Shown piece after piece: positions 1-64,000 of a stretch of DNA of 64,000 bases. The position numbers and the translations under genes were made by a program. This stretch comes from Plumapathes pennacea. Its lineage: Eukaryota > Cnidaria > Anthozoa > Antipatharia > Myriopathidae. Location: NCBI GenBank assembly GCA_964036295.1, contig OZ038471.1, positions 13,968,184-14,032,183 of the forward strand, written 5' to 3'. Under the pieces are notes generated by a model. The model made no database searches. It had not been told where the DNA came from and saw only the letters and a list, made by a program, of their open reading frames with translations. Position 1 is the first letter of the stretch. Each line of letters starts with the position of its first letter.

Positions 1-2769
1 CACAGGCCTACGAGTGTAAATTTTGTTGATACTCAATTCCAAATGCGACAACGTCCTGATTAGTCCACGCATTTTTACCCCTGTTTACGATTTTTTTTTT
101 TTTCTTCTAAATAAAAGGTTTTTTTTTTTATGTTTAATATGTTTTCACACCAGTGTATTGAAAATATTTCTTTACTTTCTGGGCTCCGGGAATAGCATTC
201 GAGTGAAGTTATCCGGATTAGAGGCAGTTTCCGGATTCGCTAAAGCTGTGTCTACAGTATATTTTTTGTGAATCTGATGGAACTTTGAATATGCATATAG
301 TCTTATCTAATTTAGTAGTGCAAACAGGACTTAAATCATCACAGAAGCCTGTATATCAGACAATTGAAGGGTTAACATGTTATTAATTAACAGCCAGCTA
401 ACTATACACTGTATTTAGACATATGCTGATAATTTGAAACTTACATAAACTGTGGCTGTTAGTTTTACCAACCCTGTAAAATACCAAAATACATTGGGTG
501 GAGCCTCCCCGTGCTGTAGTCGATCACAGAAACTGCCCCTCCCCCTCCACACAGTTTTAGTCTATGGTTAATTTTATGCTTACTATACAGGTGTCCTGAG
601 TTCTTGTGTCTGTTGCTGTGCTACTACTCTGTCACCTGAGTGCCACACAGCTTCATTATTTGTTCCTGTCTTATAAGTGAAATGGAGAGGGATATGCCAG
701 GCAGTGCAATCGGTGAGGTATGTTTTCCACCAGAACAGATCAGCCAACATATTATGCAGTATCTCCACAGTGTTGTGCATGTTAATCTTCCACATACTGT
801 ATGCACAGCCCATCTCCTGTGAAATCACCTCCAATCATTTTTATAACTTTTTTTGTTATAATAAATGCTTGAGAAAGGTCTTCAGAGTAAAACCAAATAC
901 AGTACAAGATACTATGATTTCTGATTGGTGACAGTGTTTGTGATTTGGCAGTGTTTACTTTGTTTTGTTGTTGTTGTTGTTGTTGTTTTTACAATCACCT
1001 TAAAGTAATGCTCTATATTCACTTCAAACCAAGTATTCTTATCAGCTTTCCTGCCCTCATCTTTCTCAATCAATATATAGTAATTTAATTATAAATATAT
1101 ATTTTTTTATTAACTTTAATTTTAATAACAATCTGTTTCCAACAGACTGGGTTACACCCTGCAGATTGATTGCATGCTTTCTTGACAAGTAGAAAAGGAT
1201 TTATGCAGTACAAGCCAAGCCAATCCAATCCAAGTCAAGCAAAGTCAAGAGAAGTCAAGCCGATGCCTTGTTGAGTACCTAGGTTAGGGTTCTACCCCAG
1301 TTAATGTGACACATTACAGCCATGAATTCAATTGGAAATATTGCAATCTGCAGAGAAAAGGTCCTGCATTTGTTTTGATAGATCAGTCAAATAAATACAG
1401 GAATATCAATGCTCTGCAGAAATCACGGCTACCTAGGAATTCACCAAAATGTCACATTAATTGGCCAAACTGGAGGCCTGGGCTGCATGGGGACTGATTT
1501 AATTAAAATGAGAGGGCTTTCTGATTTAAAGGCCTGGTAGGACCCTCCCCCAACTAGAGGAGAGGCAGTCATTTTGTGGTTCCCCCCAGCCACAGGCAAG
1601 TAGACTCTATTCTTGGTTGCATGCACTGGTTTACTCTTTCACTCCATCTGTCACTCCCTCCAACGTGTTCTTCACCTCTGAGCTCACTGGGCCACTGTGG
1701 AAGGCAGGAAGGAGACCACGGTTACGGGGGCGATTCGTCCTAAAAATAAGTAACCTGCTAGTCATGACATCCAGGAATAGAGAGGCTAGAAGGAAGACAG
1801 TGGGTAAAATACAGGGAAATCATGATGTACTGTAACGTGATTGCAGCTTTGCAAGCCTGAAATCACAATGCAGTAATGTGGAATGCATTCCATTGTTTCC
1901 AATCTGGAAACATGGTATGCAATGAAAATTTGCATGCATTTCATTTGGACATTTACAAAGAGTATATGAAATTCTTAGTAATGCGAATGTGTTGGCCGGC
2001 CGGTACTGATGTTCCTGCATTTCTTGTCCCAGTTTCTGATGCCTAAGGGTAATTCTTAATTTAAAAGTCTGCTCTAAATTCCAATCTCTCACAGACCTGG
2101 GCATCAGATCTGGGTGGATTATCCTATGGGTCCATCCCCTATGTGGTACGGTATGTGGGACCTCCCTTGTAGGATTTTTTTCATTTCGGCACATGTGTGC
2201 GGTGGGCTTAGGGACCCAGGCAAGAAATGCATGTTTATTAGAGGAACTAAATACCAGGCTAAGGCATGTGTCTGTCTGTCTGTCTGTCTGTCCATGTCTG
2301 TTTTGTAAAGTGTGACCTAAGGAGTATTTGCCATGATTTCCCTGTGAAACATTCTGCCAGTATTTTGTAAATATTTTATTAAAAATGTTTTGGCTGCGTA
2401 TTGTACAAAAACTTGTGCTGTGTGAACTGCAAACTGCCTTCAATCAAAAGAATTACAAAGTATATTATTGCACTGATTGATGTATGTGTACAAATGAAGT
2501 GCTGGAAACAAACTTGTCAACAAAAGAATATGCAATCCATGCTGATCAATGCTCTATCATTAGTAATTGAACCTTGTGGAAGTCTTACTGTTCAAAGAAC
2601 TGCCATCAATAAATGAGTGGTATTTTTATGATGAAATCAAATGGAGAAATAATTCTGAAGCTCTAGTGATATTCAGATTAATCCATGAACACCTGATGCT
2701 GCAGAGTATATATGAACTAATTATTTATGGAATGCTGGTCCAGGAAAAGTGGAGTTTATAACAGAGCAG
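1..2769. other. Non-coding stretch with microsatellites
   Basis: I see no supported gene here. The stretch holds T-rich runs near 90-130, a GTT repeat near 966-987, a run of CAAGC/CAAGT-like pentamers near 1204-1262 and a short TGTC repeat near 2268-2292. The longest open frame (minus strand, 1820-2443) runs through the TGTC repeat and shows no domain, so I do not call it a gene. Confidence 0.5.
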
Positions 2770-3065
2770 TATGCAGTATATGATGAAAGTAAATCAGATT
2801 TATGCACATGAGCTGTAAATCCAAATTTAAATTCAAGCTTTTCGTGATTCAAACATCTGATGCTCTGCCAACTGAGCTATGAATTGAGCCTTGTTGACAA
2901 CAGCTAGTCAAGAATAAGTGCTTATACCATACAGATGCTACCTATGTGTGTGTGTGATATACTGTATGATGAGAATGAATCAGATTATGCACATGAAGTG
3001 TAGATGTCAAGTCCTAAAGCGTTGGTGATCCTAACATCTGATGCACTACCAACTGAGCTATGAAT
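2770..3065 (-). repeat. Two diverged copies of a tRNA-like (SINE-type) repeat
   Basis: Two related segments, about 2775-2885 and 2955-3062, both end in a motif whose minus-strand reading is TAGCTCAGTTGGTAGTGCAT, with one or two changes in the first copy. This is the D-arm/box A signature of a tRNA gene. The rest does not fold as an intact tRNA, and a clear box B is not visible. The likeliest reading is tRNA-derived SINE remnants, or one remnant tandemly duplicated. The family name is unknown. Confidence 0.5.
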
Positions 3066-3232
3066 TAGGTTTGGCAGAACTGATCTTGGACTTGGGATAT
3101 GTAACTCGCATAGCTCAAAAGATTGTCAGATCTAAAGTCAAAGAATGCCTCTCCGAAAAGAAAGCCTTGTACTGTAGCAAGGCAAGATACAGCAGAGACG
3201 TGGTGCTGGCCAGAGAGAACATGCAGGAAGAA

Positions 3233-4227
3233 AGCTTGGAGAAGCCTAATATCTATCCATAGCATGGGAACATTAGGGTTTAGAATATGGGTTTAGTTAA
3301 CTCCTAGTCCACTAACAGCCAAGAACAGATACAAGATGTGAGGACAAGTGACTCAAGTGTGATGTAGAGCTCATAAAGCAGGAACATGACACCCAGCTGC
3401 AGACAAAAGTCCAAGGATAAGCAAGTCAAGTGTGATGGAGAACTCAAGATCAAGGATCACAGCACCCTGCATACTGTAGACAAATGCCTGAGGATAAGGG
3501 TGAAAGGACTGGAAGATAGTAAATCTAGATTGCAAAATGCCAGGACTGATGGATAAAGTACTTTGATAATACCAGTTGAGTAAATTCTAAACCAGCAAAT
3601 AATAAACATTAAATACACAAATACAGTAATAAATAAATAGAAATAAATGAAATAAAAACAAATAATGAATAAGGCAAGCTATTACAGTCAATCCTGTAAA
3701 GGTTGTCAAGTCCAAATACAGTACACATGCCTAAATATATACTTCAAGAGGACAACCTTTTTGGAATTGACTGTATATACAGTATATATAATAAAATTAC
3801 TATACATGTATAGTATATAATTATATACTGTATATATACACATACCATATAAAACACATATTAATTTATATGCATTTTATATGATATAAATTATAACTTT
3901 ATCCACTAAATCAGTCCTGGCATTTTGCAATCTAGATTTACTATCTTCCAGTCCTTTCGCCCATATCCTCGGGCATTTGTCTACAGTATGCAGGTTGCTG
4001 TGTTCCTTCCTCTTGAGTTCTCCATCACACTTGATTTGCTTATCCTTGGACTTTTGTCTGCAGCTGGGTGTCATGTTCCAGCTTTATGAGCTCTACATCA
4101 CACTTGAGTCACTTGTCCTCACATCTTGTATCTGTTCTTGGCTGTTAGTGGACTAGGAATTAACCATAACCCATAATCTAGCCCTGATGTTCCCATGCTA
4201 TGGATATATATTAAGCTTCTCCAAGCT
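3233..4227. repeat. 995-bp fold-back element with about 330-bp inverted arms
   Basis: The segment 3233-3562 is repeated in reverse complement at 3893-4227 with small differences (for example a 5-bp gap near the inner end). The spacer of about 330 bp is very AT-rich and itself partly palindromic, with TATATACAGTATATA-type runs near 3770-3850. The right arm stops exactly where the 82-bp satellite array begins. No coding capacity is seen. It could be a fold-back or MITE-type DNA transposon, or an inverted duplication. Confidence 0.8.
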
Positions 4228-7200
4228 CAATGAGTGCTCCCTGAAGACCAACCATTTAACGCGAGGGGAGATATCGCTTGGACTAAAAGTGTTCGTGGAA
4301 ATATTGTATGGATGAGTGCTCCCTGAAGACCAGCCATTTAATGCGAGGGGAGATATCACTCGGACTAAAACTGTACATGGAAATATTGTATGGATGAGTG
4401 CTCCCTGAAGACCAACCATTTAATGTGAGGGGAGATATCACTTGGACTAAAACTGTACATGGAAATATTGTATGAATGAGTGCTCCCTGAAGACCAACCA
4501 TTTAATGCGAGGGGAGATATCACTCGGACTAAAAGTGTTCATCGAAAATACTGTACGAATGAGTGCTCCCTGAAGACCAACCATTTAATGCGAGGGGGAG
4601 ATATCACTCGGACTAAAAGTGTTCATGGAAATATTGTATGAATGAGTGCTCCCTGAAGACCAACCATTTAATGCGAGGGGAGATATCACTTGGACTAAAA
4701 CTGTACATGGAAATATTGTATGAATGAGTGCTCCCTGAAGACCAACCATTTAATGCGAGGGGAGATATCACTCGGACTAAAAGTGTTCATGGAAATATTG
4801 TATGAATGAGTGCTCCCTGCAGACCAACCATTTAATGCGAGGGGAGATATCACTCGGACTAAAAGTGTTCATGGAAATATTGTATGAATGAGTGCTCCCT
4901 GCAGACCAACCATTTAATGCGAGGGGAGATATCACTTGGACTAAAAGTGTTCATGGAAATATTGTATGAATGAGTGCTCCCTGAAGACCAACCATTTAAT
5001 GCGAGGGGAGATATCACTCGGACTAAAACTGTACATGGAAATATTGTATGGATGAGTGCTCCCTGAAGACCAACCATTTAATGCGAGGGGAGATATCACT
5101 TGGACTAAAACTGTACATGGAAATATTGTATGAATGAGTGCTCCCTGCAGACCAACCATTTAATGTGAGGGGAGATATCACTTGGACTAAAACTGTACAT
5201 GGAAATATTATATGGATGAGTGCTCCCTGCAGACCAACCATTTAATGCGAGGGGAGATATCACTCGGACTAAAAGTGTTCATGGAAATATTATATGGATG
5301 AGTGCTCCCCGAAGACCAACCATTTAATGCGAGGGGAGATATCACTCGGACTAAAAGTGTTCATGGAAATATTGTATGGATGAGTGCTCCTTGAAGACCA
5401 GCCATTTAATGTGAGGGGAGATATCACTCGGACTAAAAGTGTTCATGGAAATATTGTATGAATGAGTGCTCCCTGCAGACCAACCATTTAATGCGAGGGG
5501 AGATACCACTTGGACTAAAACTGTACAGGAAAATATTGTATGGATGAGTGCTCCCTGAAGACCAACCATTTAATGAGAGGGGAGATACCACTTGGACTAA
5601 AACTGTACAGGAAAATATTGTATGGATGAGTGCTCCCTGAAGACCAACCATTTAATGCGAGGGGAGATATCACTCGGACTAAAAGTGTTCATGGAAATAT
5701 TGTATGGATGAGTGCTACCTGAAGACCAGCCATTTAATGCGAGGGGAGATATCACTTGGACTAAAAGTATTCATGGAAATATTGTATGAATGAGTGCTCC
5801 ATGCAGACCAACCATTTAATGCGAGGGGAGATATCACTCGGACTAAAAGTGTTCATGTTGTATGAATGAGTGCTCCCTGCAGACCAACCATTTAACACGA
5901 GGGGAGACATCACTCGGACTAAAAGTGTTCATGGAAATATTGTATGGATGAGTGCTCCCTGCAGACCAACCATTTAATGCGAGGGGAGATATCACTCGGA
6001 CTAAAAGTGTTCATGGAAATATTATATGGATGAGTGCTCCCTGAAGACCAACCATTAAATGCGAGGGGAGATATCACTCGGACTAAAAGTGTTCATGGAA
6101 ATATTGTATGGATGAGTGCTCCCTGAAGACCAACCATTTAATGCGAGGGGAGATATCACTCGGACTAAAAGTGTTCATGGAAATATTGTACAGATGAGTG
6201 CTCCCTGCAGACCAACCATTTAATGCGAGGGGAGATATCAATCGGACTAAAAGTGTTCATGGAAATATTATATGGATGAGTGCTCCCTGAAGACCAACCA
6301 TTTAATGCGAGGGGAGATATCACTCGGACTAAAAGTGTTCATGGAAATATTATATGGATGAGTGCTCCCTGAAGACCAACCATTTAATGCGAGGGGAGAT
6401 ATCACTCGGACTAAAAGTGTTCATGGAAATATTGTATGGATGAGTGCTACCTGAAGACTAGCCATTTAATGCGAGGGGAGATATCACTCGAACTAAAAGT
6501 GTTCATGTTGTATGAATGAGTGCTCCCTGCAGACCAACCATTTAATGCGAGGGGAGATATCACTCGGACTAGAAGTGTTGATGGAAATAATTATTGTATG
6601 AATGAGTGCTCCCTGCAGACCAACCATTTAACACGAGGGGAGATATCACTCAGACTAAAAGTGTTCATGGAAATATTGTATGTATGAGTGCTCCCTGAAG
6701 ACCAACCATTTAATGCGAGGGGAGATATCACTCAGACTAAAAGTGTTCATGGAAATATTATATGGATGAGTGCTCCCCGAAGACCAATCATTTAATGCGA
6801 GGGGAGATATCACTCGGACTAAAAGTGTTCATGGAAATATTGTATGGATGAGTGCTCCCTGCAGACCAACCATTTAATGCGAGGGGAGATATCACTCGGA
6901 CTAAAACTGTACATGGAACTTATATTGTATGGATGAGTGCTCCCTGAAGACCAACCATTAAATGCGAGGGGAGATATCACTCGGACTAAAAGTGTTCATG
7001 GAAATATTGTATGAATGAGTGCTCCCTGAAGACCAACCATTTAATGCGAGGGGAGATATCACTCGGACTAAAAGTGTTGTTAATGAAATATTGTACAGAT
7101 GAGTGCTCCCTGAAGACCAACCACTTAATGCGAGGGGAGATATCACTTGGACTAAAAGTGTTGTTAATGAAATATTGTACAGATGAGTGCTCCCTGAAGA

Positions 7201-7310
7201 CCAACCACTTAATGCGAGGGGAGATATCACTTGGACTATTCTGTTCACAGAAATATTGTATGGATTAGTACTCTTTGAGGGGAGATATTACTCTGACAGA
7301 AATTATAGAT
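4228..7310. repeat. 82-bp tandem satellite, about 37 units
   Basis: The array repeats an 82-bp unit that contains the landmarks GAGTGCTCCCTGAAGACCAA, CATTTAATGCGAGGGGAGAT and CACTCGGACTAAAAGTG. Units differ at recurrent sites (GAAGAC or GCAGAC, CTCGG or CTTGG, AAGTGTTCATGG or AACTGTACATGG). Two units lack a few bases before TTGTATGAATGAG (about 5853 and 6511). The final unit decays by about 7310. Because 82 is not a multiple of 3, the many overlapping open frames in the array are by-products of the repeat and not genes. Confidence 0.95.
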
Positions 7311-9331
7311 TGAATTATTTTTAATTTGAAGGCAGTTTGTGATCAGAAGATGTTATGTTCAATCAAATTTAGTTGGATGTGTACTTCCTGGCAGGAGGTT
7401 AGGGGCTGGGGCTTGGTAATGACCTATATACTTTTTTACAAGAAATCAATATTTACAGGATACGAAACTGATATTCTGAAAATATTGATTGTCTTGTCTC
7501 TTAAAATGTGCTTGCACAAAGCAGCTGTGACAGTTTATTAAGACTGATCATACAATAATTTTAGTCTCAAATGGTTGTCGAATCCTTTGAGACTATTCTT
7601 GGAATGGTTTCCAACACTTTGATTTCATTCGATTGGTTTATGACACCATGAATCGATCATGTTAAAAATATTTTGCTTCCTTTCCGCTTCTGAGGTCAAG
7701 ATATCAAGTCCATCTCATAATACAATAACAAAAAAACTGCATTTGTACCAATTTTAGTTCATACGGTAACGTAATTCTTCGAACATCTGTCAGTATGGTA
7801 TGTTGCCTTTCTGATGTTTCATGGTGTCTTTCGATGGTTCTGTTGGTCTTTGTCACCTTTCATGCAGCTTTTGTTTTTGATGAGCTGAATCAACCCTTAT
7901 AGAAGCTGAACATTTTGTTGTCAGTCTCTCGAGGGCATTGTCTGCTCATGACCAGTAATGTGCACACCTTTCGATTCCAAAATAGTAAACAATAATAATG
8001 TATGTGCTGTATATATATATATTTTTTTCTTTGTTTTGACTGCAATAGTAATATCAAATTATATATATACAGTCACATAATATTTATTTTATTTCAACAT
8101 GCATTCTTTTAGTATCCGTTCACCTTGCTTCAAGTTCGCATAATTTCTTGGAGGTGTGCACAATAATTTTATTATCCAAGTTTCATTCGCACAACTGTAT
8201 CCAAATGGACATTTTGTCTGGCACTACTACTTTGGAACCTTTTTCATTGGATGTGCTAAAGATTTGAGTCAGGTGGGTACAACACTGAAATTAATCTGAT
8301 TTCCATTTAATTCTAGCACCATATACTAAATCTAATTTCTTGCAGGCTGGCCCACGTCATCATAATACACTGTAGTTTTATATAATCAGGTTCAGCAAAG
8401 TGATGGAAGAATATGCCAACGCCAAACAGCAAGATGCCACTGATGAAGCCAGTCAACAAAGCCACAGAATATATTGTGTTTGCAGGATTTGCTTTGTTGT
8501 TGTGTTTGTTTGTTTGTTTGTTTGTTTGATTGATTTGCAGGCCCTCTTCACAGCCTATACCCACACCTGGATCAGTCTACTAGATCAAGTCAAGTGATGT
8601 TGGCCAAATGGACCCCTACACATAACTTACAGATGCGACTCCTAACAAGTGAGAAACCCATTTATTTGTGTTTCGTAAATTGTACATAGACGTGAGATGT
8701 ATATTAGTGCGATTTAACTGGCGATTTTCGATGCGATTCCAAATTGCCGTGTAAAGTACCTTGGATTTTATGGCGATTTGTCGCAACTGGAAAGGCCATA
8801 ATTCAAAGACAACATTTTCTGCAAACTGACTGCTCGCAGAGAGTATTGAAAACAAATGTGAGCGGAAGGAATTCACGGCATAAACCAAAATTTTCGCCGC
8901 CTTTAACGTTTTCTTTCGAAGTACCTAATGGATTGGATGTAGTAGGGTATTCTGCAGTTAAGCAAACTAGGAGACAAAATCGCATAAAAAATCGCATGTG
9001 TAAACGAGCCCTAATTTACCATATGGGGGCAGGGGGGTTCTATAAAAGATGCCCACACGTACCGATGTCTCCACTGTATCATGTTCTTATATCGTGGCGT
9101 ATCCATCCAGCTCCAGCTGTGTTCTCAGTGGCGCAATCTGATAGAACGGGAGGACCTCTCAGCGAAACGATGCTTTGTCGGCCATGTTGTTTTTTTCGGC
9201 CTGAGGACGAGGCTGTTTTTCGACCCAGTCTTCCGCAGTCTACACACGTTGCTTCCCGCTTAGAAAACCGCTGACCAGAAGCAGTTATGTAATCACGCAA
9301 GCTTGTCTCCTTGTTTTGCGGATTCAGCTCT
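7311..9331. other. Intergenic DNA upstream of DDB2
   Basis: No gene is supported. The stretch has a GTTT microsatellite near 8504-8530. Near 8620-9015 there is a block of GCGATT-rich sequence that includes GTGTAAACGAGCCC, which looks like a dispersed repeat. The plus-strand open frame at 8744-9274 crosses this block and has no recognisable domain. The DDB2 promoter should lie in the last few hundred bases, but no defined promoter motif is visible. Confidence 0.4.
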
Positions 9332-12300
9332 ATGAGTATGACTCGCGAAGCAGATAATTCGCGATCGAAAACAAAGCAGCAAATCAATATTTTTGTTAGG
9401 AAGTCGAGATTCGAGAACTTGGGCCAAGAGACAGTGAAGAACTACGAAAGGAATTTCAAGCAGACTTCAATCTTGTCCCGCGAGATCAGCAGTCACAATG
9501 TTTTCCACTTTCTGCAGCAGAAACAGCTCGGCATATCGATACACGACAGGCTTAAGAAGGTAGGAAGGGAACACACTGCGAAGGGAACTGTTGATTAAAG
9601 TGTGATGAAGTTTTCGTTGCACAAATCCGGAAAATTACAGCTCCGCATGCATGCAGTCACGCTACAGTAGAAGCCAAAGCGATATTCACTACTTTAAGTC
9701 TTACTGCAATACCAATCAGTTGGAAATTAATGTGGGAATGAGTAGTTTGGATGGGCAGTTAATCATCCTAAATAATAAGCTTAATATGTTTATACATTTA
9801 TATATACAATAATGTATGTATATATTTATAATAATCAATTTTTTGTTTATTTATTATTTTACAGTCATTAGTAGTACCGTACACAAGGTCATTGTCGACT
9901 GCCAAAATATACAGCACAGCAAGTCCATTTGACAGGCGTGTAACTTGCATCAAGTGGCACCCAACAGCACCAACCCAAGTGGCTGCCAGTTCACACAATG
10001 GAGATATCATACTGTGGGACTATGATAATCCAGAAAAAAATGAACATTTTATTAGAGGGGTAAGTATATATTACTCAACTGTACAGATCAATTCTCACTG
10101 TTATTCTCTTCTCTCTACTGTACATCCTCCCATTCCATGCATCACACAACTACAGTATTGACTAATCCATGTAGTTCTTTTTTTTATATACAATATATCC
10201 AGTGTAGATTTTAAAATGGTTCAAATTTGGGTGAAGTATTACCGTGTTTTGCGTTTTCTACTTGTTCTATCTGTGTTTTACAGGGAGAAGTGAATGACAC
10301 AATAACAGAGCTGAAATTCTGTCCAGAAGACTGCACTAAGATTTATACTTCCAGTGTAAATGGACAGTTACGACTACAAGACTTCAAGGGAAGACATTCA
10401 AAAGTTTATCTGGACACAATGAACATTGAGTAAGTTTATGTTGGTAACTTTCAGAAATACAGTTGAACCTTCTGCTATTTTGAAGTCCCACAAGCCGTGA
10501 AAAAAAGTTCAAAATAGTGGGGTTTTGAAATAGCTGATAGTAAATGACTGAAAAAATGTTTACACAGGGATTTCGGCTTGACTTCAAAATAACAGTTATT
10601 ATCCGAGTTCGAAATAGCGAGGTTCAACTGTATGACACATTTGACATCCCCTGCACATGGTAGATTGAGGGGTAGGGATTCAGATTAGTCAAATTACTGT
10701 TTACTGCGTTGCTTAAGTTTAGACAACCTTTCAGGGAAGCTAAAGTATGAACCCCTTCCAAAACCCTCCTGCTTGATTCACAGACTGGTATTGCATCGTT
10801 GCAGAGAAGTTTGTACAGCTTTGACACTGTAAACTCATCTAAGATGCTCAAAATGGACTTTAAAAGGAAGAAAAATTATAGGGAAAAAGGGAAGAAAATC
10901 AGACGTCACCCATATTTACTGTATACATAGATTTTTTCAGTACAATGTCTTGACATATAATCACTGGTTACATGTTTTTGTTACCTGCAGCCTTTATTTC
11001 TTTGATAAATTAACTGTATGCAGATATGTATTGACTGTAAAGAGCTAAAATTGGTTTCAGAATCAGGAGAAAAAAGGTTGCTGTAACATTGCACAAATAC
11101 TTTTGCTTTCTTGCTCTTGATTGGCCAAGAATGTTGCTAAACTTGTTAGGACCAATCAAAAACCGTACAAAACGCAAAACCAAAGCAATCACACTATTTT
11201 GTTTACTTTTGACAGTCATGCAAAAACAGCTCTATTGCTGACAGTATATTGACCAGTGAATGCATTTGTTTGCCTCTTTTTGCAGCCACTGGTATTGTAC
11301 TGTTGATGTTTGTGCTCGGAGAGACCTTCTGTTTACTGGTGACAATAAAGGAAATGGTGTCATGCTTACAACAGCTGGGACAGAAGTAAGATTTGATTAC
11401 TAGTATTTTACAATATATATTAATTTGTTTCATATTAAACATCTTTCTTGTTTATTATTTTGTTCTTGTGACCCTCCCATCTCCTCTTGATAATCCTATT
11501 GCTGTTATTTGTATCTATAAATGTATTGTAAATTAGCATTGTTTATTAAGACATGCTCATTAATTCCCCCATTCTCTCTCTTTCACACATTTCAATACCT
11601 TGCATCTGGCTTTTCTGCATGTCCCTATTGCTGAAATATAGTAACTCAGTCTACAAGGAGGTTCAGGGCTGTGACATTTATCAACTACCAGTATCGTTTA
11701 ATGATATTTACTTATGATAAATTAACTTTTAATTTTCTAATTGATAAGTGTTTTTCTCCCAGGTTTTCAAGATTCGTATGCATAAATCAAAACTTCAGCA
11801 TGCAGAGTTCAATCCTCAGTGTGACTGGCTGCTTGTCACTGCTTCAAACGATAAAACAGTCCGACTGTGGGATATACGGAACATTAAGTCAGCCGACAGT
11901 GCATTACATGTTATTAAGCATGATGCACCCATCAACTCAGGTAAGAATATCTGAGTTGTTCTATTAATGGGTTAGTACACTTAGCCTGTGCTGTATCTGA
12001 ACTAAGCACACTAAATCCCCCTGTAAGAATTTAAGAGGGGTAGTTGTAGTTTGGATGCAGTGCATGGGCTTGTCAAAGTGACACTCGATCACGAATTTTC
12101 TACCTGGGTGAGCTCCAGTCTCGTTTTACTGTGATGAACACAAAAATAACACTCTCTCATTGGCTGAGTTACTTTTCTTGGATCAGATTACAAAAAGAGA
12201 GACAATTTGTAGCTTCTATTTACTCACACCAAGTGGCTGTTATATGGCAAGAGGTCATTCTTTGTTTTTGTTTTTTTGTTTTTCTAGCGTATTTCAACCG

Positions 12301-13873
12301 TGTTTCTGGTAGCCGACTGGTAACTACAGCGCAGAACAGCGAGTTTCGAGTGTATGAAGCACCAGACTGGGGCCGAGCTAAACTCGCTATCAAGCATCCT
12401 CACCGCCAATTCCAACACATCACGTCAATCAAAGCTCAGTGGCACCCACTCCATGACCTTATTGTTATTGGACGCTACCCAGACCCCAAACTCAAAACAA
12501 ATGATCCAATCAACGACCAGCGCACTATCGATGTGTACGATGGAATCACAGGGGGACTTGTGTGTCAACTGCTTGATCCAAGCGCCTCAGGAATTGTTTC
12601 GGTCAGATGAAAATTGATTGAACAAACTTGTATTTTACCACAACACACTAGTTTCTCGCTCTCTGATTGGTCGATTTAGTGTGGTAAATAAGAGTCCAGA
12701 CAACGATGCTGACGCCAGCATGTCACGTTTTGCAGCGAAATACAACGAAACTTTCCTGTATATTTCTAAATGTTGTGGTAAAAAACAAATTTCCACTGGT
12801 TTGCCGTGGTATGGACTCTTATTTACCACGATTTACGTCATCGCATGGTCAAAATTAGTTGCGGACTCGCTCGGCGAAGCGCCTCGTGAGTCCACAACAT
12901 TTTGACCATGTGATGACGTAAATCGTGGTTTAGAAAGAGTCCACACCACGGCAAACCAGTGGAAATTTATTAATTTTACAGGTTATTTAGACCAGTACCA
13001 AGAGTGCTAACATTAGTTTGATGTCTAACTCTAGAAAGTTGTAAAAAAAAAAAAAAAAACAGGAGCCAAAAGCATATTTGACCTAAAACTTGGGATTAGT
13101 TAAATTGTGCTTTGAACAACTGCAGGACCCAGAACACAATATATGTTGATGTTTTTTTACAGTGTACTGTAAGATAATTGTTATAACAACTCTAAACGAA
13201 CTTTAAAATCTGATGGAGGGATAATTCCTTCTAATCTATTTTTATATTTTTGTGTTTATTGCATTTTTGGTTCAACTAACATTTTTAACATTCCCATTTC
13301 ATTTTACAGTTAAACGAGTTCAGTGCAGATGGAGAGAAACTTGCATCAGGCATGGGTAAGAAAACCAGTGTCTTCACGAGTGTGTGTGCGAGAAGGAAGT
13401 CAGTATGTCCAGAGTCAAATTGCTTAATGTTTTATAACTTGGCTAGTTTTGGCATATGCCAATCTACCCAAATGGCAAAGTGTGACAATATTATTGTGTT
13501 GAATTTGAGAGAAATTGTGACGGGGGTGTAGTTAAACTCGCGCAAAAATTTCATGCCACTCGGTGTGTTGTTTGTTGTTTTTTTGTTTTTTTGTTTTTTT
13601 GTTTTTGTTTTTTTGTTATGACAAAAACAGTAAACATTCGCGCATTGTCTTGCAGGCTACCATGTGTTAATCTGGGCCCACGGAGCTGACCTCCAAAGTA
13701 AGAGAGATGCCTTGTTAGACCAAGTTAAAAGAGGACGGCAGGGAGGGGTGGGTGGGGATGGTAACGCTCCCGGTTCAAGCAGACCCAGACAGACGAGAGG
13801 CGACAATCAAAAGAAGGGCAAAGGAAAAACCACAGCTGCAAGAACAAAAGTGCGCGAGAAGTCAAAAAAGTAG
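9332..13873 (+). CDS. DDB2: DDB2, damage-specific DNA-binding protein 2 (WD40), 8 exons
   Basis: Exons 9332-9559, 9865-10059, 10284-10429, 11286-11385, 11763-11940, 12288-12601, 13310-13355 and 13656-13873 all use GT-AG introns and join in phase to 474 residues (human DDB2 has 427). An in-frame stop at 9290 precedes the first ATG. The product is the WD40 subunit of the UV-DDB/CUL4 ubiquitin ligase that finds UV lesions for nucleotide excision repair. Visible signatures: PFDRR and WHPTAP in exon 2, LRLQDFKG in exon 3, and the DDB1-contacting WDxR motif (LWDIR, R262, aligned to human R273). K233 aligns to human K244. The lesion-probing triplet F324-Q325-H326 matches human F334-Q335-H336. RYPDP and GYHVLIW match the last blades. 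The C-terminal tail is extended and basic (GKGKTTAARTKVREKSKK), unlike the short human end. The exact start could be the second ATG at 9338. Confidence 0.96.
10460..10630. mobile_element. 171-bp MITE with TA target duplication (Tc1/mariner-pogo-like ends)
   Basis: The element begins CAGTTGAACCTTCTGCTATT and ends with the inverted counterpart GCGAGGTTCAACTG, flanked on both sides by TA. The interior has further inverted matches (TTCAAAATAG and CGAAATAGC). Ends of the CAGTTGAACCTC type are typical of non-autonomous pogo/Tigger-like elements. It lies in DDB2 intron 3 (10430-11285), in no exon, and has no coding capacity. Confidence 0.8.
12787..12966. repeat. Long hairpin in DDB2 intron 6
   Basis: The left arm from about 12793 (TTCCACTGGTTTGCCGTGGT) to about 12872 is mirrored by a right arm ending near 12966 (ACCACGGCAAACCAGTGGAA), with a loop near GGCGAAGCGC. 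A further partial inverted match (GTGGTAAATAAGAGTCC near 12680-12697) lies upstream. It is probably a fold-back DNA transposon remnant. It sits between the two splice sites of intron 12602-13309 and could fold in the pre-mRNA. Confidence 0.75.
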
Positions 13874-13917
13874 TTCAGATATTTGACTGCCAAGGACCGT
13901 GTAAATCGTGACATTTA

Positions 13918-14255
13918 GGGCGTTCGGTTGAGTCTATTTCGGAATAGGAATAACTAAAATGACCGAAAGTGTCGCCTCTTGCGGGAAGAATATGTTCGAA
14001 ATTGTTTTGAAAACCTTCACACTGGTATTTCGAACAGCTCCCGATGCTATTTACTGCTTATTCCATCATACGCTTCGCATAAGCGGTAGTCAGCAAAGGT
14101 GACGGGCTTTAATTATTACTTTCTCCGGTCAGCAAATTCGCTAAAATCAAGCTAAATTTGTCTTCATCAATCTACCCAAGTCAGCTCCAAACCAAAGAAT
14201 TCTACTGATCAACATCGCTATTCCTATTCCGGATTAGACCCAATCGAACGCGCCC
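13918..14255. mobile_element. 338-bp inverted-repeat element with TTA target duplication
   Basis: The left end GGGCGTTCGGTTGAGTCTAT and the right end GACCCAATCGAACGCGCCC are inverted copies, extending inward to GGAATAGGAATA / TATTCCTATTCC. Both ends are flanked by TTA, a 3-bp target duplication as made by PIF/Harbinger-type elements. It starts 44 bases after the DDB2 stop codon. A piece of its interior (CTTTCTCCGGTCAGCAAATT near 14118) recurs at about 14652-14690. Confidence 0.8.
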
Positions 14256-14403
14256 TTATTTATATTGTTGTGTTTTGTCTGTTTGAAGTGGATCTACATT
14301 CCCAAGAGTGTCATTTGAGCTTTCTGCATGTCCTTGTGAAAACAACCCTTTAGAAATCCATTATAAGATAAGAAGCTATTACGGTGCGCGCGCTTCGCAA
14401 TCC

Positions 14404-14565
14404 CTCAAAAGGAGATCACAGAGGTTTCGCCATGCTTGGGGAGGTTAGATAACCTAATCATGACCATAACCAAACCCTAACCCTAACTCTTACAGTAACC
14501 CTAACCTTAAACCTAAATCTAACCTTCCTAAGCGAGGTGAAACTTCCGTAATCTTCTTTTAACGG
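14404..14565. repeat. Hairpin with a telomere-like CCCTAA loop
   Basis: The left arm AAAAGGAGATCACAGAGGTT... GGGGAGGTTAGA (about 14406-14449) and the right arm ending CCGTAATCTTCTTTTAA (about 14517-14562) are inverted copies. The loop contains imperfect AACCCT/CCCTAA repeats (near 14473-14515). The next 130 bases carry a partial second copy of the preceding TTA-flanked element's interior. No gene is present. Confidence 0.6.
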
Positions 14566-15444
14566 ACTGCGTAGCACGCTCACCGCTAATTACAGCCGAT
14601 TCATCATAGCTTCGGAAAGCGGAAGCGAGAAAAGTTGACGGGATTAATTACTTTCTCCGCTCAGCAAATTCGCTAAAATCAAACTAAATTTGTCTTGCTC
14701 TGTGCATTTGTTACCATTATATTATATATATATCGATGAAATACCAGGATTTTTCCAGTTCTAAAAACTGATATTTTCATCGAGCGAGATATCTTTACAC
14801 GCGAAGGAGAATCAAAGGCTCCTGTGAGCCAACTCGTGAATGAGAAACGCTATAGATCTACCTTCTGTATATAGCATTAGAAAATATAGCATTGAAACCA
14901 TACAAGTACTGTGATTTTAGTCAACGCTACGGTTCAAAGGTGCTAAAAAACTTTCGATCGATTGAACTGTAAAATCCAGGTGAAGTCCGCAGTTCGGTCT
15001 TAATTTCAAGGATATGTGCCTTGAGGATCAAAGGACTCCAAACGTGAAAGATCAGTTCATCGCTTTTGCGACTCTTAACCTCTGTTTTGAACGTCGAGTA
15101 TTATAGGTCGCAAACTGGCCGCCATTTTGTTTGCAAGGCCTGCGCCAGTGTTATGCGGTCGTACGGATGCGAATTTTATCTACTCGTGTACACTCGAAGA
15201 TGAAATTCGTATCTCCGCCCGGTCGCACTAGGAAGTTTGGTCGATAATTACTCGACATCGAGAGCAACATGACGGCTTCTTAAATGTTTGGTAGCAACTT
15301 GCTGACATATATTTCTATATTTCACCTAAAATGGTGCAAGCATCGTTAAAGTTACGAGTGCGACCGGAGCCTAATATAAAGCCAAGTGTACGCGCGACCT
15401 GCATCGCCGTGCTTCTCCACACTCATCTTATGTTTTTTTCTTTC

Positions 15445-15481
<37 letters not shown>

Positions 15482-18400
15482 CATATTCCCGCGTGTTTCT
15501 ATAATCAACGTTTACATTTCACTTTCACAAACATTCGCGATGCTGTCGATGTTTTGGCGGGCCACATGATGAAATAACTTGGCGGGCAGAATTAAGAACT
15601 GTCCCTTCGGTCCTCATCCTTAGGACCTTTGTGAAAATCACCTTAGTGACAAAGCTTCCTCGTTAAAGATTATTATTATTATTATTAAATCAAGTTATGT
15701 AGAAACAAAATCAAGCTCAGCAGACAGATTTAAGTGACAGGTTCTCGCGGTTTATACGGCCTGCAAAACGCACTATCTGCTAATGCGCATTTTCTACAGA
15801 TCACATGAACATGAATACCTCCATGAATATGTATTGTACATGCAAAGCGTGGAACGAATGAATGTATAAATAAGTAATTGGTATGAATGGTTGTTGTCTC
15901 ATGTTTTTGTTTTTGTTCGAACGCACAGTTTACCACAGCCAATCTGTTGCGGTGCTGGCCAAACGATTGTAACATGCATGTTGGATACAATATATCCATC
16001 AACTTTCCATAATTACGCATAATCACAACCTTCCAATCGTCGACACTTTTCTCACTTTTTCAGTTTCCATCTTTTAGTCTTTGATGATGTCATCTTGCGA
16101 AGCGTACCCATCATGCCATCGGTGTAAACTGAAAGAATGTGCCTGACCCGATGCAACGATATTTCACAAATCACAACAAAACTGAACCTGCAAATTGGCG
16201 CTGCTGTTGCGGTGACCATGTGAACGTGCCAGTGCTATTCAGTGTGTACATCTTTCATTTATCCAGCGGTGGCGAAGCTAATAAAAAAAGAAACATAAAA
16301 ATAAAGAGTAAGAGAAAGAAAATACTTTATATCAGTGGGCTGACGGTCGCCATGAATTTTGAGCAGTCGAAAAAACAAGAATGGTAATTCGATCAAATGC
16401 TGCTTTGATGCATACTTGTATACACCAGATCAGAAAGCGCGTAAATATTCCTAGCCCACCTGCTCGTGATGTCTGTGATGTAACACATGTTTCAAAGTGC
16501 TTGGTTGCCGCGCCTTCAAGACATCCGTGAGGGACAGGCAGCAACTGGTGAGGTTTATCATTTCCGCCGTGCCGTTTCCGGTTTGACAAACAATCGAGTC
16601 TTCGAGTGTCGACACTGCAAACTTATGTTACAAAGTAGTACTTTCCTTCTTTGTCCTGTTCCTCGGTTAGTCCTTTAATTGTACAGTATATAGTTTGGCT
16701 TCAGTGGTTGAATAACAAGGACTAAAATGTACGTATGAGGGGGGTGGGGGAATAAAACGTACGTATGGGGGCGTGTCTAGCTTATGTGATCTGGCCGACA
16801 TGTTATTAGACCGTGCTGTGATTAAAAGCTTTTGATTTTACGAACTGATATGCTATTCTTGGTTTGCATGTGACGTCATAAGAAGGCCATCACAGAAGTA
16901 ACGCACCCTACAAGTCCGATACACTAATATGTTCAAGACTGTTATGCCTTAATACTTACTGCAAAATTCTGGGTCGACACAAAATATCTATCGGGAGCTA
17001 TGGACGTTTGAATACCGTGACAGCAAAACCGTGTGACACGCTCGTGGCCGACTAAAATCGTTGCTTGTGTCTGAATTATAAAGTTTTCCTTCACGAAACA
17101 TTTTAAAATTGGCACTGCGAAGGATGTGAAGTAACATAGAATCAAACTGAGTCGTACATCAGCTTCATTTCGTGTTCCGAGTTATTGGCCGCCATGTTGG
17201 TGTACAACCTTGGTCCACCAACATGGCGCCGCATACAAACTCTTATCAAATCTCCAAAAAAACAAATTGCCGCTGCTTCGCCAAAATTAAGCCTGGACAA
17301 TCCAAAATTGGCATCTGGACTAATTCAGGTGTGCTCTTTTCAGTTCTGGAGTCAGAAAGGTACAATCTGTTATTTTGGAGGGTGCTGCGGTCGCGTGACC
17401 CGTGAAAACCACGTGAGTGCAAACCAAGAATATCTGCAGAGACCTTGAGATTGACGCAGTATGACGCTTCATCCAGTGCACGCAATGCCTTGATTTGAAG
17501 TGTGATGCAAATTATTTGTCCAGGCAGTGTTATAGACAGACAATGCAACGATAGTGTAACGTCCTTTTCACTCCCGTAACCCTGCCTGCGTGCGATTGTG
17601 AACTTTTATTTGCTGAAGAGCAAACCTAGTTTGGCGCAGCATACACATTGTCTAAGTAAACAGGTTTTGACCTGCCGTTAAACCCTTTGAAGTCATGGTC
17701 TTACTTTGAAGCTCATTCCGCATTTGTTTGTGTGCTGATGGTTAAACATCGCGTTGTTGTCTTTGAGCACAAATCAATGCCCCCATTAATACATTTCACT
17801 GATTCGTGGAACTCGGAAAGTATTTCATCCGCGGTTCTCATTAGACGTTTGTCTGACCCCATTGTTAAACGATCTGTATAGCACCACATTTTATCAGTGC
17901 CACAAAGGGGCTATATTTTACTTTATTACGCTACACTCCTCGTAGCCTGCGCAACAGGCCCTTGTGTTTGTCCGCGTGGCTTTAGGTCTGGTTTTATGCG
18001 CCGCGTAAAGAAATGCGCTTGTTGTGCAGGCTGAAACTCGCTTGAACTGAGCATTCATCGCTATATTCGTCGCTTTGCCGTACGTATTCTGTCTCTGGGT
18101 GGGACAAATGGCCACGCACATTTCCCTCGTCGCAACTGAGTTGTTAGTTTGCCTTGGCTGTGACTCCATGGAATGTTATAACTGATTTCTGGATAATACA
18201 TTAAGTGGTTTTATTTTCTAGGTCTCTTAGAAATGACATTTCCGGGTAACAGTATTCCTGGCATCAGATGTTTTCTTCCAGACTAAATAAACAAGGGGAC
18301 AGCCCCTCGTTCTCCGGAAGAACATTCTTTGATAAAAACCTGAAGGCCTAGCCGTATACTATGACACTTTATGCGTTTATGGTTGTATGCAATTATCAAT

Positions 18401-19085
18401 AGTTTTCCTAAACTACTCAGTTTGAGAATGATCCGTGCAGTATTTCATTCGCAAGTTTCCGGCAGAAATAATAATTTATTTTAACGCCATCGCAAGGCCT
18501 TGCAAATCCAACATTTTTAACGCAGTATTATTTTCAAGCTTCAGTAGCAAGGCACCGCGTGAATGGATATTCATCAGGACCAAAACTGTACTGATAGTAA
18601 TATTATCACAGTTTACATTATTTGGTGCATAAATAATATATAACATTCGGGATCAGTACTCCGACTCGCTCTGCTCAAAAATGACAAATTATTGTTCCAG
18701 TATAGCGCATAGTCCTGAAACATGTGAGAACTTCTTGCGAAAAAATAAACACCTAAAAATCTTAATACTTTTATCCATTCTTCAGATCGCGACAGGGTGA
18801 TGAAGATTGTGTGGCTTAAGGTGGCTCTCAGTAGTTCAAACACTGCTGATTTCACCAAATTGTCGCAGCCAGTTGGCTTAAGTGCTAATGATGACTTGTA
18901 ATAATATCATCGTGGAACAAGCGGCGTGTGTTGTCTTGAACGCCGATTTCAATTCACAACACTTGCGGCGTATAATACCTTCGCAGGGATCGAACGTACT
19001 TAAACCTGACCACTGCTGCGATATGCAGCTATTCCTTACAGTTATGCAATTCCCTGAAACCCATCCAGCAGAGCATGTTGTGAAA
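14566..19085. other. Long non-coding interval between DDB2 and the crystallin gene
   Basis: I find no exon here with both a good reading frame and splice sites. The contents are simple: a 31-base T run at 15451-15481, a TTA run near 15669-15684, and a short hairpin at 17187-17230 with GGCCGCCATGTTGGTG facing CCACCAACATGGCGCC. A block at about 15156-15230 (GGATGCGAATTTTATC) resembles repeats at 24318 and 44199. Several short open frames on both strands show no domain. Confidence 0.4.
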
Positions 19086-19303
19086 CAGGCCAAAACATGA
19101 TTATCGCCCATCACGTTCAGCCTGACCCCATCAAAAAGGCCGCCATATCAAACTACGATGCGATCACGCGCGATACGTGGGCCATTTTCAAACTCTCGAA
19201 CTTTTACATGAGTTGAATGCATTGCAAATGCGCAAAAGCTATATTTCAGCTAATTTACTTAACTGTACTCGACGCTTGCGAAGTTCGACGTTTGAAACAT
19301 GCC
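19086..19303 (-). repeat. Inverted duplicate of the segment just upstream of the crystallin gene
   Basis: This segment is the reverse complement of 20202-20419 at high identity: it begins CAGGCCAAAACATG and ends GTTTGAAACATGCC, where the partner reads GGCATGTTTCGAAC to CATGTTTTGGCCTG. The spacer is about 900 bp. Neither arm codes. The arms could pair in a transcript or are two insertions of one repeat in opposite orientation. Confidence 0.8.
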
Positions 19304-20173
19304 TTACACGTATTGCTTTGTGCTCGGTACAAAATGTGTGCAATCAGTCTACCTATATTTATTGAGCTCAGCCGTGGAACGAAAGCCCGCATGCAGGGAT
19401 ACATGCATAGACAATAAAAACGAGCGAAAAACAACTGAAGCTTCAGCCAGCATTTCCCTTCACCTCGCAACCTTTCTATTTAAAGGTTGCTGACGTCATA
19501 TCGATTAGAGGAAATTCAGGGAAACCTGAATAATATACTGAACTCTGAATCAAAGTAAAGGAACGGGGAACCATTTAAGGATCTGAAATAATCCCTTTGA
19601 AACCTACAATCCTACCAGCAAGCAAAAAGGAACTGTTATCACCATCAACATCGCAAGATCTGAAACGGGTCACGCCTTGCTTATCCCGATTTAGTTCATT
19701 ATTTCCCTTGAGTGACAGCCCCCATAAGCGCATTGGTGCAAACGGCATTATTGTCCTAATCATGTGAGTTTGCGTTCCAACTTGTCTGGCGTTTTCGTAA
19801 AACTTCACTGACTGAAATAAACACCCGGCGTATAGAGTTACTTCAGCTGTAAATTGCTTATATACTGCAACAAGTTCGTACAGAGTTTCATTTCGACCCA
19901 CGGCCGGTTGCAGAAAATAAAGAACCTTTGCTCTTAAATCATTTGATCCAAGGAAGAAAAGGTAAGAATCTTAAAGATTGTGTGCATTGACAAAGTGCAG
20001 CTATTATAATATTCAGCGAGGGGTCAATGGAGCGGAATTCCGTGTGTATGCGATTTTGGTATTTCTAATTTATTTTATTGCTTTGCATGCAGTGTTCAAG
20101 TATGAGAAGGAGAAATAAAGGTGTTAAAGTAGAACTAAATATTTTCTCTATTAAAACGCGTTTAAAAGTTATT

Positions 20174-20438
20174 CTGACATGACTGCGCGCTTTTTCAAAC
20201 GGGCATGTTTCGAACGTCGAACCTCACATGCGTCGAGTACAATGGTAAATTAGTTGAATAATAGGGTTTGCTCACTTGCACTGTATTCGACTCATGTAAA
20301 GGTTCAAGTCTAAAAACAGGCCTGAGTGCCGCGCGTGATTACGTCCACTCGTAGGCTTGATATGGCCTCTTTGATGGGATCAGACTGAACTTGATGGGCG
20401 ATAACCATGTTTTGGCCTGACATGACTGCGCGCTTTTT
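20174..20438 (+). mobile_element. Insertion flanked by a 22-bp direct repeat at the crystallin start
   Basis: The 22 bases starting CTGACATGACTGCGCGCTTT occur at 20174-20195 and again at 20417-20438, with the segment inverted at 19086-19303 between them. This looks like a target-site duplication made by an insertion. The right-hand copy supplies part of the pyrimidine tract of the splice acceptor (TTTTTTGTTTCAG) that directly precedes the crystallin ATG at 20447. Confidence 0.65.
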
Positions 20439-20446
20439 TGTTTCAG

Positions 20447-21528
20447 ATGTCTATCACGCTTTATCCCGATCCAAGCAACGACAATCTCCATCAGGTCTTA
20501 GGCGCACCTGAAGAAAACCTGCAGAACACCGCTGTCTTCAAGAGAGCCGTTGTTACCACGGGAACATGGATTCTCTACACGTATCCTAAATTCAATGACG
20601 CTCAAAGTGGAGGCAAGCAGAGCAACTACAAAATCCTAGAGCAGGGAGCCGATGTTGACATAAGTTCCGTCAATGGCTCCTTATACCTGCTGCCCGATGC
20701 CGTGGATGGAATTGTGTTGTTTGAACATTCGTATTACGGAGGATCGAGGATGGTAAGTGAATTTTTGTACCTAAACTACAGTTTTGGACGAATTTTTTGT
20801 GACACAAATCTTTCTTTTTTCGCTACATTGCATTAAGTTTGGCGCATATTAGGAGCGGAGTTTGAACCGGGCTTAAAGGCCTGTGCAAACGAACACAACA
20901 TGTTGGGTAAATGTTGTGCGATGTTGGGCAATGTTGCGTGTACAGTAATCCCTGGGATCGATATTTATCCGAAACTCTTTGCGAAACTGTACAGTGTTGT
21001 TGCCGTCCGGCCAGTTATTGAGCCCGAGAATATAGACGATAAAAAACGCGAAAATGCATCACAATTGCTGCTCTTACCGTCACATGAAGCATTCAAGGCG
21101 CATCATGCAACATTGCCCAAGACGGTGTACAACCAAACGCAACATGTTACGTTACTTCGTTTGCATAGGCCTTAACATGCCTTTACAAACTAATTATTAT
21201 TTCTACAAAAAAAAAAAAAAAAAAAAAATCCAAACCAGGTTACTGAGAATTTAAACCTTGTTGCGTAATAGTAACTTATATTTCTCCTCATCTCCCTATA
21301 CAGCGCTATGATGGCCCTGGATGCCCGGATATTACCAAGATGTTCCCGGCTGGGGCAGCTGGAGGCGTTTCCTCGGCCATTGTATTGGCCACAAATCAGA
21401 AATGGAGCGTTTTTACCGCAGCTGAATATAAGGGTTTGACTGGCACTTTGATGCCAGCAAAGCGCTATGAGAATCCTGCTGCCATGGAATTCCCCAACGA
21501 CTCGATCATGAGCATTCGCAAGATGTAA
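20447..21528 (+). CDS. Beta/gamma-crystallin-like protein, two domains, four Greek keys
   Basis: Exons 20447-20752 and 21304-21528 (intron GTAAGT...TACAG, phase 0) give 176 residues, the usual length of a two-domain beta/gamma-crystallin. The ATG directly follows a TTTCAG acceptor, so a 5' untranslated exon upstream is likely. Four Greek-key repeats can be laid out: about 3-40, 41-82, 90-132 and 135-174. The glycines and aromatics are typical (FEHSYYGGS; EYKGLTGT). Degenerate calcium-site motifs of the N/D-N/D-x-I-S/T-S type lie at D69 (DVDISS) and N167 (NDSIMS), each one position off consensus. No signal peptide or membrane segment is seen, so the protein is probably intracellular, structural or calcium-binding. 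AATAAA follows at 21742. The fold is well supported; the role is not known. Confidence 0.82.
20877..21171. mobile_element. TTAA-flanked MITE in the crystallin intron
   Basis: The left end AGGCCTGTGCAAACGAA and the right end TTCGTTTGCATAGGCC are inverted copies, with TTAA at 20873-20876 and 21172-21175. ACATGTTG-type words repeat inside. A TTAA duplication is typical of piggyBac-type elements. A related, shorter copy occupies the same position in the duplicated crystallin intron at about 48800-48962, so the insertion predates that duplication. Confidence 0.7.
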
Positions 21529-21685
21529 ACCGCGAAAGGCTGGACGCGCAGCCGCGTGAAGCTCAGTAGTGTTAGAAGGCTGTTTTCACTCAAATGCGCT
21601 TAAATGATGTGCCTTTGTTGAGAAGTAAGCCGACCTTTAACTTTTTTCAGAGGTAATTTTGCTTTTACTTATTTGATTTTCGACC

Positions 21686-21716
<31 letters not shown>

Positions 21717-21747
21717 AAGAAGAAGAGGACAAGAAACATTAAATAAA
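21686..21747 (+). terminator. AAG microsatellite and polyadenylation signal of the crystallin gene
   Basis: About 40 bases of AAG repeat (21687-21727) lie in the probable 3' untranslated region. AATAAA follows at 21742-21747, 214 bases after the stop codon. No other AATAAA lies closer to the stop. Confidence 0.55.
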
Positions 21748-23406
21748 GGAACAAATTGTAATTCACATTAAAGTGTTACTGAAACAAAAGCCACTGCCCA
21801 ATTAACTGTAAACATGCAGCTCAGTATACAAAAGTTTCGTAATCCCCTTTTCTTGGACGCAAAAATCCGATTTTAACTGCGAAAGTGACCAGTTTGTGGC
21901 CTAACTGAATTGCTTGTGACGTCACAAGTTGTGAACAGGGCCCGGGGAGATATGTAATTTCTGCCAAATGAGTCTCAGACGAAGTTCATACAAGTTTACT
22001 TGCAACATGGATGGTGTAAATATAAGTACGGTTGTAATCACAGTATACTCCCTAAACCCCAGAGTCCTGCGGTACCCCGTGTGGTTTCGTGGAATACGTT
22101 TCCAGAATTTTTCCTAGATGGTTTTTATGATTTTTTGTTTTCGGCGGTACTGTAAAACTTTGGCAGTAGATAGCCAGAAAGCGAAAACATTGGATGCTGT
22201 AAATAACTGTCCGCGTAGCTTGGTTGCCGCGTTACCCATGTCTACTGCTGGTGACCGGCCAAAGCCGGCAAAATAGACCTAATGGTGCAATACTATTGTC
22301 TGTCGTGTAGTGGAGCCGAAATTTGTACTTCTCATCTCCAAGATTTCACATGGCAGAAGTAAGTGTAGAAATTTGAAGTTTTCGCAAAAAGCCACCGTGT
22401 TGTGACAAGACACGACGTGACGCTTGTTCTCATCATATGACGTCACAATGGTAAAACTGCCTATCATTCTTAGATAGACCGAATATTTCTGCTGATAGAC
22501 CGAATATGTCTAATATAATCCAGCTGATTTGGTTTATGTCAAAGGTTTTTTCTTCTAAAGTTATGAGCCTTTGTCTTGATACAGGTCTTCTAAAGAGGCT
22601 GATATAAAAATAACCAAATATGGCTCTAAAGTATTCTAGAATGTTTTGTGACAAATATATTTCCAATTTAGATCAAATATTTCTGACCTCAATCACGCAA
22701 ATTTTAGGAATATATGAGGATTATCACTGGTGATCTTTCAAATGGAGAAAAAAGAAATGTAACTTATATAGTCAGAGCGATGCGTCACCCGTCGCTGTAG
22801 CTCTGACAGTGAGTTTCTGCAATTCTATTTTCCCGAACATTACAAAGAGAGCTTCTGCGAGCTGAGCATATGTGGAAGAAGGGCCCTTATCACACCAGAT
22901 CTTGAGCATTTGAAATGCCTTCTGCAACGTAATACTGTAGTTCACGTTGTCGCATTGAATGTTATCTATTGTACTCTGCAGTACACCAAGGTGCATACAA
23001 TCATACACATACAATCTATTTTCTTATCCAGTCCAGTTCCTTATATGTTGAAATGCATTTTTTTTTTTTTTTTTTTAATAATTCGTATAACTGGATGGAC
23101 ACTCCAAGTATTAACACACAGTTTCGGGCAATGACCGCTGACTCAAATTTAAAGTCACAGGCTTAATGTTGACAGTGAAAGTGACCCTTGCAAGGATAGC
23201 GCGGAAAACATAGCTGCGATGGTCACTGTCACTGTTATTCTCTGTCCGCGGTTGTAGACAGTCCCCCTCCCTTCACCTGCCTCCACACCCCACGTTCGGA
23301 TAGTCTATTGCCGTAGCTACCTTCTGTCTTTTTTAAGAAGTCTAACTGGCATACTTTCATAAGAAACGTACCAGTTTGCTTTTGTAAGTTTTAAACAATT
23401 CTGATA
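21748..23406. other. Non-coding interval
   Basis: No gene is seen. The only structures are a duplicated ATAGACCGAATAT word (about 22475-22507) and a short inverted match around AGAGCGATGCGTCACCCGTCGC / GTAGCTCTGACAG near 22774-22810. A T run lies near 23058-23076. Confidence 0.35.
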
Positions 23407-23530
23407 GACTGCAAAGCAGTCCCTATATATATTTTCCGACCAGTGCCCAGGGATTCGAGCGAGCGAAGGTCCTAAAGCGAGTGGGATTTGCTCATTAATC
23501 GGTAGAGAAAGAAGCGACTGCTCTGCAGTC
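23407..23530. mobile_element. 124-bp inverted-repeat element with TA target duplication
   Basis: The left end GACTGCAAAGCAGTC and the right end GACTGCTCTGCAGTC are inverted copies with TA on each side. The interior (CGACCAGTGCCCAGGGATTC... GAGCGAGCG) is shared, in reverse orientation, with intron sequences of genes A (about 45928-45985) and B (about 58520-58588). This is a dispersed MITE family in this genome. Confidence 0.7.
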
Positions 23531-23991
23531 TACAATTCTGACAATCCTACTTTTAAAATTGACCCTTTCGTTAGTGGGTGGGTTTACCCTAGAGCCTAAA
23601 AGTACGTTTTACTAACTATGGAAAAATGGCATAATATGCGTAAATGTCAGCGAAAGTTTGGAATGACTTACGCTGTTAGGAAATATATTTCGTATCAGGG
23701 AGCATGCGCCTGGAAACCATTATTGATTGTAGCATGTTTCCTCTACTTATCCTAAATTACTTAACAACATTGTATTTGTAAAATACACCTGAAAGTAAGT
23801 GGAATAAAAACCACTGGACCTTTACGCCTTTGAACCAATCAGAATGCTCCATTTCCTTCGTGGACCAGTGCGCCATATAGTAATGTAACGTACGGACAAA
23901 ATCAAAGTTTTAACAATCTGTATGCAATAAGATGCGATAAAACTGATCGGCGAACACTTTACACTTAATTATATTTGAAGTCAGTAGCTAT

Positions 23992-24165
23992 TTAATGGCC
24001 GTGCTGCTTAGCGCTTGAACTGGCATTTCGATCTTGCATTATTAATTTCTGTGCCTTTTTCACAAACTCCAGAAATTCACTCAATTTGTCTTCTATCTCT
24101 TTGGGTTCCCACTTTCCACTTCTAAGCAACTTGTCCCATGTGTTGCAGTGCAAGTGAAGGTCAGT
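23992..24165 (-). CDS. Gene A, last coding exon
   Basis: The minus strand reads, after a good acceptor (TTTCTTGACAG), 57 codons and TAA. The peptide begins TDLHLHCNTWDKLL and continues GKWEPKEIEDKLSEFLEFVK, an acidic/basic helical pattern, and ends SSAKQHGH. The phase matches the preceding exon (28411-28673), which ends on a codon boundary, across an intron of 4245 bases. I do not recognise a family. The long intron holds the ATT microsatellite and a decayed transposon reading frame, which is usual for this genome. Confidence 0.65.
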   Translation of the reverse strand, partial: TDLHLHCNTWDKLLRSGKWEPKEIEDKLSEFLEFVKKAQKLIMQDRNASSSAKQHGH

Positions 24166-25251
24166 CTGTCAAGAAAGGATATACATATGAGATATCATGA
24201 AGGAAAACTGTGACGTTTGTTCCTTCATTATTCAACGCATGTCAACTTCTATTTTTCCATTAAATATACATAAACACAATAGATATAATAAACAGAATAG
24301 TTACACGTCTTCTTGGAGATACGAATTTTATCCTTTCAAGTGAGAGATATCATCCACACTCGAAGATAACGTTTCATTTTTGCGTCTCGGAATCCTAGCA
24401 AAGTGCGCGATTTAATTGTCTGGTAGGTGGTCTGGATTTTCCCATGACGAACGCACGAAAGTTTCTAAATTTGATTTACGCTCAAAGAACGTTTTAAACA
24501 AATGAATTTGGATAAACAAGTTGGCATAATGTCCAAGAAGAGCAGATAAAATTCCAAGGACGAAAACTCACCGCCGAGGAAATGTTATGGAGAAAGACAT
24601 TTTGTTTGTGGCTAACTTGAGGCGAATTTAATGTTGCAGCTATGAAATAGAACATCTCTTTCTGAGAGTGGTTTCACGACATCTTTTGCTTCATTTTAAT
24701 CGTGGTGTGTCAACATGAGAAGGAGAAGTTTTGGCGTCCACCTGCCAGTATCTAGCACATCTCACTGGTATTTCTGTCCTATTTACTCTTGGATAAAGTT
24801 TCGTTCTGTTATAAGGGCAATTTGTCATTTATGCTGTTTTCACCTCGTTATTGTTGCAGGTTCGTGTTTACAATTGTCTGCTTGTGCCGCGTTATGTTTA
24901 CGGCGTCGAGTGTTCACTTCATTTTGATCACCTAAAGGACGCGGGTCTAGCTAGTTGTTAAAGTTTTCATCATATTCTTCCACATTCTTGTCTCGACCTG
25001 CTTGTTCCATCATTTCTTGTTGTTTCCTATTTACGCTCAAGACGGCCATGATTGTTCAGTTGTCTTGCACTGTCCGCTCTCTTCGCTTTTCAAGTTCTAA
25101 TTTTCCAGTTTCTTTTTAATTTGCTGTTTGATTACATGTGTACTTCGTTTGTCTCTGCAAAACCGACTGCAAACTCTTGAAAATGTACACGTGAGTCCGC
25201 CACAGACTAATATATTACTCAGGTCCCCGTCTAATGTTTACATCGCAAAGA

Positions 25252-25350
<99 letters not shown>

Positions 25351-28300
25351 CATTGACTGGAGCCGACCTGAGCACGGCGAAGTACAACGGCTGTGAGAGC
25401 TGCTTCTCACGATACCGTTTGCATTAAAACTCAAATACGTCTTCAGAGAGGATGAGCAAAGTTTAGTCGGTAGAAGTCGAACAATCACGGGATGCAAGTT
25501 CTGCCTTAACGCGCCTGGGCGGCGATGGAAATTACAATTTTCGCGCTATATAAAGACTGTTCTTTATTTCGAAATCATTGAAGACGTACACGAAACGATA
25601 ATGTTTTGAGATTTGTTTTTTCGCTGTAAAACTTTCTACGACAGTTATTGAAACCAGTGAGTTTTTAATAGTTGCAGTTAACATACAGTTTGCTAATTAA
25701 AAACTTCCTTGGCCATTTCATAACAGTCGCCGTATGTATTGTGGTTTGATGCCCCTAGAACTGTGATGAAGGTCAAGTAGGATTATATTGTGACCTTTGT
25801 GGGTCCCGCGCTAATGACGATACTTCTATACTGACATGCACCTTTTTCGCGTGCGAGCCAACAGCTTTTATCAACGACAAACTCGTAAAAAAAACATGTT
25901 CTCGACTGCAGAGTAACAGGCTAAACTTTACCTATTCTGAACTGTAATGATACTTACAAAATGTAGGTGCTTCTACATTTTTGTTGCTGTCCAAATCGGT
26001 CAACGGACTAATAGTTCACAAGTGATTGTCAATGCGTTGATATTTCTCGTGAAACTGAGTTTACCTATTTGAGCACCTACTTCGCAAATAGTTGCTCGCT
26101 TAGTACAATCGGACCGGGAGTTATTTAGTGGCTTAGTTAATGTTTTTTCTTTCAAGATTCGAAAGTAGTCAACTGTGCTGAGTTCGAATTTGAATTCTTA
26201 GCGAAACTAACATAAATCTCCAGACTCGGAAAGAGTAAACAAGAGATTTATATTACTATCTCCTCGCTTTGAGTTTTAAATGTTACATTCGAGAAAAACG
26301 TAATGTATAAATTTAAAAAATCATACGCGCTCTTGGTTAGGATGCGGCGCAGGCTGGAACATTGTGGCTTCTAACTAAAATCATGTCAGCGTCGAAGATT
26401 GACTATGCTGACTGTGCAAAACTTTTAGTCACGATTTTAACTACTCTAATCTTGACTGGCAGAGCAGCATCGCTCTGGTCCAGAGAAATGGCATGGTATT
26501 TTGTAGTTGCGTGTCGAAAGCTGTCTTAGCGATTATCCCCGAACGAAGTCAGGGAAATACTCACGACGCTAATGCAGTAGTATTATCGCCTTATCGCCTT
26601 GGAGACTCCAAGCGGGTCGCCATCTCGAAATCTAATGTTCGTCTGTCAGTCTGTCGTGCGACCTCGTCCCCAGTTCCTATCGCGTCGCTGCAGAACCAAT
26701 AACAAAGGCCGGATCGATCACGTGTGGCCCTGTAGTTTTACTCGCAATAAGAGAAATTAGATTGAGCGAAGCAACTACAGTATATCGTAGCTGTGTTCAC
26801 GAAAATGGAAAACTTGAAAACCAGAAAACTTGAAACACAACAGTCTCGCGAAGCTCGTCTTCAAAAGAGAAGGGAACAGGCACGAGCAAGGCGAAATCAT
26901 GAAACGATCAAACAGCGCCAAGTTCGTCTAGAGAAAAGAAGAAAATCATGTTATGACCGACAACACGAAGCGTGCCGAAGAAACGACTCCGCAAAGAGAA
27001 CACCGCCTGAAAACAAATCGGGAGCTTCAGAAGCAAAAGCGGGCCGAAGAAAATACTCCGCAAAGAGAACAGCGCCTGAAAATGAGCAAATTGGCAGCTT
27101 CAGAAGCAAAAGCACGCCGAAGAAAATACCCCGCAAAGAGAACAGCGCTTGAAAGCAAATCGGAAGATTCAGACGCCGTTTTGTGTTAAATTCACATAGT
27201 TATTCAGAAAGGACAAGCAACAAAGGTTAGTCAGTGGAAATCGAACAATCACCCTGACAAATATATTCTATCCCTATTCAAGAATGTATTAAAATCTGCA
27301 TGCTGATCATTTCCCCTCGAAGTATTGTTTTAATACTCTCCTGTCGCCAGTTTCGGCTACCGTATTCGCTCAGAGCAATCGGAACTTAGAGTCTTGAATG
27401 ATTTAGTTAGATGTCTTATTTTTTCTTTCAAGACTAAAATGCTGTGTAATCTGACACGCGGTGATTGCAGCGAGAATTGTTCACAAGCCCTTTGAAGTAT
27501 GACTAGGAGTAGGTCTGAAGCCCGTGTATAATTTGAAGTAAACCGTTCATGTTTTGCTTTGATTCTGGGAGAAATCATGCTGTTTTGTTCACATACAGAA
27601 CAATTCGAATTCATTAAATATGCATGCCAGAGTAAAAAAAAATCGCACAGGAAGCCCATTTAATTGTACTGCCTATGAATTCAAAATTGGAAAATCAGTG
27701 TTCCTTTTTTCCCGTACTACGACGGCCGACCAACTTCAAACTTTGAGTATTAAATTTTGAGAACGTGCTTGGCAGACTGTATGAATTAATTTGACGTGCC
27801 GACCGTGGGAAATAAGTACTTCGTCACGCAATCGATTCTTTTTTCAACGCAAAAGTATAACACACACCATTCTTTTTCTCCATCCTTTGCGTGTAGCACT
27901 TGAGTTCGAAGAAAAGATTGAGTCAACATTTCGGTAAAACAAAGGCTATTCTTGTTGGGAGTTACCAAAGTAAAAGTCCCATCAATGACAGAGTGAGGGG
28001 GTATCTGCGATTATCGTATTTCTAGTTAAGTTTAGCTTGTGCACGAAAACCTGAAAACGCATCCGCTGTTTCCGTAACCTGAACTAAACCAGACTGCCTT
28101 GCGACAAACTTTCAGTAGTCATGCTGCCACACTGATTAAAACAGCACAGCCCCTAAGTGGTCTCTAAGCGAATTATAATCACCTAGAGCTTAGAAGACAA
28201 AAACCCGGCATTTCAAAAAACCACGTACAGGGTAAGGTGGTATGTGCGATTATCGTAAACCTATTACAATAATCACTGCTGTCGGAGCAAATTAATAACA

Positions 28301-31300
28301 TGCAGGCTCTTAAAACCCCTGCTTTGTACGTTCACAGGTCAAGCATGAATTTTGCTACAGATGGGAATTCCTACTAAAATTAACAAATGATAACAATGGT
28401 TTTCACTGACCTGTTTTTGTAAGGTATCTCCACTTTCAGGTGAAGGAAATGTGCATTCTTCCGAGACAATAATGGTGAAGTCTTTGTCAGGGGTAAACAC
28501 ACTTCGTCTACAACACCTCCTGAAGACGTTGGAATAGCCGCTTGGTAAAGCTTTATCTGGAAGGGGCAGTTCGTCATCCCTTTCTTCCCTTAGTCTGAGA
28601 TGCGAGAGATATTCCACCAAGACCGCGTCTTCCTTCTTGTCGGAAGAACTTTTCTGTCTTGTTTCCTCTTCCCCTGTAGAATATAGATCATTGAAATAGT
28701 TATTTGCGGAAACATCTAAACCACTCAAAAACAATGCTGCAGTAGAATAAATAAGCCTAGATGCATATTCTTATAACTTTTGCCAACATAGAGGGTGTAA
28801 GCCTGTTAAATTAACTCACTTGTGGCCCTGGTAGCTGTTGTATTGTTTCATTCCTGGTAGATTGATCCTTTCTCCAAAATCTCGATTCAAATTGCTCCAA
28901 GATAGACATAGCTAGACACGCTCCAAGTGTACACCTCTTGTGGGGGGCTGCGACAACTTTCAAGCATGTATTTTGAAATGCTTGTTTACTAGAAGGTTTT
29001 AGCTGATGTGACATCGCGTGCGACACTAGAGATTAAAGGCTAGTTCGCCAACTTGTCTGGGTATATCTTGCATAAAGAATAGCAAGATAATAGCAGACAG
29101 TAAATGACATAAAAGAATACTTATATTATTCCATCAGCTACTTATATTTGCACAGCAAAAACACATTGATTACTCACTTTTTCGAATCACTAAACGGCAG
29201 TCAAAATCACAAGCAGGAAATATGATATTTGCTCTCAGTCTTGCTTTTGTTGGGGGGCACAGCCAGCCCTTACAATGATCATTCGTGCGCTCGTCTTCGA
29301 AAGAAAACTCTTCGAGGACAAGGTCTAACGGTGTCTCATCTTTGTGTCCCTCATCATGCTTATCTTTGACCCAAACCTAACAGACAATATTGAAAATAAT
29401 ATATTATTTAATTTATAGCCCTGCCACGACCTGCTATGTCTACAACGACGTAGCCGTATTTAAGGTATCACCCCCAAATATGCCATACACGTTTTAACAA
29501 AAAACATGAAACATTGGCATGTGATATGTCAAAATGCTTGTTGCAAATCAGCGAATTGATTCTGGTGGTTGCAATGGATATTGAGCTTGGGAAAACCTAT
29601 TGCACAATCAATGACGTCATAGCTTATATATATTTTTGACTTAATGTCCCTCAATTTTCAACCCATCGGAACGAAACCAGCAGCATATGAAAGAGCTAAT
29701 GGGGTCAACAAAAGTGTCTCTCAGAATTTTGAAATTTTGCTTCAAACTCTTTTTATGAACTTTTTAATGTAAACTATGGACATCTATTACATCGTTAAAA
29801 TTTACAATATCATAAAAGAAATTTGAATTAAATTTTTAGACCCTCATGGGCCCTTTCATATGCCATAGGTTTCGTTCCAATCGGTTAAATACTGAGGGAC
29901 ATTAGGTCAAAAATATGAAAACACCTGTGACGTCAATAATTGCGCGATAACATTTGCTATATTTGGTATCAATGACAGACATTAAAATCAGCTAGACAAT
30001 TTAATAAAAAAACAGTTTGATTTGTAACATGCCTATGTTTAGTCAGTTATGCCATTTAAATAAGATTCTGCTGGAAAGTGGTCATTTTGGGGGCGATACC
30101 TTAAGTAAACTGATTACCATGTGCGTTTATGATGAATTCGTGCAATATGACAGCAATTAAGAAAACCTGGATGAGTAGTAGGAAAAACAGCAAGAACAAT
30201 CACAAAAACAGTAAATATATTCCCCAAGCGAAGTGAGGGTAATAATCATGACGCTAATGCAGCAAAATCGCGTTATTTGAAGACTCCAAGCGGGTCGCCA
30301 TCTCGAAATTTAATGTTCGTCAGTCAGTCAGAATTACGTACGACCATGCCCAGAATGCATTGAGAGCACCTCACAAAGGATCGGTCACGCATGACCGACA
30401 GAAACAAAAGCGATTTGAACGAAGCAACATATCAAAACAACAATATTGTACTGCATTCACGAAAACACAGTCTCGCGAATCTCGTCTTCAAAAGAGAAGG
30501 GAACACGGGTAATCGTGGGAACGATCGAACAATTCCGACTCAAGAAAAGACGATATTCATGTGGGCGACAGCGTCGTAAACAGAATCGTGCCGATGAAAT
30601 GACTCCGCAAAGAGAACAGCGCATGAATGCCGATCAAGAGCGACATAAACAGAACACCGCTTGAAAGGGAATTGGTAACTTCAGGAGAAAAAGCGGGCAA
30701 AATTGCAAGTACGCCGTATATATTCTGTCTTGTATCTTGTGACCCGATCTCTTCAAGAAAATATTAAAATCTGCATGTTGATCATTTTCTCTCGAAGTAT
30801 TTTACTGGCTTCTGAAGGGACGGCCGGCTTTTTTGAAAATATCTTCTAAATAATGTTGAGATAAAGCTAATATTTTTTTCAGTAACAATGCGTCCACTTT
30901 TTAAGCAGCGTTTAGTACATATTTGATAAACATTAGTCATAACCAATTTTTGATATTTTTGAAAGACTGAAAGTTATTCTACAAATAGTGGTAAAATTTT
31001 GATAATAATTCCATACCAGCGCGAAAAACTAATGTTATCCTGTAGTATGCCCCATTTGTGGGTCATAAATACTTTTTATTTAGCTTTGTTTCACTTTCCT
31101 GGGGAAAAATGACATTGAAAATAAATACGGCGCCATCTTGGATGGCGTTATTGACCCCCAGCAGAGCTCCTAATGCGCTATTACCGCCAAAACATCCGTA
31201 TCTTATAGAATTTACACCAGGTTATGTAATGAATGTTAAAGATCTTCAATATGCATCAGTGCAACAAAAACTCTGGGGAGGTGTTTATTGTTCGTCCGAG

Positions 31301-34300
31301 GGATAATTTAGTTTGAATATTTTAGGAAGATGGTTTAAATGTTGGTACCTTGCAACGAACTTCCCTCTGCGATGGAGTGAGAAACATAAAGTCATGCCTT
31401 GTTTCATATAGAGGTTTCCGCAAAAAAATTTCCAGCTGGGGCCCCACAACGAAGTCCATGCCTCCCTTGAATACAGTACGCCATTGCGTTTTACTTTTAG
31501 GATCACTAGTATCTGCAGGTAGTTTATTGGCTGCATCCTTTAATGCCCACAAAACGTCTTCTTCCCCTGCAGAGCACAGATGAAATAGGGAATAAAATAA
31601 AATACCTAAAAAAATAAAACGAAAATAACTCCATTATGCACCATTCCACTTGAGTCATATCGATTATAAGAAGGTTCTGGTGAAATATAAATATAATTCC
31701 CCTCCGAACAATTTGGAAGGCAACTCACTCTAATTTCGTCGACGGTTCATTTCCAGCACAACCTTTTGTCACATTCCCACTATATCTACGGTGACTCAAG
31801 AGTTTTTCGTGAAATAGATGATTTGTGAATGCAAAACTATTGTTAAACTGAAGATCAAAACTATATCAATTTATAGTGCAATCTAATATAGATACACGTT
31901 TTTGCGCAGGCGATTCCAACTGGTAAAAGAGACCACATTGTAAGCAGGCTAAACCAAGCAAATGCTACACTGTAGTAAATAATAGTACTGAGTTTTCTAT
32001 TGTGCCATATTAGTTAGAAATATGAAAGAAACAATAACAGCCAAAATAACGAAAAGGAGGTACAAACAAACCTTTATCCACATTTTCAATGTAGATAGTT
32101 CCAAAGTGACACCACATGTCATTGCTCTCTTTTGCTCCTGATTTGACGTGATTCTTTATTTCTAAGAGACATCGTGAAATTCTCGTCTTTAACTCTTCTA
32201 GGTAGCGTGGACCTTTCCAAGCTTCGTGTCTCTTTTAAATGAATATAACACAGAAATAAGTAACACATGTATAAGGTAATAAAATATGCTAATTTTTTCA
32301 ACGATCTTATGCAGTCTTTCGGTTTAACCTCCAAACGTACATCCAAAGTCAGGTAGAAAGTAGGAAAGCTGTGCGAATGGAATTGCTTAGTTTTCTTTTT
32401 CTTGTTTTGATATATCTTAAATGTATATACTAGAAACACGATATTTGCAGAGGGTCCCTCGTCCAAGTAATCAATTCGGTATAATTGCGCTTTAAAGAGT
32501 AATTTTAAAGACTGCCGGGCAGATGAGCCAAATTCCCCAAATTGTGTCAGGTACACTTGTGAAGAGGGAGTTGAACTAAGAGAAAATTCAAGTTTAGTGA
32601 AAGGGTTGGCGGTAACATGTCTGGGGAAAAATGTTCCAATACAAAAATCATGTCCATTCACAATCATTTAATATATTTCATAATGCCAAAAAATTAGTCA
32701 GTCTTCGTATTTACATCCTAGAGAGTGACACTGTAACTGTGTAAATATACCTATTTACATACTTAGTAGCTGCCATTTTTGCTTGTTGCTTGGTACTGGT
32801 AGTAACTGGGCGTAAACTTGAAGTAATCCCACATATTAAGTATTGTAATGCAGCAAACAAAATCCCTTGGTCATTTTTCCGAAGACAACACATGTGCTAA
32901 CACCTCATACAACTCCCTTAGTACATTACAATACTGCATAGTAACGTGCGAATAACTCCACAAACACATAAAAATGATACAGTCGTGCAGCACGTAGCTA
33001 AAGAAAAAACCCTGTTTTCTTGATTCGCTGCCGTTCATTTTTCTTCTATCGCATTTTGTTATAACAGTCACAATAATAGTTAAAATAAAGCATTATTTTT
33101 TATATAATTCTGAAAATTCTGAATATGCAAAATTGCAAAATTAAGCACGGACACCAGTTTCTTTGCCAGAAAAACAGCTGAATTTGTCGCAATATAATTA
33201 TCCGTTCCCCTAAATGTAAGACTACACACCACAGTTCAGTTATCGGGCTATGCTGTTTCCATATCAATATTTCTTAGATCAAATTAGGAATCCCCGTCAA
33301 TCTCGAAACGAGATCGTATAGGCGTATACGGCTTCCGTTGGATTTGCCTTGGCGTGCAACTCCAGTCCAGGATCTCCGGCATCGATTTGCAACAACAGGC
33401 AATAATTATCTCTATTGAGAAACAATTTGTATATGCAAACTGTATCGCCACTGGTAACCATAATAAGTTCTCTTTATACTTCAAAGGAGAGGAAAAGGCA
33501 CTGTTTGTTGTTTCATTGACTGGATCAGAGACGAGGCCTAGAGGAAATTGTATTGCATTTTATATTGAACACGGCATGAATTCAATGGCAACGTCCAGTC
33601 TTTGACTATTTTGCTCAAAACTGCCTTGGATAATTACCTCTTACTGATCCTCAGTCATTTTTGACAATCAACTGATTATGTACAGTCAACTAATCTGGGA
33701 AATGGCAATGTCTACTCTTCTTCAGCCATAATAGTCATTTTGTCTTCGACCAGCTAGAGACTTCAATTTCTATTCCAGTTGATGGCATTAAATTATTTAG
33801 TCAAAACCATCATGTCCACCACATGAGACTGTATCAGTTCCCCTTCAGTCCAATTTATTGCTGGGACAACAACACTGTTCTGCACGCATCATTCCATTTA
33901 GCCACATTTGGGAAGGGGGCCAACTACGCTCAGTCTAGAAACTGTGGTAATTAAACGTTTCCATGAACTCCTGAAGAGCGTAATGATTCGGGGTAAAAAT
34001 ACCATAAATACCATATGAAGTATAGACAGGCACCACAAACGAATACTTCGTCAAGCCAATCCTCTGATTTATCTCTGAACTCACTAAAGCTCTGCAAGTA
34101 GTATTGTTGAATTCTCTTTATCATAGTCCATCGTGACACGTCAGTGATGTTCGAACACATTTAGTTGCTGTCGATGAAGCTCTCAATTTGTTTAGGACGT
34201 GTGAACTTGGGGCTGATGATGGCGATAAAGAGGACTGACAGTTTCGTTCAAAAAATAGATTCTAATGTCCTCTTCTTTTTGCAAAGCTATGAAGTAAGGC

Positions 34301-37300
34301 TAATTTTTAGTCTGTACACAATTGCAGAAAGCTCTTTTGAAACTATTCGAGCTTAAATTTAAGGTTGAGTTTTACTCAGCAAAATCTTGCTCAAATGTTT
34401 GGCGTGTCACGATGGACTATGATAAAGAGAATTGCCACTTCTTCATGCAAAAATAAAATAAAGTGCAGTGGAGACAAACACCTTTTAAGGTCTCTATTTT
34501 ACTTTAGAGTGCCGAGTATCGAGTGCGTCAATCACTGACGTCCCGTTGAAATTTTAAAATGGGGGCGAAAATCCGAAATCGCTTATTATTCAGCCCGTGT
34601 GTAAATCTTGAGGGTTCACAAATATAGTACAACTAATAAGATTCTTTCTATTCGTAAAACTATGTTTTAAGTTCGAGAAACATTTGTTTCGGTTCGGTAC
34701 TAGCGACCGGCCGGTATTGACGTTTTGATGTGGCTTCGAACAATCACACTGAGGTCTATCAGAAAGGCAAAGAGACCAACATTTCACTAAAATAAGCCAT
34801 TAAAATATGTCTGGGATAGCAAGAACAGCACGACAGCAAGTATCCCACAGGAAGTTAGGAATATTGGTAACTTGATCGACTCGAATACGGTATTTTAGTT
34901 CGTGCAGTGATTGAAGAAAACTCAAAATGTAAAATCGACAGTGTACTAAAGTTAGAGGTGATTTATCTGTCAGAAATTTGTGGCTTTGTAGAGACAGAGG
35001 GGTCGTGGCGACTCCAATCGCAAATTGTCAGATAGTCGAAGTATGCGATTTGTGAAACTCTTCATGTCCCTATTCGGAATAGTTAATACAAACATGTGTC
35101 CCAAGGACCTAAACAGCTTTCGAAAAATATTACAGGCCTTTCACATTTAAGAAATGTAAATAGAGTTTGCATCTGCCCTCTATTATATCCCTCTTTTTTT
35201 AGTCAAGAAACGTACTGCAGTTGCAAATCAAAACAAAATTCATCCAAAAATGAACTGGAGAACCTGACAGTACTTTTAACCTGGTTTTGCGCATAACCTG
35301 TCGCTTATGTACAAAACTGTTTTAGTGCTTACTTTACATTAATGGTAAATCAATTTACATAACATTGATTTGTTTAAATTTTTACTTATAATGAAATCCT
35401 GGTTGAAAGAGTTCCTTTTTTGTACATTATCAATTTTGACAGATACTTGAAGTAAGGGAAAAAACTGCGAAGATGGATCTAATATATACCCTTTTGTTGA
35501 CATGCATTTCTTACCGCAGCTTCGAAGTTCTTGTTTGGTTGGAGTCGATAATGCGTCTTTCCTTGTGGTATTATTTCACTTGGTATCAAACGCAAACCAC
35601 AGTTGTGCGGCAAATTAAAATCATCTATGAAACAACATGTTCTCAGTTTCACACCTTTTCCTGGTGCATTAATCTAGAAGCAAAAAATAAATAAATAAAT
35701 AAAATGTATGTTAAGCCATGCTGTATTTTAATGCTCGTGTCAAATTTTACTAAGAGAGGCGAAAAGCCCTTGGACGTACATGCAATCATACCTGACAACC
35801 GTACATAGGAGAAAGGGGTGCGGTGGGACCTCCGGTCCTCCTTGGGTTTTTCATCCATAAAAATATATTTTACATATTTCACTTTCAGTGGATAGCCTGT
35901 AGCATATTTTACAAGATAAGACAATTTTAGGGATTTGGACCTAGTTAAAGGGCTATGCTAAGGGGGTAGAATTTAGCCTTCCATTATGACGCCCATGGCA
36001 TCCGTTTTCAAAAGCCTGTATTTTCTTCCAGAAGCAACAAGAACTCGCACATCACTGATATGACCTTTTTGGTTTGAAAGTAATTCCTGGTGACTCGAAT
36101 ATAAAAGCATGGCAGCCATGCTGGTTCCGAGTACAATAGGAGCTAATGAGTGTTCTATTGTTAAAGTTCATCCAACATGGCCGCTTTGACGTCAGTTGCA
36201 TACGAAGAATATGTTCTTTGTGTTTCATTACTCCTTTTTTCCTTTCATCAAAATTTTCCAAAGTACCTCCTATGAAATAAGCTCAAAAAGATAAAAATAG
36301 CACAAAAATATTCCCCAAAAACCTTAAGGAGGTTGGATACGTCCAAGGGTTAAAGATTCTTCAGTCGATTTGTCTAACAATTTATGTTTCAGGTATATGC
36401 AGTAAAAAATTGGGTAACGAAAGGCACACATATATTTATAATATACTGGACGTTTGTATATCTCACCACAATACGTTTAACCTTCAGTCGAGCCCTCTGC
36501 CTGCACTCTTCTGGTCCTGTCATGTACACATTCAATCCCACACGAAACAAGTGTGCTCCGGTCTTTTCGTTGATTTCTTCTAAGTTTCTCCCTTGTTTGC
36601 CAATTACGATTCCTTTTAATTCATTTGGAATGATGACCAATTCTTTCGATGCCTCCTTCTATAGATGTTGACATTAATAGAGAAAGCAAAAACGGCTATA
36701 AAAATGCTTGTGCAAAAGTGAGATTACAGAATAGTTTCGATCCGAATAATGTTAGAATAAGCCATCAATTCAAATCGTCATTTTTACATTGTTTGTCCCT
36801 GATGAATTTGCGTTGTGTTGACTATTAAAACATGTCAAGTGTAAGGTTAAAACAGCCCTTCTTTGTCTTCCTTTGTTTATTTTTTATTTGTCGTCTCAGT
36901 ACTTGTTAGCTATGCAATCTTCACTCCGGAATTTCTTGTATTTGATTACCCCTTCAAATTTGCCTGTTAATATTTGTTGCGTTTGTCACTTGAGTCCTTG
37001 TGTTTTGTTGCTGAGTTCGTTAGCAGTCTCGATCGTTGTGTTTGTAGCTGAAATCAGGCCAGATGTTTATTTTGTAGAAAACCGTCCACGCGATCATTTT
37101 ATTGAATAAAGGATAAGATGATATTTTTCTTTGAGTTTTCGTTGGCAGGCGCGTGGACCTTGAACACTCTGGCATAAACTGGCATCGGGTAGAGTTACCA
37201 CGCTTCATCAACAGTTCCTTCTTTCTTTGGCCTTCGGCCTCACCTCAAGACCTCGCTTTGGCGCTCGTGTCTACACTTCGGATTTTCAAATGCACTGTTT

Positions 37301-40300
37301 TTTTAGCCAGAAACGGAGACCTGGCACAATCTAGATCATTCCTCTGTACTACGTTTTCATCAGAGTTATAGTGGTGATTTTTTTTTTCTAAAAATATAGT
37401 TCCCGTTTGAAGAGCATTTCAAAATAGTTGAGCGGGCACATTTACTATTAACGACTTATTGCTTTGTAGGAAACGTTTGGGCCCAAGCAATGTGACAATC
37501 AACTTACCGAAGGGTACAATCCAGATTCCTTTTTTTTTAGCTTGTGCACCTCTAGAGACCTCTGTAGAAAAAAAAGCATTATGACATGCATAATAAATCC
37601 GAATAACACTGAAACAATGAAATAGGTCAGTAGTACAGTACTTACACATATAATAACACAGTACCTACATTATCAAACTATGCAGAGCATGGCCAAATTA
37701 GTCAGAATATAACCATAGAAGTGTACAATTTTGACCGACATATCATTCTAACCTTAAACATAGATCTACACTTTACGCAAGTCCTTACCGGTAGTTTTGG
37801 TTGAAGTTCTGGTCACTACTGGATCGGTTGTGTTTTTGCCCACTGGCTGCTAAAATAATAAATAATAAATAATTATAAAAAAAAAGGTATAACTTTGTTT
37901 TGCGGATATATTGTTACAATAGCTGTGCATTATTTCTTTGGGCACCTTTTAGCTTTAATTTCATCAACAACAGTCATAACCGACCTAAAATACTTTAATT
38001 GTTGTGAGTTACTTCTTAGTAAAAAGGGAACTAATCTGAGCGCATGTTATATAATTTCTATCTTGTATTTAACTTTTAACGGCCTACATAAAATACGTTA
38101 TATTGTGCACGCAGCCTATAGTTCAGTATCCAAACGTGAGATTGTGATGAACGACTCAAATCAAGCTTTAAAAGAGCTGACGCACTAAAATTGTTTTGCT
38201 TCAGAGAATTTTAGAACGGGGAAAATCTATGTTTAAATCAAAAATCGAAAGGTGTATTTTGAATTGTTTAAATTAACTTAAAGTAATGCGTTTATTTCTA
38301 ATTAGAAATGCAATATTATCGCAGATATCTCCTCGCTCTGTAGTGGGTTTTCGGAAAGCGGGGTTTTTGTTTATTTTCCGCTTGGAGATAATTTTAAAAT
38401 CTTTTTATACAAGTCATGGTTATAGCGACGTCACCAGTCGTCCGCCTAAAAATATCTTTGTCGCACGGCAGTCTGGTTTAGTTCAAACAACGTGCACAGT
38501 CTGCAAGTTTTCGTAAACACTAACTGATCTCCGAAATTCGCTGAGACTACACGCAACTACAGAATACTCCCGAGACTTGAAAGCCATAAGGCGCAACTAG
38601 AATTGTGACTCGATCAGTTTTGCACAGTCAGCAAAGTCGATCTTCGACACAGAAATTTTTATGAATTTTAAGAAAAACCGCGATTGCTATATCCTAACCA
38701 CATTATTACGTGTATGTTTCTTTGTTTGTTGTTTGTTTTTACTTTATCAAATTAATACGCTTCTTTGACTCTAACAAATTTAGAACTGAAAGCGAGATTC
38801 CTTAAAGGAGAACTGTATACAAAAAAGGACCAATTTTTAAAAGTGGGAATGATCGAATTCCCAAATAACTTAATTTTTGCATGTTGCGGTTTCCGACTTT
38901 TTTATGTTGGGCCCTAGGCCCCAGCATATAATTGTTTTCACCCAAAAACCACAGCGTAGGTATCATGGAAATTGGTAAAAGAAGTCCCCCATCTAGGATT
39001 TTGAAGATTGATTGACATGTAAGCAAAAATACCATATTTTGATTGAATAATGTTCACGTGCATGTGGCGTGGAAGCCTTTCTTTTCTTGGCTGAGTTTCA
39101 AAGTACGTAACGTGAGATTTTTTTTTGACGTGTTCCATTGTATTGTGCGTCGTCATCTTGTCAAAACTTGGATTCTGAAAACTACAATCTTGTTATTGTA
39201 AAATTGAAATTTGCCACGGTGATTGCTCGATTTCCACCGACTGTATTTTGCTATTCCTTTCTGAAGAAGTGTCTGCTTTTTAACACAATACTGGCGTCTG
39301 GGATTGTGTTCAGGTCGGCCAGTCAATGCCTTAAAAAGAATTCTTTTCACGGCTAGCAAGCTTGGCTCCCATACACTAGCAAAATATCAGGGCAGTTTAC
39401 AGCCGTCCGTCGATCTGCTTGGCCTTGTATTTGCATCTTGTTGTACAAAATCACTTCCGTTCGTACTCTACCGCTTGTCACCAAAAAATTGACGGTTAAC
39501 AGTTGAGCTGCCGAGTAACCTCGCCGGACGCTCGTACACGAGACTGACTGACAGAGAACATTAAATTTCGTGATGGCGATCCGCTTGGAGTTTCCAAATA
39601 AGGTGATACTACTGCATCAGCGTCGTGATTATTACCCTCACTTACGCTCGGGGATTATATGGCACAGATGTAGTTCGCACGCTTTGATTTTTTGGTTAGT
39701 TTACAGACACATAACTTACTTTATTATATGGCACTGATACTACGCACGCTACGATTGGTTAATTTACCGGTCCATACTTTCCTGTACGGACCGCAAATTG
39801 ATTTTACGCACGTTCTGATTGGTCAATTTTACCGGTCCATAACTTACTGTACGGACCGCAAAATCAGTTTGCACATGTGGATCGCAAATGATTACTCGAA
39901 AAGTTTCTAAACGTTTCTCATAAAAGGCCCAGAAGTGCAATGGGAAGTTTAAACGTTCCGGATACTCACTGTTAAGTTATGATGATCGGGGAAAGCTTAC
40001 AATCTTGGAAAATGACCGTTACGAAGAAGGAAAACATCCGAGGAAAAAATTGCTTGCGACCTCAGCCGTCATTGACAACAACCGCTGCAGAGTATGGAGG
40101 GTTGTTTCACCTCTGTGTTAAAATTTGCACGCTTGCCAGGAAGAAAGTGGAAAGCGAGCAATCACCGTGAACAGTTATGACTAAAACCGTGCAAGAATCA
40201 AGTTTTGTAGACATGTTTGCTCGTCATGGCACACTGTGAAGACTGTAAATAATTTTTTCACAATGCACGAGAACTCTGTATTTCGAAATCACTGACTGGG

Positions 40301-43300
40301 ACAAAAACGCCCTGGTGATTTGAGGACGTTTATTTTGCTGGAAGAAACCTAAACGCTCCACGAGGAGGCAGGAAAATTAAGCGGTGAGTTTTGAATAATA
40401 TAACTTTCAACGATTTGTCGGTCGCAGTTTGTGATGAAATGATTTTCTTTTTGTGCCATTTTGACTTCTACATTAATGTTCGTGTAAGAAACTTATTCAA
40501 AAGAATAAAAAATACTCTGAGTTACAAAGCAGTTTCTTCTGGAAAGAGATAAGACTGCAGTTTTTTTTAAATCTTTAGTGAGCGAGCAAGGGCGAGTTCG
40601 AGTCGTTCACCGAATAAAGTTCACTGCAGTGTCGTTGTTTGACACACGCCATTGGCCATTTCATTCAGCTCAGAACAAATTAGTATTTATCGAGGCAGTT
40701 GGTTCGACAGACGCTTATTTTCTTTCAAGACCTTCAAATCGGTAGAATTGTAAGCTGTTAACTGAATTTGTTGTGAAAACAAACGTGCGTTATTCATGCC
40801 TGATCGCGATTGAGGTTGTTGAATGAACGAGACGAGTACTCGTTGGGGCCTTGTTTTGTGTTTGCCGAAAGACCTAAAGCCATATAATAAATATCTTATT
40901 AACCTCGTTTGCTTGGTCCGTACCGTAAGTTATGGATCCTCGTTTTTTTCGTCGCCTTATGGCCCTCGCGCGAAGCGCGCTCGGGCCATAAGGCGACGAA
41001 AAAAACTCGGTCCATAACTTACTGTACGGACCGCGCGCTCGGTTAATAAGATCTATTTATTATATGGCACTGATACTACGCACGCTACGATTGGTTAATT
41101 TACCGGTCCATACTTTCCTGTACGGACCGCAAATTGATTTTACGCACGTTCTGATTGGTCAATTTTACCGGTCCATAACTTACTGTACGGACCGAAACCG
41201 CAAAATCAGTTTGCACATGTGGATCGCAAATGATTACTCGAAAAGTTGCTAAACGTTTGTCCTAAAAGGCCCAGAAGTGCAATGGGAAGTTTGAACGTTC
41301 CGGATACTCACTGTTAAGTTATGATGATCGGGGAAAGTTTACAATCTTGGAAAATGACCGTTACGAAGAAAGAAAACGTCCGAGGAAAAAATTGCTTGCG
41401 ACCTCAGCCGTCATTGACAACAAGTGCTGCAGAGTATGGAGGGTTGTTTCACCCCTGTGTTAAAATTTGCACACTTGCCAGGAAGAAAGTGGAAAGCGAA
41501 CAATCACCGTGAACAGTTATGACTAAAACCGTGCAAGAATCAAGTTTTGCAGACATGTTTGCTCGTCATGGCGCACTGTGAAGACTGTAAATAAATTTTT
41601 CACAATGTACGAGAACTCTGTATTTCGAAATCACTGACTGGGACAAAAACGCCGTGGTGATTTGAGGACGTTTATTTTGCTGGAAGAAACCTAAACGCTC
41701 CACGAGGAGGCAGGAAAATTAAGCGGTGAGTTTTGAATAATATAACTTTCAACGATGTGTCGGTCGCAGTTTGTGATGAAATGATTTTCTTTTAGTGCCA
41801 TTTTGCCTTCTACATTATTGTACGTGTAAGAAACTTATTCAAAAGAATAAAATATACTCTGAGTTACAAAGCAGTTTCTTCTGGAAAGAGATAAGACTGC
41901 AGTTTTTTTAAATCTTTAGTGAGCGAGCAAGGGCGAGTTCGAGTCGTTCACCGAATAAAGTTCACTGCAGTGTCGTTGTTTGACATACGCTATGGGCCAT
42001 TTCATTCAGCTCAGAACAAATTAGTATTTATCTAGGCAGTTGGTTCGACAGACGCTTATTTTCTTTCAAGATTTTCAAATCGGCAGAATTGTAAGCTGTT
42101 AACTGAATTTGTTGTGAAAACAAACGTGCGTAATTCATGCCTGATCGCGATTGATGTTGTTGAATGAACAAGACGAGTACACGTTGGGGCCTTGTTTTAT
42201 GTTTGCCGAAAGATCTAAAGCCATATAATAAATATCTTATTAACCTCGTTTGCTTGGTCCGTACCGTAAGTTATGGATCCTCGTTTTTTTCGTCGCCTTA
42301 TGGCCCTCGCGCGAAGCGCGCTCGGGCCATAAGGCGACGAAAAAAACTCCGTCCATAACTTACTGTACGGACCGCGCGCTCGGTTAATAAGATCTATGTA
42401 CGGACCGCAAAATTAGTTCTTAATTGCTTAATGTTTGTCGCTGAAGGCCAAGTGCAATGAAAGTTTAAACGTTCCGGATATTAAGTTACGACGATCGGGG
42501 AAAGCCTGCAATCTCAGGAAATGACCGTTTCGAAGACGGAAAACATCCGAGGAAAAATTTGTTTCCGAGCTCGCGAAGGCGACCTCAGCCGTCACGACAA
42601 GTCCGGCAGATCTATGGAGAGTTGTTTCACCCCTGTGTTAAAATTCACAAACTTTTCCAGGAAGAAAAGACAAAGGTCAATGTAGAAAACAAAGAATTAC
42701 CGTGAACACTTGAAAACCGCGCATGAATCAACTTTTGCAGATATATTTGCTCGTTATGGCGCTCTGTCACTTAATTATTATTTTCACAGCGCACGAGAAC
42801 TGCTGTATATTTCGAAATCACTGAAGACAAAGACGTTGTGATTTGAAGCTGTTTACTTCGCTGGAAGAAACCCAAAACGTTTTACGAGGAGGCAACAAAA
42901 TTAGTCGGTGAGTCTTAAAAAATATAACTTTCAACGATGTGGCGGCCGCAATGTGTGATGAAATTATTTCCCTAGTGTCGTTTTGTCTTCTACATTCTTG
43001 AAATCAATGTATGACAAAATTCTTTAAAAAAGTAAAAACCTATTTTTGAGATTCAAGCAGTTTCTTCAGGTTGTAGCTTTTAAAAGTTACGGACTAAAAG
43101 GAGGGATCAAAAAAATGTACAATTTCCAAGGAACGTAAGGTACAAGAGAACAATTATGTAAACACTGTCCTACTTACCGCTTTGGATTTCACTGCTGTTT
43201 GTGATGGAAATCCAAATCCCATACCAGAAACCTCTTCTGTGTGCAGTTCTTGAGCGCCTACCACTGTAGATCAGTTAAAGAATACCTTACTTAGAATTTA

Positions 43301-46300
43301 AATGCCTAAGAAGAATGTTCAAAATTTGATCCATGCACTTAGCTTATATTTAGTTATCGAGTTTTGTCTCCTTACTATAACGAACCGTATAAAATGTTGC
43401 AGGAATGAATCAAACGAATGTTAGTTACTAACCACTTCCTTTGTTTGTCACCGGCTCGAGGCTCTCGTAATGGTTTTCTGCCAGCAGTCCTAACAGAATG
43501 GGTGCAGCATGTGAATCACCAGTTTCGATAATCACGTGGTGGTTATCAGAATCGGTACTCAGGACCACTCTGATAGGTCTGTCCAGTGCATGGGAAAGCG
43601 CAGCGAGTACCAGGTCGTCGCCCCACTGACCATCCATAGACATCCGATTCAAATATCCTTCCAGATCCATTCCCTCCACAAAGTTTGACAAATCATCATG
43701 CGACAGCTTCGTGATGAAAAAAATAAATTTCAAAACAAAATTTGATCTGACAAAGGATGACATTTCCAGGCTATGAATGATGGAATAAGTACTCACTCCA
43801 AATGACTGGTTCCGAAGTGTTTGGACTGCCTTTAGTCGCAATTCACGATGCGATCTTTTTGCCATTCCCAGCCTTTGAAGTTGGTCCGATACCGCATGGA
43901 ACAGACAGTTTCCATCATCAGTTGCTATCCCTAATTGGCGAAGTTGTAGTCCGTCTTCACAGATGTGCCTGTCTAGACGGATCCGATGTTCCTGGAGAGT
44001 GATATTCTCAGCAATTGAACGCTGTCTTGTTTCTTCCATGTCTAGCAGGAAACGATGATATGCTACAGGACCTAGAAAACGAAAGGGTGGACATTGTCAT
44101 GATCGGTCATAATTGGTCAAATATATTAACGAAAGCTTTAATAAATTGTTTTGTCTGGATTTGACAGAGATATAGAGGATATTACATGGCCGTGCGGATA
44201 CGAATTTTATCTTCTAGTGTGGATAATATCTCTCACGAGTGAGCGCAGCGTTCTGTTTATTATACAGATATCGATAAAATATCCAGAAAATGACGTATCT
44301 CATAACCTTTATTTCCTGTCAGAACTTGCTGTGTTCAAACATTGCGCGCATAGTGAACATATCATTGTTATCTCTCGCGTGTGAAGATATCGCGCGTAAT
44401 ATATCTTTTGCAATTTCGATAGACCCTTACCGGTGTCTCCAGTTGAAGTTCTGCTTATTAATGGATCGGTTGTGTTCTTTGACACTGGCTTCTAAAATAA
44501 GGTTAAAGAATACAACAACATAAGCCCTCGGACGTACACAGAAGCCACACTCTTTGCAACTATATTTGATATTCCAAATCACAAGCAAGTCATTTATTAT
44601 TTTACCACTGCAACTGCATGGGTTTGATTTTTGAATAACATGTTATGCAAAGACGACAATAACAATAAACAATGTTTGTTGTAATGAAAGAAACATAAAC
44701 TGTATTTGGCATTTACTGAACTCGACGGTTTCGACAGTACTTTTTAAATAAAAGGGGAATTACTTTAAGGATTTCGTAATCCTTGGTTTTGAGCAATAAT
44801 GGAGGATGGATCAAATCCGGACAAGAGTACCAACTGCTCTGCCAAATGATAGAAGAAGACAACGATTTACGCCATGTTCATAACGAAAATTTTATCCAAA
44901 AACCAACGTAAACGGGTATGACCACTGATTAAAGGACCACGATATTTACTATTTCAAAACACTGAACCATACATGGAGGTTCTTCGAATTGTATCCGAAA
45001 AACTAGTGAAATAATAGAAGCACTTTATGTAACGATTTACCTCAAGCTCTTCCGAGACATCTGTTGCATTTGGCCGCTGAACGGGATCATAGCAAAGCAT
45101 TCTTGCAATCAGTGACTTGGTCCAGATGGTCTCCTGAGAAAAGTCGCCGTCTTCAAGACTTGGAGGTTGGTTGGCGCTACATATGTTGGTTTGGCATTTC
45201 TTCAGATCTTTTACTGGGCCAAAAAGATGATGCCCGTTTGAAATGACGTAGTAAAATACACATCCTAGCGAAAACAAGTCAGCTTTGGTTGTTATTCGTG
45301 CTTCTGGTTTATAAAGTTCAGGAGCAATGTAGCCGTAGGTTCCAGGTGGGCTTCCAACCACAGTTGACGCTGAGTGTACATTCTTTGCAATATTGCAGTC
45401 AGCAAGAACAAACCGCGGTTGTTCTGAGCGCGACAATAGAATGTTGTCTGGATTAATGTCCCGGTGACATATGTTGCGATCGTGTAGGTACGCAACAGCT
45501 CCAATGATTTCCCTCAGACACCTGAGCCCGTCAAGACTACTGTCCTTTCTGTGAAAGTTGTTCTGCTTTACACAGTCTGTCAATCTTTTTTCACAGAGCT
45601 CTAACGCCAAGTAGACAAACTCTTTTTCTTCCTCCACTTCAAAGCACCTAATAACGTTGGGATGATCCAGTTTCTTTAATTTTTCTGCTTCATCTTTGAC
45701 ATAGTTTCCTTCGTCCGACCCTTTGTACATCTTCTTCACAGCTACCCTCTTTCCCGAGAATGTTCCTTCGTAGACTCTACCTTGGGATCCCACGCCAAGT
45801 AAATCTTTTTCACAGTATTTTATGCATTTTATCTGGACCTGCAAGAAGAGTAAGTGGGTACTTTAAAATAGGGGAAACCTGAGCCTAGTCACGTCTTGTC
45901 TGATTATACATGACTGGTCCCACGCAGCCGTGCACCTTGCTCGCTCCAGTCCCCGGGCATTGGTCGGAAGAGAAAGAAGGGACTGCATTTGCACAATATA
46001 GTACTATACTTTATCTATTTAGTTTAACTGTCTTCGCTGATCTTGCAACTGCTGACCGTTAGATTTAATGAAGTAATGTTTTTGCGTTTTGCACGGACAA
46101 ATCTTTTAGAATAAAAACGTTCCAGATGTCACCAGTCCAACAAAATTTGATCCAATCGAATTTAGGAATTATACGGAAGTTAAAACTGAGCTTAACTAAT
46201 GTGTTTGCTGTACGCGGTAACTAAACGGCCATTTTGAATAGCTCAGCTAATTTTCCCGCGTTAAATGTCGCTGCGCAATGCGTTCGTCAATTTTGTCAGA

Positions 46301-46976
46301 TGTCACTTAACTTATTTTTTACTGACAAGCCTACCTCAGTCTGGTGATGCAGAGCGTCAAGCTTGGCAGAAATTGTTGTCAGTTGTTCTTTGATGTCTTC
46401 TTCTTCATTTTTCCACTTGAACAAGAGTTGGATGTATAAATCCTCATCTAAAGGAGCAATTTTCAAACGATCAATTTCTGATCGGTCGAGACCCAGTCGG
46501 ACTAGCGTGTCTGACAGTTCTATCCAGTGTGCACTGAACAGAGAACCATCAAATCCCGTCGTGGTCACGTGTGCATGAACCTCATTTCTGAACCACTTGA
46601 TTCTCGCTAAATCTGCTTCACGTGATGTATCAGTTGAAACTGGCTTTTTGTCCCAACCTGAAGTTGGTGGGTGTAGACCGCAGATGTTGCGAAGCAGAAC
46701 AAACAGCAAGGTAATGTCGAAGTTCCTGGAGTCGGGCGGATTTCCACTTGGTGGAAACAACAAATCCCACTGTGTCTTGTTGATAACTTTCTTGTTCAAC
46801 AGCCGAAGAATGGTACTATAATGTGTGTTGAGGGAGGCTTGCAATGTGACTGGAGGATGAATACCATCAAACACATTCTGAAGTACTAGCCTTCCACCGT
46901 CTATAATTATACGGCTTAACCTGGCACCATTCGCCTTCTTCCGAGAACTTCTTAAGGCAGTAGCTAAATTCGACAT
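23992..46976 (-). CDS. Gene A: HEPN - IRE1-like kinase - OTU protease - KH multidomain protein
   Basis: Exons from 5' to 3' on the minus strand: 46335-46976, 45041-45838, 44431-44491, 43797-44071, 43433-43706, 43178-43263, 37789-37849, 37508-37561, then 36467-36658, 35515-35673, 35216-35280, 32341-32620, 32072-32231, 31349-31566, 29178-29376, 28411-28673 and 23992-24165. The first eight join in phase to about 750 codons. The last nine also join in phase to 570 codons ending in TAA. The single junction 37508 to 36658 is out of phase, so one exon is missing or these are two genes. Domains in order: DZIP3-type HEPN (1-214), IRE1-like kinase (215-480), OTU (about 501-684), duplicated Thr-rich linkers, KH, and an unfamiliar region of about 500 residues. 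An RNA- and ubiquitin-linked immune or stress role is inferred from the domains only. Confidence 0.72.
25252..25350. repeat. TTA/ATT trinucleotide microsatellite
   Basis: About 33 uninterrupted TTA repeats, inside the last intron of gene A. The leucine and isoleucine runs in overlapping frames are artefacts of the repeat. Confidence 0.95.
26793..27190 (+). pseudogene. Decayed transposon reading frame with Arg/Glu-rich repeats
   Basis: The plus strand encodes tandem motifs of the type RRAEETxPQREQRLK, split over two frames near 26948, so at least one frameshift has occurred. Such RRxxETPxQREQRL repeats are seen near the N termini of Helitron-type transposon proteins in animals; the assignment is by resemblance only. 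The upstream block (CTCCAAGCGGGTCGCCATCT near 26605) and the downstream block (TCATTTCCCCTCGAAGTATT near 27309) recur around a second copy at about 30280-30810, showing one mobile family. No helicase or replication domain is present. Confidence 0.55.
27888..28025 (+). repeat. Dispersed repeat, copy 1
   Basis: This segment, from GCGTGTAGCACTTGAGTTCG to CGATTATCGTATTTCTAGT, matches 54079-54210 in the same orientation at roughly 80 per cent identity by eye. Both lie in introns (gene A and gene B). No coding frame is conserved between the two. Confidence 0.7.
28411..28673 (-). CDS. Gene A, penultimate exon
   Basis: The minus-strand exon starts after TTCTACAG in phase 1 and ends at CAAAAACAG before GTCAGTG. 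It reads EEETRQKSSSDKKEDAVLVE and then LSHLRLREERDDELPLPDK, ending with a stretch rich in Arg and Cys (NVFRRCCRRSVFTPDKDF). It joins in phase directly to exon 29178-29376 (split codon AGG, Arg) and to the last exon. An open frame between them at about 28830-29019 would break the phase, so I leave it out. The family is unknown. Confidence 0.65.
29178..29376 (-). CDS. Gene A, internal exon
   Basis: The minus-strand exon lies between a TTAG acceptor and GTGAGT donor. It reads VWVKDKHDEGHKDETPLDLV, then LEEFSFEDERTNDHCKGWLC, then PPTKARLRANIIFPACDFDC and ends RLVIRK. Phase 0 at the start agrees with the end of exon 31349-31566. The mix of acidic and Cys/Trp residues reads as a globular domain, not as chance open frame. 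I cannot name it. Confidence 0.65.
29464..30100. mobile_element. 637-bp TTAA-flanked inverted-repeat element (piggyBac-type target site)
   Basis: The ends GGTATCACCCCCAAA and TTTGGGGGCGATACC are inverted copies, each flanked by TTAA (29460-29463 and 30101-30104). Internal inverted matches are long: TTTTTGACTTAATGTCCCTC near 29633 faces GAGGGACATTAGGTCAAAAA near 29892, and CATATGAAAG faces CTTTCATATG. It has no coding capacity. It sits in the gene A intron between exons 29178-29376 and 31349-31566. Confidence 0.85.
30280..30810 (+). pseudogene. Second copy of the Arg/Glu-repeat transposon remnant
   Basis: It shares with 26580-27340 the block CTCCAAGCGGGTCGCCATCT (30285), a TCTTCAAAAGAGAAGGGAACA-like core (30486; here RESRLQKRREH), a DEMTPQREQRM motif and the tail CTGCATGTTGATCATTTTCT (30770). 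Stops and frameshifts interrupt the frame. It is a relic in a gene A intron. Confidence 0.5.
31349..31566 (-). CDS. Gene A, internal exon
   Basis: The minus-strand exon starts in phase 1 after CTGCAG and ends at TGCAAG before GTACCA. It reads GEEDVLWALKDAANKLPADT, then SDPKSKTQWRTVFKGGMDFV and VGPQLEIFLRKPLYETRHDF, ending with REVRCK. The split first codon (g|gg, Gly) joins exactly to exon 32072-32231. Neighbouring exons before and after are in phase, which makes a chance frame unlikely. The domain is not recognised. Confidence 0.68.
32072..32231 (-). CDS. Gene A, internal exon
   Basis: The minus-strand exon reads RHEAWKGPRYLEELKTRISR, then CLLEIKNHVKSGAKESNDMW and CHFGTIYIENVDK. It starts in phase 0 and ends in phase 1 (AAAG before GTTTGT). 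The acceptor (TTTAAAAG) is weak, so the first few residues are less certain. The amphipathic helix followed by a W-C-x-F-G-T strand is a distinctive pattern worth a structure search. Confidence 0.6.
32341..32620 (-). CDS. Gene A, internal exon
   Basis: The minus-strand exon starts after a strong acceptor (TTTTTCCCCAG) with one base of a split codon. It reads HVTANPFTKLEFSLSSTPSS, then QVYLTQFGEFGSSARQSLKL and a KKKK-containing stretch, ending FPTFYLTLD before GTACGT. A second donor 12 bases downstream (GAG before GTTAAA, at 32329) would also keep phase. Joined to exon 35216-35280 it makes a split CAA codon. Beta-rich appearance; no family recognised. Confidence 0.58.
34109..34437. repeat. Inverted-repeat pair in a gene A intron
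   Basis: AATTCTCTTTATCATAGTCC (34113) is mirrored by GGACTATGATAAAGAGAATT ending near 34437, with CATCGTGACACG continuing each arm inward. About 30 bp of arms bracket about 270 bp. No target duplication is visible. It may be a small MITE. Confidence 0.55.
35216..35280 (-). CDS. Gene A, small internal exon
   Basis: A 65-base minus-strand exon between AAACCAG and GTACGT. It reads VKSTVRFSSSFLDEFCFDLQ and ends in the first two bases of a Gln codon that is completed by exon 32341-32620. It is the only segment I found that reconciles phase 0 from exon 35515-35673 with phase 2 of the next exon. Support is from phase and splice sites, not homology. Confidence 0.55.
35515..35673 (-). CDS. Gene A, internal exon after the KH domain
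   Basis: The minus-strand exon has a strong acceptor (TTTTTTGCTTCTAG) and donor (GTAAGA). It reads INAPGKGVKLRTCCFIDDFN, then LPHNCGLRLIPSEIIPQGKT and HYRLQPNKNFEAA, exactly 53 codons. It follows the KH exon in phase 0. The family is not recognised. Confidence 0.65.
36467..36658 (-). CDS. Gene A, KH-domain exon
   Basis: The minus-strand exon of 64 codons lies between ACATCTATAG and GTGAGA. It encodes a KH type I RNA-binding core: KELVIIPNELKGIVIGKQGR carries the I-G-x-x-G loop (GKQG) followed by NLEEINEKTGAHL and the strand GLNVYMTGPEECRQRARLKV. KH domains bind 3-4 bases of single-stranded RNA or DNA at the GxxG loop. The exon joins the following eight exons in phase. Its upstream junction is unresolved: the previous exon I found (37508-37561) ends in phase 1. 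A candidate for the gap is an open stretch at about 36903-36963, but its phase does not close the gap. Confidence 0.8.
37508..37561 (-). CDS. Gene A, small linker exon
   Basis: A 54-base minus-strand exon (TTTTCTACAG ... GTAAGT). With the split first codon it reads EVSRGAQAKKKGIWIVPF. It follows exon 37789-37849 in phase. It ends in phase 1, which does not fit the KH exon, so either another exon lies between or transcription units change here. Confidence 0.45.
37789..37849 (-). CDS. Gene A, duplicated linker exon (second copy)
   Basis: A 61-base minus-strand exon that reads QPVGKNTTDPVVTRTSTKTT. It matches in length, phase and most residues the 61-base exon at 44431-44491 (KPVSKNTTDPLISRTSTGDT). 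Both follow TTATTTTAG acceptors and precede GTAAGG donors. The Thr-rich sequence is probably a flexible, possibly phosphorylated or glycosylated spacer between domains. Confidence 0.7.
39540..39722 (-). repeat. Fragment of the transposon family seen at 26580 and 30270
   Basis: Reverse-complemented, this stretch reads CTCCAAGCGGATCGCCATCA and AATTTAATGTTCTCTGTCAGTC, the same block that precedes the Arg/Glu-repeat remnants on the plus strand. It lies immediately beside the 1.34-kb tandem duplication. Confidence 0.55.
39723..43075. repeat. 1.34-kb tandem duplication with a third partial copy
   Basis: Copy 1 is about 39723-41058 and copy 2 about 41059-42396, offset by 1336-1342 bases and nearly identical. 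A diverged third copy (42394-43075) lacks the first 130 bases and the end. Copies contain no convincing gene: the short open frames (for example from 39979 and 41321) are conserved only because the DNA is. The block lies in the gene A intron 37850-43177, which it expands to more than 5 kb. Confidence 0.9.
40879..41068. repeat. 190-bp palindrome spanning the copy 1 / copy 2 boundary
   Basis: GCCATATAATAAATATCTTA... GGTCCGTACCGTAAGTTATGGA (left arm) is mirrored by TCCATAACTTACTGTACGGACC... TATTTATTATATGGC (right arm), with CGTCGCCTTATGGCC facing GGCCATAAGGCGACG and a GC-rich centre CTCGCGCGAAGCGCGCTCG. A second palindrome ends copy 2 at about 42220-42397, where the right arm is cut short. Such a stem can extrude a cruciform and may have driven the duplication. 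Confidence 0.85.
43178..43263 (-). CDS. Gene A, exon after the OTU domain
   Basis: The minus-strand exon reads VGAQELHTEEVSGMGFGFPS and QTAVKSKA, ending before GTAAGT. Two acceptors 6 bases apart (CTACAG at 43264 and GGTAG at 43258) both keep the frame, adding or dropping Val-Gly. It joins OTU exon 2 in phase 1 and the second linker exon in phase 0. Confidence 0.65.
43433..44071 (-). CDS. Gene A, OTU cysteine protease domain (two exons)
   Basis: Exons 43797-44071 and 43433-43706 encode an OTU-family deubiquitinase fold. The catalytic Cys lies in TDDGNCLFHAVSDQL (C about residue 556, with the oxyanion Asp three residues earlier), the WGDDLVLAALSHAL helix follows, and the general-base His is in AENHYESLEPV. 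All three landmarks are present, so the enzyme is probably active on ubiquitin chains. The leading segment (MEETRQRSIAENITLQEHRI) is a charged helix typical before OTU cores. The 90-base intron between the exons (43707-43796; GTGAGT...CGAAG) has no stop and is a multiple of 3, so its retention would insert 30 residues between the Cys helix and the rest. In gene B this position is taken by a helicase instead. Confidence 0.9.
44150..44402. repeat. Dispersed repeat in a gene A intron
   Basis: GGATACGAATTTTATCTTCT (44199) and CACGAGTGAG resemble blocks at 15168 and 24318, and ATATCTCTCAC / GTGAAGATAT words are inverted within it. It is probably a MITE-type element; ends are not clear. Confidence 0.4.
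44431..44491 (-). CDS. Gene A, linker exon after the kinase
   Basis: A 61-base minus-strand exon between TTATTTTAG and GTAAGG that reads KPVSKNTTDPLISRTSTGDT. It occupies the same place as gene B's linker exon 57476-57545 (which contains [14 protein letters not shown]) and is duplicated at 37789-37849. All three are phase 0 to phase 1 exons, a symmetry that allows different downstream modules to be spliced on. Confidence 0.75.
45041..45838 (-). CDS. Gene A, IRE1-like kinase exon
   Basis: One 266-codon exon (CTTCTTGCAG ... GTAAAT) holds a whole kinase domain closest to IRE1/RNase L kinases (compare [38 protein letters not shown]). Present: glycine loop [12 protein letters not shown] lysine K249, HRD 339-341 with metal-binding N346, APE 386-388. 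The usual DFG is DCN (361-363), keeping the Asp. The domain stops after the last kinase helix (YDPVQRPNATDVSEELE) and no KEN endoribonuclease follows, unlike IRE1 and RNase L. Conservation of the core residues suggests ATP binding and possibly catalysis. It is about 90 per cent identical by eye to the gene B exon. Confidence 0.93.
45900..45995. mobile_element. MITE remnant shared by the kinase-HEPN introns of genes A and B
   Basis: CCTTGCTCGCTCCAGTCCCC followed by GGGCATTGGTCGG and AGAAAGAAGGGACTGCAT matches intron DNA of gene B at 58527-58590 and, reversed, the TA-flanked element at 23407-23530. The rest of the intron (45839-46334) is also homologous to that of gene B, which is 209 bases longer because of an insertion near 58680-58930. 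Confidence 0.6.
46335..46976 (-). CDS. Gene A, first coding exon: DZIP3-type HEPN domain
   Basis: The exon begins with ATG (46976) and runs 214 codons to GTAGGC. It contains the DZIP3/hRUL138-type HEPN pattern: [36 protein letters not shown], and the basic-acidic helix [13 protein letters not shown]. The R-x5-H motif (R130, H136) matches the HEPN RNase signature. HEPN domains are all-alpha dimers, often RNases. The C-terminal helix ([20 protein letters not shown]) is coiled-coil-like. The start is supported by the identical position in gene B. The minus-strand upstream region is also similar in the two genes. Confidence 0.9.
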
Positions 46977-47059
46977 AGGGCACTGGATAATTCAACTCTA
47001 GAAGTGAAGATATATTGAAAAAGTTATGGCTACACACAATATAGTACAGTGGATAGTGC

Positions 47060-47260
47060 GTTTCTCAAGTTGGGTAATGAAAACTGATTAATTGTAATTT
47101 ACAGTTGTCACTAGCCCTGCGAAGTACTATTAAATGACGGCCACCATCTCGTTTGTGACCTTTCCGCAGCGCGGGGTCTTCTGGGAACAACCGCATGTCA
47201 CGCGTGCTTTTTCCCACGCTTCCGGCGTCTTCAGAAAAGGCTGAGCCCGAGCGCCTCATA
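47060..47260 (-). promoter_or_regulatory. Upstream region conserved between genes A and B
   Basis: About 200 bases 5' of gene A share with 59935-60075 the words CCGCAGCGCGGGGTCTTCTG and GGGAACAACC, then CTTCCGGCGTCTT. This is outside any reading frame and is the GC-richest part of the local sequence. It probably contains the promoter or first untranslated exon of both paralogues. No TATA box is evident. Confidence 0.45.
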
Positions 47261-48517
47261 TTTTGTCAAAGAGAGTCAAAAACACCAGGGTACTTCAATA
47301 TATTTTTAATTTTGTAGCATGATCGTATTCCGTTCCATAATTAAGAATTAGAGGAAAATGTGAACACCTCATTGTTTTACATGTAATTATTCTTCATTTG
47401 ATCCTGATGCAAACTGATGTGGTGTTATAGTCAGACGAATTAGATGGTAACTCAAGCTCGGGCAGTGCACTGAACCATCACACTGGTCCCTAGATAACCT
47501 TGTAATTTTCAAATATCTGCAGACTCTGATACTGCTGCAGCTCCCGTAAACAAGCACCCTCGGTAAGCGGAAGAATTGTCGGTAAATAGAGCTGGTGATT
47601 AATTACGAGTGATGCATGGGCGAGCAAATACCTTGAGCTTAAATTACATGGCGCTATGTTTAACTCTGTCAATCGTTATTCACAATATTGTTATAGTTTT
47701 TAGATTAAAATCATTGTGGCCAAGTAAAACGGGAGCTGCTCGTGGGTCTGCTGTCAGGAGGCTACTTAGGGATGTGTAAATACAGAGTTTGCTGAGAGTT
47801 CAAACGGGGTTTTGTAAAGGCGCTCGTAAGTGCAGCTGTCCGTTTACGGAAGTGTCCGCTCAGATAATTTTGCCTGTATGTACTTAATTTAAGCCATAGT
47901 TCAGCGGACAGGCACTTTATATAACGTACAAGTTTAAATTTTTTCAATGTTTCTGAATGTTTTGGCGACACATTTACGGATTGCGTTCATAGCTGACCGC
48001 TCCCTCCTAAATTGCCCGACCGTATCGAACGAACTTCATGTACCATAAGTGATATGTTTTCCAAACTAATATGACTTGAAAATCAATTCAATGTCATTAA
48101 ATGACTTAAATTGCTTCTATTTCCTGATAAGCCGGCTATAATGTGAAGACCACTCGAAATCAGAGCAAAAATGTGGGTGGACGTATTATTTCGGTCGGCC
48201 ATAATGCTTTCAATTCAGTGCATAAAGACAAGTGTCGACATCACTGAGTTACGTCCGAAGCAGCAGATGTTTATAATAAAGACGGCCTAGTGAAACTAGG
48301 TCATCTGAAACATTACAAGTTCATCCTATTCAACAAAGAGCCATCGAAAAACGAGCTGTAAAGCAACGGCTGGTAAACAAAAATAATAAAGCTTGGGCCG
48401 GGAATAAACCCACCTCAGGTCAAAAGCGCTTTCTGTTAACGTGAATACCATCTAAAACAATACCCTCACGACTTACCTGCTAGATTAGCTGAAACGTTTC
48501 CATCGAAAATCGACACA
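47261..48517. other. Interval between gene A and the crystallin copy
   Basis: No gene or repeat with clear ends is seen. Gene A is transcribed leftward and the crystallin copy rightward, so promoters of both may lie here. Confidence 0.35.
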
Positions 48518-49302
48518 TTGAAGCACGAGATTGCCACCACTAAAAGAAACCAGACACCAGTGTCACTGAGGGTAAATAACAAAATTGCATATTGTTTTCC
48601 TCAAGAGCCTGCATTGACTGTCACGAAATCTCACAAAAGAAAGCAGTTTTCAAAAGGTGAGATTCGAACATACGGAGGATCGACGATGGTAAGGAGTTTT
48701 TGGACCTAAACTACAGTTTTGGACAAATCATTATTGAGACACATTAATCTTTCTTTTTTCGCTCACTTTGCATATTAGGAATGGCGTCTGTACCGGGCTA
48801 AAGGCCTGTGCAAACGAACGCAACTTGTTGGAAAACCATTGTCCAACATTGTTGGGTAAATCGCGCATCATGCAACATTGCCCAAGACGGTGTACAAAGG
48901 AACGCAACATGTTGGGCGATCTTGTGCCAACATGTGGCGTTACTTCGTTTGCACAGGCCTTAACATGCCTTTACAGACTAATTATTATTTCTACGAAAAA
49001 AAAAAAATCCAAATCAGGTTACTGAGAATTTAAACCTTCTTGTGCAATAGCAACTTATATTTTTCTCCTATCTCCCTATACAGCGCTATGATGGCCCTGG
49101 ATGCCCGGATATTACCAAGATGTTCCCGGCTGGGGCAGCAGTTTCCTCGGCCATTGTATTGGCCACAAATCAGAAATGGAGCGTTTTTACCGCAGCTGAA
49201 TATAAGGGTTTGACTGGCACTTTGATGCCAGCAAAGCGCTATGAGAATCCAGCTGCCATGGAATTCCCAAACGACTCTATTATGAGCATTCGCAAGATGT
49301 AA
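48518..49302 (+). pseudogene. Partial copy of the beta/gamma-crystallin gene, possibly still coding
   Basis: From about 48664 onward the DNA is homologous to 20728-21770: the end of exon 1 (YGGSTM), the intron with its TTAA-type element, all of exon 2 (49084-49302) and the 3' flank. The first 95 codons of exon 1 are missing. Instead an unrelated in-frame open stretch starts with ATG at 48518 and runs into the same donor (ATG before GTAAGG). Exon 2 differs from the parent only by synonymous bases and one 6-base in-frame deletion (AAGGVSS to AAVSS). AATAAA lies at 49491. It could be a truncated pseudogene, or a short chimeric gene with one domain. Confidence 0.6.
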
Positions 49303-49496
49303 ACCGCGAAAGGCTGCATATGCGGCTGCGTGAAGCTTTGATGCAGTGGTGTCAAATAGGCTCAAATGCGCTTGAATGAGTGATTTCTGCTTTCCTCTAT
49401 TTGATTTTCGACGGAACAACAAGAACAAGAAACAACGCAAGAACAAGAACAAGAAAAGGTTAAATCAAAGCGAGTAACTAATTGTAATTCAATAAA

Positions 49497-52106
49497 ACAT
49501 CGTTTTTGACTCATGGATATGCGTAGCATATCTGGGAATCATTGGTGTCTACAATCTGTCGCTCACTCACTCGCTCGGTGTGTTAGCTTTTTGGCGCGGT
49601 TTCTAAGTCAGTACGTGTCTCACCATGGCGGTGGACGGCTGAATGTTTGTCAAGTTAGATCAGTTCTATTCTGCTTTGAGCTGCCGCCAAGTTTAACAGA
49701 GCCTCAACAAAACTTGTGATTAACACTGCCACAGCTGTAGCTGCACTCGTTCGGAGCTCTAATCACAGTAAAAGCAGGCAGATGTTAGCAACTGTAAACG
49801 ATATCATTTTCCGGCGTAACCTTTGCCCTGATCAATGAGATGTTTAGCAGTGCTTTGATGTCGGGCCGATGTTGGTGAAAACTGTAATCTAAGCAGCGTC
49901 GCCGCTAAGCTCGCATCGTTGCCTATAGTTTTTCGAAAGTTCTGATTCGGGTTCCTTAAAGTTCGATTATACGATTGGCAGGCCATATTTGTCGCACTTG
50001 TGCCAGTTAAAGCCTTGACCGGCTAGTCACGTTCATCACGCAAGTTGCAATACTTCCATAAACAGATTGCAAAAATTTATGAAAGTCAACCATTGTCCAA
50101 ATAGATGTGTTGTACTTCGCCTGGCCAAGAAATACGCACAGTGATCCACCCGGCTGCTTCTTTTCTACGGCTTCCGAGAGCCACAAATCATAAAACTAAA
50201 ACTAAACAATGACATGAAATCCGATTCATTTGTTTACCGCCTTTGCGGTCAAGGTATTCGTTGCACATACGTATTTTACTTTGAAAAACATGGAACTTTG
50301 ACATCAAAAATTTGAAGGCAAGCTTTGTGTGCCCAAAGCATTGTTGAAACGACTGTCATGGTTTTGTTTTGCGACGGCCTCAATTTTCGAGGAAAATTTA
50401 CTGACGCCGCTGAAATTGCAGTAATGAATCAGGAAGCTTTCCGGCCAATCCGTTCCCGAATTTCAGAAATCAGAAAACTACAAATTTGTATCAATTCATA
50501 ATCAGAAAACACAGTTGTCTGACCTGTGGTCTCTGCAATTTCCGAAATCAGACATTTCCTGTCAGGGGGTGCGTGGAACGTTTTTGATACTTCCGGTTTC
50601 TCTTGCCTTAGCGGGCGAGGGGTGCGGGCGTCTTTTTAACTTCCGGTACACATGACTTAAGCGAGAGAGAGAGGGTAACAGTTTTCCGCCGTTTTTGATT
50701 CGGAAAAGTTCGCAACATGGGACATTCGGGATAACGTGATTCTTCTGCCGCTTGAATTTTAGCTTCTTTGAGCATAATTTATTTAATGGCTCTGATATAT
50801 AGAACCTGAATTTAACGGCAGATATCGACTGATAATTATTCATGCTCACACTAGAAATAAAGCACTGCCGTAAATATCTGCTTCGTGTTATGCATCGCGT
50901 TGATCGTGCCCTAATTTGAAGAGAAGTCTCTTATTTGGAAGTCCATTGTTGACATAAAAGGAGAGGGAAAACCTGACCGCAGGACGGCTCGCTAAAATTA
51001 CAGGTCCATCTCAATAGCCGTGAGTCTGCCGTCGAGGCTCTATGTTCTTCCAAGCGTGGTGTCATGTGGATGTTGGAGTTTCGTTACACCGCATTTTTTT
51101 TCCACAAGAAATTAACCCTATACTGACCGGGAATCGAATTAAGGTAGCCCGATAGATATAATTAACTAACGAGACACCAGACTTTCGCCAAAATTACCAG
51201 CAAGCAACTATACTGTATGTTTACATTAAAATCCGCACTTTATTGCTCTTGTACAGTATTGCACAAAGCTGACTTGGGGGGGGGGGGGGGGGGGGGGGGG
51301 GGCGGGGGGGAGTGTGGAGGGGTACATACTGCATATGGCTCCTATACTTTTGTCTGGGGGTAGGGTTGTAGGATTTTCAGAATTCCATGGCTGAAACAAT
51401 TCGTTTTTACAACAAACGTCTTAACCCTTTTTCAGTGACTAACTGTGTAATAAGCCACTTTTGCAATCATACGCAATAGCTAATAGTACTTTTTTACGTC
51501 CCGTATAAACGAATGTCTATGAAGGAAATATTTTTATACTGGATTTGGTTTTTGTGTACGCCATTAGTTTTATTTTGACCAATAGAGCTGTTCTCCACTC
51601 TGCCCGACTAGCTTGATTGCCATGTGACCCTCTAGAATATATGAATCTCTTTGACTGCGCAGGATTGGGACAGTTGCTTATTAATGTCACGAAACCTAAT
51701 GAGTGTCAAGTTGACAAGTTGCTCGTTACTTTTGTAAAGCCGTATATTGTAAACATTAAGATGTAAATCCGAGTAATGCACGCAAAAAGGCTGCACAAGA
51801 AGTACTATTTGGCTGCAATATTCCTAGTTCGACTCGATGAGCGTAAGGAAAGATGTGAGGGTACTTAGTTGCCTTGCTAGCTCAAAATGTGCAATTAATG
51901 CGCGAGTTATCATTGCAAAGTATGCGTTTGATAGGAATATTCGTCCTCTGTTTCTAGCAGAGTTTTGTGAATTACCTTGCGGTCTTACAATGGAAGATGC
52001 TTTGGCACCAAGATCTTTAATCAAGGAAGTGGTGAAAAGTCTTAACTACAAATAAAATTAAGGCTTTACAAGGAACATGCACATGACATACTGTACAACA
52101 AAACAG
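49497..52106. other. Interval between the crystallin copy and gene B
   Basis: No supported gene. Highlights are a guanine tract at 51276-51310 (27 G, one C, 7 G) and two opposed short frames near 51824-52055 that lack a domain. Gene B ends at 52107 on the minus strand, so its 3' untranslated region lies at the right end of this interval. Confidence 0.4.
51276..51310 (+). repeat. Poly-G tract
   Basis: 27 consecutive G, a C, then 7 G. Such a run is able to form G-quadruplexes and is unstable in replication and sequencing; the true length may differ. Confidence 0.9.
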
Positions 52107-52526
52107 TTAATCCTCCTCGTTCACCTCTTTCTCCTCCTCTAAGGTCAACACTGGAATCTCAAAGCCAACTTCTGTCCATTTCTTGGCAACATTCCTCAGG
52201 CCATCGCCGTATTCAAGAACAAAACCTTTCAGTCTCAAGTTGATCCATTCCTTCTTCTTAATGACGACTTTCACTCCCCAGTGCTCGTCGCACTCTCTGC
52301 AGTGTACTTTGGTCAATTTCTCGGCATTTTGCTTCAAGATCACTTTGTCTTCAAAATGAGGTGCAATAACCACTCGAAATGACGTTTCCAAAGTCCGAAT
52401 GTGCTCCGCTTCGCACGCATGGCTGTTGCATTTCCGGCAGAACAAAGTCACGTCACTGGGTAGGTACTTAATAATTTTGCTGCTATCTTCAGGACCTTCC
52501 ATCATTGTTTTCTGAAGTTGTGAAAT
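52107..52526 (-). CDS. Gene B, last exon: RIG-I C-terminal regulatory domain
   Basis: The exon (TTTCCCCAG acceptor, TAA at 52107-52109) encodes 139 residues. The zinc ligands are two CxxC pairs, LFCRKC and VHCREC, about 50 residues apart, followed by DEHWGVKVV, as in the RIG-I domain where LCRKC and CSHDWGIHV occupy the same places. The strand [19 protein letters not shown] matches the end of the domain. It senses RNA 5' ends in vertebrates. The acidic tail ([13 protein letters not shown]) is short. Confidence 0.9.
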   Translation of the reverse strand: MSQLQKTMMEGPEDSSKIIKYLPSDVTLFCRKCNSHACEAEHIRTLETSFRVVIAPHFEDKVILKQNAEKLTKVHCRECDEHWGVKVVIKKKEWINLRLKGFVLEYGDGLRNVAKKWTEVGFEIPVLTLEEEKEVNEED

Positions 52527-55500
52527 CTGGGGAAAATAATCAACAGACGTGAACTAAGAATAAGTGCCGAATGAGCCTTTACCACGCGTGAATGTAATGT
52601 GAGATAATTTGGGTCTGACAGAAAAACAGGAAGTTTTGCAGTTAAATGTCACGGGACCTACCAAGAGTGTATTAACGGAGGCCCTACCTCCCTCCCCCCC
52701 CCTCCCCCCTCCCCCCCCCCCTCTCCCCCGTGTGTCCGAGTCCCCTGTGTCCGTGTGACTTTGTGTTAATGTCCGAGGAACAAACAGTTTAATGCTTGTG
52801 AAATACGGTGTGCAATATCTTTTAGACTACGTTTACACTAGAGCAAATGTATCCGAATTTATAAATGTTTCGGCCAGATTCATCACATTCAGGGTATTCG
52901 GATTCGCACGCGTTTACACTTTTGGTATATTTGGATTCTATTCGTATACACGAAACGATGAATCCGGGACGTATGTGTGCACGGCTGACCGTACAAATAA
53001 CTGGATTCGTCGAGAAACCCCGTTTACACACAAAAATGTTTCGGATATGTAGTGTCCGGATATAATGTTTCCACTTTGAATTCCGACTTCGAAAGTTTCC
53101 GGATTCTTGATGAAACCGGGACGTTTTGATTTCGGATTCATGTTTTGTGTGCAAACGGCAAAACGAATCCGGGACCAAAACAATCCGGATTCGTCAGGAA
53201 TCCGGATGTATTTGCTTTAGTGTAAACGTAGTCTTAATCTAATATAGCTCTGGAGAAACTTTGTCATTGTTAGAGGATTACCGAGAACCGAGTGAAATAG
53301 TTTCTTTTTTATGCTCAAACTCTTTCAATGTTGGCCTAAGTTCTGGCATTAACTGTTATCCCGTATTTCATAACTGCCTTGTCCGCTAGTCATAGTCGTT
53401 AACAAGGTCAAAACAAATTAAACAGAATAAAGTCTACTATATCACCTTCTCCTTGAATTCTTCTGGTTCCATATCCTGCGCTTGGCCAACAGCTTCAACC
53501 ATTAGACATTCGTGGTGCTCGTTCAGCGTCTCTCGTTTCAAAACTGCTGAATCGGTTCTCGCTATAATGGCGTATTTGCCTTCTTGTGCCCTTACGCGGC
53601 CGCGTGACTGCACCATGGAGATTGTGTTACTCATGACATTGTATCGAATGACATAGCTGCAGTCACTGATGTCGAGTCCTTCCTCGGCAACACTGGTAGC
53701 GAGCAGAATGTTGATCTCACCACTCTTAAACCTTTTGATGACGTCATCTTGTTTAGATCGACTCATGCCACCTGAAAGGCCAACAGAGAAAATTGTTGAC
53801 CTTCATAACGACATGTGCCTTTGGCAGTTAACGATAATATGTCAATTACGGTATTAATTTATCACTACAGGAACGTATATCAAACTACCATGGCAAGCAA
53901 TAGAAAGAAAGATATGAACCGCACGGACGAAAACGGGCCGACAGTGATTGGCTACCCACTGTGGTGGCTCCCCTGCCATATTTAGGTACTTATTCAGTTT
54001 AATGTGCAATAGTTATTATTTATTTGTTTATTTTAATTACTTATCTATATATTTTCATCTTATTAGGCAAAGCTAACATGCGTGCAGCACTTGACTTCGA
54101 AGAAATGATTGCGTCAAAACTTCAGTAAAACAAAGGCTGCTTTTGTTGAGCAGTACCAAAGTAATAGTCGCCAGAGCAAGGGGGTATCTGCGATTATCGT
54201 ATTTCTAGTATATAATTAGAGTAAATCAAACATTGAACTGAGTTTTGTCATGAGCGTTAGAAAACAAATAAACAAAGACATGGGTACTCATGTTTTTCGA
54301 GCTTTCAAGTAATGATGATAAAATTGAATATCAAGAATTGTATTTTTTGTGCAATACACGAACGATAAATCATCTTTGTATTCATATTTTGCTCACCATT
54401 TCCGTCGGGCAAATGATTGCTTCAAGGTACAAACTGATCCGTTACAAGCAATGGATATAACAGCCATGGAATTTCACTACTTACTTTCGCCGGTACCTTT
54501 TCCCACAATTATCCCGGGTTTCAAGATGTCTTTAAGTTCTTCGGTTTCTTCGATCCAGCTTAGCAATGTTTGAGCAGACTCCCGTGTTGGTATAAACACC
54601 AAGCCCTTGGATTTAGACACCAATGGAGCGTCTGCGCTTTCGCGCTCCGTGAATTTCGCATACGCAATCATCAGTTGTTTCAGCTTGAGAAGATTGGGGT
54701 TCTGAGGCTCTTCATTGGCTCGAACGTAAAGCTTCAAGGTGTCCCTTGCACGATTGTAGCGTGACATTAATTTTCTGTCCACTTCAATGAACTTCTGCTT
54801 GTTGAGCTGCGAGAAGTACCTCTCTAGGCTGTTTCTAGCGTCTTTCATTCTAGAAAACTTGTTGATTACCAGGGACACGTGGTAGACCCTTAGGTGTCTC
54901 GCATAGGTCACCTTCCTTCGATCCCCTTCGATAGCCCCTTGTTTTTCCAAATTCTCCAACCACTGACGGTATTGTGGCTGACTTGATCTGTCTGAGGGTG
55001 GCGAAGGATCGACTTCTCCTACGTCTTCTTCAATTGACTGCATAACCTTAGTATGCAATTACAAAGGTATAAATTTTTCCACACGATCTGCACATCGTAT
55101 GTGTGTGGTCTGCACTCTCAAAAATCTCTAAACAATATTTTACATACATTGCAAATCGTGGGGGAAAACGACTATACCACCCACTGACTAAACTGCACAC
55201 CATGTGGTGAAAATCTGAGACGTCTGTTGTAAGTGTAGCAAAATCTGGATCATTAGGTGCATTATGATAAAATGATGTATGATAAATTCAAGCATTAATT
55301 TAAGGAAATAATTATGTGAAAATGACACTGTACATTGGTCCAGTCTTGTAGACTGGACTCCGAAGGTTAAGCCATAGTTTAGTAACTATTTCGCATGTGA
55401 AAAGGAGCTGCTGATTACAGTCTACGGGTTTTTAATACCTCATTGATGACTTCTTCAAACTTATCAAACCTAGTTCTCGGGACTTTGACAAGTCTTCGGT

Positions 55501-58500
55501 CTGGTTGATAGGCATATTCAGACAGCTCTTCCTCGTGTTTACGAACGGTCGATATCGCCTCCGCGTCTAAGTTTGCACAAACTTGAAGTACGTGTCCCGA
55601 AGCGTTGCCTGAGTCACCGACGCCGAGTGACGCTGTCATTGCAACCACCTAAAGAAAAATAAAGAACACTAACTCTTTCACTCCCAAGAGTGATCAACTT
55701 CAATTTTCTCTTTTCAGTCTCCTATGGAGAATTTGGCATTTGATAAATCGCACAAATGACAGCTTATCAAACCATAAATTATCATTTCATCACTCATACA
55801 TTTTCTTATGATACGGTTGGGAGAATTTGTATTTTGAGCTTGCGAGTGAAAGGGTTAACAGCTGAGAACAACAGCGCAATATTGATTTATACTTATTGTT
55901 TGAAAAAAAGAAAAAGAAACAAACAGACGTGCTCTAATAAATAACATTTAGGAGTAGGAACCACTTACTATAACAGCCGAGTAGCACTAATAAAAGTGGT
56001 GTAAAAGAAATGTGAACCAGTGGGAAATACCACGAGACAATGTATAAGCAAAGAGAGGGCACTTATTTGCTTCGGACAAATATTCGTGCATATTTTCTCA
56101 CCAAAAAGTAGTTTATTGTTTAATATTCCCTTGGTATAGATCTGCAACTGTTTGTATCCCATGTCACATTACGAGAATAACGTTGTTACCTGCGGCAGTC
56201 GTGTTCCTTGCTTTAGTTTGATTGTAAGGTACTTCTCCATGATTTTGTTGTAACAATGTTCCTTTTGGGCGTGATGACATTCATCGAATATCATCAGACT
56301 GATGTCACTCAGCTCTACGCGTTTCTCTTCATTCTGGAAGGCGCTCAATAACACCTGTGCGGTCATGACAATGATGTCGTTTCTCTCCATGAGGTCTTTC
56401 AGAGGAACTCCGGATGGCTTTCCTCCCGCGATATCGCTGATTTTGTAACGATCGCTAACGTATTTCAGGAATAGTCTTTTCTGCTGCGTTACGAGGTTTA
56501 CAGTGCTTACAATGAAGACTACCTTTGGTTTTCTCGTGTTACCGAGTCCTGCAAAATAAGACGCCAGAAATCTTCAATGGCCGAATAACTTTCATGGTCA
56601 TGGTAAATCAATTTCTTACTCTACAGAGACTAACATGTTTTCTGTATTTTTTCTCTTTAATATCTCGTGTTAACTATTAAAAAACGTTCGCATCTTAAAC
56701 CAGGGAAGGAAGAGGTGATGTGGAATTCCCGCTATCTTCCCAGAAACAATATAAACTTAAACGCACACAAAAATGACCTAAAAATGGAAAATACTACTTG
56801 AAACTACTCCGGAGCGTACATCTATTTTAATATATGTGTGTGCCCAACGCTGTCCCTTTCGGAAACTTTTGCTGAACATTGTCATGATTGGTCAGATATA
56901 TTAACGAAAACAGAAAAACAGTTTCAGATGCCGTTTGCACAGTGACTAAGTGTATTGTAGGGTATATCATGACTTGCGTGAAATTTTCACAAACCTTCTG
57001 ATGCTGCTTCGACTTGAGTCTGTTCAAATTTCTTCAGATGTTCCTGCACGATATGTACGGCCACAATAGTCTTGCCAGAATTAGTTGGAGCACAAATAAT
57101 TGTGTTCTTGCCTTGAAGCGCGTCTTCTGCCAGTTCCTTCTGATATTCTCGCAAATTAAGCACCCGGGTCTCAGGGTAATCTTCGCTTTGAACACTCACT
57201 AAAAAGGAACAATTTAGTATTTTATTCTTCAAACGTAAAAATCATGTTGACATAAGTTGTCGTAAAATGTTACTAGATTTAAACCCTATTCCCAGAAATT
57301 TGTATTGGATTTAAACAAAAAAGTGGTTTGCGATAGAAAAAAGATTGAAAAACTTTTCATTTCACAAAAATGTGTAAAAACAGAAAACCGTAGGCACGCC
57401 TTCAAGTATCATTGTCACACCTTGTTTCGTACTGATAAATTTGATACTATCAAACAATTAAAATAAATTACTTACTGGTGTTTTCAGTGGGCACCACGGA
57501 ATCAGTTGTTGTGTTTGGCTGTGGTTCTACTTGTTTAGTGGTACCCTGTTTAAAGATATATCAAAGTCAATTTATGATTTCATAAGTTCAATAATTGTTC
57601 ATACTTCCAACAATACTATGAACAAATCCCGCGAATGATTTACCTCAAGCCCTTCCGAGACGTCTTCCGCATTTAGCCGCTGAACAGGGTCATAGCAAAG
57701 CATTCTTGCAATTAGTGGCTTGATCCAGCGGGTATTTTCCTGAGAAAAGTCACCGTCTTTAAGAGTTGGAGGTCGGTTGGCGTTGTATATGTCGGTTTGG
57801 CATTTCGGCAGATCTTTTACTGGGCCAAAGAGATGACGACCGTTTGAAATGACGTAGTAAAATACGCATCCTAGCGAAAACAAGTCGGCTTTGACTGTTA
57901 TTCGTGTTCCTGGTTTATTAAGCTCGGGAGCGATGTAGCCCGGGGTTCCAGGAGGGTTTCCAACAACAGTTGCCGCCGAGTGTACATTCTTTGCAATATT
58001 GCAGTCAGCAAGAACAAACCGTGGTTGTTCTGAGCGCGACAACAGAATGTTGTCTGGATTAATGTCCCGATGACATATGTTGCGCTCGTGTAGGTACGCA
58101 ACAGCTCCAGTGATTTCCCTCAGACACCTGAGCCCGTCAAGACCACTGTCCTTTCTGTGAAAATCGTTCTGCTCTACACAGTCTGTCAGTCTTTTTTCAC
58201 AGAGTTCTAACGCCAAGTAGACAAACTCTTTTTCTTCCTCCACTTCAAAGCACCTAATAACATTGGGATGATCCAGTTTCTTCAACTTCTCTGCTTCATC
58301 TTTTACATAGTTTCCTTCGTGCGGTCCTTTGTACATCCTCTTCACAGCAACCCTCCTTCCCGAGAATGTTCCTTTGTAGACTCTACCTTGGGATCCCACG
58401 CCAAGTAAATCTTTTTCACAGTATTTTATGCATTTTATCTGGAACTGCAAGAAGAATAAGTGGGTACGTCATGTTTATTGTACATGACTGGTACTCAGGC

Positions 58501-59791
58501 CTTCCCTTCCTCAGTCCACTTCCCCACGCGGCCGCGCAACCTTGCTCGCTCCAGTCCCCGGGTATTGAGAAAGAAGGGACTGCGTTGCAGAATAAGTAAA
58601 ACATTGTACTATACTTTATCTATTTAGATTAACTGTCTTTGCTGGTTTTACAACTGCTAATCGTTCAATTTAATGAAATAATGTTTATTGAATCCGTTGT
58701 CCTTTGTAGCGTATCGCACGCCTTGCGTGATGACTCAGTCTTGATTCACTCGTTATAAAAATAGCACATTTATAACAGATTCAATAAAGGTACATTTATT
58801 TTATTTTATTGTTGAGTGTTGGCGTGTGTTATCAATAGTAACTAACTCAAAAGCTGCAACCGTAACTTCCCCATACATTTTCTTATAGCCGCCATTTTGT
58901 CAAAATTCGACACCAGTTCCCCAGTCCCCGGACAAGCTTGGGCTGCCTGTGATCCAGTGAAATTTAGGAACAATACGGAAGTTAAAACTGAGCTTAACAA
59001 ATGTGTTTACTGTACGCGGTAACTAAACGGCTTTTTTGAATAGCTTAGCTAATTTTCCCGCGTTAAATATCGCTGACTCTGTGTCTCTTGTCAATTTTTT
59101 CAGATGTCACTTAACGCTAACTTAACCTAATTTTTACTGACAAGCTTACCTCATTTGGGTGATGCAGGGCGTCAAGCTTGGCAGAAATTGTTGACAGCTG
59201 TTCTTTGATGTCTTCTTCTTCATCTTTCCACTTGAACAAGAGTTGCATGTATAAATCCTCGTCTAAAGGAGCACTTTTTAAACGATCAATTTCTGCTTGG
59301 TCGAGACCTAGTCGGATTAGCGTGTCTGACAGTTCTATCCAGTGTGCACTGAACAGAGGAGCATCAATTCCCGTTGTGGTCACGTGTCCGTACAACTCGT
59401 TTCTGAACCACTTTATCCTCGCTAAATCTGCTTCACGTGATGTATCAGTTGGATTTGGTTGGTTGTTCCAACCTGAAGTTGGTGGGTGTAGACCACAGAT
59501 GTTCCGAAGCAGAACAAACAGCAGGGTAATGTCGAAGTTCCTGGAGTCGGGCGGATTTCCACTTGGTGGAAACAGCAAATCCCACTGTTTCTTGTTGATA
59601 ACTTTCTTGTTCAACAGCCGAAGAATGGTACTATAATGTGTGTTGAGGGCGGCTTGCAATGTGACTGGAGGATGAATACCATCAAACACATTCTGAAGTA
59701 CTAGCCTTCCACCATCTATAATTAAACGGCTCAACCTGGCACCATTCGCTTTCTCCGGAGAACTTCTTAAGGCAGTAGCAAAATTCGACAT
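52107..59791 (-). CDS. Gene B: HEPN - IRE1-like kinase - RIG-I-like helicase receptor, 9 exons
   Basis: Exons 59150-59791, 57644-58444, 57476-57545, 56995-57198, 56190-56548, 55439-55648, 54485-55046, 53446-53771 and 52107-52526 use GT-AG introns and join in phase throughout: 3594 bases, 1197 residues. Order: DZIP3-type HEPN (1-214), IRE1-like kinase (215-481), Thr-rich linker (482-504), DECH-box helicase with RIG-I-type insert, then the RIG-I C-terminal zinc domain. Vertebrate RIG-I has two N-terminal CARDs; none is present here. By family, the helicase and C-terminal domain should bind 5'-triphosphate or blunt double-stranded RNA in the cytosol. The N-terminal half suggests signalling or RNA cleavage by the receptor itself. 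The fusion is inferred from genomic phase; no transcript was seen. It is the tandem paralogue of gene A for the first two exons. Confidence 0.88.
52682..52730 (+). repeat. C-rich low-complexity tract
   Basis: CCTCC/CCCCCC runs in the gene B intron upstream of the last exon; T at scattered positions. No function is suggested. Confidence 0.7.
52825..53233. mobile_element. 409-bp inverted-repeat element with TTA target duplication
   Basis: The ends GACTACGTTTACACTAGAGC and GCTTTAGTGTAAACGTAGTC are inverted copies extending over about 30 bp, flanked by TTA at 52822-52824 and 53234-53236. The interior repeats TCCGGATTC/GAATCCGG-type words. The 3-bp TTA duplication fits PIF/Harbinger-type MITEs. 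It sits in the gene B intron 52527-53445. Confidence 0.88.
53446..57198 (-). CDS. Gene B, RIG-I-like helicase core (six exons)
   Basis: Exons 56995-57198, 56190-56548, 55439-55648, 54485-55046 and 53446-53771 carry the superfamily 2 helicase; the last exon (52107-52526) completes it. Motif [15 protein letters not shown] and Walker A APTNSGKT (541-548). Motif II is DECH (661-664, [12 protein letters not shown]), the RIG-I/MDA5/LGP2 form. Motif [13 protein letters not shown]. The exon 54485-55046 is the helical insert and pincer region ([20 protein letters not shown] aligns to the RIG-I arm). Motifs V and [18 protein letters not shown] and [15 protein letters not shown]. Every catalytic motif is intact, so ATP-dependent RNA binding is expected. 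The closest match by eye is RIG-I, not Dicer. Confidence 0.93.
54079..54210 (+). repeat. Dispersed repeat, copy 2
   Basis: Partner of 27888-28025; shares GTAAAACAAAGGCT and GGGGGTATCTGCGATTATCG. It lies in the gene B intron 53772-54484. Confidence 0.7.
57476..57545 (-). CDS. Gene B, linker exon
   Basis: A 70-base minus-strand exon (CTTTAAACAG ... GTAAGT) that reads [20 protein letters not shown] followed by ENT. It begins in phase 0 and ends in phase 1, like the gene A linker exons, and joins kinase to helicase. It is the point at which the two paralogues change partners. Confidence 0.75.
57644..58444 (-). CDS. Gene B, IRE1-like kinase exon
   Basis: A single 267-codon exon (TTCTTCTTGCAG ... 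GTAAAT) holds the full kinase. Glycine loop GVGSQGRV (229-236), K249 in VAVKRMY, HRD 339-341 followed by NPDN (N346), DCN at 361-363 in place of DFG, APE 386-388, and [19 protein letters not shown] as in IRE1 ([15 protein letters not shown]). It ends at the last kinase helix without a KEN RNase. The metal-binding Asp is kept, so it may be active or serve as a nucleotide-regulated switch. One codon longer than the gene A copy (ENTRW against ETIW). Confidence 0.93.
58485..58600. mobile_element. MITE remnant in the gene B HEPN-kinase intron
   Basis: Contains CTTGCTCGCTCCAGTCCCCG and AGAAAGAAGGGACTGCGTTG, homologous to 45928-45985 in gene A and to the reversed TA-flanked element at 23407-23530. 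Its presence in both paralogues places the insertion before their duplication. Confidence 0.6.
59150..59791 (-). CDS. Gene B, first coding exon: DZIP3-type HEPN domain
   Basis: 214 codons from ATG (59791) to the donor GTAAGC. The HEPN pattern is [34 protein letters not shown] and [14 protein letters not shown], with R130-x5-H136, the HEPN RNase motif. The C-terminal helix ([19 protein letters not shown]) may form a coiled coil. Same length and about 90 per cent identical by eye to the gene A exon. In DZIP3 this domain is followed by a RING ligase; here by a kinase and helicase. Confidence 0.9.
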
Positions 59792-59869
59792 TGGGCACTG
59801 GATAATTCAACCCTAGAATTGAAGATAAATTGAAAAAGTTGTGGCTCCATTCAATATAGTTGGCAGTTT

Positions 59870-60080
59870 GTTCCCCAAGCACGGTAGTTAAAATGAGCTT
59901 GACTAATATATTTTCTTATGTAAAGTACTGGTTATGTTATAGTTGTCCCGAGCCCTGTAAGCCTTGTTTGTCTGTGGCCTCCCCGCAGCGCGGGGTCTTC
60001 TGGGAACAACCCCATTTCCCACACTTCCGGCGTCTTTGTACAGGAAAAGCTGAGAGCCCAAAATTTTGCCGAAGACCGGC
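59870..60080 (-). promoter_or_regulatory. Upstream region of gene B, conserved with gene A
   Basis: CCGCAGCGCGGGGTCTTCTG at about 59991 and CTTCCGGCGTCTT at 60024 match the gene A upstream region at 47164-47233. Flanking bases have diverged. It is probably a promoter or untranslated leader retained since the duplication. Confidence 0.45.
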
Positions 60081-60299
60081 GTGTTAATCGAAGTATATCA
60101 CCAAGGATTTAAAATAACCTTGAGCTAAACTCTCATACACGAGTTTCAGAACATCGGATGGCTTTAAATGCAAGTTAAAGTACAAATAATGGTGAAATGT
60201 AACTCGACTGAAATGCCCTCACTTTTCGAAATCATCCGTGAACAAGTTTGCTCAAAATAATACTTATTTCGGTTACCTCGGAGTTTTGACGTTTTCTAC

Positions 60300-60960
60300 T
60301 CCTAAACTAACAGAGTTGCAACTGCCGCCCAAGCTGGAGGGAAATACAGGACAAAACCGTGCAAAATAGACTCTAACATAGCAGAAGCAAACATTCTAGC
60401 CAAGTCAGTGTACAAGCAGCGGCATAAACTGGACAAACCTACAATGAAACGAAATACAGTCCTGTAAATTGCATCTCCAAGACCTGGCGAACACATATTT
60501 GGAGGTGGTTGACGCAAATGGGCCTACCATAATCGACAACAAGACAGCACAGAAGCTAAACTGGCCTATACAACCAGATCCGGGCAGTCCTACAAATAAG
60601 GGAGAAGCTGCTAGGCTAAGCCGGGAAGACTGCCAGACTGTGTTCAAACGGCAAGCTGTTTGACATTCAGGACAAACAACACCCCTTCCCACTGACGAAG
60701 GATTATCTAAAAAGTGAATACGTAGGTGTATTCACAGGAATCGGGTGCTACCCAGGGCTCCCACATCACCTGAGACAAACCCAGATGTTACTTCTATGCA
60801 GCACGCCACAAGACAGGTTATACGCCTACAACCGGCCTATACCATGAGGAACTGCAACACTTGACAGAAGCGGAATACTGCTTGAAGTACAGAACGAGTA
60901 TACTACATGGATCACCTCAACTGTTGTCACCAGAAAAGCCAATGGGAAAAATTAGTTGCG
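60300..60960 (+). pseudogene. Decayed Ty3/gypsy-type retrotransposon pol fragment
   Basis: The plus strand encodes, over several frames, the region that precedes the reverse transcriptase of gypsy-type elements: EYVGVFTGIGCYPGLPHH (about 60714-60768) is the typical leader, and EELQHLTEAE and STVVTRKANGK (about 60915-60950) are typical of the RT entry, but in different frames. Stops and frameshifts break it, and no RT catalytic motif, integrase or LTR is seen. It is an inactive relic upstream of gene B. Confidence 0.65.
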
Positions 60961-61530
60961 CTTAAACCCTCGTGACATCCCAACAGTTTATACACTGTTT
61001 TTTTTTTTTTGGCCAAATTGTCACAGCCAGCTGGCTAATGTTAATGGAGAAATTGTAATGAAGCATTGTAAAACATCAACGATGTACAATTTGAAAAAAC
61101 AAGGTTTCCGTACAGCTTTAATGTTAAAAGCAGCTATGTCTCAAAAATAGGATAGGTTTAGAGAAAACATACCCAGTAATGATATTAAAATAGAGTTTCA
61201 ACAAACGTTTCTTGTTAGCATTCACAAAATATTACTAAAGGCCTTTTAAAGACGTCTGGACGTAATCGCGGGTGTTGAGGGATCGCGAATTTAAGTTACT
61301 ATTAAGCTACTAGTTTATTGTTTCTTAGTCAAACTCCTCTCTTCACACATTTGTCAGAAACAACATCACCTAGTGAGAGCCAACAATACATGAAGGGCAC
61401 ATGACCTCCCTCCCCCCCGTTTCGCGCAAGAGATGAATTAATTTCACTTACCCACTTACCTGGTGACTTTCACTGTCTATATATATATATATTGGCTAAT
61501 AATTTGGAAAAATACACAAATAGAAAAGTA

Positions 61531-61531
<1 letters not shown>

Positions 61532-61608
<77 letters not shown>

Positions 61609-61618
61609 CATCATCATC
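61532..61618. repeat. ATT trinucleotide microsatellite
   Basis: About 25 ATT repeats ending in ATC repeats. Open frames across it are artefacts of the repeat. Confidence 0.95.
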
Positions 61619-61975
61619 CTTATTATTATATTGTTTACATTATAATTTTAATTTTAATTTTTGATTCTGAACAATAACATAGTTATTTGAATGGGAACTT
61701 TAAACTCTGCAAAGTGAGAAATAGTGGCTCTCAAACCAGTTTTAAAATGGTGTATTTCAATTACCATACAACTGAATAAATCAATCTATGTTAAATAATC
61801 CTATTTTTAGTACGTTTCAACAGGAAATTTCCTGAGACCTTGACAGTTATTCACACTTATTTCAGAATATTGAAACTATGCCTACAAAACTTTAGGATTC
61901 TTTCAGATAGCAGAGGTGACAAGTTTATGTTTACAGGATATGCCACTAAAATTAAAGCAAATAATAAAATGTATG

Positions 61976-62222
61976 TTTTACCTGATTTGAAAGAAATCCA
62001 CTTGGACAACAACTACTTGTTCTGGAATAAATAGAGCAGAATTAGGTTTGACTTAAGGTAATAAACTATAAACAATACCGAAAGCAACAAAAGCAACAAG
62101 TTTTACCTGATTTGAAAGAAATCCACTTGGACAACAACTACTTGTTATGGAATAAATAGAGCAGAATTAGGTTTGACTTAAGGTAATAAACTATAAACAA
62201 TACCGAAAGCAACAAAACTTAG
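61976..62222 (+). repeat. 125-bp tandem duplication
   Basis: TTTTACCTGATTTGAAAGAA to ACCGAAAGCAACAAAA occurs twice in a row (offset 125), with a single base change (TTCTGG to TTATGG). The preceding open frame (61840-62034; DLKEIHLDNNYLFWNK) ends inside copy 1 and is not recognised. Confidence 0.9.
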
Positions 62223-64000
62223 GGTTTAGTTAACCATAAAACACATTTAGTTTCGTTTATATTGACATTTAATAAAAATATTCATTATATTATATATTAT
62301 AATATTATATATCATACATAAATGCAGACCATAATGATAAATATCTACAGATATTTCAGTACCCATTACAGGAACGTATATCTCAAAATAAAGTTTGGAA
62401 GATAAACACATTTGCAGCTCTGAAAGTTTTCGTTTCTGGACAGATTTCAAACTTCACTTGTTTTGTTTTGTCTGTGTAAAAGTTAGAACCTCAATGCTTC
62501 ATTTGTTTCAAAGCTTTGTGACAAATGTCTCGCACGATAGCTATGGTTTGATTCATTTAGTCGGACTAGAAAAGTCTTGCTTGTGTGACAAATATCCATA
62601 TTTGTTATGTTGTACCTGATAACTAAAGCGATGCAGTCTTCGTCGTAGCTTCAAGTCCAATGTCAATTTATGTAATGCCATGATGGATGTGAAGCGAGTT
62701 AAGTGTCAACAAGGGCAAATCTCATCTGCCGATCAGCCACATGCTACTCCAAAATTACCTAATCCTAAATTTATGTAACAGTTAAGTGCTTTTATTTACC
62801 ACACGAGCTGACCGAAGGAACGAATATATTAAATTTATTGCACATCAGGCGTAAATTCTCAGAGATTGAACTATTTTGTAAGGCAATCGTCTCCCAAGTG
62901 TGTGCTTACATTGGATTGTCAAATCTGCTCGAAGCCAGAGCATGTCGGCCTTAAACTCCAATAAGAACGAGATCTACTTCATCGCTCTTCTCAAAGCCGG
63001 AAGCGGTACCACTGTATTTGATTCACTTGGGATAGTCGACTACAGTACTATAATATACTCTATATATCTATATCTTTAATATATAATATAAGATATATTA
63101 TAGAGCATAATAGCGTTGTTATTAGTTGCTCGGCCGTCTTGTCGGCCATGTTGTTTTAGTAGTCATGTATCATATATGCATACTATTATATACCACGACA
63201 CTGAACAAACTAACCTTCTTTAACCTTCATCGGGGACAGCAGTATCTTAGCGATTTCTATTCGCTTATAAGTAACATACAAACGCAAGACATAACCCAGT
63301 TCAACAGCTCTCAACGGTAGTTGAGCCGTTTTCCGAACAATGACTGACAATCACCAACAAGAAGGTCGTGGCGATTGACCGCTCTTTTATAGTCGGTCTC
63401 GTTGGAGTCCACTTGCACATGCACTGAATGTAAACTAGTGCACTGACTCACCTGCCAAATCTAAATTTCGTCGTCAAATACGAGCCCAGTCGCCATTAAA
63501 AGACCTAAACACTAATGATATCGAACCGAGCCGCTCTGTCACGCTTGAAGTCTAAAGTCTCTGAATCGAACGCGTGATTCGTGAAGACGAATCAAAATTG
63601 TTGCTCGCGGGGGCCTGGGGCCCACGAGAGCTTAAAAATGGGCATTTTCATTTTTTTTATTTTTCCTTTTTGTGGGTCGAGAATCAGCACACGGTGATTG
63701 GTTCATATTATCACGTGCTGGGCGATGACGCAATTGACTTCGCTAAACAACTCGAGATGTGGCCAGTGAATTGCTCGTTACTTGTGTGTAAAAGCTAACT
63801 GCATCCCATCCAAACTCAACACCATTTGGCTCTGTGGAATAGGCACGGATAAACTGAATTTTCGGGAACGATTTTGGCTCGCGTTCACCGCGGAAGCTTT
63901 GAGAATAGCCGTAAACAAATATTTGATGGTACCGCTGTCGCCGATAAATATTTAGTCCCGACGAAACTTTCTGTGGCGACACGAAATACTTTTGGGAAGA
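62223..64000. other. Right end of the window, no supported gene
   Basis: An AT-rich inverted stretch lies near 63050-63110 (ATATATCTATAT... ATATAAGATATAT). A minus-strand open frame that enters from the right edge (63743-63982; begins SPQKVSSGLNIYRRQRYHQI) might be coding in a gene outside the window, but nothing supports it beyond being open. Confidence 0.35.

Follow-up and report, generated by a model that had tools for sequence, protein, structure and literature searches.

A candidate chimeric RIG-I-like receptor gene with an N-terminal HEPN domain and an IRE1-type kinase in Plumapathes pennacea

A locus of Plumapathes pennacea in which HEPN, kinase and RIG-I-like helicase exons lie in a row raises the question of whether these exons make up one gene for a RIG-I-like receptor (RLR), which part of such a receptor the new domains would have displaced, and what the resulting protein would do. 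We addressed it in a 64-kb window, the whole stretch of DNA analysed (assembly GCA_964036295.1, contig OZ038471.1, 13,968,184-14,032,183); all coordinates below are those of the window.

Gene structure and domains of the predicted protein

On the minus strand, from 59791 to 52107, we delineated nine exons separated by introns with GT-AG boundaries in all cases (8/8), which agrees with the nine exons in unbroken phase described in the first-pass annotation. The joined frame runs from ATG to TAA over 1197 codons with no stop, frameshift or loss of a splice site, and we infer that one mRNA and one protein of 1197 aa are made from it. The exons of this gene, hereafter the fusion gene, and its second intron are as follows:

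59150-59791, minus strand: exon 1, phase 0/0; ATG, HEPN_DZIP3, RNELYGH (Rx4-6H) at residue 130
57644-58444, minus strand: exon 2, phase 0/0; IRE1-like kinase domain
57546-57643, minus strand: intron 2, 98 bp; holds the inferred fusion point
57476-57545, minus strand: exon 3, 70-nt linker, phase 0 to 1; connects kinase and helicase in frame
56995-57198, minus strand: exon 4, entered in phase 1; helicase motif I (APTNSGKT)
56190-56548, minus strand: exon 5; helicase, DECHH
55439-55648, minus strand: exon 6; helicase motif III (TAS)
54485-55046, minus strand: exon 7; RIG-I_C insert and beginning of helicase domain 2
53446-53771, minus strand: exon 8; Helicase_C, motif VI QSRGRVR
52107-52526, minus strand: exon 9; RIG-I_C-RD with CxxC ... 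CxxC, stop codon

Alternative nearby splice sites permit four in-frame combinations (two of 1195 aa and two of 1197 aa), which vary by two residues each at the exon 1/2 and exon 3/4 junctions and leave the domains unaffected. Exons 4-8 each have a matching exon in at least one paralogous receptor locus, while exon 9 is matched by profile, as are its counterparts at other loci. The 70-nt exon 3 was defined by its splice sites, its phase and a 64-bp similar stretch at a neighbouring locus, and no intact relative of it was found.

A Pfam search of the joined protein detected all of the HEPN, kinase, helicase and RIG-I-type domains proposed for it, with scores well outside what chance would give, in the order HEPN_DZIP3 (5.6e-51, residues 43-180), Pkinase (1.3e-40, residues 224-476), DEAD (1.3e-23), RIG-I_C (3.8e-21, residues 744-867), Helicase_C (1.9e-17) and RIG-I_C-RD (5.1e-19, residues 1084-1188), the last with putative zinc-binding cysteines in CRKC 1088 and CREC 1134. 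The receptor half thus has the SF2 DExD/H helicase with RIG-I_C insert and Helicase_C that typify RLRs. Its best-matching chains were MDA5 (1e-111), LGP2 (1e-102) and RIG-I (6.4e-102), as against 6.2e-56 for a Dicer-related helicase and 2.5e-46 for the best Dicer-type protein, a separation of more than 40 orders of magnitude that rules out an unrelated helicase and identifies this half, at the sequence level, as a true RLR nearest to MDA5. The helicase motifs are retained, from which RNA binding and ATPase activity are predicted.

When the kinase was compared with PDB sequences, the top 16 matches were all IRE1 (9.2e-42 to 3.4e-34), with the next at 1.9e-25, which supports its earlier description as IRE1/RNase L-like and places it in the IRE1 type. 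NCBIfam gave matches below the cut-off only for the kinase and none for the HEPN, and a sequence search of solved structures with the HEPN exon returned no match up to E = 1. Among the 20 kinase rows in the genome that rank after the close family, 19 are followed by a KEN match at a distance of 34-211 bp. The genome has 23 KEN matches, all of them outside the window and none adjacent to any of the HEPN-kinase copies, and Pfam detected neither a KEN domain nor a remnant of one in the joined protein. The HEPN stands N-terminal of the kinase, at the opposite end from the KEN position. The suggestion that the protein has parts comparable to those of RNase L in another order stands for the IRE1-type kinase and the HEPN, but not for KEN, which is missing.

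N-terminal exchange and the point of fusion

Four other receptor loci were found in the genome, with CARD and TRADD-N-like exons at the position that the kinase occupies in the fusion gene, and the three siblings on the same contig (3/3) have an additional HEPN exon further upstream. Since these three hold HEPN, CARD and TRADD-N-like exons together, the HEPN is ordinary among the receptors here rather than a replacement for the CARD, with the kinase as the new part; read from the exon order, the actual exchange is CARD and TRADD-N-like exons out, kinase in. The possibility, raised at first pass, of a CARD or Death-type exon spliced upstream of the helicase was pursued with six paralogue queries for CARD and TRADD-N-like exons: none had a significant match in the window (best E 0.90, off the locus), and such a hidden exon was rejected. 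Likewise, Pfam detected no CARD in the 1197-aa protein. The first-pass view of HEPN and kinase instead of CARDs was thus right about the missing CARD and wrong in taking the HEPN for part of the substitute. In the three siblings whose junctions were read, the TRADD-N-like exon runs from phase 0 to 1, and the helicase exon is entered in phase 1.

The HEPN-kinase module is present in dozens of copies in the genome and recurs also ahead of OTU or ankyrin exons. On the same contig there are four further copies of exon 2 (86-93% protein identity) and two of exon 1 (88-90%), and the front end of the fusion gene shares 88-93% protein identity with two OTU copies. The features used for comparison are:

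43428-46976, minus strand: comparison gene B, HEPN-kinase-linker-OTU, 714 aa, all introns GT-AG, in phase
46976-46335 (HEPN), 45838-45041 (kinase), 44491-44431 (linker) and 44071-43428 (OTU), minus strand: exons of gene B
57634-59860, minus strand: duplicated block, starting 69 bp upstream of the ATG and reaching 10 bp into intron 2 of the fusion gene, common to the neighbouring HEPN-kinase-OTU genes

Gene B, with a kinase one codon shorter, resembles the fusion gene in its layout of kinase, linker of 61-76 nt running from phase 0 to 1, and phase-1 partner. A pattern search recovered a linker of this type in 6/15 loci on chromosomes 3 and 5, and the remaining nine had none by the pattern used. 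A chromosome-11 copy is followed by a 1456-residue frame with no Pfam match, and inspection by eye of the 9.8 kb reaching downstream of the chromosome-2 copy showed no recognisable partner. The kinase of copy D is followed, at a distance of 3.6 kb, by a remnant of exon 4 with a broken frame, and copy3 is followed by exon-3-like and C-terminal-domain remnants. A Death-domain reading of an exon after copy D was dropped, as Pfam gave no match; near this copy there is also a Roc match, above the cut-off but weak (8.1e-7).

The duplicated block is 93.6-95.9% identical to its closest copy over two aligned pieces. DNA similarity to the four neighbouring copies ends at 57634 in each comparison (4/4), 10 bases beyond the kinase splice donor, and because it stops at this one point the fusion was apparently made inside intron 2 by DNA rearrangement. 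Exon phases are in register across the join (kinase 0/0, linker 0 to 1, helicase phase 1), and the fusion may be recent. We favour, with moderate confidence, a chimeric RLR gene that arose when a rearrangement with its break in the intron following the kinase brought a HEPN-kinase front end together with an MDA5/LGP2-type receptor, and whose product would work as an RNA-triggered HEPN RNase.

Alternative readings and a proposed mode of action

The probabilities that we attach to the alternatives overlap and do not add up to one. It is unlikely, if deserving of some weight, that the locus holds two adjacent genes, namely a HEPN-kinase duplication remnant that stops soon after the kinase, followed by an independent LGP2-like receptor gene beginning at about exon 3/4. 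HEPN-kinase blocks are duplicated in tandem in this region, the kinase frame stays open for 14 codons beyond its own splice donor before meeting a stop in intron 2, and the preferred model forms an ATG exactly at the exon 3/4 junction; a HEPN-kinase protein could possibly end at the former point, and a short receptor form could conceivably start at the latter. However, only 445 bp separate the kinase and helicase exons, with a single poly(A)-type hexamer where 0.96 are expected and thus no excess, the phases are compatible across the join, and, with the 5' exons of the siblings unmatched in the window, a separate receptor would have to have lost its original start.

We regard as improbable a signalling receptor whose kinase phosphorylates a target and whose HEPN serves for recruitment or RNA binding only, as CARD and HEPN might in the siblings. 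The kinase does retain VAVK, HRD and the Asp of DFG, and the pairing of HEPN with CARD at the sibling loci is a signalling layout, but HRDIN is found for HRDIK and DCN for DFG in all five chromosome-10 kinase copies, and the Rx4-6H motif, to which the RNELYGH of the fusion gene conforms, is retained in 23/23 HEPN loci examined, the fusion gene among them, making the HEPN a putative RNase. Given these two replacements, a role of the kinase as scaffold or nucleotide switch seems likelier than phosphotransfer. In RNase L the catalytic motifs of the kinase are altered, and in IRE1 they are intact.

That the chimera is functionless, either decaying or newly made, is rather doubtful: the broken receptor remnants beside copy D and copy3 would fit such a fate, whereas the intact 1197 codons and the selection on the front end speak against it. 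For HEPN and kinase we obtained an omega of about 0.33 (p = 0.003) on the fusion-gene branch, with 14 synonymous changes in 324 sites and 16 non-synonymous ones in 1119; they are under purifying selection on this branch, part of which may predate the fusion. If the fusion is recent, intact frames would be no proof of function in the fused state. A misjoin of a HEPN-kinase copy to a receptor gene during assembly of the repeats is very improbable, as the window contains no N and the junction lies in an intron with matching phases, an outcome expected from about 1/3 of random misjoins, even though a stretch of about 170 kb holds several HEPN-kinase copies with 87-96% DNA identity.

For the chimeric receptor that we prefer, the earlier idea of a self-contained sensor-effector is a reasonable hypothesis. 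Double-stranded or foreign RNA would be bound by the helicase and C-terminal domain, aligning several receptors along the RNA; the IRE1-like domains, nucleotide-bound and held close, would pair in the manner of IRE1 and RNase L, with the kinase probably a nucleotide-binding scaffold rather than an active enzyme; and the HEPN domains would pair next and cut RNA. A CARD adaptor would then be dispensable. Only tentatively do we propose an RLR that is alarm and weapon in one protein, its HEPN RNase switched on through an IRE1-like scaffold by RNA-driven assembly. If true, this receptor would be analogous to RNase L but with reordered domains and no need of a second messenger or an adaptor, and the fusion gene would be one member of a wider system in which the HEPN-kinase front end is combined with a receptor, OTU or ankyrin partner.

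Comparison with known receptors and RNases

RNase L and IRE1 combine an IRE1-type kinase, a HEPN-superfamily RNase and an attached sensor part in one chain. The fusion gene shares this combination in one predicted chain, but an RLR helicase takes the sensor position that ankyrin repeats or a luminal domain fill in those two proteins, and it has an N-terminal HEPN_DZIP3 and no KEN. That KEN belongs to the HEPN superfamily is stated in the relevant passage of PMC3710099. The HEPN-kinase-OTU and HEPN-kinase-ankyrin genes have the same HEPN-kinase-linker front end, with OTU or ankyrin in place of the helicase. A family of genes combining HEPN and IRE1-type kinase is indicated in this genome, and in at least one locus ankyrin repeats follow, giving the parts of RNase L in a different sequence.

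Excerpts of PMC8476169 and PMC8998645 describe cnidarian one-CARD RLRs (NveRLRa/NveRLRb and type C, respectively), which share with the fusion gene the MDA5/LGP2-like helicase, RIG-I_C and RIG-I_C-RD, and whose CARD is seen in the siblings in this genome; the fusion gene differs in lacking CARD and TRADD-N-like exons and in having HEPN and the IRE1-like kinase. TRADD-N-RLR fusions are recorded from cnidarians and brachiopods in passages of PMC8195603, where HEPN is listed as a TRADD-N partner; these too have an immune domain grafted N-terminally onto an RLR, but the fusion gene has no TRADD-N, and none of the 12 kinase passages covered, out of 20 in that paper, mentions a kinase-RLR protein. 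In lophotrochozoan RLRs the grafted N-termini are DED, Ig, SAM, caspase and death domains, according to passages of PMC8998645, whose main text does not use the word HEPN and speaks of kinase for TBK1/IKK signalling only; there also N-terminal domains are exchanged by exon on an RLR core.

A survey of 15 cnidarians, as excerpted from PMC8260672, reported no MAVS and called the RLR signalling route unclear, while a passage of a 2026 study (PMC13319465) lists a homologue of MAVS with the immune-cell genes of Nematostella, and the gap may therefore be smaller than the survey implies. An RLR with its own RNase-type module would be one direct answer to how cnidarian RLRs signal, and the locus suggests an animal RNA sensor coupled straight to its own effector. 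It also appears to present exon shuffling with a visible breakpoint, a front end otherwise found ahead of OTU or ankyrin exons having been linked to a receptor within an intron with phases kept.

Structure of the probable fusion gene

The gene model and coordinates proposed in the first-pass annotation, namely nine minus-strand exons running from 59791 to 52107 in a single open frame, proved correct: the frame encodes 1197 residues, and all introns have GT-AG boundaries. The frame survives with four combinations of neighbouring splice sites, which differ by two residues at either of two junctions. The joined protein matched the HEPN, kinase and RIG-I C-terminal profiles above cut-off, and the proposed HEPN-kinase-RIG-I-like receptor (RLR) chain is confirmed in one open frame.

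Pfam matches in the fusion protein, all above cut-off
HEPN_DZIP3: residues 43-180
Protein kinase: residues 224-476
DEAD: present
RIG-I_C: residues 744-867
Helicase_C: present
RIG-I_C-RD: residues 1084-1188

Against solved structures, the receptor part is closest to MDA5 (1e-111), followed by LGP2 (1e-102), RIG-I (6.4e-102), a Dicer-related helicase (6.2e-56) and the best Dicer type (2.5e-46). Its sequence includes [23 protein letters not shown] as well as two CxxC pairs. A search of the window with six queries, drawn from CARD, TRADD-N-like and middle exons, yielded no significant match.

The exon phases agree across the kinase (0/0), the linker exon (0 to 1) and the helicase entry (1). The three sibling receptors with junctions read show the same pattern, their TRADD-N-like exon running from 0 to 1 and their helicase exon beginning in phase 1. 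Linkers of the same phase and place measure 61 nt in an OTU gene of the window (copy B) and 73-76 nt in 6 of 15 loci on chromosomes C3 and C5, the search pattern finding no match in the other nine. The kinase frame could continue to a stop in intron 2, and in the preferred model the joining of exons 3 and 4 creates an ATG, as would suit two separate genes; however, the matching phases, the sibling phases, the like linkers elsewhere, the short gaps (98 bp from exon 2 to exon 3, 445 bp from exon 2 to exon 4) and the single AATAAA/ATTAAA between exons 2 and 4, against 0.96 expected, argue for one gene. A single chimeric gene is the probable reading, the odds of its rivals overlapping.

The HEPN-kinase family and the rearranged copy

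The kinase exon belongs to a family of at least 38 copies in this genome: five on C10, where the window lies, 29 on C3, two on C11 and one each on C5 and C2. These counts are lower bounds from rows of at least 49% identity, a split C11 copy being taken as one. In 22 of the 38, HEPN is matched on the same strand no more than 6 kb upstream, and one further C3 pair is 10 kb apart.

Kinase copies with HEPN at most 6 kb upstream, and the C3 loci
C10: 5/5
C3: 13/29
C11: 2/2
C5: 1/1
C2: 1/1
C3, 14.0-15.95 Mb: the 29 kinase exons (loci L011-L018, L020-L025, L029-L041, L052)

The downstream partner varies among the HEPN-kinase copies. In copy B (46976-43428, minus strand), HEPN, kinase and the 61-nt linker continue in phase into an OTU exon; the gene comprises 714 aa, looks complete and has DGNCLF at residue 553. 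Copy3 (C10:14.04 Mb) has the same partner, and copy E, also on C10, has an OTU exon that, read by eye, is without its core. In the one C3 locus of 29 followed more than 1.5 kb past the kinase, ankyrin repeats come next (Ank_4, 2.3e-14 and 6.4e-13), and the C5 locus has ankyrin-like frames by eye. No partner was recognised after the C2 copy or one C11 copy.

Other frames were observed near these copies. A Ser/Thr-rich open frame of 1456 residues with no Pfam match lies downstream of a HEPN-kinase copy on C11 (locus L055, 1314-5681). After the OTU exon of copy3 (L048, C10:14032184-14040000) there are ApoL-like frames (Pfam, 2.8e-15) and a broken RIG-I_C-RD remnant on the same strand. A KH_1 frame (36392-36658, minus strand; 5.6e-10) lies about 7 kb downstream of copy B on its strand.

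DNA similarity between the fusion gene and copies B, copy3, D and E (D being another C10 copy) ends at 57634 in all four comparisons, ten bases past the splice donor of the kinase exon, whereas that between B and copy3 carries on into the OTU exon. The fusion gene is therefore the rearranged copy, with its break inside an intron, the classic place of exon shuffling. The common block extends from 69 bp before the ATG to 57634 and is 93.6 and 95.9% identical to copy3 in two aligned pieces.

Receptor remnants near D and copy3 are consistent with a tandem history. A broken stretch of exon 4 with intron flanks (76.5% over 341 bp) lies 3.6 kb past the kinase of D, while copy3 is followed by a stretch resembling exon 3 (78% over 64 bp) and by a remnant of the C-terminal domain (68.5% over 178 bp). 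No such remnant was found beside B or E. Plausibly, the ancestral unit was HEPN-kinase-OTU followed by a receptor of the fusion-gene type, and the intervening stretch was lost here. The exon-4 stretch, which is frame-broken and located around C10:13901714-13902026 (L051), has a frame matching Roc GTPase (8.1e-7) farther downstream. A 29-bp stretch of receptor intron 4 (56882-56910) has counterparts at the end of the intron that precedes the OTU exon in B (44106-44134) and within copy3 and E.

Over 324 synonymous and 1119 non-synonymous sites of HEPN and kinase, the fusion-gene branch has accumulated 14 and 16 changes, respectively, after diverging from copy3 (omega about 0.33, Fisher p = 0.003). 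Copy B served to polarise the HEPN changes, and B, D and E those of the kinase; 17 ambiguous codons were excluded. Both parts have thus been maintained as protein in the fusion gene, though part of the branch may predate the fusion. The copy3 branch shows 8 and 12 changes, respectively (omega 0.43, p = 0.10).

The kinase and the sibling receptors

Among PDB sequences, the 16 highest-ranking matches to exon 2 are all IRE1 (9.2e-42 to 3.4e-34), the first other being a calcium-dependent kinase (1.9e-25). Furthermore, in 19 of the 20 kinase rows of the genome next after the close family, a KEN match follows on the same strand after 34-211 bp. By sequence, these two observations place the fusion-gene kinase with the kinase-KEN line. 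None of the 23 KEN matches in the genome lies inside the window or adjoins a HEPN-kinase copy. All five C10 kinases retain VAVK and HRD but read HRDINPDN and DCN; the 15 read from C3 (14) and C5 (one) have HRDIKPDN and DFN, with VAVK located by pattern in 11. The C10 form is likely a nucleotide-binding scaffold.

Kinase-KEN genes are themselves expanded in this genome: of the 23 KEN (Ribonuc_2-5A) matches (for example at C7:1.43-1.49 Mb, C12:9.77-9.79 Mb, and C9:3.06 and 12.18 Mb), 18 fall in open frames, 758-2274 aa long, and at least 19 come directly after an IRE1-type kinase.

A whole-genome search recovered five RIG-I_C loci, four on C10, including the fusion gene, and one on C11. The three other C10 loci each have an upstream HEPN exon (Pfam 9.5e-39 in one; tblastn 1.6e-30 and 9.6e-36 in the others), a CARD_2 exon (Pfam 2.2e-15 and 2.4e-13 in two, the third being 90% identical to one of these) and a TRADD-N-like exon preceding the helicase. 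The one sibling scanned reached 4.2e-4 and 20.5 bits with the TRADD-N profile, under the 23.7 cut-off, and the label in the remaining loci denotes similarity to it. From order and phase, we infer that the sibling exons are spliced together. At the C11 locus, tblastn identifies CARD and TRADD-N-like exons; the 8.6 kb read there, which extend 4.7 kb upstream of the CARD exon, contain no HEPN match. The view that a HEPN-kinase front end is unusual on an RLR therefore holds for the kinase, found in the fusion gene only among the five loci, but not for HEPN, which is not what sets this gene apart from its siblings.

Comparison with known receptors and RNases

A survey of 227 RLRs from 58 species recognised 11 main types, its main text containing no HEPN and mentioning kinases only in TBK1/IKK signalling (PMC8998645). 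Fusions of TRADD-N with RLR-like receptors are reported from cnidarians and brachiopods, and separate ones with HEPN (PMC8195603); none of the 12 passages on kinases covered, out of 20 in that paper, mentions a kinase-RLR protein. The DZIP3-HEPN partners listed in PMC3710099 (TPR, Zn-ribbon, RING, ankyrin, CARD, NACHT, death and LRR) include neither kinase nor helicase. In several cnidarians, mostly anthozoans, NACHT is paired most often with HEPN_DZIP3, according to a study that also gives MAVS as missing (PMC8260672); a Nematostella MAVS homologue is named in PMC13319465, and Nematostella RLRs bear CARD (PMC8476169). The pearl oyster has HEPN_DZIP3 expansions, with Rx4-6H in 194 of 202 (PMC9646362). 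Among the open-access papers listed and the main-text passages covered, no RLR with both HEPN and kinase was found. RLRs with grafted N-termini are already known, and HEPN beside an RLR is ordinary in this genome; the unexpected feature is an IRE1-like kinase in the CARD/TRADD-N position, drawn from a HEPN-kinase family common to OTU and ankyrin genes.

RLRs assemble on RNA, and in IRE1 and RNase L dimerisation of the kinase domain activates a HEPN-superfamily RNase. KEN is a member of the HEPN superfamily (PMC3710099), and the HEPN of the fusion gene has an intact Rx4-6H motif. By analogy, RNA-driven receptor assembly would bring the IRE1-like domains together and in turn activate HEPN. That the gene is chimeric and also acts through such an RNase-type mechanism we regard as slightly favoured. 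The parts of RNase L recur in another order in the followed C3 locus, as HEPN-kinase-ANK.
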